Assembly: GCA_026129165.1 (NCBI GenBank)
Contig: JAHCIP010000009.1
Span: 1-45,457 of the forward strand
DNA: 45,457 nt
Direction of reading: 5' to 3'
Source: Anaerolineae bacterium
GTDB lineage: Bacteria > Chloroflexota > Anaerolineae > Epilineales > JAHCIE01
Shown: in pieces, positions 1 through 45,457 of the stretch
Position numbering within the stretch: position 1 is the first letter of the stretch
How the letters are laid out: the number at the start of each line of letters is the position of its first letter
Notes under the pieces: generated by a model
The model's input: the letters and a program-made list of their open reading frames with translations, nothing else
Databases searched by the model: none
What the model was told of the DNA's origin: nothing
Position numbers and translations under genes: made by a program

Positions 1-749
1 ATCAGGTAGTCCACGCCGCCCGCCGTGCCCGTCTCGCGGAACATGCGGACGCTGAAGTCGTCCTTCAGCTCGCGGTAGGCCGACTTAGTTGCCTCGCGGA
101 AGCGCGCCTCGTCGGGTAAGGGCACCTTGCCTGTGCCCCGCGCCACAATCGCTTTCAGCCGCTTGGCGCCCATGACCGCGCCCAAACCGCCGCGCGCCGC
201 GATGCGCCCCTCGTCGTTGACAATGCCAGCCATGGGAACCAGGTGCTCGCCCGACGGGCCGATGCAGCAAATGCTAGACCGAGGCTCGCCCAGTTCGGCC
301 TTGAGTTCCTCCTGGGTTGCGTAGATGTCCTTGCCCCATAGCTCCCGCGCATCGCGCAATTCGGCCTGGCCGTCGCGGATGACGAGGGTGACGGGGTGTT
401 GGGCGCGACCGGTGACGATGATCCCATCGTAGCCGGCGTAGCGCAGTTGCGCGCCAAAGCGGCCGCCCGTGTTGGCCTCGCCCCAGCGTCCGGTGGCCGG
501 CGACAAGGCGACCACCACGTGTCGACCACAGGCCGGCGCGGCCGTGCCGACGAGCGGCCCGGTCATAAAAATCAGCGGCGCTTCGGGGCTTAAGGGCGCC
601 GTCGCGGCGTCCGTCATATCCCACAGGTAACGCGCCGCTAGGCCGCTGCCCCCAATAAAATCGGCGGCGTAGTCCATATTGAGCGGTTCGTCGCGCACCA
701 GCCCCGTCGTCAAATCAACCTTGAGTAACTTCCCCAGATAACCGTACAT
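1..749 (-). CDS. Aldehyde:ferredoxin oxidoreductase, N-terminal part (cut by window edge)
   Basis: The reading frame opens at ATG 749 and runs off the left end, giving 249 codons. The start MYGYLGKLLKVDLTTG is the classic opening of the tungsten/molybdopterin aldehyde:ferredoxin oxidoreductase family. Also visible are an ACGRHVVVALSP segment, GRWGEANTGGRFGAQLRYAG around residues 80-100 and the GGLGAVMG loop, all in the pterin-binding domain. The Fe-S cysteines and later domains lie outside the window. The family oxidises aldehydes to carboxylic acids with ferredoxin as acceptor in the cytoplasm. It follows fadD on the same strand after 100 bp that hold a repeat array, so an aldehyde-to-acid-to-acyl-CoA sequence is a reasonable inference. 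The substrate cannot be read from this portion. Confidence 0.9.
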   Translation of the reverse strand, partial: MYGYLGKLLKVDLTTGLVRDEPLNMDYAADFIGGSGLAARYLWDMTDAATAPLSPEAPLIFMTGPLVGTAAPACGRHVVVALSPATGRWGEANTGGRFGAQLRYAGYDGIIVTGRAQHPVTLVIRDGQAELRDARELWGKDIYATQEELKAELGEPRSSICCIGPSGEHLVPMAGIVNDEGRIAARGGLGAVMGAKRLKAIVARGTGKVPLPDEARFREATKSAYRELKDDFSVRMFRETGTAGGVDYL

Positions 750-773
750 AGGAGCCTTCCCCAGGAAACAGGT

Positions 774-849
774 GATGCGTAATACGTATTTCGTACTTTA
801 ACGTATCACGCATCACACATCACGAACTACGCATTACGTACGACGATGC
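774..849. repeat. Degenerate 7-bp tandem array with inverted halves
   Basis: Between fadD and the oxidoreductase gene the sequence falls into heptamers: GATGCGT, AATACGT, ATTTCGT, then in the opposite sense ACGTATC, ACGCATC, ACACATC, ACGAACT, ACGCATT, ACGTACG. The two senses can fold into a hairpin (GATGCGTAATACGT against ACGTATCACGCATC). It abuts the fadD stop codon. The same 7-bp periodicity recurs at 9138, 38474 and 39008. Confidence 0.8.
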
Positions 850-2559
850 TTACGCCTGGACCCGCTTCGAGCGTTCCTCGTCGGCAATGACGCGGCGCAG
901 CAGCTTGCCTACCTGCGACTTAGGCAGTTCCGACCGGAACTCCACCGCGCGAGGAACCTTGTAGTAGACCAGTTTGTCCTTGCAGAAGTCCATAATCTCC
1001 TGCTCGGTCGCCGACTGGCCGGCTTTGAGCTTCACAAATGCCTTAACACGCTCGTTGCCGTCGGCGGTCGGGATGCCGATGACAATGGCCTCTTCCACCG
1101 CCGGGTGCTGCGTCAGCGCCTGCTCCACTTCGTTGGGGTAGACGTTGAAGCCGCCGACCAGAATCAACTCCTTCTTGCGGTCTACGATGCGGAAGTAGCC
1201 TTCCTCGTCCATGGTGGCGATGTCGCCCGTCATCAGCCAGCCATCTGGCGTGACCGTCTTGGCCGTCTCCTCCGGCTTGTTCCAGTAGCCCTTCATGACC
1301 TGCGGACCGCGTACCCATAGCTCGCCCGGCTGGCCGACCGGCTGCTCCAGCCCGGTGTCCAGTCCGACAATCTTGGCCTCGACATCGGGGAAGGGGATGC
1401 CGATGCTGCCTTCCTTGCGGCGGCCATACACCGGGTTACAGTGGGTCACGGGAGCGGCCTCGGTCAGGCCGTAGCCTTCGACTAGGCGGCCCCCCGTAAT
1501 CTCACCAAACTTCTCCTGGACCGACATGTGCAACGGGGCCGAGCCGGAGATGCAGGCCTTGACGCTGCGCAAGTTGTACTTGGCCACATCTTTATTGTTG
1601 ATAATCGCGCTGTACATGGCTGGCACGCCGGGGAAGAGGGTGATTCCCTCCGCCTGGATGATATCCATCAGCAGGGGAATCAGGCGCGGGTTCGGGGTGA
1701 TGATGATCTCCGCACCGATGTGGACGCCGTAGATCATGGCGATGGTCATGCCGTAGACATGGAAGAAGGGGATGGCGGCCAGCATTTTCTCGCCGCCCAG
1801 CTGGCAGGACACCAGCCACGCCTTGGTCTGGAGGACGTTGGCGACGATGTTGCGGTGGGTGAGCATGGCGGCCTTGGGCACGCCCGTCGTGCCGCCGGTG
1901 TACTGGAACAGGGCTATATCGTCCGGGCCGACCTGGACCTGAGGCGCGGTCTTGTGCTGGTCGAGCAGGGCGTCGAAGCTGTAGACTCCGTTGCCCAGCG
2001 CCGGCTCGTTCCACTCTTTTTCCTTCTTCTGCTTGCTTTTGACGAGGATGCTAAAGGGGAAGCTGGTCGCCTCGTGGATATAGGCGAGAATGACGTTCTT
2101 GACCTTCGTTTCCGCCTGGATGGCCTTCAGGCGGGGATAGGCCATGTTCCAGATGACCATTGTTTCCGCGCCCGAGTCCACCAACTGGTGCTTGATCTCA
2201 GGCGAGGTGTAGGTGGGGTTGAAGTTGACAACGGTGGCCCCAATGCGCGCTGCGCCGAAAAAGGCAATCACAAACTGGGGCGCGTTGGGCATCATGAGAG
2301 CGACGCGGTCGCCCTTACGCACGCCCATGTCGTACAGCGCCCCGCCGAAGGCATTGATGGCCTGATCGAGCTGGCGGTAGGTCATCTTGCCGCCGACGGT
2401 GAGCCGTCCCCCGGCAATGTAACTCAGGATGAACTTGAGGGCCGTCTTGTCCGGATACTTCTGGCACGCCTCGTTCACCAAGTCGTAGAGTGAGATGTTG
2501 GGGTAGGTGAGGCTCGCCGGCACACCCGGCTCGTAGAATTTGGTCCAGGGCTTGTCCAT
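850..2559 (-). CDS. fadD: Long-chain acyl-CoA synthetase (AMP-forming)
   Basis: 569 aa, the normal length for an AMP-forming fatty acid:CoA ligase of the ANL superfamily, which activates a fatty acid with ATP and CoA. The phosphate-binding loop YTGGTTGVPK is near residue 217, GYGLTEAAPVTH near 360, the hinge region GWLMTGD near 440, then DRKKELILVGGFNVYP, and the C-terminal catalytic lysine in PKSQVGKLLRR near 545. ATG 2559 has a good AAAGGAG site. It lies 17 bp after the SCP2 gene, so the two are co-transcribed from the promoter at 3103-3075. Chain-length preference is not visible; a role in fatty acid uptake or in recycling acids made by the next gene is inferred. Confidence 0.95.
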   Translation of the reverse strand: MDKPWTKFYEPGVPASLTYPNISLYDLVNEACQKYPDKTALKFILSYIAGGRLTVGGKMTYRQLDQAINAFGGALYDMGVRKGDRVALMMPNAPQFVIAFFGAARIGATVVNFNPTYTSPEIKHQLVDSGAETMVIWNMAYPRLKAIQAETKVKNVILAYIHEATSFPFSILVKSKQKKEKEWNEPALGNGVYSFDALLDQHKTAPQVQVGPDDIALFQYTGGTTGVPKAAMLTHRNIVANVLQTKAWLVSCQLGGEKMLAAIPFFHVYGMTIAMIYGVHIGAEIIITPNPRLIPLLMDIIQAEGITLFPGVPAMYSAIINNKDVAKYNLRSVKACISGSAPLHMSVQEKFGEITGGRLVEGYGLTEAAPVTHCNPVYGRRKEGSIGIPFPDVEAKIVGLDTGLEQPVGQPGELWVRGPQVMKGYWNKPEETAKTVTPDGWLMTGDIATMDEEGYFRIVDRKKELILVGGFNVYPNEVEQALTQHPAVEEAIVIGIPTADGNERVKAFVKLKAGQSATEQEIMDFCKDKLVYYKVPRAVEFRSELPKSQVGKLLRRVIADEERSKRVQA

Positions 2560-2576
2560 GAGCGTGTCTCCTTTGA

Positions 2577-3008
2577 CTATTTCACCAGCAGGTAGTCCAT
2601 GCCCTTCTCTTTCACCAGCGCCCGATACTTGTCATACAGCGGCTCGATGGCCGGCAGCAGCGCCAGCACCTTCAGTTGCGATCCCTGGAGCTTGATGTCC
2701 CCCTTGCCCAGCGCCGCGAGCAGGTTGACCTTCTTGTTCCAGAACAGGTTTGCCATGTCCGAGGTCATGGTCATCACGATGTCGGGTTTGAGCGTCGTCG
2801 GTCCCTGGTAGACGTCAATGAGGGCGCCCGGCTGGGTCGGCTTCGCCTTCGCGTTGACGGTCGTGACGGCTTCAGGGTCCGTGTAGTGGAACTGAATGAT
2901 GACACCCGACTTGGCAATCTTGGGCGCGACGGTGGGGTCCGTCTTGGCGCGGTCCATCAACTCACCGATGGTGGCGTAGACTTCCTCGGAGCTTTTGAAT
3001 TTGGGCAT
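2577..3008 (-). CDS. SCP2 sterol-binding domain protein
   Basis: 143 aa, one SCP2-type lipid-binding domain and nothing else. Typical features are DVYQGPTTLKPDIVMTMTSDMANLFWNKKVNLLAALGKGDIKLQGS, quoted here only as the family hallmark region around residues 65-110 (a hydrophobic-pocket fold in which a substrate load is held), followed by a C-terminal helix. The start ATG 3008 has GAGGA just upstream. It is the first gene of the leftward operon with fadD and the oxidoreductase. SCP2 domains carry acyl chains or acyl-CoA, so a carrier or chaperone for the FadD substrate or product is a fair inference. No signal peptide, so cytoplasmic. Confidence 0.88.
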   Translation of the reverse strand: MPKFKSSEEVYATIGELMDRAKTDPTVAPKIAKSGVIIQFHYTDPEAVTTVNAKAKPTQPGALIDVYQGPTTLKPDIVMTMTSDMANLFWNKKVNLLAALGKGDIKLQGSQLKVLALLPAIEPLYDKYRALVKEKGMDYLLVK

Positions 3009-3074
3009 GTGTCCTCGCTGGCAGACTTTCGTAGTCTATAGTCAGCTTGTAAGGGTCGTGGAAGCTATACTTCG

Positions 3075-3103
3075 ATTATAACGAAAATACCGCACTGCGT
3101 CAA
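3075..3103 (-). promoter_or_regulatory. Sigma-70 promoter for SCP2-fadD-oxidoreductase operon
   Basis: On the minus strand TTGACG (3103-3098), a 17-bp spacer and TATAAT (3080-3075). The predicted start of transcription is near 3068, about 60 nt before the SCP2 start codon. A copy of the 15-bp palindrome (3088-3102) covers the -35 box and half the spacer. Confidence 0.8.
3088..3102. promoter_or_regulatory. Operator O1, TGACGCA-N-TGCGTYA palindrome
   Basis: TACCGCACTGCGTCA. The right half is perfect and the left half matches 5 of 7. It overlaps the -35 box of the leftward promoter, a position expected for a repressor. The likely binder is the PhaR-type protein encoded at 4182. Confidence 0.7.
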
Positions 3104-3130
3104 GACCGGGCTAAGCCAGCAGAAGGATTT

Positions 3131-3145
3131 TGACGCACTGCATCA
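3131..3145. promoter_or_regulatory. Operator O2
   Basis: TGACGCACTGCATCA, one mismatch from a perfect palindrome. It lies between the divergent promoters, 43 bp centre to centre from O1. Confidence 0.72.
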
Positions 3146-3202
3146 AAAATCAATGCCGCACAGGTAAGGAAGGAGGCGCCCGAGGCACTAAGTAAGTAGA
3201 TA

Positions 3203-3217
3203 TGACGCAATGCGTTA
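3203..3217. promoter_or_regulatory. Operator O3
   Basis: TGACGCAATGCGTTA. It lies just upstream of the -35 box of the rightward promoter, 72 bp from O2 and 42 bp from O4, both near whole numbers of helical turns. Confidence 0.75.
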
Positions 3218-3234
3218 TAGAAACAGGGAGCCGC

Positions 3235-3263
3235 TTGACACGCATGACGCAGTGTGTTATAAT
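3235..3263 (+). promoter_or_regulatory. Consensus sigma-70 promoter for the phasin-like gene
   Basis: TTGACA (3235-3240), a 17-bp spacer and TATAAT (3258-3263): a perfect consensus promoter. Operator O4 fills the spacer and O5 sits just after the expected start of transcription (about 3270). Such a strong promoter with operators in and behind it implies high output under tight repression. The leader to the gene at 3361 is about 90 nt. Confidence 0.88.
3245..3259. promoter_or_regulatory. Operator O4, inside the promoter spacer
   Basis: TGACGCAGTGTGTTA, wholly between the -35 and -10 boxes except for its last two bases, which enter the -10. Binding here would exclude RNA polymerase. Confidence 0.75.
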
Positions 3264-3275
3264 AAGGTTGATGTT

Positions 3276-3290
3276 TGACGCACTGCGTTA
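3276..3290. promoter_or_regulatory. Operator O5, just downstream of the transcription start
   Basis: TGACGCACTGCGTTA, one mismatch from perfect symmetry, 31 bp (three turns) from O4. Confidence 0.75.
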
Positions 3291-3360
3291 GCATCGCCAT
3301 TCCAATCATTATTGAAGTATTTTCTAGACCGCCGCCCTATGCGCGGCAAGGAGATTCGTA

Positions 3361-3966
3361 ATGCCCACTAAGATGAAGAAGGCTATGGTCGAGGCCGAGG
3401 TCGAGCCGAAGATGGAGAAGGCCGAGGCCGTGGTAGAGAAGGCTGAGATCAAGGCCAAGAAGGCGACGAAGGTCGCCGCGACCAAGGTCGAGGAAGTGAT
3501 CGAGGAGACGGCGGACGGCAGCCGCCGCTTGCTCAAGGTCCAGTTCCCCAAGCCCGTTCGCACGGTGTATCTGGCCGGGCTGGGCGCGGTGTCGATGGCC
3601 CAGGACGAGACCGAGACCGTCTTCCACAAGCTGGTCGAGCAGGGCACGGAGGCCGAGAAGGAAGGCCGCCAGTGGCTGACCCGCATGATGAAGCGGCAGC
3701 GCAAGCAGACCGAGAAGGCCGCCGACGAGGTTGAAGTGCGTGTGGAAGGCTACACCGACCGCCTCGAGGAAACCGTCGAGAAGATTCTGAACCGCTTGAA
3801 CATCCCCACCAAGGACCGTGTCGAGCACACCGTCGAGACGGCGCTGTCGAAGCTCAACGTTCCCACCAAGAACGACATTGACCGCCTCTCCGCCAAGATC
3901 GCTGAGCTGTCCGATAAGGTGGATGGTCTGAAAGCCGTCAACAACGGTCACAAGGTCGAAGCGTAG
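3361..3966 (+). CDS. Phasin-like, PHA granule-associated family protein
   Basis: 201 aa, very rich in Lys, Glu and Ala. An N-terminal Lys/Ala/Glu helical stretch (residues 1-45) is followed by VRTVYLAGLGAVSMAQDETETVFHKLVEQG (about 66-96), which is the hallmark of the polyhydroxyalkanoate granule-associated family (PhaF/PhaI type). After it come long amphipathic helices and two copies of the motif LN(I/V)PTK..(I/V)(D/E). Such proteins coat intracellular polymer or lipid inclusions. AAGGAG (about 3348-3353) precedes ATG 3361. The gene has a consensus promoter with operators O3-O5 and lies next to a PhaR-type regulator that carries the same LNIPT motif. No polymer synthase is in the window, so the nature of the inclusion is not shown. 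Confidence 0.8.
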   Translation: MPTKMKKAMVEAEVEPKMEKAEAVVEKAEIKAKKATKVAATKVEEVIEETADGSRRLLKVQFPKPVRTVYLAGLGAVSMAQDETETVFHKLVEQGTEAEKEGRQWLTRMMKRQRKQTEKAADEVEVRVEGYTDRLEETVEKILNRLNIPTKDRVEHTVETALSKLNVPTKNDIDRLSAKIAELSDKVDGLKAVNNGHKVEA

Positions 3967-4001
3967 GCCGCCTGACCTCCTAAGACATAGACCATAGACA
4001 G

Positions 4002-4037
4002 ACGGAGGGCGGGGGATAGGCATCCTCTTCCCTCCGT
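4002..4037 (+). terminator. Hairpin after the phasin-like gene
   Basis: ACGGAGGG (4002-4009) pairs with CCCTCCGT (4030-4037), 20-nt loop, followed by TTTGTGG. A modest intrinsic terminator or mRNA-stabilising hairpin; the T-run is short. Confidence 0.5.
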
Positions 4038-4093
4038 TTGTGGTGTTGGGGCCGCGCGGGGCTAAAGCACCGGCGCTAGGCGCACAAATTTAT

Positions 4094-4121
4094 TTGACGT
4101 GCTGCGTCAAGAGTCTATACT
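4094..4121 (+). promoter_or_regulatory. Promoter of the PhaR-type regulator gene
   Basis: TTGACG (4094-4099), a 16-bp spacer and TATACT (4116-4121). Operator O6 overlaps the -35 box and the spacer. The predicted leader to ATG 4182 is about 54 nt. Confidence 0.75.
4095..4109. promoter_or_regulatory. Operator O6, autoregulatory site
   Basis: TGACGTGCTGCGTCA. The outer bases are symmetric and the inner left half has two differences. Its position on the -35 of the regulator gene predicts negative autoregulation, which is known for PhaR proteins. Confidence 0.72.
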
Positions 4122-4181
4122 TGGAAGTGGAGCGACCGCATAGTGGAACCTGAGACTATCAGCGGCGCGGGAGGCCCGACT

Positions 4182-4787
4182 ATGCGCGTCATTAAGCGCT
4201 ATCCTAATCGCAAACTGTATGATACTGAGGCCAAAGCCTACGTCACCCTGGATGGCATCGCGGAGTTGATTCGCGGTGGGGCCGATGTGCAGGTTGTTGA
4301 CCATGAGACCGGCGAAGACCTGACGACGGTGACCCTATCGCAGATTATCCTGGAACTGGAGAAGCGGCAGGGCAACGCGCTGCCGAAGAATGTCCTGACC
4401 TCGCTCATCCGCACGGGGGGCGATACGCTGGATATGTTCAAGCGTTCCTTCTACACCTCGCTGGGCGCGATGCGCCTGCTTGAAGATGGCATCGAACGGC
4501 GGGTGGACCTGCTGGTGCGGCGCGGCCAGATGTCGGAAGACGAGGGCCGCCAACTGCGCGAGAGCCTGCTCAAGAGCCACCTAGAGCCGGACGGCGAAGG
4601 CACGGAGAGCAGCAATCGCGCCGTCGACGCCGCGCTCGATCGGCTGAATATTCCGACGCGTACTGACTTCAAGCGGCTGAGTGTCCAACTGGAGGAACTC
4701 ACGGCCAAGCTGGACGCGCTCCTGCATGTGGAGACGAGGGAGCATCCAGCGGGCGCCACAGAAGATACGCCTGAGAAACCGAGATAA
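4182..4787 (+). CDS. phaR: PhaR-type polyhydroxyalkanoate synthesis regulator
   Basis: 201 aa from ATG 4182. This start has GGGAGG eight bases upstream and gives MRVIKRYPNRKLYDTEAKAY, the typical start of the PHB-accumulation regulator DNA-binding domain; an in-frame GTG at 4143 is less likely. Residues 1-60 form that domain (VTLDGIAELIRGG, VQVVDHETGEDLT). Next comes the regulator middle region (DMFKRSFYTSLGAMRLLEDGIERRVDLLVRRGQMS) and a C-terminal coiled coil with ALDRLNIPTRTDFKRL, matching a motif in the phasin-like protein. In Proteobacteria PhaR represses phasin genes and its own gene and is released by binding to nascent granules. The operator layout here fits that model. The binding specificity is inferred, not shown. 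Confidence 0.85.
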   Translation: MRVIKRYPNRKLYDTEAKAYVTLDGIAELIRGGADVQVVDHETGEDLTTVTLSQIILELEKRQGNALPKNVLTSLIRTGGDTLDMFKRSFYTSLGAMRLLEDGIERRVDLLVRRGQMSEDEGRQLRESLLKSHLEPDGEGTESSNRAVDAALDRLNIPTRTDFKRLSVQLEELTAKLDALLHVETREHPAGATEDTPEKPR

Positions 4788-4890
4788 GACTGAGGTAACG
4801 AGGAAACGCATCGCCCCCAAGAATGGCCGACGTTGTCTGTTCCGCGAAAATGTCCTATTTATTGGGTTACCCACGAACAATCTGGAGACC

Positions 4891-6261
4891 ATGGTGTCCC
4901 AAACACTCAGCCTGATGCCCAATGTCAAGACGGCGCTTGTCCTGGCCGGCGGTGGTTTGACCGGCGCGGTGTACGAGATCGGCGCGTTGCGCGCCATTGA
5001 TGACCTGCTGGTGGACCTGGATACCTCGCGGTTTGACATCTATGTCGGGACGAGCGCGGGCGCGATGATCTCCGCCTTCCTCGCCAATGGCATCACCCCC
5101 GCCGAACTCATGCGCGGCCTGGATAGCCAGCACCCTCGCTATCGGGGGCCGCGCCGGCGCGAGATCTTCTCCCTCAATGTAGACGAGTGGGCCGAGCGTG
5201 TCCGAGACCTCCCCCGTACCCTGCTGGGCGCGTCGTCTCACTACCTCCGCCACTGGCGCGAGATGCGCCCCCTCGACGCGGCCCTCTCCTTGACCGAGGC
5301 CATCCCCACCGCCTTCTACCACAACCTGGGGCTGGCCCGCTATATCCAGGACATGATTACCCTGGCGGGCGGTAGCGACTCGTTTATGGACCTGGACCGC
5401 GAGTTGTACATCATCGCCACCGACCTGGATAGTGGCGACCGAGCCGTGTTTGGGGAGGGCGACCTGGCCGATGTGCCGATTTCGATGGCGGTGGCCGCCT
5501 CATCCGCTGTCCCCCTGCTCTACCGCCCGGTGCGTATCAAGGACCATGATTATGTGGACGGCGGCGTGCGTGGGATGGCGAGCCTCGATGTCGCCATCGA
5601 GCACGGCGCGAAACTCGTGGTCGTCGTCAACTCGGCGGTCCCCCTGGACAACAGCCAGCACAGCCAGCGCAGCCAGGTCCCCTTTCTGAACCCTAAGAGC
5701 CGGCGTCTCAGCGACAAGGGAGCGCCGGCGGTGGTGGCGCAGGTCTATCGGACGCTGTTCCATGCCGGGCTGTCGTACCATATCAAGCAGGTGGCTCGCC
5801 GCCACCGCGACGTGACGATTATCCTCATCGAGCCGGAGCCAACCGACGGCTCCATGTTCTTCTTCAACAGCATGCGCTACTCGGCGCGGCTGACCGTCGC
5901 TCAGCATGGCTACCAGTCGGTGACGCTCAATCTCACCCAGGACTATCACCGCTACAAGGATATTCTGAGCCGCTTTGGCATTCGTATCTCACCGCGCCTG
6001 GTCGCGCAGGAGTTGGAACGCATGCGCGAGGCGGGCAACTCTGAGGAGGCCATCCGCGAGGTCATGGAGGATGAGACATCGCACCCGCCCAGCCACCCGA
6101 CGCCTGTGGCGGTTCCCACGCCTTCCACCCCGCCGCCTGCCCCTGTCTCGCCCGATGGTCGCGTCGCGCCCGTTTCGGCGACCGAGCGCCTTGACCAGGT
6201 CCTGCAAAAACTGGAGGCCAAACTCGACGCGCCGGCAGGGCGCAAGCGCGCGTCGGCGTAG
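4891..6261 (+). CDS. Patatin-like phospholipase family protein
   Basis: 456 aa from ATG 4891; an open frame continues upstream into phaR but is not coding in style. The patatin fold is clear: oxyanion glycine loop AGGGLTGAVYEIGAL (about 18-32), nucleophile elbow GTSAG with Ser55, and the catalytic Asp223 in VDGGVRG. The domain ends near residue 320. The C-terminus (about 395-456) is a Pro/Thr-rich linker followed by a short helix. The family hydrolyses acyl esters of lipids. Its place about 100 bp behind phaR, without an obvious promoter between, suggests co-transcription and a role in lipid or inclusion turnover; this is inference. No signal peptide or membrane helix is obvious. A closely spaced GGAG precedes the start. 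Confidence 0.88.
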   Translation: MVSQTLSLMPNVKTALVLAGGGLTGAVYEIGALRAIDDLLVDLDTSRFDIYVGTSAGAMISAFLANGITPAELMRGLDSQHPRYRGPRRREIFSLNVDEWAERVRDLPRTLLGASSHYLRHWREMRPLDAALSLTEAIPTAFYHNLGLARYIQDMITLAGGSDSFMDLDRELYIIATDLDSGDRAVFGEGDLADVPISMAVAASSAVPLLYRPVRIKDHDYVDGGVRGMASLDVAIEHGAKLVVVVNSAVPLDNSQHSQRSQVPFLNPKSRRLSDKGAPAVVAQVYRTLFHAGLSYHIKQVARRHRDVTIILIEPEPTDGSMFFFNSMRYSARLTVAQHGYQSVTLNLTQDYHRYKDILSRFGIRISPRLVAQELERMREAGNSEEAIREVMEDETSHPPSHPTPVAVPTPSTPPPAPVSPDGRVAPVSATERLDQVLQKLEAKLDAPAGRKRASA

Positions 6262-6281
6262 GGGCCGACCTAACCCCCCGG

Positions 6282-6337
6282 CCCCCTTCCCTGTCAAGGA
6301 AGGGGGAGGTAAAGCCCCTCCCTTGCTAGGGGAGGGG
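6282..6337. repeat. Two adjacent G/C-rich hairpins after the patatin gene
   Basis: CCCCCTTCC (6282-6290) pairs with GGAAGGGGG (6298-6306), and CCCCTCCC (6315-6322) pairs with GGGAGGGG (6330-6337). They look like a REP-type element and may also end the phaR-patatin transcript, though no T-run follows. Confidence 0.6.
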
Positions 6338-6399
6338 TGGGGGAGAGGTCATAGCCTCCTATCACCCTATTATCGTCCGAAGGGATGATAATCTCCCTC

Positions 6400-6429
6400 T
6401 TGACACTCCACCCTGGGCCATGATATACT
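6400..6429 (+). promoter_or_regulatory. Strong orphan sigma-70 promoter
   Basis: TTGACA (6400-6405), an 18-bp spacer and TATACT (6424-6429). No long gene follows until the terminator at 6975-7012, so it drives either the tiny ORF at 6497 or a non-coding RNA of about 570 nt. Confidence 0.65.
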
Positions 6430-6496
6430 GCGCCCAGGTTTCTTTATGTTGGCCTTGCGGGGCCACACTGCAACGAGACGAAAGGAGCTAGAAATT

Positions 6497-6553
6497 ATGC
6501 AAGTCAGTGTCTTCCTCTCGCTCTCGGAGTGTGTCGTGACGAGTCTTCACTAG
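6497..6553 (+). CDS. Possible 18-residue peptide behind a strong promoter
   Basis: ATG 6497 with AAAGGAG (6481-6487) at ideal spacing opens an 18-codon frame, MQVSVFLSLSECVVTSLH, ending in TAG. It could be a leader peptide, or the surviving 5' end of a gene disrupted by the repeats that follow. I do not recognise the peptide. Support comes only from the promoter and ribosome site. Confidence 0.3.
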   Translation: MQVSVFLSLSECVVTSLH

Positions 6554-6650
6554 CGCGACCGCCCGATTTCGAGGATGACGGTTTGGGCTTGTCCCGAACC
6601 ACGCCGCCCCTGGACGCGTGTATCCACGCGGCGACATACGCCAACGCCCA

Positions 6651-6671
6651 GGGTAACCACAAGGGTTACCC
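6651..6671. repeat. Short palindrome, diverged copy of the GGGGCAACC family
   Basis: GGGTAACC (6651-6658) pairs with GGTTACCC (6664-6671) and is followed by CTAC. The layout matches the copy at 17807-17833 (GGGGCAACC, short loop, GGTTGCCCC, TACGG). Confidence 0.6.
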
Positions 6672-6733
6672 CTACTCCGTGTTTGGCGTGATATGAGGGT
6701 CATCCCGATTCGCGGCGGTTCGGTAGAACGAAC

Positions 6734-6766
6734 TCGGCCACGGGCGCACTCCTGCCCCGTGGCCGA
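6734..6766 (+). terminator. Strong hairpin in spacer
   Basis: TCGGCCACGGG (6734-6744) pairs perfectly with CCCGTGGCCGA (6756-6766), then TTGATT. It may be a terminator for the transcript from 6400 or an RNA structural element. The stem resembles that of the terminator at 6975. Confidence 0.5.
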
Positions 6767-6796
6767 TTGATTCAAGGATGGTTGTGACTGTCACCT

Positions 6797-6874
6797 CTGT
6801 CATCCCCAACATCGTGAGGGATCTGCTCCGAGAACGCTTGCAGAGCAGATGCTTCGCTTCGCTCAGCATGACAT
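6797..6874. repeat. REP-like palindrome, GAGCAGAT...CTTCGC...CTCAG family
   Basis: A left arm ending GATCTGCTC (about 6820-6828) pairs with GAGCAGATGC (6843-6852) and is followed by TTCGCTTCGCTCAGCATGACA. Related copies lie at 30441 and 33480. The element shows the widespread TCATTCTGAGCGAAGCGAAGG theme. Confidence 0.7.
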
Positions 6875-6974
6875 TCCAAGAGGTTTTGGTTTCGGCATAT
6901 GCCACTTCTGGCATAGTCGGCCCAACATGACATTCAAACCATCTTTGGAAACGTAGGAGAGGCATCTCTCCTGT

Positions 6975-7012
6975 GGGTCGGTCATGGGTATGCCCATGGC
7001 CGACCCTTTTTT
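6975..7012 (+). terminator. Strong intrinsic terminator upstream of RIO kinase gene
   Basis: GGGTCGGTCATGGG (6975-6988) pairs with CCCATGGCCGACCC (6993-7006) across a 4-nt loop with one G-U or mismatch position, followed by six T residues (7007-7012). A textbook Rho-independent terminator. The ATG directly after the T-run (7013) is therefore an unlikely start for the next gene. Confidence 0.88.
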
Positions 7013-7096
7013 ATGTCGAATTGGAGACAGGCGTTGAAGACTAACTGGAATACGACGACGACCAACTTACTCACCTATCAGCGGAGCACTCAACCG

Positions 7097-8071
7097 ATGC
7101 ACAACTACGCTCACCTGCTCGATGACTACGAAGACGACGACCAGCCGCGCTATCGCAAGCCGCGCAAAAAAGCGGCTAAAGCGCCCGTGGCTCTTGCCGA
7201 CCCAGAAGTCGGCTACCAGCACGAGTTCCGACCCACCTTCCCGCCCGACCCGACCAAGCATGAGTACCAGTGGGTGGTGGACTATCTCAAGGACTTCTAT
7301 AACGACCAGCTCATCGCCGACGTGCTGCACCGCGTCAAGGGCGGCAAAGAGGCCAATGTCTACTGCTGCGAGGCCCACCCGGTGACCGGCGTGGACCTGC
7401 TGGCGGCCAAGATCTACCGCCCGCGCGAGTTCCGCAGCCTGCGTAACGACGCGGTCTACCGCCAGGGCCGCCGCGTCTTGGGGGGCGACGGCAAGCGGGT
7501 CAAGAGCGACCGCGAGCTACACGCCGTCGCCAAAGGCTCGTCTTACGGCAAGCGCGTCGCCCACACCTCCTGGCTGGCGCACGAGTACGAGACACTCCAG
7601 GCGCTGTACGCCGCCGGGGCAGATGTGCCGAAGCCGTGGGCCGTCGGCAGCAATGCCATCCTGATGGAGTACCTGGGCGAGGCGGGCGTGGCGGCCCCCA
7701 CGCTCCAGGAGACGCGCCTGGCGCAGCATGAGGCCCGCCCCTTGCTCGACCGCGTCATCCACAACCTGGACCTGATGCTCCAACAGGGCCGCGTCCACGG
7801 CGACCTGTCGGCGTTCAACATCCTGTATTGGGAAAGCGACATCCACTTGATTGACTTCCCGCAGGTGGTGGACATCCGAACCAACCACGAGGCCTGGGAC
7901 ATTTTCTACCGCGATGTCGAGCGCGTCTGCCAGTACTTCGACCGCTATGGCGTCGCCCCCAACGCACACCGCCTGGCGACCAAGCTCTGGCGGCGCTACG
8001 TCCCCGAGGACGACTTCGAGAAGCACAACTTGCTGGCTCTGGCCGAGACGATGGACGAGGGGGAAGACTAA
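7097..8071 (+). CDS. RIO1-family atypical serine/threonine protein kinase
   Basis: 324 aa from ATG 7097 (GGAG ten bases upstream); the in-frame ATG at 7013 overlaps the end of a terminator. A charged N-terminus (DDYEDDDQPRYRKPRKKAAK) precedes the kinase domain. The RIO signature is clear: GGKEANVYCCEA nucleotide loop near residue 81, the ATP-binding Lys in LAAKIYRPREF, the catalytic loop VHGDLSAFNILYW with Asp near 236, and the metal-binding IDFPQ. RIO kinases act in ribosome maturation in archaea and eukaryotes; in bacteria their targets are poorly known. It directly abuts an ABC exporter gene (TAA then GTG), so it heads an export operon, which is unusual for this family. Confidence 0.9.
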   Translation: MHNYAHLLDDYEDDDQPRYRKPRKKAAKAPVALADPEVGYQHEFRPTFPPDPTKHEYQWVVDYLKDFYNDQLIADVLHRVKGGKEANVYCCEAHPVTGVDLLAAKIYRPREFRSLRNDAVYRQGRRVLGGDGKRVKSDRELHAVAKGSSYGKRVAHTSWLAHEYETLQALYAAGADVPKPWAVGSNAILMEYLGEAGVAAPTLQETRLAQHEARPLLDRVIHNLDLMLQQGRVHGDLSAFNILYWESDIHLIDFPQVVDIRTNHEAWDIFYRDVERVCQYFDRYGVAPNAHRLATKLWRRYVPEDDFEKHNLLALAETMDEGED

Positions 8072-9940
8072 GTGACGACGACAGCCAGTTTTCAAGACTA
8101 CCGCCGCCTGCTGACGACGTACCTGGCGCCACAGCGGGGCCGCCTCGTCCTGCTGGCGCTCCTGCTGTTTGGCGGGGCGGGGCTGCAACTCCTCAACCCG
8201 CAGGTGGTACGCGGCTTCATTGACGCGACCCAGGCGGGCCAGGGCGAGGCGGCCTCCCGCACGGGCCTGGTGTTTATCGGCGTGGCCCTGCTCCAGCAAG
8301 TCTTCCGTCTCGCCGGGGGCTACCTCGGTGAGACGGTGGGCTGGCAGGCCACCAACCGCCTGCGCGCCGACCTGACGCGCCACCTGCTCCGCCTGGACAT
8401 GGGCTTCCACAAGACGCACACGCCGGGCGAACTCATCGAACGGGTGGACGGCGACGTGACGACGCTGACCAACTTCTTCTCGACCATGATTCTCCACCTG
8501 CTGTGGAACGCCCTGGTCATCCTGGGCATCCTGGCCCTGCTCTTCCGCGAGGACTGGCGCATCGGCGTGGGGCTGGCCGTCTACGCCGCTGCCGTCCTGG
8601 TCGGCCTGGGGCTGCTGCAGGGGTGGGGCGCGAGCCGTTGGCAGGCCGCCCGCCAGGCGCGCGCCGAGATGTCGGCCTTTGTGGAGGAACGCTTCCAGGG
8701 CATGGAGGACATTCGGGGTAACGGTGGCGAGGGCTACGTCATGCACCGCCTCTACCCGCTGATGCGCGGCGTGCTGGAGCGCGAGTTACCGGCGCGGTTG
8801 ATCGGGACGGGCGCGGAGATGACGACGCGCTTCCTGTTCGTCCTCGGCTACGCGGTGGGGCTGGGCGTGGGCGCGACCCTGTACACTCAGGGCGCGGTTT
8901 CGTTGGGCGTGGCCTTCCTCATCACCCTGTACATCGGGATGCTGGCCGAGCCGCTGGAGAACATCCGCTACCAGGCGCAAGACCTCCAGCAGGTCGGCGG
9001 GAGCCTAGAGCGCGTCCTGGGCCTGCTGGCGCTGACGCCCTCCGTCCAGGAGCGAGCCACCGCCGTCCTGCCCGCCGGCGCGCTGGCCGTCGCCTTCGAG
9101 GATGTCACCTTCGAGTACGACGACGGGGTGGTCGTGACCGAGGACGGAGGACGGACGACGGACGACCGCTGCGCGAGGCAGAAGGTGGTAGGCAGCCGGC
9201 AGCAGGCGGACGAGATACCGACTACCGACTACCGACTACCGACTACGCACTACGCACTACGGACCATCGCCTTCGAGCTAGCGCCCGGCGAAACCCTTGG
9301 CTTGCTGGGGCGGACGGGCAGCGGCAAGACGACGCTCACGCGGCTGCTGTTCCGCCTCTACGACCCGACCGAGGGGACCATCCGGCTGGGCGGCCAGGAC
9401 ATCCGCGCTGTCGCCCTGGCCGACCTGCGCGGCCGGGTGGGCATGGTCACGCAGGACGTGCAGATCTTCCAGGCCAGCGTGCGCGACAACCTGACCCTGT
9501 TCAACCCACGCCTCACCGACGCCGAGGTGGGCGCGGCGCTGGACCAGTTGGGGCTGCGCGAGTGGGTGGCCCGCCTGCCACAGGAGCTGGACACGCGGCT
9601 GGGCGCGGGTGGGTTGGGGCTGTCGGCGGGGGAGGCGCAATTGCTCGCCTTCACGCGCGTCTTCCTCAAGGACCCCGGCCTGGTCATCCTGGACGAAGCC
9701 TCGTCCCGCCTGGACCCGCTGACCGAGCGCCTCCTCGAACGCGCCACCCAACGCCTGCTCGCCCAGCGCACGGGCCTGGTCATCGCCCACCGCTTGCAGA
9801 CGGTGCAACATGTGGACTGGATTCTGATTCTGGACGGCGGGCAGGTGGTGGAGTTTGGGCGGCGGGCCGAACTGGCCGGCGACAGAGGCTCGCGCTTCTC
9901 GCAGCTACTACAGACCAGCCTGGAGGAAGCCCTGGCATGA
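8072..9940 (+). CDS. ABC exporter half-transporter, subunit 1 (fused membrane and ATPase domains)
   Basis: 622 aa, GTG start immediately after the RIO kinase stop. Six membrane helices (about 20-300) precede the ATPase domain: Walker [10 protein letters not shown] near 414, Q-loop TQDVQIF, signature LSAGE near 515 (degenerate against LSGGQ), Walker [13 protein letters not shown] with the catalytic Glu near 542, and switch His in IAHRL near 572. Residues about 355-397 are an in-frame block encoded by 7-bp tandem repeats between the first strands of the ATPase domain; without it the protein is about 580 aa, normal for the family. Together with the next gene it should form an asymmetric heterodimer. 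The substrate is unknown; lipids, peptides or drugs are usual. Confidence 0.93.
9138..9263. repeat. 7-bp tandem arrays inserted in frame within an ABC ATPase domain
   Basis: First array CCGAGGA, CGGAGGA, CGGACGA, CGGACGA (9138-9165); a middle part with GGTAGGC, AGCCGGC, AGCAGGC; then CCGACTA four times and CGCACTA twice (9218-9259). The block is about 126 bp, which is 18 heptamers and 42 codons, so the frame is kept. The encoded text (EDGGRTTDD..., [15 protein letters not shown]) is low complexity and unlike the family. Confidence 0.85.
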
Positions 9941-11739
9941 CGACCTCTATCCCTACCGCAACCACCCCCGCCCAAATGCGGACCTGGCCCTTCGCGGGCC
10001 GGCTAATGCGCTACGCCTGGCTGCCCTTTACCGTCCACTCCGTGTTCCACCTGCTGTTCTACGGCCTGCGCGTCGTGCCCGGCCTGATTGAGAAGCGTGT
10101 GTTCGACCAGATTACGGGCGCGGCCCCGGCCACGCTCAGCCTGTGGACCCTGGTAGCCCTCTATATCTCGGTCGAGGTGGGGCGGCTCGCCACCTCCTTC
10201 GGCAGCGTGTGGGGCGGCTGGACGTTCCGCTATCTCACCGCCGCCCTGCTGCGCCGCAACGTGATGGCGAGCCTGCTGCGCCGGCCGGGCGCGGTCGCCC
10301 CGCCTGTCACTTCGGGCGAGGCGCTCAACCGCTTCACCCACGACGTGGGCGAGGTGACGGACTTCCCAACCTGGCTGCCCGATGTGGGCGGCAAGGCCGT
10401 CACGACGGTCATAGCACTGGGGATTATGGCCTCCATCCAGCCGACGCTGACCCTGGTGGTGTGCCTGCCGCTGCTGGTCACGCTCGTGGCCGGGCGGCTG
10501 GCCTGGGCGCGGTTCCTGCGCTATACCGCCGCCGAGCGCGAGGCGTCGAGCGCGGTGTCCAGCTTCCTGGGCGAGATTTTCGGCGCGGTCCAGGCGGTCA
10601 AGGTGGCCCACGCCGAGGGGGATGTGGTCGCCCACTTCGACCGCCTCAACGAGACTCGCCAGCGAGCCGAGGTGCGCCAGCACTTCTTCTGGAACTTCAT
10701 CCGTTCGTTCTCGGACAGCACCGTGGCGCTGGGCATCGGCCTGACCCTGCTCCTGGCCGGCCAGGCGATGGCGAGCGGGACGTTTACCGTCGGTGACTTC
10801 GCGCTGTTCGTGTACTACCTGTGGTTCGCGGCGGAACTGGCCCAGGACATGGGAACGTTCATCGGGGACTACAAGACGCAGGAGGTGTCCATCCGCCGCC
10901 TGACAGAGATGATCCAGCCGGAACCGTCGCCGGCCCTGGTTGACTATGCACCGGTCTACCAGACCGGCCCGCTGCCCACGCTGCACTACACGACCAAGAC
11001 GCCCGCCGACAGGCTGGACTACCTCGACGTGCGCGGGCTGACCTACCACTACCCCGGCTCAGACAAGGGCATCGCGGACATCCACCTGACGTTGCCACGC
11101 GGCGGCTTCGTCGTGGTCACCGGCCGCATCGGGTCGGGCAAGACAACGCTGTTGCGGACGCTGCTGGGTCTGCTGCCCAGAGAGGGCGGCGAGATACGCT
11201 GGAACGGGCAGGTCGTGGCCGCCCCGGCGACCTTCTTCCAGCCGCCCCGCGCCGCCTACACGCCCCAGGTGCCACGCCTGTTCAGCGAACTGTTGCGCGA
11301 CAATATCCTGATGGGCCTGCCATCCGACCGGGTAGACCTGGACGGGGCGGTGGAGCGGGCGGTGCTGGACCCGGACCTGAGCACGCTGGAGCGCGGGTTG
11401 GACACGCTGGTGGGGCCGCGCGGCGTGCGGCTGTCGGGCGGGCAAGTGCAGCGCGCCGCCGCCGCCCGTATGTGCGTGCGCGACCCCGAACTGCTGGTCT
11501 TTGACGACCTCTCCAGCGCCCTGGACGTGGAGACGGAGCGGCAGTTGTGGGAGGGACTAGGGGCCGTGACCTGCCTGGTGGTGTCGCATCGGCGGCCCGC
11601 GCTGCGCCGCGCCGACCACATCATCGTGCTGAAGGATGGGCGGGTCGAGGCGGAGGGGACGCTGGACGCCCTGCTGGCGACATCCGAGGAGATGCGGCGG
11701 CTATGGCGCGGCGAACTGGACGGAGGCGAGACTGAATGA
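9937..11739 (+). CDS. ABC exporter half-transporter, subunit 2 (fused membrane and ATPase domains)
   Basis: 600 aa from ATG 9937, which overlaps the preceding stop (ATGA); an open frame extends further upstream but only as a shadow of the previous gene. Membrane domain about residues 20-330, then Walker [10 protein letters not shown] near 396, canonical signature [14 protein letters not shown] near 497, Walker [13 protein letters not shown] near 521 in which Asp replaces the catalytic Glu, and switch His in VVSHRRP near 551. The degenerate Walker B here and the degenerate signature in subunit 1 are complementary: one good and one dead ATP site per dimer, as in heterodimeric exporters such as TM287/288. 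Confidence 0.93.
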
Positions 11740-13001
11740 AGAAACTCGACGCGGGCCTGGTCTACATCGTCCTCAGCGCCATGATCGCTCTCGCCAGTGG
11801 GGCCATGTTCACCGTCCTGAGCGTGTATTATGTCACGACGGTTGGATTGAACCCGTTGCAGTTAGTCCTGGTGGGGACGGTGCTGGAAGCGACCATCCTC
11901 CTGTTCGAAGTCCCCACCGGCGTCGTAGCTGACACCTACAGCCGCCGCCTGTCCGTCACCATCGGGATGTTCATCCTGGGCGCGGCGTGGCTGCTGGAAG
12001 GCTCGATTCCGCTGTTCATCGCCATCCTCGCCGCCGAGGTCGTGCGCGGGGTTGGCGAAACGTTCCTCAGCGGCGCGCTCGACGCCTGGCTGGCCGACGA
12101 GGTGGGGGAGGCCAACGTCGGGGCGGTCTATGTGCGTAGCGGGCAGGTGGAACGGCTGGTCGGGATGGCCGCCATTGGCGTCGGCACCGGCCTGGCGACG
12201 CTGCACTTGAACTGGGCCGTCTTGTTTGGCGGTCTGGTCTACCTGCTGCTCGGCGTCTTCCTGGTCCTGTGGATGCCTGAGACCGGCTTCACCCCTGTCG
12301 AGCGCCAGGCGCGGGGGCCACTGGCTGACATGGCCCATACCCTAAGGGCGGGGTCGCGCGTGGTGCGCGGCCACTCGCTGCTGGTCGCCCTGCTGGTGGG
12401 CAGCGCGGTGTGGGGCGCGGCCAGCGAGGGGTTTGACCGGCTGTGGGAGGCCCACCTGCTGACCAACTTTGTCTTTCCCAGCGTCGGTAACTTCCAGCCT
12501 GTCGTCTGGTTTGGCATCCTGAACTTCGCCGCCAGCCTGGTCGGGCTGGGGGTCACGCGCCTCTTTCAGTCGCGGCTGGAGGCGGTCACGCAACAGCCCC
12601 ACCGCGCCGCCCGCTGGCTCGTCGTCACCAAAGTCCTCGCCAGCCTGGCCGTCCTGGCCTTTGCCCTGGCCGGTCAGTTCTGGCTGGCCGTCGCCGCCCT
12701 GCTCGTGCGAGGCGCGCTGATGGCGATTGGCGGCCCGATCCACCGCGCCTGGCTGGTCCAGACCATCCCAGCCCCGGTGCGCGCCACCGTTCTGTCCATG
12801 AATGGCCTGACCAACGCCTTCGGCCAGACGGCGGGCGGTCCTGGCGTGGGCGCGCTGGGCAACACGCGCGGGCTGCCCGCCGCCCTCGTCGCGGCCAGTG
12901 TCCTGTTCTTGCTGGAAGTCCCGGTCTACCTGCGCGCGCTGCTGCCTGGGCGTTCGGCGGTGACGGATAGCCCTGTACCGGCCGAGCCGGCCGCTCAATA
13001 G
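11736..13001 (+). CDS. MFS transporter
   Basis: 421 aa with about 12 membrane helices. Motif A of the major facilitator superfamily is visible between helices 2 and 3 ([18 protein letters not shown], about residues 50-70). ATG 11736 overlaps the stop of the ABC gene (ATGA), so translation is coupled. Similar proteins are drug or metabolite exporters driven by proton exchange. Together with the ABC pair this makes an export operon headed by a RIO kinase. The substrate cannot be told. A hairpin at 13019-13052 follows the stop. Confidence 0.9.
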
Positions 13002-13018
13002 AACCGCCCATTTTTATG

Positions 13019-13052
13019 GCAAGCGGACAGGGCGCAAACCCTGTCCGCTTGC
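13019..13052 (+). terminator. 14-bp perfect hairpin after the MFS gene
   Basis: GCAAGCGGACAGGG (13019-13032) pairs perfectly with CCCTGTCCGCTTGC (13039-13052), 6-nt loop. It is followed by GGCATTTAGGG rather than a T-run, so termination may be weak; it could also shield the 3' end. Confidence 0.65.
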
Positions 13053-13080
13053 GGCATTTAGGGCCCCAGGCCAGAACTTA

Positions 13081-13109
13081 TTGCAGTAATTTTCGCAACG
13101 CTTTATACT
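13081..13109 (+). promoter_or_regulatory. Promoter of the glycosyltransferase signalling operon
   Basis: TTGCAG (13081-13086), a 17-bp spacer and TATACT (13104-13109), in an AT-rich stretch. The predicted leader is about 80 nt to GTG 13196. Confidence 0.65.
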
Positions 13110-13195
13110 TTCTTTACAATTTAGAAGGCCATCGCCTACAGTCGGATAGTCTCATGCCTCAACAGCGGTGTACGGACAACTGAAAGGGGGGAGCG

Positions 13196-15523
13196 GTGTC
13201 TGCTATAGACACACAGGTCCGCGCGGTCACCACAACCCGGACCGGCCTGGTTTTGCTGGTGGATGACGAAGACCAGATTCGGAAACTCGTCTCCATTGCG
13301 CTGCGCCGCGCCGGTTACGAAGTCATGCTGGCCGTGGACGGCCTGGATGCCCTGGCCCAACTCGCTGAAATCACACCCGACCTGATCGTCTCCGATGTGA
13401 TGATGCCCAACCTGGACGGGTTCGGCCTGCTGGCGCGGCTGCGTGAGAACGCCATCACCCGCACGATTCCCGTTATCATGCTCACAGCGCGCGGGGCGAC
13501 CGAAGATATTGTGGCGGGCCTGGGGTTGGGGGCCGACGACTACCTGGCGAAGCCCTTCCAGATGAGCGAACTGGTGGCGCGCGTCCAGGCCAAAATCGCC
13601 CGCCCGCCTGTCCCCAGCGACCTGCTGCCCCACGACCGCCAGACGGGCCTGCTCAGCGAGCGGGTATTCTGGCAGGAGGTGGAGCGCGAGAGCACACGCG
13701 CCGAACGAAGCGGCCGGCCGGGCAGTGTGGCTGTGGTGCAATTGAACGAGCTGGCGCAGCTACGGGACCGCCTGGCGCAGCGCAGCGTGGCCCAGATTGC
13801 GAAACAAATCGCCCAACTGCTGAGTCGGGATGGCTCGCCCCTCGAAGTCTACGGGCGTCTTGACGATGACCAATTCGCCGTTTTGATGCCCGATAGCGAG
13901 GTCGCCGAGACCCGCCAGCGCCTGGAGACCCTGACCCAACGTATCGTGCGCCACGTCTTCCAGGCGGGTGAGGAACGCTTGCGGCTGACGCCCATTATCG
14001 GCTATACCCTGTTCTCGCCTGGCGTCCCCGTGGACACGCTCGGCGCCCAGGCGTCCACGGCCCTCAGCATCGCCGCTTCCCACCTGGACCTGGAGCCGCA
14101 GCAGTATACACCCGCCATGGACCGCGCGGTGGCCCAGCGCCAGGCGGCGGCGCGTGTTCCCTGGTGGCCGCGCGCGCGCGAACGGCTCCGCCTCCCGTTC
14201 CAGATCGCCCTGACTCTTATGATAGGGCTGGTTCTGCCATTCTTGCTGTACGCCGGTCTAGATGCGGTCGGGCTGGACATCACCCCGGCCATGTACCTGG
14301 TCGTGGTCGTGGCTCTGTTGCTGACCGGCTGCCTAATCTGGGTCGAAGGGTTCCGCGCGCTGCGTGTCATAGACCCGCCCCAGGACCCGGCGACCCCCTA
14401 TCCGCCCGCCAGCGCCATCATCGCGGCCTACCTGCCCAATGAGGCCGCCACGGTGGTTGAGACGGTCGAGGCGTTTCTGCGGATTGAGTACCCCGCGCCG
14501 TTGCAGATCATCCTGGCCTACAACACGCCGCGCCCCCTGCCCGTCGAGGGGACGCTGCGTGAGATCGCCCAGCGTGACCCGCGCTTTGTCCCCTTCCGCG
14601 TGGAGGGCAGCACGTCCAAGGCGCAGAACGTCAACGCCGCGCTGGCCGAGGTGACGGGCGAGTTCGTCGGCGTGTTTGACGCCGACCATCAGCCCGACCC
14701 CGACAGCTATAGCCGCGCCTGGCGCTGGCTCTCGGATGGCTACGACGTGGTCCAGGGCCACTGTGTGGTGCGTAATGGGGACGAGTCGTGGGTGGCGCGC
14801 CTGATCGCGGTCGAGTTTGAGGCCATTTACGCGGTGGCCCATCCCGGCCGCGCCCGCCTGCACGGTTTCGGCATCTTCGGCGGCTCCAACGGCTACTGGA
14901 AGACCGACCTGCTGCGCCAGACGCGCATGCACGGCTTTATGTTAACCGAGGACATCGACTCGTCGCTGCGGGTGACCGAAGCAGGCCACCGCATCGCCTC
15001 CGACCCCCATCTCCTCTCCCGCGAGCTGGCCCCGGTGACCGTCAAGGCGCTCTGGAACCAGCGCATGCGCTGGGCGCAGGGGTGGTTCCAGGTGTCCATG
15101 AAGCACGTCGGGCGCGCCTTACGGTCGCCCCACCTGACAGCCCGCCAGAAGCTCGGCCTGCTGCACCTACTCGGCTGGCGCGAAATCTATCCCTGGCTGG
15201 CGTTCCAGATGATCCCGATTGTGGCCTATTGGGCCTGGCGGGCGGGCGGCCTGGACAAGATTGATTGGTTTGTCCCCATCTTTATCCTGACGAGCCTGTT
15301 TACCCTGACCGTTGGGCCGGGGCAGACGCTGTTCGCCTACTGGCTGGCCGTCCCTGAGCTACGCCAGCGGCGCAACTGGTTCTGGTTCTACCTGCTCATG
15401 GCGTCCCTGTTCTACACCGAGTTCAAGAACATGATCGCACGGGTGGCGCAGGTCAAGGAGGCCATGCACGAGCGCCAGTGGAAGGTCACACCGCGCGCGA
15501 CCACGCCGCAGCGGCAAGCCTAA
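13196..15523 (+). CDS. Receiver - degenerate GGDEF - family 2 processive glycosyltransferase fusion
   Basis: 775 aa, GTG start with GGGGGGAG upstream. Residues about 17-135 are a receiver domain (DDED, phospho-acceptor Asp67 in VSDVMMP, Lys119 in LAKPF). Residues about 140-310 resemble GGDEF (DRQTGLLSERVFW) but the active motif reads LDDDQ, so cyclase activity is unlikely. Two membrane helices (about 335-385) lead to a BcsA-like glycosyltransferase: FDADHQ (Asp495, Asp497), TED near 585 and QRMRW (622-626), then about four membrane helices. The signature indicates a processive synthase adding UDP-sugars to a beta-linked polysaccharide that crosses the inner membrane. The fused receiver suggests direct control by phosphorylation. 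Its stop overlaps a 29-codon gene. The polymer is unknown. Confidence 0.9.
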   Translation: MSAIDTQVRAVTTTRTGLVLLVDDEDQIRKLVSIALRRAGYEVMLAVDGLDALAQLAEITPDLIVSDVMMPNLDGFGLLARLRENAITRTIPVIMLTARGATEDIVAGLGLGADDYLAKPFQMSELVARVQAKIARPPVPSDLLPHDRQTGLLSERVFWQEVERESTRAERSGRPGSVAVVQLNELAQLRDRLAQRSVAQIAKQIAQLLSRDGSPLEVYGRLDDDQFAVLMPDSEVAETRQRLETLTQRIVRHVFQAGEERLRLTPIIGYTLFSPGVPVDTLGAQASTALSIAASHLDLEPQQYTPAMDRAVAQRQAAARVPWWPRARERLRLPFQIALTLMIGLVLPFLLYAGLDAVGLDITPAMYLVVVVALLLTGCLIWVEGFRALRVIDPPQDPATPYPPASAIIAAYLPNEAATVVETVEAFLRIEYPAPLQIILAYNTPRPLPVEGTLREIAQRDPRFVPFRVEGSTSKAQNVNAALAEVTGEFVGVFDADHQPDPDSYSRAWRWLSDGYDVVQGHCVVRNGDESWVARLIAVEFEAIYAVAHPGRARLHGFGIFGGSNGYWKTDLLRQTRMHGFMLTEDIDSSLRVTEAGHRIASDPHLLSRELAPVTVKALWNQRMRWAQGWFQVSMKHVGRALRSPHLTARQKLGLLHLLGWREIYPWLAFQMIPIVAYWAWRAGGLDKIDWFVPIFILTSLFTLTVGPGQTLFAYWLAVPELRQRRNWFWFYLLMASLFYTEFKNMIARVAQVKEAMHERQWKVTPRATTPQRQA

Positions 15524-15612
15524 TGGAGTATCCAACGGCGCTCGTCCGCCATCTGTTTAATCGCCAGGGACGGCTGGTCGAGCGCTATCCCTGGCGGGAG
15601 CACCAGCCATGA
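15523..15612 (+). CDS. 29-residue protein coupled to both neighbours
   Basis: ATG 15523 overlaps the glycosyltransferase stop (TAATG), and the TGA at 15610-15612 overlaps the start of the next gene (ATGA). The product, MEYPTALVRHLFNRQGRLVE then RYPWREHQP, is basic and has no membrane helix. Double overlap in an operon is good evidence of a translated small gene, or at least of a coupling device that carries ribosomes to the next start. I do not recognise the family. It could be a regulatory peptide of the synthase, as small subunits are common beside BcsA-like enzymes. Confidence 0.55.
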   Translation: MEYPTALVRHLFNRQGRLVERYPWREHQP

Positions 15613-16415
15613 CTGCCAATACTAGCCCGACTGCCTCACCCGGCGGCCTATTCCTCGGCGTCGAGGGCGACACGACCCTCAACCATCTTTCCTCTTTCGC
15701 CGCGCACAGCTTCACCTCCTTTGAGGAGGCGGTGGAGGCGACGCTGCGCTTGATCACACGGCAAACGGGGCTGCAACGGAGCTTCCTGGCTCGCGTCTCC
15801 CTCGAGACGGGCCAGCATGAGATTCTGGCGAGCTATGACGAGCAAGATGGGACCAGTCGTCCATTGAGTGTTAGCCCGCTGGCCCAAACCTACTGCAGCC
15901 TGGTGGCGGGCGAGGCGAAACCCGCGCCGCTCCCCGTGGAGAATACGCAGACCGATGCGCGACTGGTGGATCATCCGGCGCGGCAGGCTTTCCCCGACAT
16001 CGGCAGCTACCTGGGCGCGCCGGTGGTGCTGCGGGATGGCAGCCTCTTCGGCACGCTCTGCGCGACCGACCCCGCGCCGCATTCGATCCCCTCGGATAAA
16101 GTCGAATTGCTGGTCATCCTCGCCCGGCTGCTGAGTACCGAGATAGACCACGAGCGAGAGTTGGCTGAGTTGAGACGGCTGTATGATCTCAGGAGCAATT
16201 TTGTGCATATCGTCAGCCACGAGTTCCGCACGGCCCTGACCGGCATCCAGGGCTTTAGCGAGTTGCTGCGTGACGCCGACCTGACGCCGGCGGAGGTGCG
16301 CGAGTACGCGAACGACATCAACATGGACGCGCAACGGCTGGCGCGGATGATTAACGAGATGCTGAACCTGGAACGCGCGGCGCGTCAATCAGGTCAAAGT
16401 TCGTCAGGGGTGTAG
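15609..16415 (+). CDS. GAF - histidine phosphotransfer (HisKA) protein lacking the ATPase domain
   Basis: 268 aa. A GAF domain (about 30-185; TYCSLV, YLGAPVVLRDGSLFGTLCATD) is joined by a helix to a HisKA dimerisation domain with the H-box FVHIVSHEFRTALTGIQGF, His204. The protein ends soon after the second helix (MINEMLNLERAARQ), so the HATPase_c domain is absent. The sequence up to the next gene (26 bp) does not hold it in another frame. It could take phosphate from another kinase, act as phosphatase, or form a dead partner. Position between a receiver-glycosyltransferase fusion and a receiver protein suggests it relays to these. Confidence 0.85.
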   Translation: MTANTSPTASPGGLFLGVEGDTTLNHLSSFAAHSFTSFEEAVEATLRLITRQTGLQRSFLARVSLETGQHEILASYDEQDGTSRPLSVSPLAQTYCSLVAGEAKPAPLPVENTQTDARLVDHPARQAFPDIGSYLGAPVVLRDGSLFGTLCATDPAPHSIPSDKVELLVILARLLSTEIDHERELAELRRLYDLRSNFVHIVSHEFRTALTGIQGFSELLRDADLTPAEVREYANDINMDAQRLARMINEMLNLERAARQSGQSSSGV

Positions 16416-16440
16416 ACTTCTCCGCTTCAGGGGGGACATC

Positions 16441-16827
16441 ATGGCTGTCATTGTCTTTTGCGAGGACGATCCTGGCATCCAGAAGCTGATCCGTTCGGCA
16501 TTGCGCCGCTCGCTCCATACGGTCGAGATGGCGAACGATGGGGTCGAGGGGCTGGCGCTGATTGAACGTGTCCGCCCCGCCGCCGTCTTTGCCGACATCA
16601 CCATGCCCGCGATGGACGGGATTGCGTTGTGTCGGGCGCTCCGGGCGCGGCCCGACCTGGCCGCGATTCCGTTTGTCGTCATGACCGCTTCGACCGAGCC
16701 AGAGAAGCTCCAGACCTGTCTGGCCGTCGGCGCGACAGACTATCTCACCAAGCCTTTCAATCTGCCTGAGCTACGTGCGAAAGTCGAGCGCTACGCCGCT
16801 GACGCCGCTCAACCCGCCCAGGGCTAG
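16441..16827 (+). CDS. CheY-like single-domain response regulator
   Basis: 128 aa, receiver domain only. The acidic pair EDD is near residues 8-10, phospho-acceptor Asp52 in FADITMP, Thr in VVMTAS and Lys104 in LTKPF. GGGGGGA lies close upstream of ATG 16441. It follows the GAF-HisKA gene by 25 bp and is the last signalling gene of this operon. With no output domain it must act by protein contact or as a phosphate sink. Confidence 0.92.
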   Translation: MAVIVFCEDDPGIQKLIRSALRRSLHTVEMANDGVEGLALIERVRPAAVFADITMPAMDGIALCRALRARPDLAAIPFVVMTASTEPEKLQTCLAVGATDYLTKPFNLPELRAKVERYAADAAQPAQG

Positions 16828-16877
16828 ACCTCGCGGGGCTGTCCAACCCTGCCTCATCCTCCCCTGTTTATAACTCT

Positions 16878-17681
16878 ATGGCTACACGAAAGACAATCCC
16901 ACCCCCGGTGACGGCTGACTTCCGGGGCCGCATCCCGCCGGACCTGACGCGCATCCTCATCGGATATGGCGCGCTGGACGCCCAACCCACGGGCCTGCGG
17001 CTGGTCGTGGAGCCGACGCCCGCCGGCCGGCTGTCCGACGCCGAACTCAATGACCTGCGCGGCCGGCCGCGCCGCGACCTGCCCTGGCGACCGCCGCTAT
17101 CGCTCGAAGTGGAGGCCATGGCCTCGTACCCGGCGGACGGCCTGGTGGGGACGGCGGGCTTTGGCTTTTGGAACGACCCGTTCGATCCGGCCCAGGGGAC
17201 GGCGGCCGCGCCCAACGCGCTGTGGTTCTTCCACGCCTCGCCGCCGGCCCAGATGCCCTTTGTCCCAGGCGGCGCGCCCAACGGCTGGAAGGCGGCCAGT
17301 CTCAACGGCGGGGCCGTACCGGAACCGCTGGTCGCGCTGGGAACGCGGCTGCTGCGCGTGCCCCTGCTCAACCGCGTCCTGTACGCCGTGGCGCGGCGGG
17401 CGGCGGTGCGGGCGGCGGAGACGGTGCTGACCTCGCGGCTGGACGAGGTCCACACCTACCGAATCGAGTGGGGGCGGCGCAGCGCCGACTTCTTGGTGGA
17501 CGAGGCGCATGTCCTCCGCGCGATGCAGCCGCCGCAGGTTCCCCTCGGCTTTGTGGCCTGGGTGGACAATAATTGCGCCAGCGAGACGGGCGCGAGCGAC
17601 CTGACGTGGCAGCGGCTGGCCGTTCCCCAGCGTCAATGGTTGGAGATTCGGCGTGTGACGATTACCCCACTGGGGGTGTGA
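16878..17681 (+). CDS. Concanavalin/GH16-like fold protein, function unknown
   Basis: 267 aa. I do not recognise a named family. The pattern looks like a concanavalin A-like beta sandwich: LEVEAMASYPADGLVGTAGF, an LWFFHA strand, THTYRIEWG-type strand (here HTYRIEWGRRSADFLVD, about residues 190-207) and VPLGFVAWVDNN. Polysaccharide-binding or family 16 hydrolase-like domains share this order, but the catalytic ExDxxE motif of GH16 is not seen. No signal peptide. No ribosome site is evident before ATG 16878. It sits 50 bp behind the receiver gene and may belong to the polysaccharide operon; glycan binding is inference. Confidence 0.7.
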   Translation: MATRKTIPPPVTADFRGRIPPDLTRILIGYGALDAQPTGLRLVVEPTPAGRLSDAELNDLRGRPRRDLPWRPPLSLEVEAMASYPADGLVGTAGFGFWNDPFDPAQGTAAAPNALWFFHASPPAQMPFVPGGAPNGWKAASLNGGAVPEPLVALGTRLLRVPLLNRVLYAVARRAAVRAAETVLTSRLDEVHTYRIEWGRRSADFLVDEAHVLRAMQPPQVPLGFVAWVDNNCASETGASDLTWQRLAVPQRQWLEIRRVTITPLGV

Positions 17682-17725
17682 CCCTCTTCATAGCCCTTCT
17701 GGACAATAGCCCGTATGCTGGAGCA

Positions 17726-17833
17726 GGCAACCCCCGCCTGGGCCTCCCCCCAAGCTCAGGCCCCCACGGGGGGTTGCCTCTCCATGGGTCGTGGGCAACT
17801 ACGCCTGGGGCAACCACGGGGGGTTGCCCCTAC
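17726..17833. repeat. GGGGCAACC...GGTTGCCCC palindrome family, two nested copies
   Basis: GGCAACCCCC (17726-17735) can pair with GGGGGTTGCC (17769-17778). A second unit has GGGGCAACC (17807-17815) and GGTTGCCCC (17822-17830) followed by TACGG. The last unit supplies the TAG stop codon (17832-17830) of the minus-strand gene. A diverged copy lies at 6651. Confidence 0.75.
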
Positions 17834-18612
17834 GGTCGAAACACTTCCAAATTCCCAAACACCACCACGCCCGTTCCCGCGCCATCCAGGCTGGCGGTCG
17901 CGCCGATGTGGCCGGAGGCGAAGGAGCGGTCGGTGAAGGAACCGACTTCGACTCCGTTGACGCCCAGAGTGATCTGGGGGCCAACCGCCTTGACCGTCAG
18001 GTGGTTGAGGGCCTGGCCGGGCTGCACGCGCACCGAAGGGGATGGCTCGATGAGGGCAGTGTACTGGCCGCGCAGGACCTTGCCGAGGCGGAAGCGGCCC
18101 TCGCCATCTACCTCAAACGAGTAGTAGTTATCGTCGTCCTGGTGGCGAAATATCACGCCGTAGCTCGTCTCGGAAGGGCCGTCCAAGAGGCCGCTGTCTA
18201 TTTCAAGTCGAAAATCGTCAAAGACTCGGGGCGCCGTGGCCCAGACATCCCGGTCGGGGCCAGTCACCGTGAGTGTGAGGCGGTTGCGGTCCAGCGCGAC
18301 CGCTGCCTTCTCGCCCTGGAACAGGTTCCAGCCAGTGTCGTTGTTGCGAAACGTGTCGCGGAAGAGGGGCTGAGGGGCGGGCGTGGCTGGCGCAGCCGGG
18401 TTATTAGCGCGACTGAATTGGCTGACCAGGGGCAGCAATACCTCAGCGCCGGTCATACGCAGCAAGGTGACGCTGACCAGGCACAGACTGAGGGAACACA
18501 CGAGGGCCGTGCTACACCCGATAAGCAACCAGGGCGCAAGGCGAGATGGGCGGGTTGTGGGAGGAGCAGGGTTTGGGGCCACGAGCGACTCTCCCTGGGC
18601 ATGGACAGCCAT
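17830..18612 (-). CDS. Membrane-anchored protein with C-terminal concanavalin-like domain
   Basis: 260 aa from ATG 18612; an in-frame TTG 14 codons upstream is possible but lies within the predicted promoter. After a Pro-rich start one membrane helix (about 28-55, PWLLIGCSTALVCSLSLCLV) is followed by an Ala/Pro linker and a beta-rich extracellular domain from about 83: LFRDTFRNNDTGWNLFQGE, YGVIFRHQDDDNYYSFEVDGEGRFRLGK, and VNGVEVGSFTDRSFASGHIG. This order is that of the DUF1080/laminin-G-like sugar-binding fold. It converges on another sandwich protein beside a polysaccharide synthase, so binding of a surface glycan is a fair guess. Its stop codon lies in a repeat. Confidence 0.75.
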   Translation of the reverse strand: MAVHAQGESLVAPNPAPPTTRPSRLAPWLLIGCSTALVCSLSLCLVSVTLLRMTGAEVLLPLVSQFSRANNPAAPATPAPQPLFRDTFRNNDTGWNLFQGEKAAVALDRNRLTLTVTGPDRDVWATAPRVFDDFRLEIDSGLLDGPSETSYGVIFRHQDDDNYYSFEVDGEGRFRLGKVLRGQYTALIEPSPSVRVQPGQALNHLTVKAVGPQITLGVNGVEVGSFTDRSFASGHIGATASLDGAGTGVVVFGNLEVFRP

Positions 18613-18624
18613 CGAGGTAGCCAA

Positions 18625-18654
18625 ATTATACGCGAATTGATCCACCTCCGCCAA
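18625..18654 (-). promoter_or_regulatory. Promoter giving a near-leaderless mRNA
   Basis: On the minus strand TTGGCG (18654-18649), an 18-bp spacer and TATAAT (18630-18625). The expected transcript start (about 18618) is only some 6 nt before ATG 18612. Confidence 0.55.
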
Positions 18655-18683
18655 CTGGACAGAGGCACAGTCGCGCAGAGAAT

Positions 18684-18712
18684 TTGACCAACCGCCCGAT
18701 TGGGACTAAAAT
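18684..18712 (+). promoter_or_regulatory. Promoter of rpmF-fab operon
   Basis: TTGACC (18684-18689), a 17-bp spacer and TAAAAT (18707-18712). The leader of about 135 nt to rpmF contains a hairpin, ACGAGGC (18726-18732) with GCCTCGT (18746-18752), which could act as a leader control element. Confidence 0.6.
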
Positions 18713-18853
18713 TTACGGGTTACAGACGAGGCTCGCCCGCTGGGGGCCTCGTTATGTCTGCCCATAGACTTGTATTCTCCCCGGCCGACGGTAAGAAGTG
18801 ACGCCCGCCGACATCGGAGAATTGTATTTTAGCGGTAAGGAGATTTTGGGACC

Positions 18854-19048
18854 ATGCCACCTCTTCCAAAGCGAAAGCATTCGAAAGCGCGCCGTGACTG
18901 GCGGCGGTCGCACGACGCCCTGCCAGGCATCCACCTGATCGAGTGCGAGAAGTGCCACGCGCTGCACCTGCCCCACACCGTCTGCCCGGAGTGCGGCACC
19001 TATCGCGGCATGAACGTCATTGATGTCGAAGGCGAAAAGAAGTCATAA
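18854..19048 (+). CDS. rpmF: Ribosomal protein bL32
   Basis: 64 aa. The basic N-terminus MPPLPKRKHSKARRDWRRSH and the zinc ribbon with four cysteines (CEKC, nine residues, CPEC) are diagnostic for the zinc-binding form of bL32 of the large ribosomal subunit. AAGGAG (18837-18842) precedes ATG 18854. In many bacteria rpmF follows the DUF177 gene and precedes fatty acid synthesis genes. Here fabD and fabG follow, but DUF177 is 19 kb away on the other strand. Confidence 0.96.
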   Translation: MPPLPKRKHSKARRDWRRSHDALPGIHLIECEKCHALHLPHTVCPECGTYRGMNVIDVEGEKKS

Positions 19049-19056
19049 CCTCGATA

Positions 19057-19099
19057 CGCGGGGCTGAAGAATAGTCCGAAGCCCCGCGCGACCTTTTAA
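19057..19099 (+). terminator. Intrinsic terminator or attenuator between rpmF and fabD
   Basis: CGCGGGGCT (19057-19065) pairs with AGCCCCGCG (19080-19088), then CGACCTTTTAATAA. It may uncouple high ribosomal protein expression from the downstream fab genes. Confidence 0.65.
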
Positions 19100-19111
19100 T
19101 AACCACCCCCC

Positions 19112-20068
19112 ATGACAGCCCAACCTCTTGCCTGGCTCTTCCCTGGTCAAGGTTCGCAGACGGCGGGGATGGGCCGCGCCCTGGCCGACACTTCGCCGGC
19201 GGCGCGGGCCATTTTTGACGCCGCCGACGCGACCCTCGGTTTTTCCCTCTCCTCCCTGTGTTTCAACGGCCCCCAGGCCGATCTCGACAGTACCATCAAT
19301 ACCCAACCGGCCCTGCTCACCACATCGGTCGCCGTGGTACGCGCCCTTGAAGAGGCGTCGGGGCAGCGCGGGCTGGCCCTGTCTGGGCCTATGTTCTGCG
19401 CGGGCCACAGCCTCGGTGAATACTCGGCCCTCGTCGCGGCAGGCGCAGTAGAGTTCGCCGATGCCCTGCGGCTGGTGCGCGAGCGCGGCCGGCTGATGGA
19501 GAAGGCGGGCGAGGCCCAGCCGGGCGGCATGGCGGCGCTCATTGGCGCGGACGACGCCAAGGCCGAGGCGGTGGTAGCTGACTTGCCCGGTGTCCAGGTC
19601 GCCAACTTCAACGCGCCGGGGCAGATTATCGTGTCGGGCGCGGCCGAGGGTATCGCTCGCCTGGCCGAAGTCGCCAAGGCCCACGGTGTACGCAAGGTTA
19701 TCCCCCTAGCCGTGTCCATCGCCGCGCATTCCGCGCTCATGGGCAGCGTGGTGGACGAGTTCCGCGCCGCTGTCGAAGCGACGCCCATGCAGCCACCGAG
19801 GATGCCTGTCATCGGTAATGTCCACGCCCGGCCGTTGGGGGATGTGGCGGCCGTCCGCCGCGAACTGGTGGACCAGTTGACGGCGTCGGTACGCTGGACA
19901 GCCGGCGTTGAGTACATGGCGGCGCACGGCGTGACGCGGTTTATCGAACTCGGCCCCGGCGCGGTGCTCATCAACATGGTCAAGCGCATCCTGAAGGAGC
20001 CAGAGGTCCGCGCCGTCGGCACGCCGGACGACATCCAGGCGTACCTGGATGCCACTACGCCATCCTAG
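19112..20068 (+). CDS. fabD: Malonyl-CoA:ACP transacylase
   Basis: 318 aa, full length. It moves malonyl from CoA to acyl carrier protein, feeding chain elongation in fatty acid synthesis. The opening AWLFPGQGSQ, the nucleophile Ser100 in GHSLGEYSAL, the arginine of the VRERGRLM helix and the catalytic His206 in IAAHSALM are all present, as is NFNAPGQIIVSG. No clear ribosome site precedes ATG 19112, only a C-run. It lies 63 bp after rpmF with a hairpin between, and 18 bp before fabG. Confidence 0.96.
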   Translation: MTAQPLAWLFPGQGSQTAGMGRALADTSPAARAIFDAADATLGFSLSSLCFNGPQADLDSTINTQPALLTTSVAVVRALEEASGQRGLALSGPMFCAGHSLGEYSALVAAGAVEFADALRLVRERGRLMEKAGEAQPGGMAALIGADDAKAEAVVADLPGVQVANFNAPGQIIVSGAAEGIARLAEVAKAHGVRKVIPLAVSIAAHSALMGSVVDEFRAAVEATPMQPPRMPVIGNVHARPLGDVAAVRRELVDQLTASVRWTAGVEYMAAHGVTRFIELGPGAVLINMVKRILKEPEVRAVGTPDDIQAYLDATTPS

Positions 20069-20086
20069 GCCAACGGAGCCATTCGC

Positions 20087-20833
20087 ATGTTTAACCTGAA
20101 CGGCAAAATTGCCCTGGTCACGGGCGGGTCACGCGGGATTGGACGAGCCATTGCCCTGGCGCTAGCGGCGCAAGGCGCGGCCGTCGTCGTCAACTACCAG
20201 AGCAACGCCGACGCGGCCCACGCCGTCGTCGAGGCCATTACCGGCCAGGGCGGGCGGGCACTGGCGGTGCAGGGCGATGTCAAGGACGCCGCGACGGCTC
20301 AGGAGATGGTCAAGGCGGCGACGAGTGAATTTGGTCGCCTGGACATCCTGGTGAACAACGCTGGCACGACTCGTGATATGCTGCTGCCGATGATGAAGGA
20401 AGAGGACTGGGACACTGTCCTGGACACCAACCTCAAGGGCGCGTTCCTGGTCACGAAAGCGGCCATACGGCCTATGATTCGGCAGAAGAGTGGGCGCATC
20501 ATCAACATCACGTCCATGGCGGGCGTGGCAGGCAACGCGGGCCAGGCCAACTACTCGGCGGCCAAGGCGGGCCTGATTGGCTTTACCAAGTCGGTCGCCA
20601 AGGAGATTGGCTCGCGCGGCATTACCGTTAACGCCGTCGCGCCCGGCTTCATCCCCACCGACCTGACGGCCAGCGTGCCGGCCGACATTATCGCCCGCGC
20701 AGTGGAGATGTCGTCGCTCAAGCGGCCGGGTACGGTCGAAGACGTGGCGGCAGCGGTGGTCTTCCTGGCCTCGGACGAGGCGGGGTGGATTACGGGTCAG
20801 GTGCTGGCCGTGGACGGCGGATTGGTGATGTAA
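20087..20833 (+). CDS. fabG: 3-oxoacyl-ACP reductase
   Basis: 248 aa classical short-chain dehydrogenase. The cofactor loop GGSRGIGRAIA (about 13-23) and NNAG (about 89-92) bind NADPH; the catalytic Ser lies in ITSMAG, Tyr156 and Lys160 in YSAAKAG. The C-terminal GWITGQVLAVDGGLVM is typical of FabG. It reduces 3-oxoacyl-ACP in the elongation cycle. An alternative as an acetoacetyl-CoA reductase (PhaB) cannot be ruled out by motif and would be of interest given the phaR/phasin module, but the position behind fabD favours FabG. The stop overlaps an in-frame ATG of the next gene. Confidence 0.93.
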   Translation: MFNLNGKIALVTGGSRGIGRAIALALAAQGAAVVVNYQSNADAAHAVVEAITGQGGRALAVQGDVKDAATAQEMVKAATSEFGRLDILVNNAGTTRDMLLPMMKEEDWDTVLDTNLKGAFLVTKAAIRPMIRQKSGRIINITSMAGVAGNAGQANYSAAKAGLIGFTKSVAKEIGSRGITVNAVAPGFIPTDLTASVPADIIARAVEMSSLKRPGTVEDVAAAVVFLASDEAGWITGQVLAVDGGLVM

Positions 20834-20868
20834 TGGACGGCGAGACCACAGGCGGGGAAGGAGGCGGC

Positions 20869-21231
20869 ATGACCGAGAATCTAGGCACTGTCACCATCGC
20901 GCCTCAGGTGCTCGTGACCATCGCGCGACTGACGACCGAGGCCGTGCCCGGCGTCGCCCGCATGGCCCCCGGCGCGGTCTCCGGCACGACGCGCCTCCTC
21001 AACCGGGCGACGACAGGCGAGGGCGTCCGTGTGTGGGTGGTAGACGGCGCGGTGAACGTCGAGGTGAACGTGGTCGTCTCGCGCGAGGCGAACATGCGCG
21101 CCGTCGGGACGCAGATTCAGCGCGACGTGGCGCGCGCGGTGGAGCACATGCTGGGCATGCCCGTGCGTGAGGTGAATGTCAATATCCGCGATGTCGCCCC
21201 CACGTCGGACGAGACAGGCGGGTGGGCGTGA
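20869..21231 (+). CDS. Asp23/Gls24 family envelope stress protein
   Basis: 120 aa from ATG 20869, chosen because GGAAGGAGG is directly upstream; an ATG at 20833 that overlaps the fabG stop is in the same frame. The pattern ENLGTVTIAPQVLVTIARLTTEAVPGVARM then VWVVDGAVNVEVNVVV and a final helix HMLGMPVREVNVNIRDV is the Asp23 family. These are small alkaline-shock or envelope-associated proteins of unclear biochemistry, commonly placed before nusB. GTGA overlap with nusB shows co-translation. Confidence 0.93.
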   Translation: MTENLGTVTIAPQVLVTIARLTTEAVPGVARMAPGAVSGTTRLLNRATTGEGVRVWVVDGAVNVEVNVVVSREANMRAVGTQIQRDVARAVEHMLGMPVREVNVNIRDVAPTSDETGGWA

Positions 21232-21659
21232 AAGCCCGCCGCCTGGCGCGGTCCCTGGCTCTCCAGGTGTTGTACGAGGTAGACCTCGCCGGCCACTCGG
21301 CCCAACAGGTAGTGGGCCGCCCCCTGGACGAGCAGCCCGAAGAGTTCCAGCCGGCCATGCAGCAATGGGCCGGCGAGGTGGGCGAGTTCGCCCAGCGGCT
21401 GCTTGACCTGACGCTAGCGCACCAGGCGGAGTTGGACGGCGTGATTCGCCGCATCGCGCCCGAGTGGCCGGTGCAGCAGTTGGCCGTCATTGACCGCAGC
21501 ATCCTACGGCTGGCCCTGGTCGAAATGATGTACCTGGACACACCCCACAAGGTCGCCATCAACGAAGCTGTCGAACTCGCCAAACGCTTTGGCAGCGATA
21601 GCTCGCCCCGCTTTGTCAACGGCGCCCTCGGCGCGTTTGTCAACCAACCCCACAGCTAA
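21228..21659 (+). CDS. nusB: Transcription antitermination factor NusB
   Basis: 143 aa from GTG 21228, which overlaps the preceding stop; GTG 21222 two codons upstream is also possible. The RNA-binding arginine-rich start VKARRLARSLALQVLYEVD, the middle helices and the end LRLALVEMMYLDTPHKVAINEAVELAKRFGSDSSPRFVNGALGA (family hallmark region, about 100-138) identify NusB. It binds boxA RNA with S10 during rRNA antitermination. It ends 38 bp from the convergent regulator gene, with no clear terminator between. Confidence 0.95.
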   Translation: MKARRLARSLALQVLYEVDLAGHSAQQVVGRPLDEQPEEFQPAMQQWAGEVGEFAQRLLDLTLAHQAELDGVIRRIAPEWPVQQLAVIDRSILRLALVEMMYLDTPHKVAINEAVELAKRFGSDSSPRFVNGALGAFVNQPHS

Positions 21660-21697
21660 CCTGTCACATGAGTGATCCAGCATCTTATACTTGTTAG

Positions 21698-22345
21698 TCA
21701 TGAACCCAGCCCGGCGTCACGTGCCCGCAGGATCGCTTCGGCGCGGTCGGCCACCTGGAGCTTGGTGAAGATATTCGAGACGTGGTTGCGGATTGTCTTC
21801 TCGCTCAGCATCAGCCGTTCGGCGATGGCGCTGTTGCCTAGATGCTGCGCCATCAGCGTCAGGATTTCCAGTTCGCGCTCCGTCAGTTCGGGGAACGCCG
21901 CATAGGCGCTTGGGCGTCGCGCTGCGAAGTAACGCATCAGCCGGCGGGCGATGGCCGGCCCGAAGATGGCCTCGCCGCTGTGCACACTCCGCACGGCGCG
22001 TAAAATCTCCGCTTTGAGCGCCCCCTTCAGCAAATACCCCCGCGCGCCGGCCTGAAGCGCGGCAAACACCGAGTCGTCATCCTCAAACATGGTTAGCATC
22101 AGGATGCTGATGTGTGGACTGGTGACCAGGATGCGTCGCGTGGCCTCGATGCCGTTCAGCCCAGGCATCTGGAGGTCCATCAGGATCACGTCGGGTTGAA
22201 GCCGCGCCGCCAGCCTCACGACCTCATCCCCCGCCGCCGCCTCACCGGCCACCAGCATGTCCGGGGCTGTACTTACCAAGGCGCGCAAACCACTGCGGAA
22301 GGCCGTGTGGTCGTCGGCGATGAGGACTTGGATACGCTCGTCCAT
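21698..22345 (-). CDS. NarL/LuxR-family response regulator
   Basis: 215 aa. The receiver domain (about 5-120) has the acidic pair ADD, the phospho-acceptor Asp in ILMDLQMPGLNG near residue 56 and Lys in YLLKGALK. The C-terminal LuxR helix-turn-helix reads LTERELEILTLMAQ, LMLSEKTIRNHVSNIFTKLQ (about 150-200). The start overlaps the kinase stop (TGATG), so the two are a two-component pair. The regulated genes are not evident; the kinase and regulator lie alone on their transcript. Confidence 0.95.
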   Translation of the reverse strand: MDERIQVLIADDHTAFRSGLRALVSTAPDMLVAGEAAAGDEVVRLAARLQPDVILMDLQMPGLNGIEATRRILVTSPHISILMLTMFEDDDSVFAALQAGARGYLLKGALKAEILRAVRSVHSGEAIFGPAIARRLMRYFAARRPSAYAAFPELTERELEILTLMAQHLGNSAIAERLMLSEKTIRNHVSNIFTKLQVADRAEAILRARDAGLGS

Positions 22346-24498
22346 CAGCCCCCCGCCCTGGTGCGCGGTTCGGAGCCGAAAGGCAGCCGGGCGTGCACCA
22401 CCGTTCCCCCGTCCGGCCCCGTCGTTATCTCACACGTTCCCCCCACCTCGGCGGCGCGTTCTCGCATCGAGGACAGGCCCACGCCATACGGTCGGGCGTC
22501 GGTCATCCCCTGGCCGTCATCGGCCACCGTCACCACCAGGGCCGCCCCCTGTACGGCCAGGCTCACACGGCACCGCCGCGCCTGGGCATGGCGCACCACG
22601 TTGGTCAGCGCCTCCTGGGTGATGCGATAGGCGGCTACTTCGACGGCGGCGGGCAGCGGAGGGAAGGCTCCAGACGTCTCCAGTGAGACGTGCAGACTAG
22701 CCGAGGTTAGCTGCGCTGCCTGAAGGTTTAACGCGCCCACCAGCCCCAATTCATCGAGGGCGGGCGGGCGCAACTCGTAGACCAGACGACGAATATCTCC
22801 CACCGCCCCCTGCACCTGGGCCGTGATCTCAGTGAGATACGCTTCGGCGCGGGCAGGGTCCGCGTGGACGACGTCCCGCGCCAGGTCGGCCTGGAGCGCC
22901 AGGCTTGCCAGGGACGCGCCCAGGCCGTCGTGTAAGTCACGGCGGAGGCGGCGGCGTTCCTCCTCGCGCAGCGTGACCAGCCGCTCGCGGGCGCGCTGCA
23001 AGTCCTGGGTCAGACGCACGGCGTGCGCGGCTACTCCCGCCTGGTGCGCAATCTGTTCCAACAGCCGTCGGTCCGCAGCAGTTAGTGGTTCGCCGGGCGC
23101 GCGCGGCCCTACGCTGAGGTGGCCGATCAGTTCGCCGCGATAGGTGAGCGGGAGGCTGAGGGGGGGCAAGACGCTGCCTATCAGCGCGTCGCGTCTCGCC
23201 GGCGGCTGCGAGGCCGGCTCCGACTCTGAAACCAACTGGATGGTCACGTCGGGCAGTTTGAGCGTCTCCCGAATGGTCTGCACGATGGTGGGCAAGACGG
23301 CCTCCGGCGACAGAGCGGCCTCCAGGCGCTCGCCAAGTCGCGCTAGCACTGTATAGGGGTCATCCCGTTCACCGTAGACCAGCCGGTTGACCCACCGCTG
23401 CAGATGGTCGCGCAGGGGCTGGAACAGGACGGCGACCAGCCCAGTGGCGAGGAGAGACACCAGCAGGCTACCGCTGGCCTGAAATAGCGTACTCAGCGTC
23501 CCCACCACGCCCACGTACAACCCTATGACGAGGGCCGAGAGCGCGCCATAGACGAGGGTGCGGTTGAGGAGGAAGTCAACATCCCACAGCCGATAGCGGC
23601 CGACGGCGACGGCCAGCGTCAGGGGAATTACCGCCATCAGGCCGGGAAACACCAGGAAGACCAGATCGCGAAAGTCGTGCAGGGTGGTCCAGAAGGGATT
23701 GGTCGGCGTGTGGTACACCAGCCAGGTCAGCGGAGCGAACAGCAGCGCCAGCCCTACGCCGATGGTCAGGCCGCGCAAGAGGATACGCGATTGCTGCTGC
23801 TCCTCCGGCGTCGCGCCGTCGGGTCGGCGTAGGGCCTGGGCCACTATGCCCACCAGAGGAATTAAGACGCCATAATGGAACACCAACCCCTCCGGCGTGC
23901 CGTCGCCGGCCCAGCTTAGCCCAAATCCAATCAAGAAGATGCAAACCAGGAAGCCGACCCGTAAGGTGACCATCTCCAGGCTGAGACGTTTCGCAAACAG
24001 GGGCAGCCTGCCATTGGGGAACAGGGCGAGGGCGTACATATAGGCCACACCCGAAATAGCGTGGATCGGGTTATGGAGCGCGTCCATGGGCGGCCAGACC
24101 AGATAGGCCTCGTGGGCCTGAAGGTTAAAGACTGCGGCCGTCCCCACCATGCCAATCGCCAGCAGGCGCGCCACCAGGTGGTCCGGGCGCAGCCAGACCA
24201 GCCACAGTCCCAGCGCCAGGTTCAACAGACTGAATCCTGTCTGCCATACAATGGGAGCGAGGGGGGTGACTCGATAGCGAAATACCAGCAGCTTTTGCCC
24301 CATGTCGCCCCAGCCGGCCAGATGCGCGTCCGTCAGATAGCCGAAGGCGACGAGGACCGGCGCCAGCCCCAGCCCGAGCCAGGCGATGGCGACCAGCGTA
24401 TAGACGGCAAAGCCGCCCCGAAAGGCCAGGCTGCCCAGCCGCGCTTGCCAGCGGCGTAGGCTCAACGACGGCGGTTGGCTCACACTCACGTCGGCCAC
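22345..24498 (-). CDS. Membrane sensor histidine kinase, NarX/DesK-type
   Basis: 717 aa, GTG start. About ten membrane helices fill residues 20-360, followed by the LRDHLQRWVNRLVYGERDDPY linker common in Chloroflexota and Actinobacteria kinases, and a GAF domain (about 370-510). The HisKA_3 H-box is EEERRRLRRDLHDGLGASL, near residue 530; the ATPase domain has EALTNVVRHA, VTVADDGQGM and GVGLSSMRERA. Its histidine box and Asp-Gly boxes are intact. The membrane part may sense envelope state or a lipid-soluble signal. It is co-translated with the LuxR regulator. Confidence 0.94.
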   Translation of the reverse strand: MADVSVSQPPSLSLRRWQARLGSLAFRGGFAVYTLVAIAWLGLGLAPVLVAFGYLTDAHLAGWGDMGQKLLVFRYRVTPLAPIVWQTGFSLLNLALGLWLVWLRPDHLVARLLAIGMVGTAAVFNLQAHEAYLVWPPMDALHNPIHAISGVAYMYALALFPNGRLPLFAKRLSLEMVTLRVGFLVCIFLIGFGLSWAGDGTPEGLVFHYGVLIPLVGIVAQALRRPDGATPEEQQQSRILLRGLTIGVGLALLFAPLTWLVYHTPTNPFWTTLHDFRDLVFLVFPGLMAVIPLTLAVAVGRYRLWDVDFLLNRTLVYGALSALVIGLYVGVVGTLSTLFQASGSLLVSLLATGLVAVLFQPLRDHLQRWVNRLVYGERDDPYTVLARLGERLEAALSPEAVLPTIVQTIRETLKLPDVTIQLVSESEPASQPPARRDALIGSVLPPLSLPLTYRGELIGHLSVGPRAPGEPLTAADRRLLEQIAHQAGVAAHAVRLTQDLQRARERLVTLREEERRRLRRDLHDGLGASLASLALQADLARDVVHADPARAEAYLTEITAQVQGAVGDIRRLVYELRPPALDELGLVGALNLQAAQLTSASLHVSLETSGAFPPLPAAVEVAAYRITQEALTNVVRHAQARRCRVSLAVQGAALVVTVADDGQGMTDARPYGVGLSSMRERAAEVGGTCEITTGPDGGTVVHARLPFGSEPRTRAGG

Positions 24499-24530
24499 AG
24501 GTTTCCCCCAGCGCAGCGGATCATAGGGTC

Positions 24531-24540
24531 AGTATACCAC
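24531..24540 (-). promoter_or_regulatory. Extended -10 promoter for the kinase gene
   Basis: On the minus strand TGGTATACT, with the -10 TATACT at 24536-24531 and TG one base upstream. No good -35 is seen. The leader is about 27 nt to GTG 24498. Confidence 0.45.
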
Positions 24541-24619
24541 ACATTAAGGGTCTCCTCTCAGCGGCGTGCCCTCTATTTCACGGTTGTGTCAAAGTCCAAG
24601 GTGTTGGGAAAGGCAACGG

Positions 24620-24710
24620 GCTGTCAACGGATTTAGACACGGATTGAACGGATGAAGCCTGATCGCAGTAACATTATCCGTTCAATCTGCTCCTCAAATC
24701 CGTTGACAGC
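24620..24710. repeat. 91-bp palindromic element
   Basis: Outer arms GCTGTCAACGGATTT (24620-24634) and AAATCCGTTGACAGC (24696-24710) are a perfect 15-bp inverted repeat. Inner arms GATTGAACGGAT (24642-24653) and ATCCGTTCAATC (24676-24687) are a second perfect pair. It lies between a kinase gene start and a convergent-free gap, and looks like a small MITE or REP-type element; no coding content. Confidence 0.8.
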
Positions 24711-24758
24711 GTGTTCTTGGGGCTAACCCTACGGCTTTCACGCCACCCTGCTCTGTAT

Positions 24759-25496
24759 TTACGGACCTGAACGCCCGCCGACCTCTGATGCTGTCCACGC
24801 TGTGGGAACCCCCTGGTGGTCTGTCCGCGTCACCAGCCATGCCTGGACCATGCCACTGACTAGCAGCGCGGTCAGCATCCCCAGACCGACGACGACGCTC
24901 ATCGTCGGCCGCTCTGGAAAGTCGGGGTGGCCCACGCGCCAGTTGGCGGCGTACATGATGGCATCGAGAACGATGAAGCTGGCGGTTCCGCTGAGGCCAC
25001 TCATCAGCGCCAGCTTGAGGGCCAGGGCTTCACTGCGGAGCGCCATACCCAGGGCCAGCCCCAGCGGGCCGATGAACCCTGCCATGCCCAGGCTCCAGGC
25101 AGCGACAAAGAAGAGGTGGATGTTGGGGATGCTGGTCGCCTCGCGGGCGCCATGCTCCGTGATGTGCCCTTCAAACGTCCCCAGTAGCGCCAGCACCGTG
25201 GGGAAGGCCAGGCCATAGGCCGCGCCAGCGCGCCAGGCGAGGGCGCGGGACGCGACGCCCACCAGCGGCCCCACGATGCGGCCCCACACCGCCCCGCCTA
25301 GCATGGCCACCGGCAATACGACGAGGATGAAGGCCTGGCCGCCGACCTCTTCCATAGACCTGTGCCAGACCGTGGTCACGAGCCACTGGACGATGAGAGC
25401 TACTCCAATGGTCACGCCTAGCGTCAATAGCACTAGACAACCTGCGGACGCCAGCCCGACTAACGCTAGCGTGCGGAACGACGCCTTGTTGGACAT
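24759..25496 (-). CDS. Integral membrane protein, function unknown
   Basis: 245 aa from ATG 25496, chosen because GGAGG lies 6 bp upstream; a TTG four codons earlier includes that site and is unlikely. About six membrane helices (CLVLLTLGVTIGVALIVQWL, FILVVLPVAMLGGAVWG, GLAFPTVLALLG, LFFVAAWSLGMAGFIGPLGLALGMAL, TMSVVVGLGMLTALLVSGMV). No motif I can name. It follows the superoxide dismutase gene by about 60 bp on the same strand, so co-transcription is likely. Confidence 0.8.
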   Translation of the reverse strand: MSNKASFRTLALVGLASAGCLVLLTLGVTIGVALIVQWLVTTVWHRSMEEVGGQAFILVVLPVAMLGGAVWGRIVGPLVGVASRALAWRAGAAYGLAFPTVLALLGTFEGHITEHGAREATSIPNIHLFFVAAWSLGMAGFIGPLGLALGMALRSEALALKLALMSGLSGTASFIVLDAIMYAANWRVGHPDFPERPTMSVVVGLGMLTALLVSGMVQAWLVTRTDHQGVPTAWTASEVGGRSGP

Positions 25497-25557
25497 GCTA
25501 ACCTCCAAGCCCTATACCGATGGTAGCCTTCATTCGCCATACTCTCCCACCGGATCA

Positions 25558-26202
25558 TCACGCCGCAGGACGACGAAGGGCTACCCCCGCCAATGTCACC
25601 GCGCCGCCCAGCAGCCCGATAACCCACCATGCCACCAGTGTCCCGCCTGTGCGTGGCAGGGCGGCTGCCATTGCCACAATCACCCCACACGCGACGCGCG
25701 CCCCAGAGTTACCGGCCGGGTCCGTCTTATTGTCGTCAAGACCGGCGTGGATGACCAGGGCGCTGCCATCGGCATCCAGCAGTGAGTTGACGCCCTCAGC
25801 CAGTGTGACGAGGCTGCTGGTCGCGGTTAAAGCGCCCGTTCGGTCCGCGCTAATGGTGATATTGGGCGGGTTGCCCAGGTCGCCCGCGTGCGGCCCCTCC
25901 GGGTTGTCATGGCCGTGTTTCTTGGCTAAGGGGTTGAAGTGGCCGCCGGCGCTGGCGAAGTCCGGGCCTTCACACTTGCCCACGGTGTGGAGGTGGATGC
26001 CATGTTGACCCGCATCCAGGCCGCTGACCTGGACACGAACCTGCACGCCGCTGGCCTGTTGGGTCAGTGTCGCGCTGCCCACCACCTGCCCGCTAGCGTT
26101 CTTGAGTTCTGTCGTGGCTTGTTGGCCTTGTGCCTGGGCGTGGCCTGACCAAAGAACCAGGGCCAGCGCAGCCATGACCGCGTACAGTAAGCCATACCGC
26201 AT
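25558..26202 (-). CDS. sodC: Secreted Cu/Zn superoxide dismutase with LPXTG-like sorting tail
   Basis: 214 aa. The N-terminal signal peptide MRYGLLYAVMAALALVLWSG then HAQAQ is cleaved near residue 25. The dismutase domain follows: HLHTVGKCEG and GGHFNPLAKKHG give Cu/Zn ligands, GPHAGDLGN the second metal cluster, GSALVIHAGLDD and GARVACGVI the last ligand and disulfide. It converts superoxide to peroxide and oxygen outside the membrane. Uniquely, the C-terminus reads LPRTGG, a hydrophobic helix (about 190-208) and RR, which is a sortase signal. AAGGAG precedes ATG 26202. An inverted repeat overlaps the promoter. Confidence 0.94.
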   Translation of the reverse strand: MRYGLLYAVMAALALVLWSGHAQAQGQQATTELKNASGQVVGSATLTQQASGVQVRVQVSGLDAGQHGIHLHTVGKCEGPDFASAGGHFNPLAKKHGHDNPEGPHAGDLGNPPNITISADRTGALTATSSLVTLAEGVNSLLDADGSALVIHAGLDDNKTDPAGNSGARVACGVIVAMAAALPRTGGTLVAWWVIGLLGGAVTLAGVALRRPAA

Positions 26203-26252
26203 GAGCGTCTCCTTGTGAAATAGTGACTGTCACGCGCAGAGGTCGCCTCTCT

Positions 26253-26287
26253 AGTATACACGCGGCCTGTCCCGGTCGACGGGGACA
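26253..26287 (-). promoter_or_regulatory. sodC promoter region with inverted repeat
   Basis: Minus-strand TATACT at 26258-26253. The -35 region is covered by TGTCCCGGTCGACGGGGACA (26268-26287), which is symmetric at 18 of 20 positions. It may be an operator for a regulator of sodC. The -35 sequence itself is weak (near GTCGAC), so activation or a poor basal level is possible. Confidence 0.45.
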
Positions 26288-26327
26288 TTGTCCCAGGTGT
26301 AGCGGGGGGATTGGGGTCAGTCTCATT

Positions 26328-26357
26328 TTGGCCTTTGGGCCGATTTGGCGGTAGAAT
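26328..26357 (+). promoter_or_regulatory. Promoter giving a leaderless transcript
   Basis: TTGGCC (26328-26333), an 18-bp spacer and TAGAAT (26352-26357). The expected start of transcription coincides with ATG 26364, and no ribosome site precedes it. Confidence 0.5.
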
Positions 26358-26363
26358 AGGCCA

Positions 26364-27683
26364 ATGCCCCAGACTACCCTTCACCGCCGCGCCCTGCTGC
26401 TCATCCTGGCGGCATACCTCGTCCTGGCGACGGGGTATGCCGTCCTGACCCCACCCTGGCAAGCCCCGGACGAACCCGCCCACTTCAACTACATCCGCCA
26501 CGTCTGGGAGACGCGGTCGCTGCCCGAACTGCGGCCCGGCGACTACCCGGCCGACCTACTGGAAGAGCTAAAGCGGCGTAAGTGGCCGCCCGACCTCTCG
26601 GTCGATACGCTGCGCTACGAGAGCCACCAACCGCCGCTGTTTTATGCCCTCTCCGCGCCGGTCTACGGTCTGGCCCAGACGCTCCACCTCGGCCTGCGGG
26701 GCACGGTCATCGCGCTACGGCTGGTTTCCGTCGTCCTCGGCGTGGGACTGCTGCTACTGGCCTACCGCATCGCCCGCCGCGTCCTGCCAGAGGCCCCCGC
26801 CCTGGCCCTGGCCGCGACAGCCTTTGTCGCCTTCCTCCCCATGCACCTGGCCGTGACAGGGGCCATCAACAACGACACACTGGCCGAACTCGTCCTGGCC
26901 GGCCTACTCCTCCTGAGCCTGGCCCGGCTCGAAGGTCGCATTCCCCAGCGGCAGTGGATGATTCTAGGCGCGCTGCTGGTCGGCCTGGCCCTGCTGACCA
27001 AGACGACAATTTACCTGTCGGCGCTGGCTCTCCCCGCCGCCGCTGAGCTAGGGGGTTGGTGGCGGCGCGGGCGCTTCGGGCTGGCCCCGGCCATCTCGGT
27101 CCTGCTCAACATCTATGTCGGCGCGCTGGTCGTCGCTGGCTGGTGGTTCCTGCGCAACCAGGCCGTCTATGGCGCGGGGGACTACTTTGGCTGGGGCCGC
27201 CACGACTCGATTGTGGTCGGCCAGTTGACGACGCGGGAGTGGCTGGCGCAAGTCGGGCTGGCGCGAGGGCTGCGGCTGGCGGCCTCCACCCTGTTCCAGA
27301 GCTTCTGGGGCGTGTTTGGCTGGCTCGGCGCGCCGTTCCAGAACGAAGTCTATTGGGTCCTGTACGCCGTGACGGCTCTGGCTGTTGTCGGGCTGGCCTT
27401 GTATGCCTGGGGTCATCGCGGCTGGCCGCGCCCTGCCTTCTGGCTGCTCGGTCTGGTCATCGGGCTGGCGCTGGCCGGGCTGGTGGGCTATAATCTAAAA
27501 TTCGTCCAGCACCAGGCGCGCTACGTGTTTCCCGCCCTGATTCCGCTGGCGCTGCTGTTTTGCCTGGGGCTGCGCGAAGTCTGGGCCCGCGAGCATGAAC
27601 GGGTCATGGTGAGTCTGACCAGCGTGGCCCTGGCTGGCCTGGCGGTGTACGGCCTGCTAGTTGTGATTCGCCGTCAACTTTGA
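26364..27683 (+). CDS. DUF2142-like multi-pass membrane protein (GT-C glycosyltransferase fold)
   Basis: 439 aa with about ten membrane helices. After the first helix comes the outer loop TPPWQAPDEPAHFNYIRHVWE, about residues 28-50, with the acidic DEP motif typical for GT-C enzymes, then YESHQPPLFYAL near 88. These are features of DUF2142 and related polyprenyl-sugar dependent glycosyltransferases of the membrane. A role in adding sugars to envelope glycans or proteins is possible; the donor and acceptor are unknown. The transcript appears leaderless. A small CxxC protein follows 9 bp later. Confidence 0.8.
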   Translation: MPQTTLHRRALLLILAAYLVLATGYAVLTPPWQAPDEPAHFNYIRHVWETRSLPELRPGDYPADLLEELKRRKWPPDLSVDTLRYESHQPPLFYALSAPVYGLAQTLHLGLRGTVIALRLVSVVLGVGLLLLAYRIARRVLPEAPALALAATAFVAFLPMHLAVTGAINNDTLAELVLAGLLLLSLARLEGRIPQRQWMILGALLVGLALLTKTTIYLSALALPAAAELGGWWRRGRFGLAPAISVLLNIYVGALVVAGWWFLRNQAVYGAGDYFGWGRHDSIVVGQLTTREWLAQVGLARGLRLAASTLFQSFWGVFGWLGAPFQNEVYWVLYAVTALAVVGLALYAWGHRGWPRPAFWLLGLVIGLALAGLVGYNLKFVQHQARYVFPALIPLALLFCLGLREVWAREHERVMVSLTSVALAGLAVYGLLVVIRRQL

Positions 27684-27692
27684 GAGGGACTT

Positions 27693-28004
27693 ATGGACTT
27701 ACTACGCCGACTATTTGGAGGCCAGCCCGCGTCCGACAAGGACGAGGGCCTGTACCTGTACGTGCGCTGCGGCAACTGCGGACGCGCGCTGCGTATCCGT
27801 GTCAACAAACGCACCGATCTTCTGACGGATTATGACAAAGGCGGATTTACCCTGGTCAAGGAGATGATGGACGACAAGTGTTTCCGCCTCATGCGCGCCG
27901 AGATGGCCTTCGACCGGGCCTACAACGTTACCTCACAGCGCATCGAGGGCGGCACGTTTATCACCCGCGAGGAATACGAGGCGGGAGTCGAGAATAAGGA
28001 GTAG
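27693..28004 (+). CDS. Small CxxC-containing protein, function unknown
   Basis: 103 aa, with YVRCGNCGRALRIRVNKRTDL near residues 24-44. Only one CxxC pair and a single further Cys (DDKC) are present, so it might bind a metal as a dimer or with help. The rest is charged (TLVKEMMDDKCFRLMRAEMAFD). It looks like a conserved protein of Chloroflexota but I do not know it by function. AGAGGGA lies upstream of ATG 27693. It is placed between the membrane glycosyltransferase-like gene and the acylase gene, 3 bp from the latter. Confidence 0.75.
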   Translation: MDLLRRLFGGQPASDKDEGLYLYVRCGNCGRALRIRVNKRTDLLTDYDKGGFTLVKEMMDDKCFRLMRAEMAFDRAYNVTSQRIEGGTFITREEYEAGVENKE

Positions 28005-28007
28005 GAT

Positions 28008-30413
28008 ATGCGGCGTGGGTGGCGGCGACTGACGCTCATTCTAATAGCCCTACTGCTGGTTCTGGGTGTGGCAGGGGGCGGGGCGGCGTGGTGGGTGGGC
28101 ATGCGGCCCTTGCCGCCGACGCGGGGGACGCTGCAGCTGCCTGGTCTCACCGCGCCCGTTACCGTTCTGCGCGACAACTGGGGGGTGCCCCATATCTTTG
28201 CTCAGAACACCCTGGACCTGCTGCGGGCGCAAGGCTATCTCCAGGCTGGCGACCGCCTGTGGCAGATGGAATTCCAGCGGCGTGTGGGCCACGGCCGGCT
28301 GAGCGAGGCGCTGGGCGAGGCGACCATTAGCACGGACAAATTCCTCCGCACGCTGGGTGTCCGCCAGGCCGCGCAGGCCGACTGGGACGCCATGGACGCG
28401 GAGTTACGCAGCTACCTGGACGCCTACAGCCAGGGCGTCAACGCCTACCTCGATACGCACCGGGGCAACCTGCCCATCGAGTTTACCCTGCTGGGTGTCA
28501 CGCCTGAACCGTGGACACCGGTGGATAGCCTGGTGTGGGGCAAGATGATGGCCTGGGACCTGGGTGGCAACTGGGAAACCGAACTGCTCCGCGCCCGGCT
28601 CGTCGCCCTCCTCGGCGCGGAGGCGGCCGCCGACCTGCTGCCCGACTATCCCGACGCCAACCCGCTGATTGTCCCCGACGACGCGCGGTCGTACCGCGAC
28701 CTGGGCCAGCCCGATGTCGCCGCCGTGACCGCCGACCTGGGGCGCTTCCTGTCGCCTATTCGAGAGGGTTTGGGGAGCAACAACTGGGTCGTGGGGGGCC
28801 GCAAGACAGCCAGCGGCAAACCCATGCTGGCGAACGACCCGCACCTGGGGATCCGCCTGCCGTCCATCTGGTGGGAGGTGGGGCTGCACGGCGGCGGGTT
28901 CGACGTAGTGGGCGCGAGCCTGCTGGGCGTGCCGGGCGTCATCATCGGCCACAACAACCGCATCGCCTGGGGGATCACCAACGTCGGCCCCGATGTCCAG
29001 GACCTCTACCTGGAACGAGTGCGCGGACTGACCGACGGCCGGCCTGAGTACGAATACCAGGGCCAGTGGCTGCCGCTGACGATGCGCTACGAGACGATCC
29101 AGGTCAAGGGCAAGCCCGACCTGACCCTGCGTGTTCTGAGCAGCCGTCACGGCCCCCTCATCAATTATGTCGTGTCCGGGCTGGAGCAGCCCGTCGCTTT
29201 CCAGTGGACGGCCACCAACGAGCCAAGCCAACTCTTCCGCGCCGTCGCCAACGTAGACCGCGCCCAGAACTTCGAGCAGTTCCGCGCCGCGCTGCGCGAC
29301 TTCGCCGTGCCCGCCCAGAACTTCGTCTACGCCGACGTGGACGGCAATATCGGCTACCAGATGCCGGGTCGCATCCCACGGCGGGCACGCGGCCAGGGAC
29401 TGGTCCCCGTGCCTGGTTGGACAGGCGAGTACGAGTGGACAGGCTACATCCCCTTCGACGAGTTGCCCTACAGCTTTAATCCACCCGAAGGCTTCATCGC
29501 CACAGCCAACAACAAGGTCGTTGGTGACAGTTACCCCTACTTCATCAGCGCGGAGTTTGCCGCACCCTACCGCGCCCGTCGCATCTCGGAGACGCTGGCA
29601 GCCGGTACGCGCCTGACGCCTGACGACATGAAGGCTCTGCAGGGCGACACGCTGAACTTGTTCAATCAGGACCTGGCCCGCCTGATGCTCACGGTTCAGC
29701 CACAAGGCTGGCTTCAACAGGAGGCGCTCAAGACCCTGGCCGCCTGGGATGGCCGCATGGACATTGACAGCGCGGGCGCGTCGCTGGTCGAGGCGACTTA
29801 CCTGGAGGCGCTGAAGCTGGTGGTCGGTGATGAAGTCCCCCCGGCCCTGCTCGACAGCTATCTGGGTCAGAACAATCTGCACCACCTGTTCATGGCCCGC
29901 TTGCTGGCCCAGCCCGACTCGCCCTGGTGGGATGACAAGGGCACGGCCGGCCGCGAGACGCGGGATAGCCTGCTGGCGAAGGCGTTTAGCCGGGCGGTAG
30001 ACAGTCTGGGCAAGCAGTTTGGCGATGTGCCGACGGAGTGGAAGTGGGGGCGGCTGCACACAGCGACCTTCCGCCACCAGCCACTGGGCGAAAGTGGGAT
30101 CGCGCTATTAGAGAGGGTGTTCAATCGCGGGCCGCTACCGGCGCGGGGGAGTGGCTTCACGGTCAACGCGGCGGGTCTCAACTACCGCCAGCCGTATGCG
30201 CTCAGCAGCCTGGCCTCGTATCGGCAGGTCATCAACCTGGCCGACTGGCGCGACTCGTGGACGATGCACACGACGGGCCAGTCGGGCCAACTCTTCAGCC
30301 CACACTACAGTGATATGATTGGCCCGTGGCAGCGCGTCGAGTACCACCGCATGTTCTATACCGAAGCCGACCTGCGCGCGGCGAAGGCCGACGAACTCAC
30401 GCTGACGCCTTAG
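28008..30413 (+). CDS. Penicillin acylase family hydrolase (S45, Ntn type)
   Basis: 801 aa. An N-terminal membrane helix or signal (LTLILIALLLVLGVAGGGAAWWVG, about 9-32, written as region) is followed by the A-chain and then the autoprocessing site GLG|SNNWVVGG, with nucleophile Ser257. B-chain hallmarks follow: LANDPHLGIRLPSIWWE, GVPGVIIGHNNRIAWGITN, and the Asn and oxyanion residues. The family hydrolyses amides such as penicillins, N-acyl homoserine lactones and cyclic lipopeptides. The family is exported and processed into two chains. Natural substrate here is unknown; acyl-homoserine lactone or self-made acyl amides are options. Confidence 0.93.
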   Translation: MRRGWRRLTLILIALLLVLGVAGGGAAWWVGMRPLPPTRGTLQLPGLTAPVTVLRDNWGVPHIFAQNTLDLLRAQGYLQAGDRLWQMEFQRRVGHGRLSEALGEATISTDKFLRTLGVRQAAQADWDAMDAELRSYLDAYSQGVNAYLDTHRGNLPIEFTLLGVTPEPWTPVDSLVWGKMMAWDLGGNWETELLRARLVALLGAEAAADLLPDYPDANPLIVPDDARSYRDLGQPDVAAVTADLGRFLSPIREGLGSNNWVVGGRKTASGKPMLANDPHLGIRLPSIWWEVGLHGGGFDVVGASLLGVPGVIIGHNNRIAWGITNVGPDVQDLYLERVRGLTDGRPEYEYQGQWLPLTMRYETIQVKGKPDLTLRVLSSRHGPLINYVVSGLEQPVAFQWTATNEPSQLFRAVANVDRAQNFEQFRAALRDFAVPAQNFVYADVDGNIGYQMPGRIPRRARGQGLVPVPGWTGEYEWTGYIPFDELPYSFNPPEGFIATANNKVVGDSYPYFISAEFAAPYRARRISETLAAGTRLTPDDMKALQGDTLNLFNQDLARLMLTVQPQGWLQQEALKTLAAWDGRMDIDSAGASLVEATYLEALKLVVGDEVPPALLDSYLGQNNLHHLFMARLLAQPDSPWWDDKGTAGRETRDSLLAKAFSRAVDSLGKQFGDVPTEWKWGRLHTATFRHQPLGESGIALLERVFNRGPLPARGSGFTVNAAGLNYRQPYALSSLASYRQVINLADWRDSWTMHTTGQSGQLFSPHYSDMIGPWQRVEYHRMFYTEADLRAAKADELTLTP

Positions 30414-30440
30414 TGGGTGTGAAAGCACAGTCAACAGCGC

Positions 30441-30471
30441 CAGAGCAGATCCTTCGCTGCGCTCAGAATGA
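30441..30471. repeat. REP-like half element at the end of the oxidoreductase gene
   Basis: GAGCAGATCCTTCGCTGCGC then TCAGAATGACC. It matches the right arm of the 6797-6874 copy. Read on the minus strand its TCATTCTGA supplies the stop codon and last codons of the neighbouring gene. Confidence 0.75.
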
Positions 30472-31497
30472 CCCTCCACCTGTGCCCCGTAATTTTAGTC
30501 TCGCCGTCTGACCAGTGGCCCGGAAATAGGGCAAGACGTCGTGGCCGAGGACCTGGATGGCAGCGAGTGGGTCGGGGCCAAGGGGCGGGCCGAAGCTCAG
30601 ATGGTGCGCGCCGGCCGCGACCAGCCCCTCCAGGCGTGGAATCAGGTCAGCCGCCGTGCCCACCAGCCCGATCTGGAGCATCTGGTCCGTCACCAACGCG
30701 GCGGCCGCGTCCAGGTCGCCCTCGGTCTGAACCAGGCGTTCTATCTCCTCGAAGTCGGCATGGGTCAGGCCCAGGCGCGACAGGATCAACGGGCTGAAGG
30801 CATGGCCGTAGTAGGCAATCTTGGCGCGCAGCGCGGCGCGGGCGGCCTCGCGGTCGTCGGACACTGAACACCAGACGCACGCCGCCACGTCCACCTCGGC
30901 CAGATCACGGCCGGCCAATTTAACCCCTTCTTCGATATAGCCCAACACCTCGGTGAGATGCTCCGGCGGAAACAACAGGGGCAAGCCGCCATCGGCCTGC
31001 TCCCCCATCAGCCGCAGCATGTGGGGACTCATGGCTCCCAGGTAGATAGGCACACGGCGCGTGGGGAAGCGCAGGTAGGCCTCAGGGGTCCAGGCAGAGA
31101 CGGAGGAGGGACGTTGGTTACGTAGAAGGGCGTCGAGGGCGGTCAGGCTGTCGCGGACAACGGCCAGTGGGTGGCGCTGCGCGATGCCGACCCAGCGCAG
31201 GAAGTCGGCGGCTCCCGCGCCAAAGCCGAGCAGGGCGCGGCCACGGCTGAGTTCGTCGAGGGTCGCGGCGGCCATGGCTATGTCGGCGACGTGCTGGGTG
31301 TAGGGGTTGACGATGCAGGTACCAATATGAATTCGCGTCGTGGCCTGGGCCACCGCGCCGAGGATGGTCCAGGCGTGCCGCCAGAACAGGTCGTGGCTCA
31401 CCCAGAACTGGTCGAAGCCAGCGGCTTCGGCGGCCAGGGCGAGCCTTACATACTCTTGAGGCGGAAGGTCATTATTGAAGCGCAGAGAGAATCGCAT
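30463..31497 (-). CDS. LLM-class (luciferase-like) F420- or FMN-dependent oxidoreductase
   Basis: 344 aa from ATG 31497, chosen because MRFSLRFNNDLPPQEYVRLA is the standard family start; an upstream open frame is not coding in style. TIM-barrel landmarks: AAEAAGFDQFWVSHDLFWRHAW (about 20-40), IHIGTCIVNPYTQHVADIAM, LGFGAGAADFLRWVG and RVPIYLGAMSPHMLRLMGEQADG. The family reduces or oxidises substrates with F420 or flavin, often annotated as methylenetetrahydromethanopterin reductase. Substrate and exact cofactor unknown. The last residues GTGGGSF and the stop come from a repeat element, so the C-terminus may be replaced. Confidence 0.9.
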   Translation of the reverse strand: MRFSLRFNNDLPPQEYVRLALAAEAAGFDQFWVSHDLFWRHAWTILGAVAQATTRIHIGTCIVNPYTQHVADIAMAAATLDELSRGRALLGFGAGAADFLRWVGIAQRHPLAVVRDSLTALDALLRNQRPSSVSAWTPEAYLRFPTRRVPIYLGAMSPHMLRLMGEQADGGLPLLFPPEHLTEVLGYIEEGVKLAGRDLAEVDVAACVWCSVSDDREAARAALRAKIAYYGHAFSPLILSRLGLTHADFEEIERLVQTEGDLDAAAALVTDQMLQIGLVGTAADLIPRLEGLVAAGAHHLSFGPPLGPDPLAAIQVLGHDVLPYFRATGQTARLKLRGTGGGSF

Positions 31498-31675
31498 GGT
31501 TATTTGAAGCCCCCTATCGAACTCGCAGCCATTCCACACCAAACCGCGCGCGACGGCGTAACTTCGCGGCTGGCGAGGCGTTATTACCCGTACCACCGAA
31601 TGCCTGATTGGGTCCTCGATGACCCATCTTATGATCCAGGGCCATCCATACCCAATCTATCTGAAGGAGTCATCC

Positions 31676-32086
31676 ATGCGTGCCAAGTCAGCACTCGACT
31701 CGCCCCTCGCCCAGGCCGCCGCGCTCTACCTGGCCGGACTGTTGATGTACGGTGCGCTGCGCCGGCCTCGTCCCGCCGCCCCCGACGCGGGCCACCTGCC
31801 ACGCCGTCCCGTGGGTCAGGCTCCACAATCCACTCCCCCCGCCCCAGCGCCCGCCCCGCGCCAGACCGCGCCGCCCCTGCCACCCACGCCGGCCCATAAC
31901 GCCCCCTTGCTCCGGTTGGAGCAGCCTGTGCGTGTCGAGTGCGGCGGCATCATCTACGAAGGCTTTATCCAGAGCATTTATATCGAAGGCGGCGCGGCGC
32001 GTCTCGGCCTGGTCGACTCACTGCCTGAACCGCTGAATGAAAACCTGTGGACGTGGGACGACGAAGGCGACAGCGACGGTCGTTGA
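31676..32086 (+). CDS. Small membrane-anchored, Pro-rich protein
   Basis: 136 aa from ATG 31676 with AAGGAG seven bases upstream; an earlier in-frame ATG (31619) lacks this. One membrane helix (LAQAAALYLAGLLMYGAL, about 10-27), a long Pro/Ala linker (about 30-80) and a C-terminal beta-rich domain (LEQPVRVECGGIIYEGFIQSIYIEGGAARLGLVD) that may be an SH3-like or small barrel. No known family. It stands alone, ended by a hairpin at 32141. The Pro-rich linker suggests crossing of the cell wall; this is inference. Confidence 0.75.
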   Translation: MRAKSALDSPLAQAAALYLAGLLMYGALRRPRPAAPDAGHLPRRPVGQAPQSTPPAPAPAPRQTAPPLPPTPAHNAPLLRLEQPVRVECGGIIYEGFIQSIYIEGGAARLGLVDSLPEPLNENLWTWDDEGDSDGR

Positions 32087-32140
32087 CGTTGGCTTAGAGG
32101 CTTGCGCTATTATCCATCACTATCATCTGACAATGAAAGA

Positions 32141-32176
32141 ACGCGGGACCAGGGATTGTACTCCTGAGTCCCGCGT
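32141..32176 (+). terminator. Hairpin terminator
   Basis: ACGCGGGAC (32141-32149) pairs with GTCCCGCGT (32168-32176), then CGTCGTTTGTT. It ends the 31676 gene and lies 20 bp from the stop of the convergent gene. Confidence 0.6.
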
Positions 32177-32197
32177 CGTCGTTTGTTCGGATGCCAC

Positions 32198-32482
32198 TTA
32201 CGACCGAGGTGTGCGCCGCTGCGCCAGCCACGCAAAGGGGGACTGGCTATTCCCCTGGCTTTCCTCTGGACCAGCGCCAGGCAAGCGCTGATCCGAGGCA
32301 GGGGGGGCTACGTCGGCCATCGCGCGGTACTCGATACCGGGCAGGGTAGCGTCAAAATCCTTCGGCTGGACAGGCGGGGGGGGAGGCACCGGCTCCTTGT
32401 CCGGAATATCACGCGGCATCCCGGCCGCATAGAGCATGTCATCGCTGATGGGTTTGTTGAGGCGATTGTTGCGTTCAGCCAT
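32198..32482 (-). CDS. Small Pro-rich hypothetical protein
   Basis: 94 aa starting MAERNNRLNKPISDDMLYAA. The rest is low complexity with PVPPPPPVQPKD. AGAAGG lies upstream of ATG 32482. The start follows the stop of the previous gene by two bases, so it is co-translated. No fold or family is recognisable; a disordered partner of the membrane protein before it is possible. Confidence 0.6.
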   Translation of the reverse strand: MAERNNRLNKPISDDMLYAAGMPRDIPDKEPVPPPPPVQPKDFDATLPGIEYRAMADVAPPASDQRLPGAGPEESQGNSQSPFAWLAQRRTPRS

Positions 32483-32484
32483 GC

Positions 32485-33465
32485 TTACCTTCTCCCGTAG
32501 GGGTATGAACTCGATGGTTCAAGTAGAGCGGCCAGGAACTTGGTCCGTAACTCACTATCGAAGATGAGCACAATGCCCATCATCACCAGCCCCAGGAGCG
32601 CCTGCCAGATGACGGTCAACACGTTGACGCCCGTGGCGTCGGCGGCTGGCTCCGGCTCGGCCGAGCGTGTCGTGACCAGCAGCCGCAGCGGCTCATCGTT
32701 CGGCCCCAGCACAATCGTCGCATCATCGCCGAGGTTGAGCATCGCCAGTGTCGCGGCGACGTTATCCCGCCGTATATCGGTATCGTCGCCCGGACTGACC
32801 GTGAGTTCGCCCTGGTTCGGAACACGGATGACAAGACTGGTGTCGTCCTTCTGAACAATGCGCCCGCGAAACGTGCGTACACCGGCCAGGGGTACGGTTG
32901 CCGTCGGTACGACACGTGTTCCATCGGCGCCGGGTGTGGGAGTGGCGGTCGGTGGGGTAGGCGAGGCCGTGAGACCGGGCAAGGTGGCGACGCCAGGCGC
33001 GGTCGTCACTCCTGGCAAAGCCGGCGCTCCAGGCAAGCCGGTGCCCGCCGTAGCGAGGGCGGTCACAAGGGGGGCAGCGCCCCGCGTCCCGACCACTGGC
33101 GGTATAGTAGGGGGCAAACCCCCCGGCCGTTGCGTCTGAACCGGCAGCGGTGTCTGAAACAGCGGCGTTATCTGGACCGGCGCCACTGTCTGTACAGGCG
33201 GCACGATCTGGACCGGGGATAATGTCCGGATGGGAATCGGCGTCTGGGTGGGCGTCGGTAGACCTATTCTAGCGGTAGGCGTCAGCGTTGCCGTGTCCAG
33301 CGGCCCGGTCTGATAGCGTAGGGCGATCAGGCCGGGGTTGGCTAATGGCTCAGCCCGTAGGGGAAGGGCTTCTCCCCCCGAAGGTCCGCTCCAGTCGGCC
33401 CAGACCAGGCTCAGCGCCGCCAACACCACCAGCAGCGCCACCCGCCGCCTCATCGGCCCCTCCAC
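32485..33465 (-). CDS. Secreted or membrane protein with Thr/Pro linker and C-terminal helix
   Basis: 326 aa. N-terminal signal helix (RRRVALLVVLAALSLVWA, about 6-23), then a long Thr/Pro/Val linker (about 55-195) with short repeats of the type PVQ(I/T)xP, then a small beta-domain (FRGRIVQKDDTSLVIRVPNQGELTVSPGDDTDIRRD, about 200-235) like DUF5666/OB domains, and a C-terminal membrane helix (VIWQALLGLVMMGIVLIF, about 285-302). No enzyme motif. The Thr/Pro linker resembles cell-surface spacers. It leads a short transcript with the 94-aa gene. Confidence 0.72.
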   Translation of the reverse strand: MEGPMRRRVALLVVLAALSLVWADWSGPSGGEALPLRAEPLANPGLIALRYQTGPLDTATLTPTARIGLPTPTQTPIPIRTLSPVQIVPPVQTVAPVQITPLFQTPLPVQTQRPGGLPPTIPPVVGTRGAAPLVTALATAGTGLPGAPALPGVTTAPGVATLPGLTASPTPPTATPTPGADGTRVVPTATVPLAGVRTFRGRIVQKDDTSLVIRVPNQGELTVSPGDDTDIRRDNVAATLAMLNLGDDATIVLGPNDEPLRLLVTTRSAEPEPAADATGVNVLTVIWQALLGLVMMGIVLIFDSELRTKFLAALLEPSSSYPYGRR

Positions 33466-33479
33466 GTCGCACCCCCGAA

Positions 33480-33547
33480 TGTCACTCTGAGCGAAGCGAA
33501 GGATCTCGTCTTGGAGGCGTGAGATCCTTTGCTTCGCTCAGCATGGC
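33480..33547. repeat. Full REP-like palindrome
   Basis: TGTCACTCTGAGCGAAGCGA then AGGATCTC (33480-33507 or so) pairs with GAGATCCTTTGCTTCGCTCA then GCATGGCA (33521-33547). The loop is TTGGAGGC-like. It is the most complete copy of the family found at 6797 and 30441. Its position is just behind the 180-aa gene on the minus strand. Confidence 0.85.
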
Positions 33548-33604
33548 AAATGGTTCTTAACCTGGCGCAGCCTCTCTCCGACCCGGTGTTCTCAGGGTGG
33601 TGAA

Positions 33605-34147
33605 TCACGAGGCGCCATCGTCCGAGGGTTGGGGCTGCTGACGCGGCCGGCCGCGCCGCGCTGGCGGCGGGCTGAGGCGGAGCCGGCGCCGCATCTCCAG
33701 CACGTCCACTTCGTTCTGGAGGCTCTCCAGGAGCCGATCCAGTTGCGTGCGGCGGCGTTCCAGGTCAGCCGGTAAGGCGCGGATCGCCATGCCCGCCTCG
33801 CGCTCGGCCTCCACGTCGCCAATCCAGGCGTCCACTAGGCCCTTTAACTCACTGCGCAGTTTGGCCTGGTAGGCGGCTGCCTGCTTGGTCTTGATGGCGT
33901 CCAGTTTCGCCAGGGTTTCCTTGATCAGGATGTGATCGTCTACACTCAGCTCACCCTGCCGCCGCTGGACTTCCAGGGCATGCCAGACGACGGACGAGAT
34001 GGACAATATTGCGTAGGGAAGGTTCTCTGAGGTCAACATGCGGACATCGGCAAAGACATGGGGGCCGTCCAGGTAGTCGGGCAGCCGTTCCACCATGACC
34101 TGCAACATTCCCAGCGTAATCGAGGCGTTGACATTACTGAAAGGCAT
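33605..34147 (-). CDS. Coiled-coil hypothetical protein
   Basis: 180 aa. The N-terminus (MPFSNVNASITLGMLQVMVE, about 1-20) leads into largely helical, charged sequence with heptads (about 80-155, DLERRRTQLDRLLESLQNEVDVLE) and a basic Pro-rich tail. GGAGG (about 34157-34161) precedes ATG 34147. No family that I recognise. It follows transketolase by 40 bp on the same strand and may share its transcript. Confidence 0.7.
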   Translation of the reverse strand: MPFSNVNASITLGMLQVMVERLPDYLDGPHVFADVRMLTSENLPYAILSISSVVWHALEVQRRQGELSVDDHILIKETLAKLDAIKTKQAAAYQAKLRSELKGLVDAWIGDVEAEREAGMAIRALPADLERRRTQLDRLLESLQNEVDVLEMRRRLRLSPPPARRGRPRQQPQPSDDGAS

Positions 34148-34187
34148 TCGGGGGTTTCCTCCAACCGTTTATGTTACTCGCAACGCC

Positions 34188-36071
34188 TCACCTAGTCAAA
34201 CTCTTAACGGCCTCGACGATGTGGGACGCGCTGATGCCTGCCGCGTCCATCAGTTCGGCGGGCGTACCGGAGGTGGGCATCCCCTGGACGGCCAGGTGAA
34301 CGACGCGCAAGGCGGTGGACGACTGGCCTGCCTCGGCCTGCGTTAGCGCCTCGACCACCGCGCTGCCCAACCCGCCCTGCGGCCAGTGGTCCTCGACCAG
34401 CACTAGTCGGCCTTGCGTGGCCTCGACCGCTGCACGCAGCGTCGCCAGGTCCAGCGGCTTGACCGAGTACAGGTCAATGACGCGCGCGGCGACCCCTTCC
34501 CCCTTGAGCTGGTCATACGCCTTAAGCGCTTCGTGGACGGTGATGCCAGCGGTGACAATGGCGGCCTGGTCGGCGTCGGACTGGCGTAGCGTCTTGCTGC
34601 CGCCGACGGCGAATGTCTCGTCCGGTCCGTACAGGGTGGGGCCGCCGGCGCGCGTAGTGCGTAGGTAACTGATGCCCGGCTGATCGGCCATGAGCGCGAC
34701 GAGGTGCGCCGTCTGGCCGGGGTCACACGGGTAGAGAACCGTGCTGCCGTGGATGGCGCGCATCATCGCCAGGTCTTCGAGGGCCATCTGCGATGGGCCG
34801 TCCTCGCCGATGGAGACGCCGGCATGCGAGCCGCACAGGCGAATATTGGCTCGCGAGATGGCGGCCATGCGGATAAAGTCATAGGCGCGGCTCAGGAAGG
34901 CGGCGAAGGTTGAGGCAAACGGGACGTAACCGCGCACCTGGAGGCCGACGGCCGCCGCGACCATCTGCTGCTCGGCGATGAACATCTCGAAGAAACGGTC
35001 AGGATACGCCTTCTTGAAGGTTTCGGCAAAGGTCGAGTTGCTTACTTCTGCGTCGAGGACAACCACGTCCGACCGCGCCGCGCCCAGCGCCTTGAGACCG
35101 TCGCCATACGCCTGGCGCGTCGCCACCTTCTTGTCCTGGCCGTACACCGGCAAGTTCACTGCCTTCTCTCGCTGCTCAGGGGTGGGGGAGGGGGTTTTCG
35201 GCTTGGCGACCTGAATGGTCATATGGCGCTGGCCGCCGAGCGCCTGGATGGCCTTCTCAGCCTCTTCCGGGGGCAGCGGCTTGCCGTGCCAGCCATTCTG
35301 GTTCTCGATGGCCGGCACGCCTTTGCCCTTGACCGTCTTGGCGATGATGAGCGTGGGCTGTTCGCGCGGTTGAATCGCTTCGGCGTAGGCGCGGTGAATC
35401 TGGTCGGTGTCGTGACCATCAATCTCGACCGTATGCCAGCCGAACGCCTGACCGCGGGCGGCGTAGGCATCGGCATTCCAACCCAGGTCGGTCTCGCCGC
35501 GCTGGCCGAGCCGGTTCATGTCGAGGATGCAGGTCAGGTTGTCCAGCTTGTAGTAGCTGGCCTTGTCAAACGCCTCCCACACCGACCCTTCGGCCATTTC
35601 ACTGTCGCCGTGGAGCACCCAGACACGATAGGGCAACTTGTCGAGGTACTTGCCCGCCAGGGCGACGCCGACGCCAATGGGCAGGCCCTGGCCGAGTGAG
35701 CCGGTCGCCACGTCCACCCACGGGATGGCCGGCGTCGGATGGCCCTGGAAGATGCTGCCGAACTCGCGGTAGGTCATCATCTGCTCGTCGGAAATGACAC
35801 CGGCGGCTTTATACATGGCATACAGCAGCGACGAGGCATGCCCTTTGGAAAAGATCAGGTGGTCATTCGTGGCCGCGTGCGGCTGGTCGAAATCATAGTG
35901 CAGATACTGGGTCATCAAGACGGCCATCAGGTCGGCCGCTGACAGGGCGGTGCTGGGGTGGCCGGAGCCAGCCTTGGTGCTGGTGCGGATAGAGTCGACG
36001 CGGAGCTGCTGCGCCAGGTCGTGCAGGTTCACCGTCATCGTGGTGGGGATACGCTCTGTCCGAATTGCCAT
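34188..36071 (-). CDS. tkt: Transketolase
   Basis: 627 aa, full length. The enzyme moves two-carbon units between sugar phosphates in the pentose phosphate pathway. Seen are STKAGSGHPSTALSAADLMAVLM (about 31-53), SKGHASSLLYAMY, ATGSLGQGLPIGVGVA, the thiamine diphosphate motif GDSEMAEGSVWEAFDKASYYKLDNLTCILDMN (region about 155-185, with GDS instead of GDG), and the pyrimidine domain GVSIGEDGPSQMALEDLAMM with the catalytic Glu. GGAGG precedes ATG 36071. A dihydroxyacetone synthase or DXS role is less likely from these motifs. Confidence 0.95.
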   Translation of the reverse strand: MAIRTERIPTTMTVNLHDLAQQLRVDSIRTSTKAGSGHPSTALSAADLMAVLMTQYLHYDFDQPHAATNDHLIFSKGHASSLLYAMYKAAGVISDEQMMTYREFGSIFQGHPTPAIPWVDVATGSLGQGLPIGVGVALAGKYLDKLPYRVWVLHGDSEMAEGSVWEAFDKASYYKLDNLTCILDMNRLGQRGETDLGWNADAYAARGQAFGWHTVEIDGHDTDQIHRAYAEAIQPREQPTLIIAKTVKGKGVPAIENQNGWHGKPLPPEEAEKAIQALGGQRHMTIQVAKPKTPSPTPEQREKAVNLPVYGQDKKVATRQAYGDGLKALGAARSDVVVLDAEVSNSTFAETFKKAYPDRFFEMFIAEQQMVAAAVGLQVRGYVPFASTFAAFLSRAYDFIRMAAISRANIRLCGSHAGVSIGEDGPSQMALEDLAMMRAIHGSTVLYPCDPGQTAHLVALMADQPGISYLRTTRAGGPTLYGPDETFAVGGSKTLRQSDADQAAIVTAGITVHEALKAYDQLKGEGVAARVIDLYSVKPLDLATLRAAVEATQGRLVLVEDHWPQGGLGSAVVEALTQAEAGQSSTALRVVHLAVQGMPTSGTPAELMDAAGISASHIVEAVKSLTR

Positions 36072-36399
36072 CGCTTACCTCCTTCGGTCATTGTCAATCT
36101 GCTTCAACTATAGGCCAGACGCGGCTAACAGACAAGTGATTGGCCTGCGGGGCTGAGGCGCCCAGGCGATACCAACGAACATGCATGCAGTCGTGATGTC
36201 TCATGCCGATTCCTCCATCTGGACGTCGTTCCGGTGGAGGACGGTCTTTCACCCGGATGGGTGTGGACAAGACGAGGCGCCACGGGTACACTTGTTCTTA
36301 CCGGGAGGCCTTGAATGATCTCTGCGCCGGCAACGGGTGAAATTGCTTCGTTAACAGCCCGGTGTCTCCACAAGCGCAAGACTCGGACCACTATAGAGA
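36072..36399. other. 328-bp intergenic region between divergent genes
   Basis: No conserved coding sequence is apparent in either strand. TATAGA (36392-36397) lies close before the ABC-2 permease starts but lacks a convincing -35. CCTCCA (about 36210) and TGGAGG (about 36235) could form a weak stem. No tRNA, riboswitch or repeat recognised. Confidence 0.5.
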
Positions 36400-37221
36400 A
36401 TGGGAAGTATGGGAATAAGGAGTTTAGCCGACTGGTTCGCGCTCTGGCGGAGGCTGGTCGGGGCAGCGGTGCGTGGGCAGATGCAGTACCGCATCTCGTT
36501 TATCCTGCAAGTCGTCACCCAGTTCGGCCTGTGTGGCCTGGACTTCGTCGCACTGTACTTCCTACTGACCCGCTTTCAGGGTCTCAAGGATTGGACGCTG
36601 CCCGAAGTTGCCCTACTCTACGGCCTGGCCGCCATGAGCTTTGGCCTGGCCGAGATGTTCAGCGGCATCCTGGATAATTTCAGTAGCCTGATGAAACGCG
36701 GCGAGTTCGACCGTTACCTGATTCGTCCGCTGCCGCTCATGTTCCAAATGATGACGGCGGAGTTTGTGCTCCGCCGCCTTGGCCGCATCGCGCAAGGGCT
36801 GGCCCTAGTCTACGCTATTGTCAACCTGCCCGTCCACTGGACCGCCACCGACTGGACCCTGCTCGGCCTGACGCTGGCGGGTGGGACGCTCTTCTGGTTC
36901 GCTATTCTCGTCGCGGGCGCCACGTCGTGCTTCTGGACCGCCGAGACTTCCGAGGTCGCCAACATCTTCAGCTACGGCGGTATCGAGATGCTCAGCTACC
37001 CCATGAGCATCTATAACGAGTGGTTCCGCAAGTTCTTCACCTTTGTGGTCCCGATGGCCTTCATCAACTACTTCCCCGTCCTCTGGCTCACCCGCCGCGC
37101 GGACACCGTCGCGCCCGTCTGGGTGGCCTGGCTCTCCCCCCTCGTCTGCCTCGCGGTCTTCCTGATCTCCCTCCGCGTCTTCAACTGGGGCGTCAAGCAC
37201 TACCAGAGTACGGGCAGTTGA
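36400..37221 (+). CDS. ABC-2 family transporter permease (orphan)
   Basis: 273 aa with six membrane helices, ABC-2/DUF990-like. Typical are RISFILQVVTQFG, YGLAAMSFGLAEMFSGILDNFSSLMKRGEFDRYLIRPLPLMFQ (region about 70-112), and the end MAFINYFPVLWLTR. ATG 36400 and ATG 36409 are both possible; the second has GGGAAG before it. Such permeases normally sit with a second permease and an ATPase; no partner gene lies near in the window, so it is either an orphan or works with proteins encoded elsewhere. Confidence 0.87.
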   Translation: MGSMGIRSLADWFALWRRLVGAAVRGQMQYRISFILQVVTQFGLCGLDFVALYFLLTRFQGLKDWTLPEVALLYGLAAMSFGLAEMFSGILDNFSSLMKRGEFDRYLIRPLPLMFQMMTAEFVLRRLGRIAQGLALVYAIVNLPVHWTATDWTLLGLTLAGGTLFWFAILVAGATSCFWTAETSEVANIFSYGGIEMLSYPMSIYNEWFRKFFTFVVPMAFINYFPVLWLTRRADTVAPVWVAWLSPLVCLAVFLISLRVFNWGVKHYQSTGS

Positions 37222-37242
37222 CCCTCGCAACAATCCGCTTTC

Positions 37243-37629
37243 TCAAGGATAGGACAGAAGATGTAAACCCGTGACGAAGCGGTAATCACGCTGGTTCTTG
37301 GTAGCGAGGGGGATGTTGAGCGAAAGCGCAGTTGCCGCGATCAGAGCATCCGCCAGTAGCAACCCGTGACTAAGACGGTACTGGCGGATGAGATCTACTG
37401 CTCTGTCAGCTACGAGTTCATTGAGCCTCACAACCTCAAAGCGCTGCAGAAACCTCTCCACCCTTCGCTGTTCCGTTCGGTTTCGGCAACCGATAACCAG
37501 TTCTAACTGAGTCACAGTGCTTATGCCGACAACTGACTGAGCCATTCCCCTCTGCAAGAACTCAACAGCCTCTGGTACGCCACGCGACGTGTCAATCAGA
37601 ATATCGGTGTCGAGGAGCAGGTCAGCCAC
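37243..37629 (-). CDS. vapC: PIN-domain toxin, VapC-type
   Basis: 128 aa. PIN fold residues are seen: LLDTDILIDTSRG (first Asp), TVTQLELVIG (Glu near 44), LLLADALIAATAL (Asp near 93) and the final LATKNQRDYRFV. VapC toxins cut RNA, often initiator tRNA or rRNA, and are held by VapB. It overlaps the antitoxin gene by 8 bp and follows it. It ends about 20 bp from the convergent ABC-2 gene. Confidence 0.92.
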   Translation of the reverse strand: MADLLLDTDILIDTSRGVPEAVEFLQRGMAQSVVGISTVTQLELVIGCRNRTEQRRVERFLQRFEVVRLNELVADRAVDLIRQYRLSHGLLLADALIAATALSLNIPLATKNQRDYRFVTGLHLLSYP

Positions 37630-37867
37630 GGCTGCGCGTCCATTCCCGTTCGCGAATAGACCTCACCCACGCGCTACTATCGGCCAGATCCTCCCGGTCC
37701 CGCCACATCCCCACGAATGGGTCCTCAGACAGAGACGTTTTGCTCTCTAAAAGCTCTTTCTGGATCGCAACATGACGTTTCGCCAGGGCTTCAATCAACT
37801 TGTCTACCTCACGCCGAGCTTCTAGTGGTAAGGCAGCATATTCGCGCCATAGGGTAGTTTGGTCCAT
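37622..37867 (-). CDS. vapB: VapB/DUF2281-like antitoxin
   Basis: 81 aa, charged and helical: LPLEARREVDKLIEALAKRH near 13-32, then a C-terminal part with DPFVGMWRDREDLADSSAWVR that resembles the toxin-binding tails of DUF2281 and similar antitoxins. AAGGAGAGG precedes ATG 37867. Position directly before, and 8-bp overlap with, the PIN toxin supports the call. Confidence 0.85.
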   Translation of the reverse strand: MDQTTLWREYAALPLEARREVDKLIEALAKRHVAIQKELLESKTSLSEDPFVGMWRDREDLADSSAWVRSIREREWTRSRG

Positions 37868-37931
37868 CCGTTAGCCTCTCCTTCTTTGCGAGACAGGTCA
37901 CGTCTTCCCGCTTTAATATGATCAGCTACGT

Positions 37932-38465
37932 CTAACTCAACTTATCTGATGATGTCTCACTGTCTTTGTCCCGCAGCGCGGAGAGGGCGGCCCAGCGGGG
38001 GTCGGTGGCTGGCTCGTCGGCGTCGTCCATGCTCGTCGGGACCGGCTCGCAGCCTTCCGGGTGCACGGGGGCCAGCGGGACGGCCAGGAGCAGACTCTGG
38101 CGCACCAGTTCGGTGATGTCGAGGATATGGTGGCTGTCAATGCGGGTGTCCGAGTCGGCGTCCTCTGGTACGGGAATTTTGTGGCCCGTTTCGACATCAA
38201 TCGTCGGGTAGTACTGCTCCTCTAGCTCCATCTCCACCGGTACCGTGACCGGCTCCAGGCAGCGCGCGCACGGCACACTCACCTCGGTCTCCAGGTGGCC
38301 TGTCACCAGGATGCCATCGGTATCCCGCATCAGGCTCACCTCGCCCGTCAGGGGCGCTTCGATGGTCATGTCCTCCGCGCTAAGCTGGCGGATTGGCTCA
38401 TTCATCTGGAAGCGGCGCACCGCGCCGGTGTGTTCCTTCAAGAGTTGGGCGACGTGGAATTGCAC
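37932..38465 (-). CDS. DUF177/YceD-family protein
   Basis: 177 aa from GTG 38465. The family mark is VPCARCLEPVTVPVEMELEEQYYP (about 63-86) with the CxxC pair, and DSHHILDITELVRQSLLLAVPLAP (about 110-133). DUF177 has been linked to 23S rRNA accumulation and normally precedes rpmF; here rpmF is 19 kb away. The ribosome site AAGGAGG lies in the neighbouring 7-bp repeat array. Confidence 0.92.
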   Translation of the reverse strand: MQFHVAQLLKEHTGAVRRFQMNEPIRQLSAEDMTIEAPLTGEVSLMRDTDGILVTGHLETEVSVPCARCLEPVTVPVEMELEEQYYPTIDVETGHKIPVPEDADSDTRIDSHHILDITELVRQSLLLAVPLAPVHPEGCEPVPTSMDDADEPATDPRWAALSALRDKDSETSSDKLS

Positions 38466-38473
38466 GCGGCCTC

Positions 38474-38509
38474 CTTCTTCCCTTATTCCTTATTTCCTAT
38501 TCCCTCTCC
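38474..38509. repeat. 7-bp tandem array at a gene junction
   Basis: Plus-strand heptamers CTTCTTC(C), CTTATTC, CTTATTT, CCTATTC, CCTCTCC. On the minus strand this purine-rich array encodes the tail GEGIGNKE and stop of the coiled-coil gene and provides AAGGAGG for the next gene. Confidence 0.75.
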
Positions 38510-39007
38510 GCCTTTACGCCGTTCCTCTCCGCCACGTTTGAGGAGGGCGATGCCGTTGGCGAGCGTGCGCTGGTAGTTGGCGAGGTTGCGTTCCAGGTCG
38601 CGCAGCACGTCCAGGGCGTAGGCGTCCGCCGACGAGCGCGTGTGCTCAGCATCGTCGGCGGCCTTGGCGCGGATTCGAGCCGCCTCGGCCTCAGCGGCCT
38701 CGATAATCGCCTGGCGCTCCTGCTCGACCCGCTGGAGAACCGTCTGCTCGCCCACCATTTGGTCGGCGCGTTCCTGGGCCAGTTTGACAATGCCCGCCGC
38801 CTTTTCCTCACCTTGCGCGATAAGAGCGTCGCGTTCCTGGAGGAGGCGCTGGGCATCCCGAATCTGGGCGGGGATGGTGGTGCGCAACTGGTCAACGAGG
38901 CGGAGGATAGCCTCTTCGTCCACCATGAGTTTGTCGGTCAAGGGCAGCCGTGAACTGTCCTGGACTAGTTTTTCGAGCCGATCCACCAAGAAGTCTATAT
39001 CGCTCAT
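38483..39007 (-). CDS. Coiled-coil protein, DivIVA-like or membrane-ATPase-stalk-like
   Basis: 174 aa from ATG 39007 (MSDIDFLVDRLEKLVQDSSR); an upstream open frame is shadow. Almost the whole protein is a charged coiled coil: Ala/Glu/Arg heptads from about 60 to 155 (EQERQAIIEAAEAEAARIRAKAADDAEHTRSSADAYALDVL as a region). Proteins of this kind in this cluster of Chloroflexota and Firmicutes are called DivIVA- or ATP synthase b-subunit-like, but the DivIVA N-terminal motif is not clear. No ribosome site is seen. It follows coaD on the strand. Confidence 0.7.
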   Translation of the reverse strand: MSDIDFLVDRLEKLVQDSSRLPLTDKLMVDEEAILRLVDQLRTTIPAQIRDAQRLLQERDALIAQGEEKAAGIVKLAQERADQMVGEQTVLQRVEQERQAIIEAAEAEAARIRAKAADDAEHTRSSADAYALDVLRDLERNLANYQRTLANGIALLKRGGEERRKGGEGIGNKE

Positions 39008-39034
39008 TGTGATTGACGATTGACGGATGGGTTT
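39008..39034. repeat. Short 7-bp repeat remnant
   Basis: GATTGAC GATTGAC GGATGGG followed by TTTGTCAATCG, which can pair with CGATTGAC. It lies between coaD and the coiled-coil gene and covers where a ribosome site should be. Confidence 0.55.
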
Positions 39035-39053
39035 GTCAATCGCTCCATGAATA

Positions 39054-39581
39054 TTAAGTGACCCGCTGGGAAGCCGGGATAACCATTTGGGTAACGCTAT
39101 TGAGTTCGGCGGCGCGTTGCCGTAGCAGAGGGATGACAGTGGCAGGCACGAGGTGTTCGAGCGGGCCACCCAGTACGGCCACATCGCGAGCGATGGTCGA
39201 GCTGATGAAGCCGTACTGGGGGCTGGTCATCAGGCAGATCGTCTCGATGCCGGGGGCGAGCTTTTGGTTGGTTTGGGCCAACTGGTGTTCCCACTCGAAG
39301 TCGGTGGGCATGCGCAGGCCGCGCACCATGACTGACGCGCCATAGTCCCGCGCGAAGTCCACTGTCAGACCGCTATAGACGACAACCTCCAGGTTGGGGA
39401 CATCGGCCAGCGCCAGGCGGGCCATGTCGAGGCGTTCCTCGGCGCTGAACATGAGCTTTTTGTTGGGCCGGTCATAGACTCCCACAATGAGGCGGTCGAA
39501 GAGCCTGGCCGCCCGCCGCGCGATGTCGGCATGACCCAGGTGCATCGGGTCGAAACTGGCCGGATACACAGCAATACGCAT
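39054..39581 (-). CDS. coaD: Phosphopantetheine adenylyltransferase
   Basis: 175 aa. It forms dephospho-CoA from ATP and phosphopantetheine. The nucleotidyltransferase motif YPASFDPMHLGH (about 6-17), VYDRPNKKLMFSAEERLDMAR, the RGLRMPTDFEWEHQLAQTNQ stretch (about 90-109) and ISSTIARDVA (about 127-136; ISST in place of the common SSS) identify CoaD. ATG 39581 overlaps the recG stop (TAATG), so the two are coupled. Confidence 0.95.
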   Translation of the reverse strand: MRIAVYPASFDPMHLGHADIARRAARLFDRLIVGVYDRPNKKLMFSAEERLDMARLALADVPNLEVVVYSGLTVDFARDYGASVMVRGLRMPTDFEWEHQLAQTNQKLAPGIETICLMTSPQYGFISSTIARDVAVLGGPLEHLVPATVIPLLRQRAAELNSVTQMVIPASQRVT

Positions 39582-42500
39582 TAGCTTAGATCTCCTTGCC
39601 CTGACCAGAACTTGTCGACAGCCGCGCGCAGGCCGCGATGCTCTGGGGCCGAGATGTCGGGGTCCTGCTCGAAGAGGCTTTCGGCTGCCCCACGCGCCTG
39701 TTCCAGGGTCTGCACATCACTCAGCTTGGCGACCGCCAGGTCCGGCAGGCCGCTCTGCCGGGTACCGAAGAACTCGCCCGGCCCGCGCAGCTTTAAGTCC
39801 TCCTCAGCCAACTCGAAGCCGTCCTGGGTCCGTTCCATCGCCTCCAACCGGGTCTTGCCGTCCTCACCGATGTTCTCGTCGGCGACGAGCAGGCAGTACG
39901 ACTGATACTGACCGCGGCCGACGCGGCCTCGGAACTGGTGGAGCTGGGCTAGGCCAAAGCGGTTCGCGCCCTCGATGAGCATCACCGTTGTGTTAGGCAC
40001 GTCAATGCCGACCTCGACCACCGAGGTGGACACCAGGATGTGCAAATCCCCTCGGTAGAACTCAGCCATCACGGCTTCCTTCTCGGCCGGGCGGAGCTTG
40101 CCGTGCAGCAGACCCAGGCGAAGGTGCGGGAAGACCTCCTGTTGCAGTCGTTCATACTCCTGGACCGCCGCCTTGACCTCCAGGTTCTCCGACTCCTCGA
40201 TGAGGGGGCAGATAATAAACGCCTGGCGGCCCTGCTGGATCTGACCTGCCACAAACGAGTAGGCGCGCTCGCGCTCGCGCGGCAGCACCCACTTGGTCTT
40301 GATGGGCGTGCGGCCCGGCGGCAACTCGTTGATGATGGACAGGTCCAGGTCACCGTAGACGGTCAGGGCCAGCGTGCGCGGGATAGGCGTGGCCGTCATG
40401 ACCAGCAGGTGCGGGACGGTCCCTGTGCCCTTCTGGCGCAGGGCCGCCCGCTGGCCGACGCCGAAGCGGTGCTGTTCGTCCACAATGGCGAGACCCAGGT
40501 TGGCGAACTCGACGCCCGACTGGATGACGGCGTGCGTGCCGACGACAAAGGGCGACTCCCCCGACGCGACGGCCTGGTAGGCGGCCTCGCGCTCGGCTTT
40601 GGTCAGGCTGCCGGTCAACAACTCGACGGGCGGCGCGGACTGGCCCGTCGTCTCGGCCCAGGTTCTGAACAGGCGGCGCAGGCCCTTGGCATGCTGCTCG
40701 GCCAGGATTTCGGTAGGAGCCATGAGCGCCGCTTGCATCCCGTTGGCCCAGGCCGCCACCATCGCCGCCGCCGCCACGACCGTCTTGCCCGACCCCACGT
40801 CTCCCTGGAGCAGGCGGCTCATGGGGCGAGTGGAGTTCATGTCCTTGCGGATTTCGTCCAGCACGCGCTGCTGTGCCCCCGTCAAGCTGAAGGGCAAGGA
40901 CTGAAGAAAGCTCTGGTAGACGTCTTCAGACAGCGGCAGCGCCCGACCCTCGTTGGACTGCCAGAGCCGACGTTGGCGCAGCACCCCCAACTGGATGACA
41001 AAGAACTCGTCAAATGCCAGGCGGTGGCGGGACTGGGCCAGCCTGACCTGGTCGTCGGGGAAGTGGACCTGGCGTACTGCGTCAGCCAGCGGCATGAGCG
41101 CCTGAGCTTCACGGATACCGTCGGGGAGAGGGTCGGTTAAACGGGACGAGTAGGCGTCCACGACGCGCTTGAGGGTGGTACGCATCCAGCGCGGGCCGAT
41201 GCCCTGCGTGAGCGGATAGACCGGGACGAGGCGGGCCGTATGCACGAGGTCCTGGTCCAGCGGCTCCCACTCTGGCGACTGCAAGACGAGCTTGCCCAGG
41301 TAGGCGTCAATGCGCCCGCTGAGGACGATCTGGCGGCCGGGGCGCAGTTGCTGAAGCAGGTAGGGCTGGTTGAACCACGTCGCCTGGATGTACCCTGTCG
41401 CGTCCGACAGGACGCATGTGGTGATCATCATGCCCTTCGGCGAGCGGCGGTTGGTCGTGTTCTGCACCGTCCCTACGACGGTCGCTTCCTCGCCGTACAC
41501 CAGTTGGTGAATCGTCTTCAGTTGGCTGAAGTCGTCATAACGGCGCGGAATCAGGAAAAGCAGGTCGCGGATGGTCTGAACCCCCAGGCGGGCCAGGTGC
41601 TTAGCGTAGACCGTACTGATGCCTGGAATCTGCGTCACCGGCCCATCGAGATCGCCCGTGGGGGCAATCGTAGCCTGGGGGCCGCGCCGGATCGTCGGCG
41701 CACGGGGCAAGGGGGGCGGGTCGGCGACCGCGACCGGGGCCGCGGCCAGGGAGGGGATGCCCTCCAAAGCCTCACTGGAACCGCCTTCGCGGCGGCTCTT
41801 CGCCGTGAGCATGGGCGCGGCTTCCGATTCGGGGCCAACCGGGCGGTTGGCGGTCGAGATAGGCAGGGGGGGGATGGAGAGACGTCCGGGCGGGCGCTCG
41901 CTGGCCTCCGTCGGCTCCCCCCCTCTGGAAGCAGACGGAGGGGCCGTGGGCTTACGAGGGGCCGGCGTTGAACCACTCGGACGTGGCGGGCTGGGGCGGT
42001 CCTTGTCCTGGGCTGGCCCGGCCTTACCCCCTCGATCCTCTGGCCGGGCTGTCTTGGGCGCGTTCTCGGCGGTGCGCGGGAATGGGGTGTTTGGCTGGCG
42101 AGCCTCGTCGCGGCCTCCGCGCTTCTCGCCAGGTTTCTCCTCGGCTGGCCCTGGCTTCGGGCCACGGCCCTGCTCATTGTCGGCGCCGCGCTGAGGCGTG
42201 GGGCGGAGCGCGGTCTTGGGTAGGGGACGCCCTGAGTGCATCGCGTCGTCGTCGTCGTTGTCGTCGTCCGGTTCCGTTTCGGGGCGGCGCTTGCCCCGCG
42301 CTGCGTCAGGAACTTCGCGGTTGGCAGGGGAAATTGACCGGGCTGGCGGACGCCCGGCCGCATTCTTGCGTTCCGCCTCGGACGGGGAGGCGGTCTGGGG
42401 GGCGCTCTCCTCGCGCCGCCTCTTGGCGCTCGTGGAGCCGCCCTCTGTCTGGAGCAGCGCCTTGATGGCGGCGGCGCGCTCCTCGGGCGAGCGTGAGCCG

Positions 42501-42679
42501 TAGGCGCCTAACGCGGCGTTTACCCGTTCCACCAGGGCCGCCCCACCCGGCTCGGTCATCGCTGTCGTGGCCCAGCCGGGTAAAAACTTCTCTAGCCCGC
42601 CAATCACGGCGCGGTTCTTGTACCCGTTTTTGCGTTCCAGGTCCAGTATCTTGGCTAACCGTTCAAATGCCGATGCCAT
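39581..42679 (-). CDS. recG: ATP-dependent DNA helicase RecG with long N-terminal extension
   Basis: 1032 aa; RecG is usually about 680-800. The first 60 residues are ordered (MASAFERLAKILDLERKNGY then KNRAVIGGLEKFL), followed by about 270 residues of Pro/Ala/Arg/Glu-rich low complexity. The standard RecG part begins near 346 (ITQIPGISTVYAKHLARLG, wedge domain). Helicase motifs: GDVGSGKT near 625, DEQH near 731, TATPIPRT, STSVVEVGIDVPNTTVM and RGRVGRG. RecG reverses stalled forks and branch-migrates Holliday junctions. The ordered start is seen in Chloroflexota homologues as I recall; the role of the disordered linker is unknown. Confidence 0.95.
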   Translation of the reverse strand: MASAFERLAKILDLERKNGYKNRAVIGGLEKFLPGWATTAMTEPGGAALVERVNAALGAYGSRSPEERAAAIKALLQTEGGSTSAKRRREESAPQTASPSEAERKNAAGRPPARSISPANREVPDAARGKRRPETEPDDDNDDDDAMHSGRPLPKTALRPTPQRGADNEQGRGPKPGPAEEKPGEKRGGRDEARQPNTPFPRTAENAPKTARPEDRGGKAGPAQDKDRPSPPRPSGSTPAPRKPTAPPSASRGGEPTEASERPPGRLSIPPLPISTANRPVGPESEAAPMLTAKSRREGGSSEALEGIPSLAAAPVAVADPPPLPRAPTIRRGPQATIAPTGDLDGPVTQIPGISTVYAKHLARLGVQTIRDLLFLIPRRYDDFSQLKTIHQLVYGEEATVVGTVQNTTNRRSPKGMMITTCVLSDATGYIQATWFNQPYLLQQLRPGRQIVLSGRIDAYLGKLVLQSPEWEPLDQDLVHTARLVPVYPLTQGIGPRWMRTTLKRVVDAYSSRLTDPLPDGIREAQALMPLADAVRQVHFPDDQVRLAQSRHRLAFDEFFVIQLGVLRQRRLWQSNEGRALPLSEDVYQSFLQSLPFSLTGAQQRVLDEIRKDMNSTRPMSRLLQGDVGSGKTVVAAAAMVAAWANGMQAALMAPTEILAEQHAKGLRRLFRTWAETTGQSAPPVELLTGSLTKAEREAAYQAVASGESPFVVGTHAVIQSGVEFANLGLAIVDEQHRFGVGQRAALRQKGTGTVPHLLVMTATPIPRTLALTVYGDLDLSIINELPPGRTPIKTKWVLPRERERAYSFVAGQIQQGRQAFIICPLIEESENLEVKAAVQEYERLQQEVFPHLRLGLLHGKLRPAEKEAVMAEFYRGDLHILVSTSVVEVGIDVPNTTVMLIEGANRFGLAQLHQFRGRVGRGQYQSYCLLVADENIGEDGKTRLEAMERTQDGFELAEEDLKLRGPGEFFGTRQSGLPDLAVAKLSDVQTLEQARGAAESLFEQDPDISAPEHRGLRAAVDKFWSGQGDLS

Positions 42680-42771
42680 GCGTCATCCTTTGAGGCCATT
42701 TCCTATGATATTGATTCTAACTCAGGAAGGCCGCTGGGTCAATTAGCGCGGCAATTGGGAGGAACTGGAGG

Positions 42772-43605
42772 TTACTCGGCCAGTAGCGCCGCGACGCCGA
42801 CAGCGCCCGGACCCGCGTGCACGCCCACGACCGGGCCAACCTCGCCGATGATCATCCTGTCCTCTGGATGATGGTCGCTCAGCCGGCGGCGGACCTCGGC
42901 GGCCAGTTCGGGCGCGGCGGCGTGCAGCACGGCCAGATCCGTCGCTGGTCCCGCCGCCTTGACCAGCTCTACCAGCCGGTCGAGGGCTTTGCGCAGCGTG
43001 CGGACGCGTTCCGCTGAGTGGACGGCCGAGTCTTGAATGACGAGGATGGGCTTGAACTGGAGCAGGGAACCGACCAGGGCCTGGGCCGCGCCGATCCGCC
43101 CGCCGCGCTGCAAGAATTCGAGCGTGTCGAGCAAGGCCCAGACGCGCACGCGCGGCGCGAGGCGGTCGCACAGTCCCACAACCTCCTGGGCGCTGGCTCC
43201 GGCCTGGGCGGCACGTGCGGCGTGGACGGCCAGCCAGCCCTGGCCCATGGTCACGCTCCGCGTGTCGAAGAGGTGGACCCGCCCCTCGAATTCGTTCGCC
43301 CCAAGGCGGGCCGCATTGTAGACGCCGCTCAACGCGGCGGCCACGTGGAGGCTTACGACCTCTCCGCCGTCAGCCAACCGTTCGGCGTAGACCTGGGCGA
43401 ACTGGCCGGGCGCGGCCGTCGCTGTCGTGGGCAGGTCTTTACTCTGCGCCAGGCGGGCGTAGAACTGGTCGGCGCTCAGGTCTACGCGGTCGCGGAAGCC
43501 CTCGGCCCCGAACTGGACGAGTTGCGGCACGACGGTGATACCCAATGATTGCGCCAGGGCAGGTGGCAGGTCTGCAACGGAGTCGGTAACAATATTGATG
43601 GACAT
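42772..43605 (-). CDS. DegV family fatty acid-binding protein (FakB-like)
   Basis: 277 aa. N-terminal MSINIVTDSVADLPPALAQSLGI with the DSVADLP motif, FYARLAQSKDLPTTATAAPGQF (about 48-69; the fatty-acid carboxylate-binding Thr/Ser region), HVAAALSGVYNAA and FLQRGGRIG (about 165-173) identify DegV. In Staphylococcus the DegV protein FakB presents a fatty acid to FakA for phosphorylation. The FakA homologue is next on this strand (at 43841), with a DUF2283 gene between. The pair probably makes acyl phosphate for phospholipid synthesis or salvage. Confidence 0.93.
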   Translation of the reverse strand: MSINIVTDSVADLPPALAQSLGITVVPQLVQFGAEGFRDRVDLSADQFYARLAQSKDLPTTATAAPGQFAQVYAERLADGGEVVSLHVAAALSGVYNAARLGANEFEGRVHLFDTRSVTMGQGWLAVHAARAAQAGASAQEVVGLCDRLAPRVRVWALLDTLEFLQRGGRIGAAQALVGSLLQFKPILVIQDSAVHSAERVRTLRKALDRLVELVKAAGPATDLAVLHAAAPELAAEVRRRLSDHHPEDRMIIGEVGPVVGVHAGPGAVGVAALLAE

Positions 43606-43621
43606 AATGATTGTCCGAGAA

Positions 43622-43819
43622 TCAGGTCGTCTCGAATTGGAGGATGCGTAGCTGCTCCGGCGGGGTTCGTGTACTCAAAGCTAAAATCTCGATGCCAGCG
43701 ACCCGCCCAGCGGCGGCGAAGTCGAGAATAATGCCTGGTTCGACCTCTTCAGACTCGACAACCTCGGCTTCGTCCAACCGAAAATAGAGGACATCCAAAG
43801 CCGTTTGCAATAGGACCAT
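43622..43819 (-). CDS. DUF2283 small protein
   Basis: 65 aa. The pattern DVLYFRLDEAEVVESEEVEP then GIILDFAAAGRVAGIEIL is that of DUF2283, whose members are small and often lie beside toxin or unrelated genes. Relative to the family the N-terminus looks about ten residues short or replaced (MVLLQTAL). Function unknown. It lies between fakA and degV, 21 bp after fakA, so is probably co-transcribed. Confidence 0.8.
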   Translation of the reverse strand: MVLLQTALDVLYFRLDEAEVVESEEVEPGIILDFAAAGRVAGIEILALSTRTPPEQLRILQFETT

Positions 43820-43840
43820 AGCTTGACCGAGGGTTTCCTG

Positions 43841-45457
43841 TTATTCTACCGACATGATGTAAAAGTAGTGCGGCTGGCCGCCGGAGTGAAGCTCGACACG
43901 GAGGGTGCCGAAGGGCAGGGCGGTCCGGCCGCGTTCCTCCTCGGGGAGGAAGATGGCGACGGGGAGGTCGTAAGCCGTCTTGAGTTCAGCGCCCACGGAC
44001 TCCGCGAACTGGCGGGCCTGGTCGAGGCTGACATCTGAGCCGTAGTAGACGGACAGCACTTCGTAGTCTTCAATGCCCAGCTGGCCGAAGACCTCCATCG
44101 CCACCGTGACCTCGTCGCCGCCAGCGGCCGTGACCTCATCGTTGAGGATACCCAGGATTTGACCCTCCTTCACGTCAAGATCATCAATGCGGACACTCCG
44201 CACGGCGCGCGCCAGTTCGACAGTCTGAACCGCGCTAATCGCTTCGGTCATACTCGCGCTGTTGGCCGCCAAGTCTACGTCATGCCGAATAGCGAGCATG
44301 GCGCTGATGCCCTGGGGAATCGTCCGGCTGGCGATGACATGCACATTCTTCGTGGTTAGTTCAGGAACTTGCTGCGCTGTCAAGATGACATTCTTGTTAT
44401 TGGGCAGCACGACTACATCCTGAGCGCCCACACTGTCAATCGCCGTCAGGAGTTCCTGGACGCTGGGGTTCATTGTCTGGCCGCCGGCGATGATGCGGCT
44501 CGCGCCCATACTCTCGAAGATGTGCTGGAAGCCCTCGCCCGGCGCGACGGCGACGACCGCGAAATGGTGGAGGGTCTCTACCTTCGGCGCGTGAGGTGGA
44601 TGGGTCTTCTCTAGCCCGGCGGCTGGCGCACTGGCCCCCGCCGTTGCGCCTCGCGCGCGGAACTCGCGGTTTTGTAGGTCCATGTTCTCGATCTTGACCT
44701 TGACCAGGCTGCCGTGTTGGGTCGCGTAGGTCAGCGCCGCGCCGGGGTCCGGAGTGTGGATGTGGACCTTGATGAGTTCATCGTCGCCGACCACCACCGC
44801 CGAGTCGCCCAGGCGCAATATATCGGCGCGGAACTGGTCGAAATTCAGCGCACCCTCCACGATAAACTCGGTGCAGTAGCCGTAATCGCCGAGCGCGTCC
44901 TCACCCTCGCTAAAATCCATCGTAAACGCGGGCGCTGCCGCTGTTTCGTCCACCGTTACCCCCGGTACCGTATAGGCAGTCTCGCCGCGCAGGTAACGCG
45001 CCATGCCTTCCAGAAAGAAGTAGTAGCCCTTGCCGCCCGCGTCCACCACTCCCGCGTCGCGCAGCACCTTCAGCAGGGTAGGGGTCTTTTCGACCGCCTG
45101 GCTGGCGGCATCCAGCGCCACTTCCATGACGGTGCGCGGATCGGCGTCTTCGTCGGTCAGCAGCGCCGCCTCGCCCGCCTCGCGAGCCACGGTTAGAATC
45201 GTCCCCTCGACGGGTTTGGTGACGCCCTGGTAGGCGAAATCGGCGGCCTGGCGCAGCGCCTCGGCCAGATCGCGGCCTTGAAATTCCGCCTTGTCCTTGA
45301 GCGCGCTGGCGTAGCCGCGCAATAGCTGGGATAGAATGACGCCGGAGTTGCCGCGCGACCCAAACTGCGCCCCACGATACGTTTTCTGAGCAATCTCACC
45401 GGCGTGGCGGCCGCCATTATGGGCGACCTCTTCATAGGCCGCGCGAGCCGTGAGGAG
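43841..45457 (-). CDS. Fatty acid kinase FakA-like (DAK2/YloV), N-terminus cut by window edge
   Basis: 538 residues are in the window; the start (about 40 residues) lies beyond the right edge. The DhaL ATPase domain shows GGRHAGEIAQKTYRGAQFGS then RGNSGVILSQLLRG at the beginning, and KPVEGTILTVAREAGEAALL near 90, followed by GKGYYFFLEGM. The middle (ADILRLGDSAVVVGDDELIKVHIHTPDPG) and C-terminal DegV-related part (IIAGGQTMNPSVQELL, VVLPNNKNVILTAQQV) match FakA. FakA phosphorylates a fatty acid held by FakB. The adjacent DegV gene supplies the partner. Confidence 0.94.
   Translation of the reverse strand, partial: LLTARAAYEEVAHNGGRHAGEIAQKTYRGAQFGSRGNSGVILSQLLRGYASALKDKAEFQGRDLAEALRQAADFAYQGVTKPVEGTILTVAREAGEAALLTDEDADPRTVMEVALDAASQAVEKTPTLLKVLRDAGVVDAGGKGYYFFLEGMARYLRGETAYTVPGVTVDETAAAPAFTMDFSEGEDALGDYGYCTEFIVEGALNFDQFRADILRLGDSAVVVGDDELIKVHIHTPDPGAALTYATQHGSLVKVKIENMDLQNREFRARGATAGASAPAAGLEKTHPPHAPKVETLHHFAVVAVAPGEGFQHIFESMGASRIIAGGQTMNPSVQELLTAIDSVGAQDVVVLPNNKNVILTAQQVPELTTKNVHVIASRTIPQGISAMLAIRHDVDLAANSASMTEAISAVQTVELARAVRSVRIDDLDVKEGQILGILNDEVTAAGGDEVTVAMEVFGQLGIEDYEVLSVYYGSDVSLDQARQFAESVGAELKTAYDLPVAIFLPEEERGRTALPFGTLRVELHSGGQPHYFYIMSVE

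Follow-up and report, generated by a model that had tools for sequence, protein, structure and literature searches.

An ABC exporter subunit encoded in the window (the whole stretch of 45,457 nucleotides that was analyzed) carries a run of tandem heptamers in the turn between strands beta1 and beta2 of its ATPase domain, and we consider it highly likely that this insert is a lineage-private, dispersed heptamer array kept as an in-frame, stop-free and tolerated segment. A single insert of this kind is ordinary, and the pattern across genes and genomes is of greater interest. Both the genome-wide repeat family and the occurrence of other genomes' own repeats in the same loop extend beyond the original prediction, which had been made from the window alone.

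An in-frame heptamer array in an ABC exporter subunit

The array-bearing subunit has both the transmembrane and the ATPase domain matches of an ABC exporter (Table 1), and its Walker A, signature, Walker B and His switch are all intact, in agreement with what had been predicted for Walker A, Walker B and the His motif. By structure comparison, its closest solved folds are TmrAB and TM287/288. These heterodimeric bacterial exporters share with the present system a common fold, the domain order, and two adjacent subunit genes, but the subunit described here differs in having a 40-residue insert in a turn of its ATPase domain. Because the two genes overlap by ATGA and the Walker B of the second subunit ends in DD rather than DE, the two adjacent subunits probably form a heterodimer.

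The original prediction placed an in-frame repeat array of 126 bp upstream of Walker A, at 9138-9263. The array is indeed real and in frame, although its extent is corrected here to 125 bp at 9140-9264. Moreover, the proposal of exactly 18 heptamers does not hold, as we find 17 heptamers plus six bases, one base short. The array is ordered as 10 units, the 6-mer, and then 7 units, and is open in the frame of the gene. Its lag-7 self-match of 0.72 was attained by 0 of 20,000 shuffles, and the highest value for stretches of equal length elsewhere in the window was 0.51. The first 10 units read GAGGACG, GAGGACG, GACGACG, GACGACC, GCTGCGC, GAGGCAG, AAGGTGG, TAGGCAG, CCGGCAG, and CAGGCGG, and the unit types of the left block are also present in other in-frame arrays of the genome. 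TRF called the two ends of the array as separate period-7 arrays. Note that the edge of the insert is blurred, because the final array codons (9257-9262, Leu-Arg) also code for the first residues of beta2, among them L396, which is almost invariant.

Table 1. Features of the exporter genes and of the heptamer array (window positions).
Feature	Position	Strand	Basis or detail
ABC exporter subunit, 622 aa; transmembrane domain plus ATPase domain, in-frame array inside	8072-9940	+	ORF; PF00664 9.9e-30, PF00005 3.7e-28
beta1 of ATPase domain, residues 340-347	9089-9112	+	AlphaFold/DSSP
Residues 353-391, sole segment with pLDDT < 50	9128-9244	+	AlphaFold
Whole period-7 array, 125 bp; 17 heptamers and one 6-mer, in frame	9140-9264	+	lag-7 match 0.72
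Left block; four GAGGACG/GACGACG-type units, peptide EDGGRTTDD	9140-9167	+	
Middle block; six degenerate GGCAG-type units	9168-9209	+	
Six-base interruption ACGAGA	9210-9215	+	
Right block; TACCGAC x4, TACGCAC x2, TACGGAC, 15-residue peptide	9216-9264	+	
beta2, residues 396-403, first two codons from array end	9257-9280	+	AlphaFold/DSSP, sequence
Walker A	9308-9334	+	sequence/alignment
ABC signature LSAGEAQ	9620-9640	+	
Walker B LVILDE	9680-9697	+	
His switch H573	9788-9790	+	
Second ABC exporter subunit, likely heterodimer partner	9937-11739	+	ATG overlaps first gene's stop (ATGA)

The insert forms a predicted disordered loop that homologues do not share

In an AlphaFold model built with 36 sequences (mean pLDDT 87.9), the insert appears as a disordered excursion between the intact strands beta1 and beta2. 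An alignment of ~95 homologues, suggested earlier as a check on the insert, was also prepared. Most of these proteins have a span of 34 to 36 residues where the array-bearing protein has 74, and relative to the commonest loop among the homologues it is 40 residues longer (74 versus 34), so the earlier figure of about 42 inserted residues was approximately right. Longer loops do occur in the alignment, with sequences unrelated to that of the array-bearing loop, and none of the ~95 aligned proteins, near or distant, has the same loop. The insert is therefore not a normal conserved domain, an outcome for which the same loop would be expected in distant taxa. A broken gene is likewise ruled out by the intact frame and motifs.

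These observations bear out the suggestion that the insert forms a tolerated surface loop: disorder is predicted between intact strands, the motifs are preserved, and no homologue has the same loop. Because the motifs are intact, codon scores are good on both flanks, and the partner gene is coupled through ATGA, we infer that the protein tolerates the insert. The protein is presumably made and working, and the expected product would be a functional exporter with a ~40-residue disordered surface loop.

In a phylogenetic tree, the array-bearing protein clusters with a sister clade made up of the Oscillochloris protein L138 (+10 residues), L034 from genome G052 (no insert), and L035 from genome G041, whose loop is a heptamer array of a different unit. 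Judging from such named near homologues, the source organism probably belongs to Chloroflexota. Since two nearer homologues (L032 and L033) have long non-repeat loops, the array may have replaced an already long loop rather than splitting a short one.

A paralogous exporter with a related loop sequence

A paralogous exporter on contig C14 of the source genome (L061, 6674-8488, minus strand) is 51% identical to the array-bearing subunit and groups in the tree with an insert-free protein from genome G002. It has a GGCAG-type loop, 28 residues above the usual length, in which a 24-mer equals window positions 9187-9210 with one mismatch; no equally good match exists elsewhere in the genome. An exact core of 17 bases is common to the two loops, and the difference in its reading frame between the genes speaks against a conserved peptide. 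Both genes also share exact runs of 21 and 32 bases in their conserved parts. The common 24-mer may reflect shared descent, gene conversion, or two insertions of one element.

The array belongs to a dispersed heptamer family of the source genome

The 21-mer TACCGAC x3, allowing up to 2 mismatches, has 188 matches in the source genome (a draft assembly of 598 contigs) versus 2 for a reversed control, and just 4 of the 199 class genomes have an exact copy. We detected 111 period-7 arrays in a 955-kb sample of the source genome versus 4 in a Markov control, a density that is overestimated, as contigs with matches were favored in part of the sampling. The lags tested are dominated by 7 and its double, 14.

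Judged by the codon usage of their two flanks, 20 of the 101 non-edge arrays lie in frame within genes, with the caveats that the threshold set for the codon-usage score was modest and that array-bearing contigs are overrepresented in the sample. The in-frame arrays fall within the Pfam domains of QueA, hydantoinase B, a metal-transporting P-type ATPase, and NB-ARC/AAA proteins. Relative to solved homologues, QueA has ~16 to 20 extra residues at its array and hydantoinase B has 11. On one contig (L086), two hydantoinase B paralogues have in-frame arrays that are almost identically placed (2921-2964 and 9850-9898).

Many of the arrays that are not in frame are located between genes, and 8 of 10 arrays between same-strand genes begin no more than 6 bases from the upstream stop codon. 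These ten same-strand cases had appeared to be 'broken' genes but proved to be mostly arrays adjoining a stop codon between genes. Intergenic arrays often start immediately at the upstream gene's stop codon, as on L068, L076, L078, L090, L111, L115, and others. No target-site duplication and no mobilizing enzyme were identified for the arrays. We considered a RAYT/IS200-type transposase or a reverse transcriptase as the mover. The genome has two Y1_Tnp genes and a few RT matches, but the ~1.5 kb around these genes and matches contained no heptamer arrays, which leaves the idea unsupported.

The window itself holds further short period-7 stretches at 796-826 and 38478-38509, of the CACGCATCACACATCACG and TTCCTTATTTCCTATTCCC types, respectively. 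In addition, TRF reported 18-base tandem repeats at 33134-33216, in two overlapping rows with units GTCTGAACCGGCAGCGGT and ATCTGGACCGGCGCCACG, and a (CGT)8 trinucleotide run at 42244-42268.

Stop codons set the orientation of arrays within genes

TACCGAC has no stop codon in any phase, and its complement GTCGGTA contains TAG. In-frame arrays contain 115 TACCGAC-type words in the sense orientation and 0 in the antisense orientation (6 versus 0 arrays); for the remaining arrays, the counts are 294 sense and 485 antisense words (15 and 21 arrays). As 7 is not divisible by 3, all phases of a tandem heptamer are read, and with TAG in the complement only one orientation occurs in genes. The orientation bias within genes is thus a stop-codon filter, as was pointed out earlier for the TAACTGA repeats of Beggiatoaceae (PMC4679880).

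Approximately 30% of the arrays outside the in-frame set fold strongly (z < -3), in line with inverted arms, and 0 of the 20 in-frame arrays do so. For the exporter insert, no strong hairpin was found in the coding copy, with z values of -0.12 as DNA and -1.97 as RNA.

Other genomes place their own repeats in the same loop

The G041 homologue, from another family, has in its loop an in-frame (CGAATGA)n array with a right arm of CGTCACT type. CGAATGA x3 has 174 matches in G041 versus 0 for the reversed control, and 2 versus 2 in the source genome; exact TACCGAC x3 is missing from the G041 genome. Among ~105 homologue loci, this is the sole clear intragenic heptamer array within a homologue, and it occupies the same loop. 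In genome G044, a more distant homologue has in this loop a REP-like sequence that is present in 44 copies in G044 versus 0 for the control. Therefore, three genomes have each put their own repeat in one turn. In the G044 homologue (L045, contig C116), CACAGAGGA-type arms around the REP-like TCATTTCGAGCGGAGCGAGAAATC core lie in frame upstream of Walker A of an ABC exporter.

We also asked if this loop is a preferred target within the source genome. Of the 58 ATPase domains read in it, only 2 have such a long loop, which is roughly the rate expected from in-frame arrays, and a claim of preference is therefore unsupported.

The position of the insert invites comparison with the regulatory insertion of CFTR NBD1 (formerly the S1-S2 loop), a disordered segment of ~30 residues in the beta1-beta2 turn that affects gating and folding (PMC7350234). 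By analogy, the exporter loop could be an exapted element that controls dimerization or the ATPase rate, or that binds a partner, and long loops are present in several of the closest homologues as well. We regard this as improbable. The likeness to CFTR is one of position, between the same two strands, whereas the exporter insert is repeat DNA that differs between genomes. The loop sequences of homologues are unrelated, three genomes use their own repeats, and the stretch common to the C14 paralogue is read in different frames.

It is distinctly improbable that the array acts as a phase-variation switch, in which adding or removing a single heptamer would change the reading frame and toggle the exporter pair on and off. 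Consistent with a switch, TRF detects four consecutive perfect TACCGAC units, one unit more or fewer would throw the gene out of frame, and translation of the partner gene is coupled to that of the first. However, four units make a short perfect tract, the majority of the units are degenerate, similar arrays occur in housekeeping genes such as queA and mostly outside genes, and the sister-clade homologue has a different unit. An assembly artefact, in which repeat-bearing reads from elsewhere were joined into the exporter gene, is scarcely credible despite the draft assembly and the high copy number of the repeat, given that the frame is kept and codon scores are good across both edges of the join, the array measures just 125 bp, and like insertions occur in other genes of the source genome and independently in G041.

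Returning to the dispersed array as the source of the insert, a copy would have landed in, or grown inside, the beta1-beta2 turn of the exporter, and would have been retained because it was in frame, in the stop-free orientation, and in a turn accepting extra residues. More generally, lineage-private heptamer arrays would spread through the genome under a filter that passes stop-free, in-frame landings in surface loops. The insert probably has little function of its own, and it looks less like a new functional part than like a by-product of repeat spread that is tolerated.

Relation to known repeat families

Dispersed heptamers have been described as cyanobacterial STRR, as TAACTGA in Beggiatoaceae, as GGGAATC in Xanthomonas, and as (GATAGRA)n in Chloroflexus aurantiacus (PMC4679880, PMC4692102, PMC6749651). 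The source-genome arrays similarly have a seven-base unit in tandem, at many sites beyond chance, and lie mostly between genes; like STRR-type arrays, they occupy tens to hundreds of dispersed sites and have a lineage-specific unit, and stop codons limit their orientation in genes. In contrast, the arrays described here are mosaics of several unit types each, and their units differ in sequence, TACCGAC being distinct from TAACTGA, GGGAATC, and GATAGRA as published. Several of them also lie within conserved enzyme domains, whereas the Beggiatoaceae copies in ORFs are mostly at protein ends (PMC4679880).

Rickettsia palindromic elements (RPE) are dispersed sequences of ~100 to 150 bp that occur in frame in unrelated genes, whose products tolerate the additional peptide (PMC10969869). 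The source-genome arrays likewise lie in frame in many protein genes that are unrelated to one another, a likeness by description. RPE, however, are palindromic families with a conserved peptide, whereas the copies within genes here consist of tandem heptamers, and neither the exporter insert nor any of the 20 in-frame arrays is an RPE-type palindrome with a strong hairpin. Thus, in outcome the insertions resemble RPE, and in kind they resemble the cyanobacterial and Beggiatoaceae heptamer repeats. The combination of private heptamers running through enzyme cores with different private repeats in one ABC loop is not described in the open-licence literature searched.

Judging from the sequences, dispersed short repeats that are usually seen as intergenic clutter appear to be regularly translated within conserved enzymes in this genome, and the data suggest that different genomes fill one protein loop with their own repeats. 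This would constitute a natural insertion experiment that marks the loops of common proteins that accept arbitrary peptides, and a possible route from non-coding repeat to protein sequence. It also calls for caution, in that loops found in a single genome should not be taken as functional domains. More speculatively, and with rather low expectation, each lineage in the class might maintain a private heptamer element that is still active. Its stop-free variants would spread in coding sequence and give rise to new surface loops, so that tandem heptamers would generate protein variation in the manner of RPE, and the ABC beta1-beta2 turn would be hit repeatedly.

Heptamer arrays with other units were also observed on contigs bearing ABC homologues from Gemmatimonadota, Acidobacteriota, and Kaiserbacteria (L161 847-924, with inverted arms; L159 4665-4760; L179 1802-1846; L189 3185-3235), and this kind of array is therefore widespread. 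Finally, the reversed control CAGCCAT x3 is itself repeated in several genomes of the class (G150, with 23 matches, G069, G044, G052, G186, and others), indicating that other private heptamer families exist.
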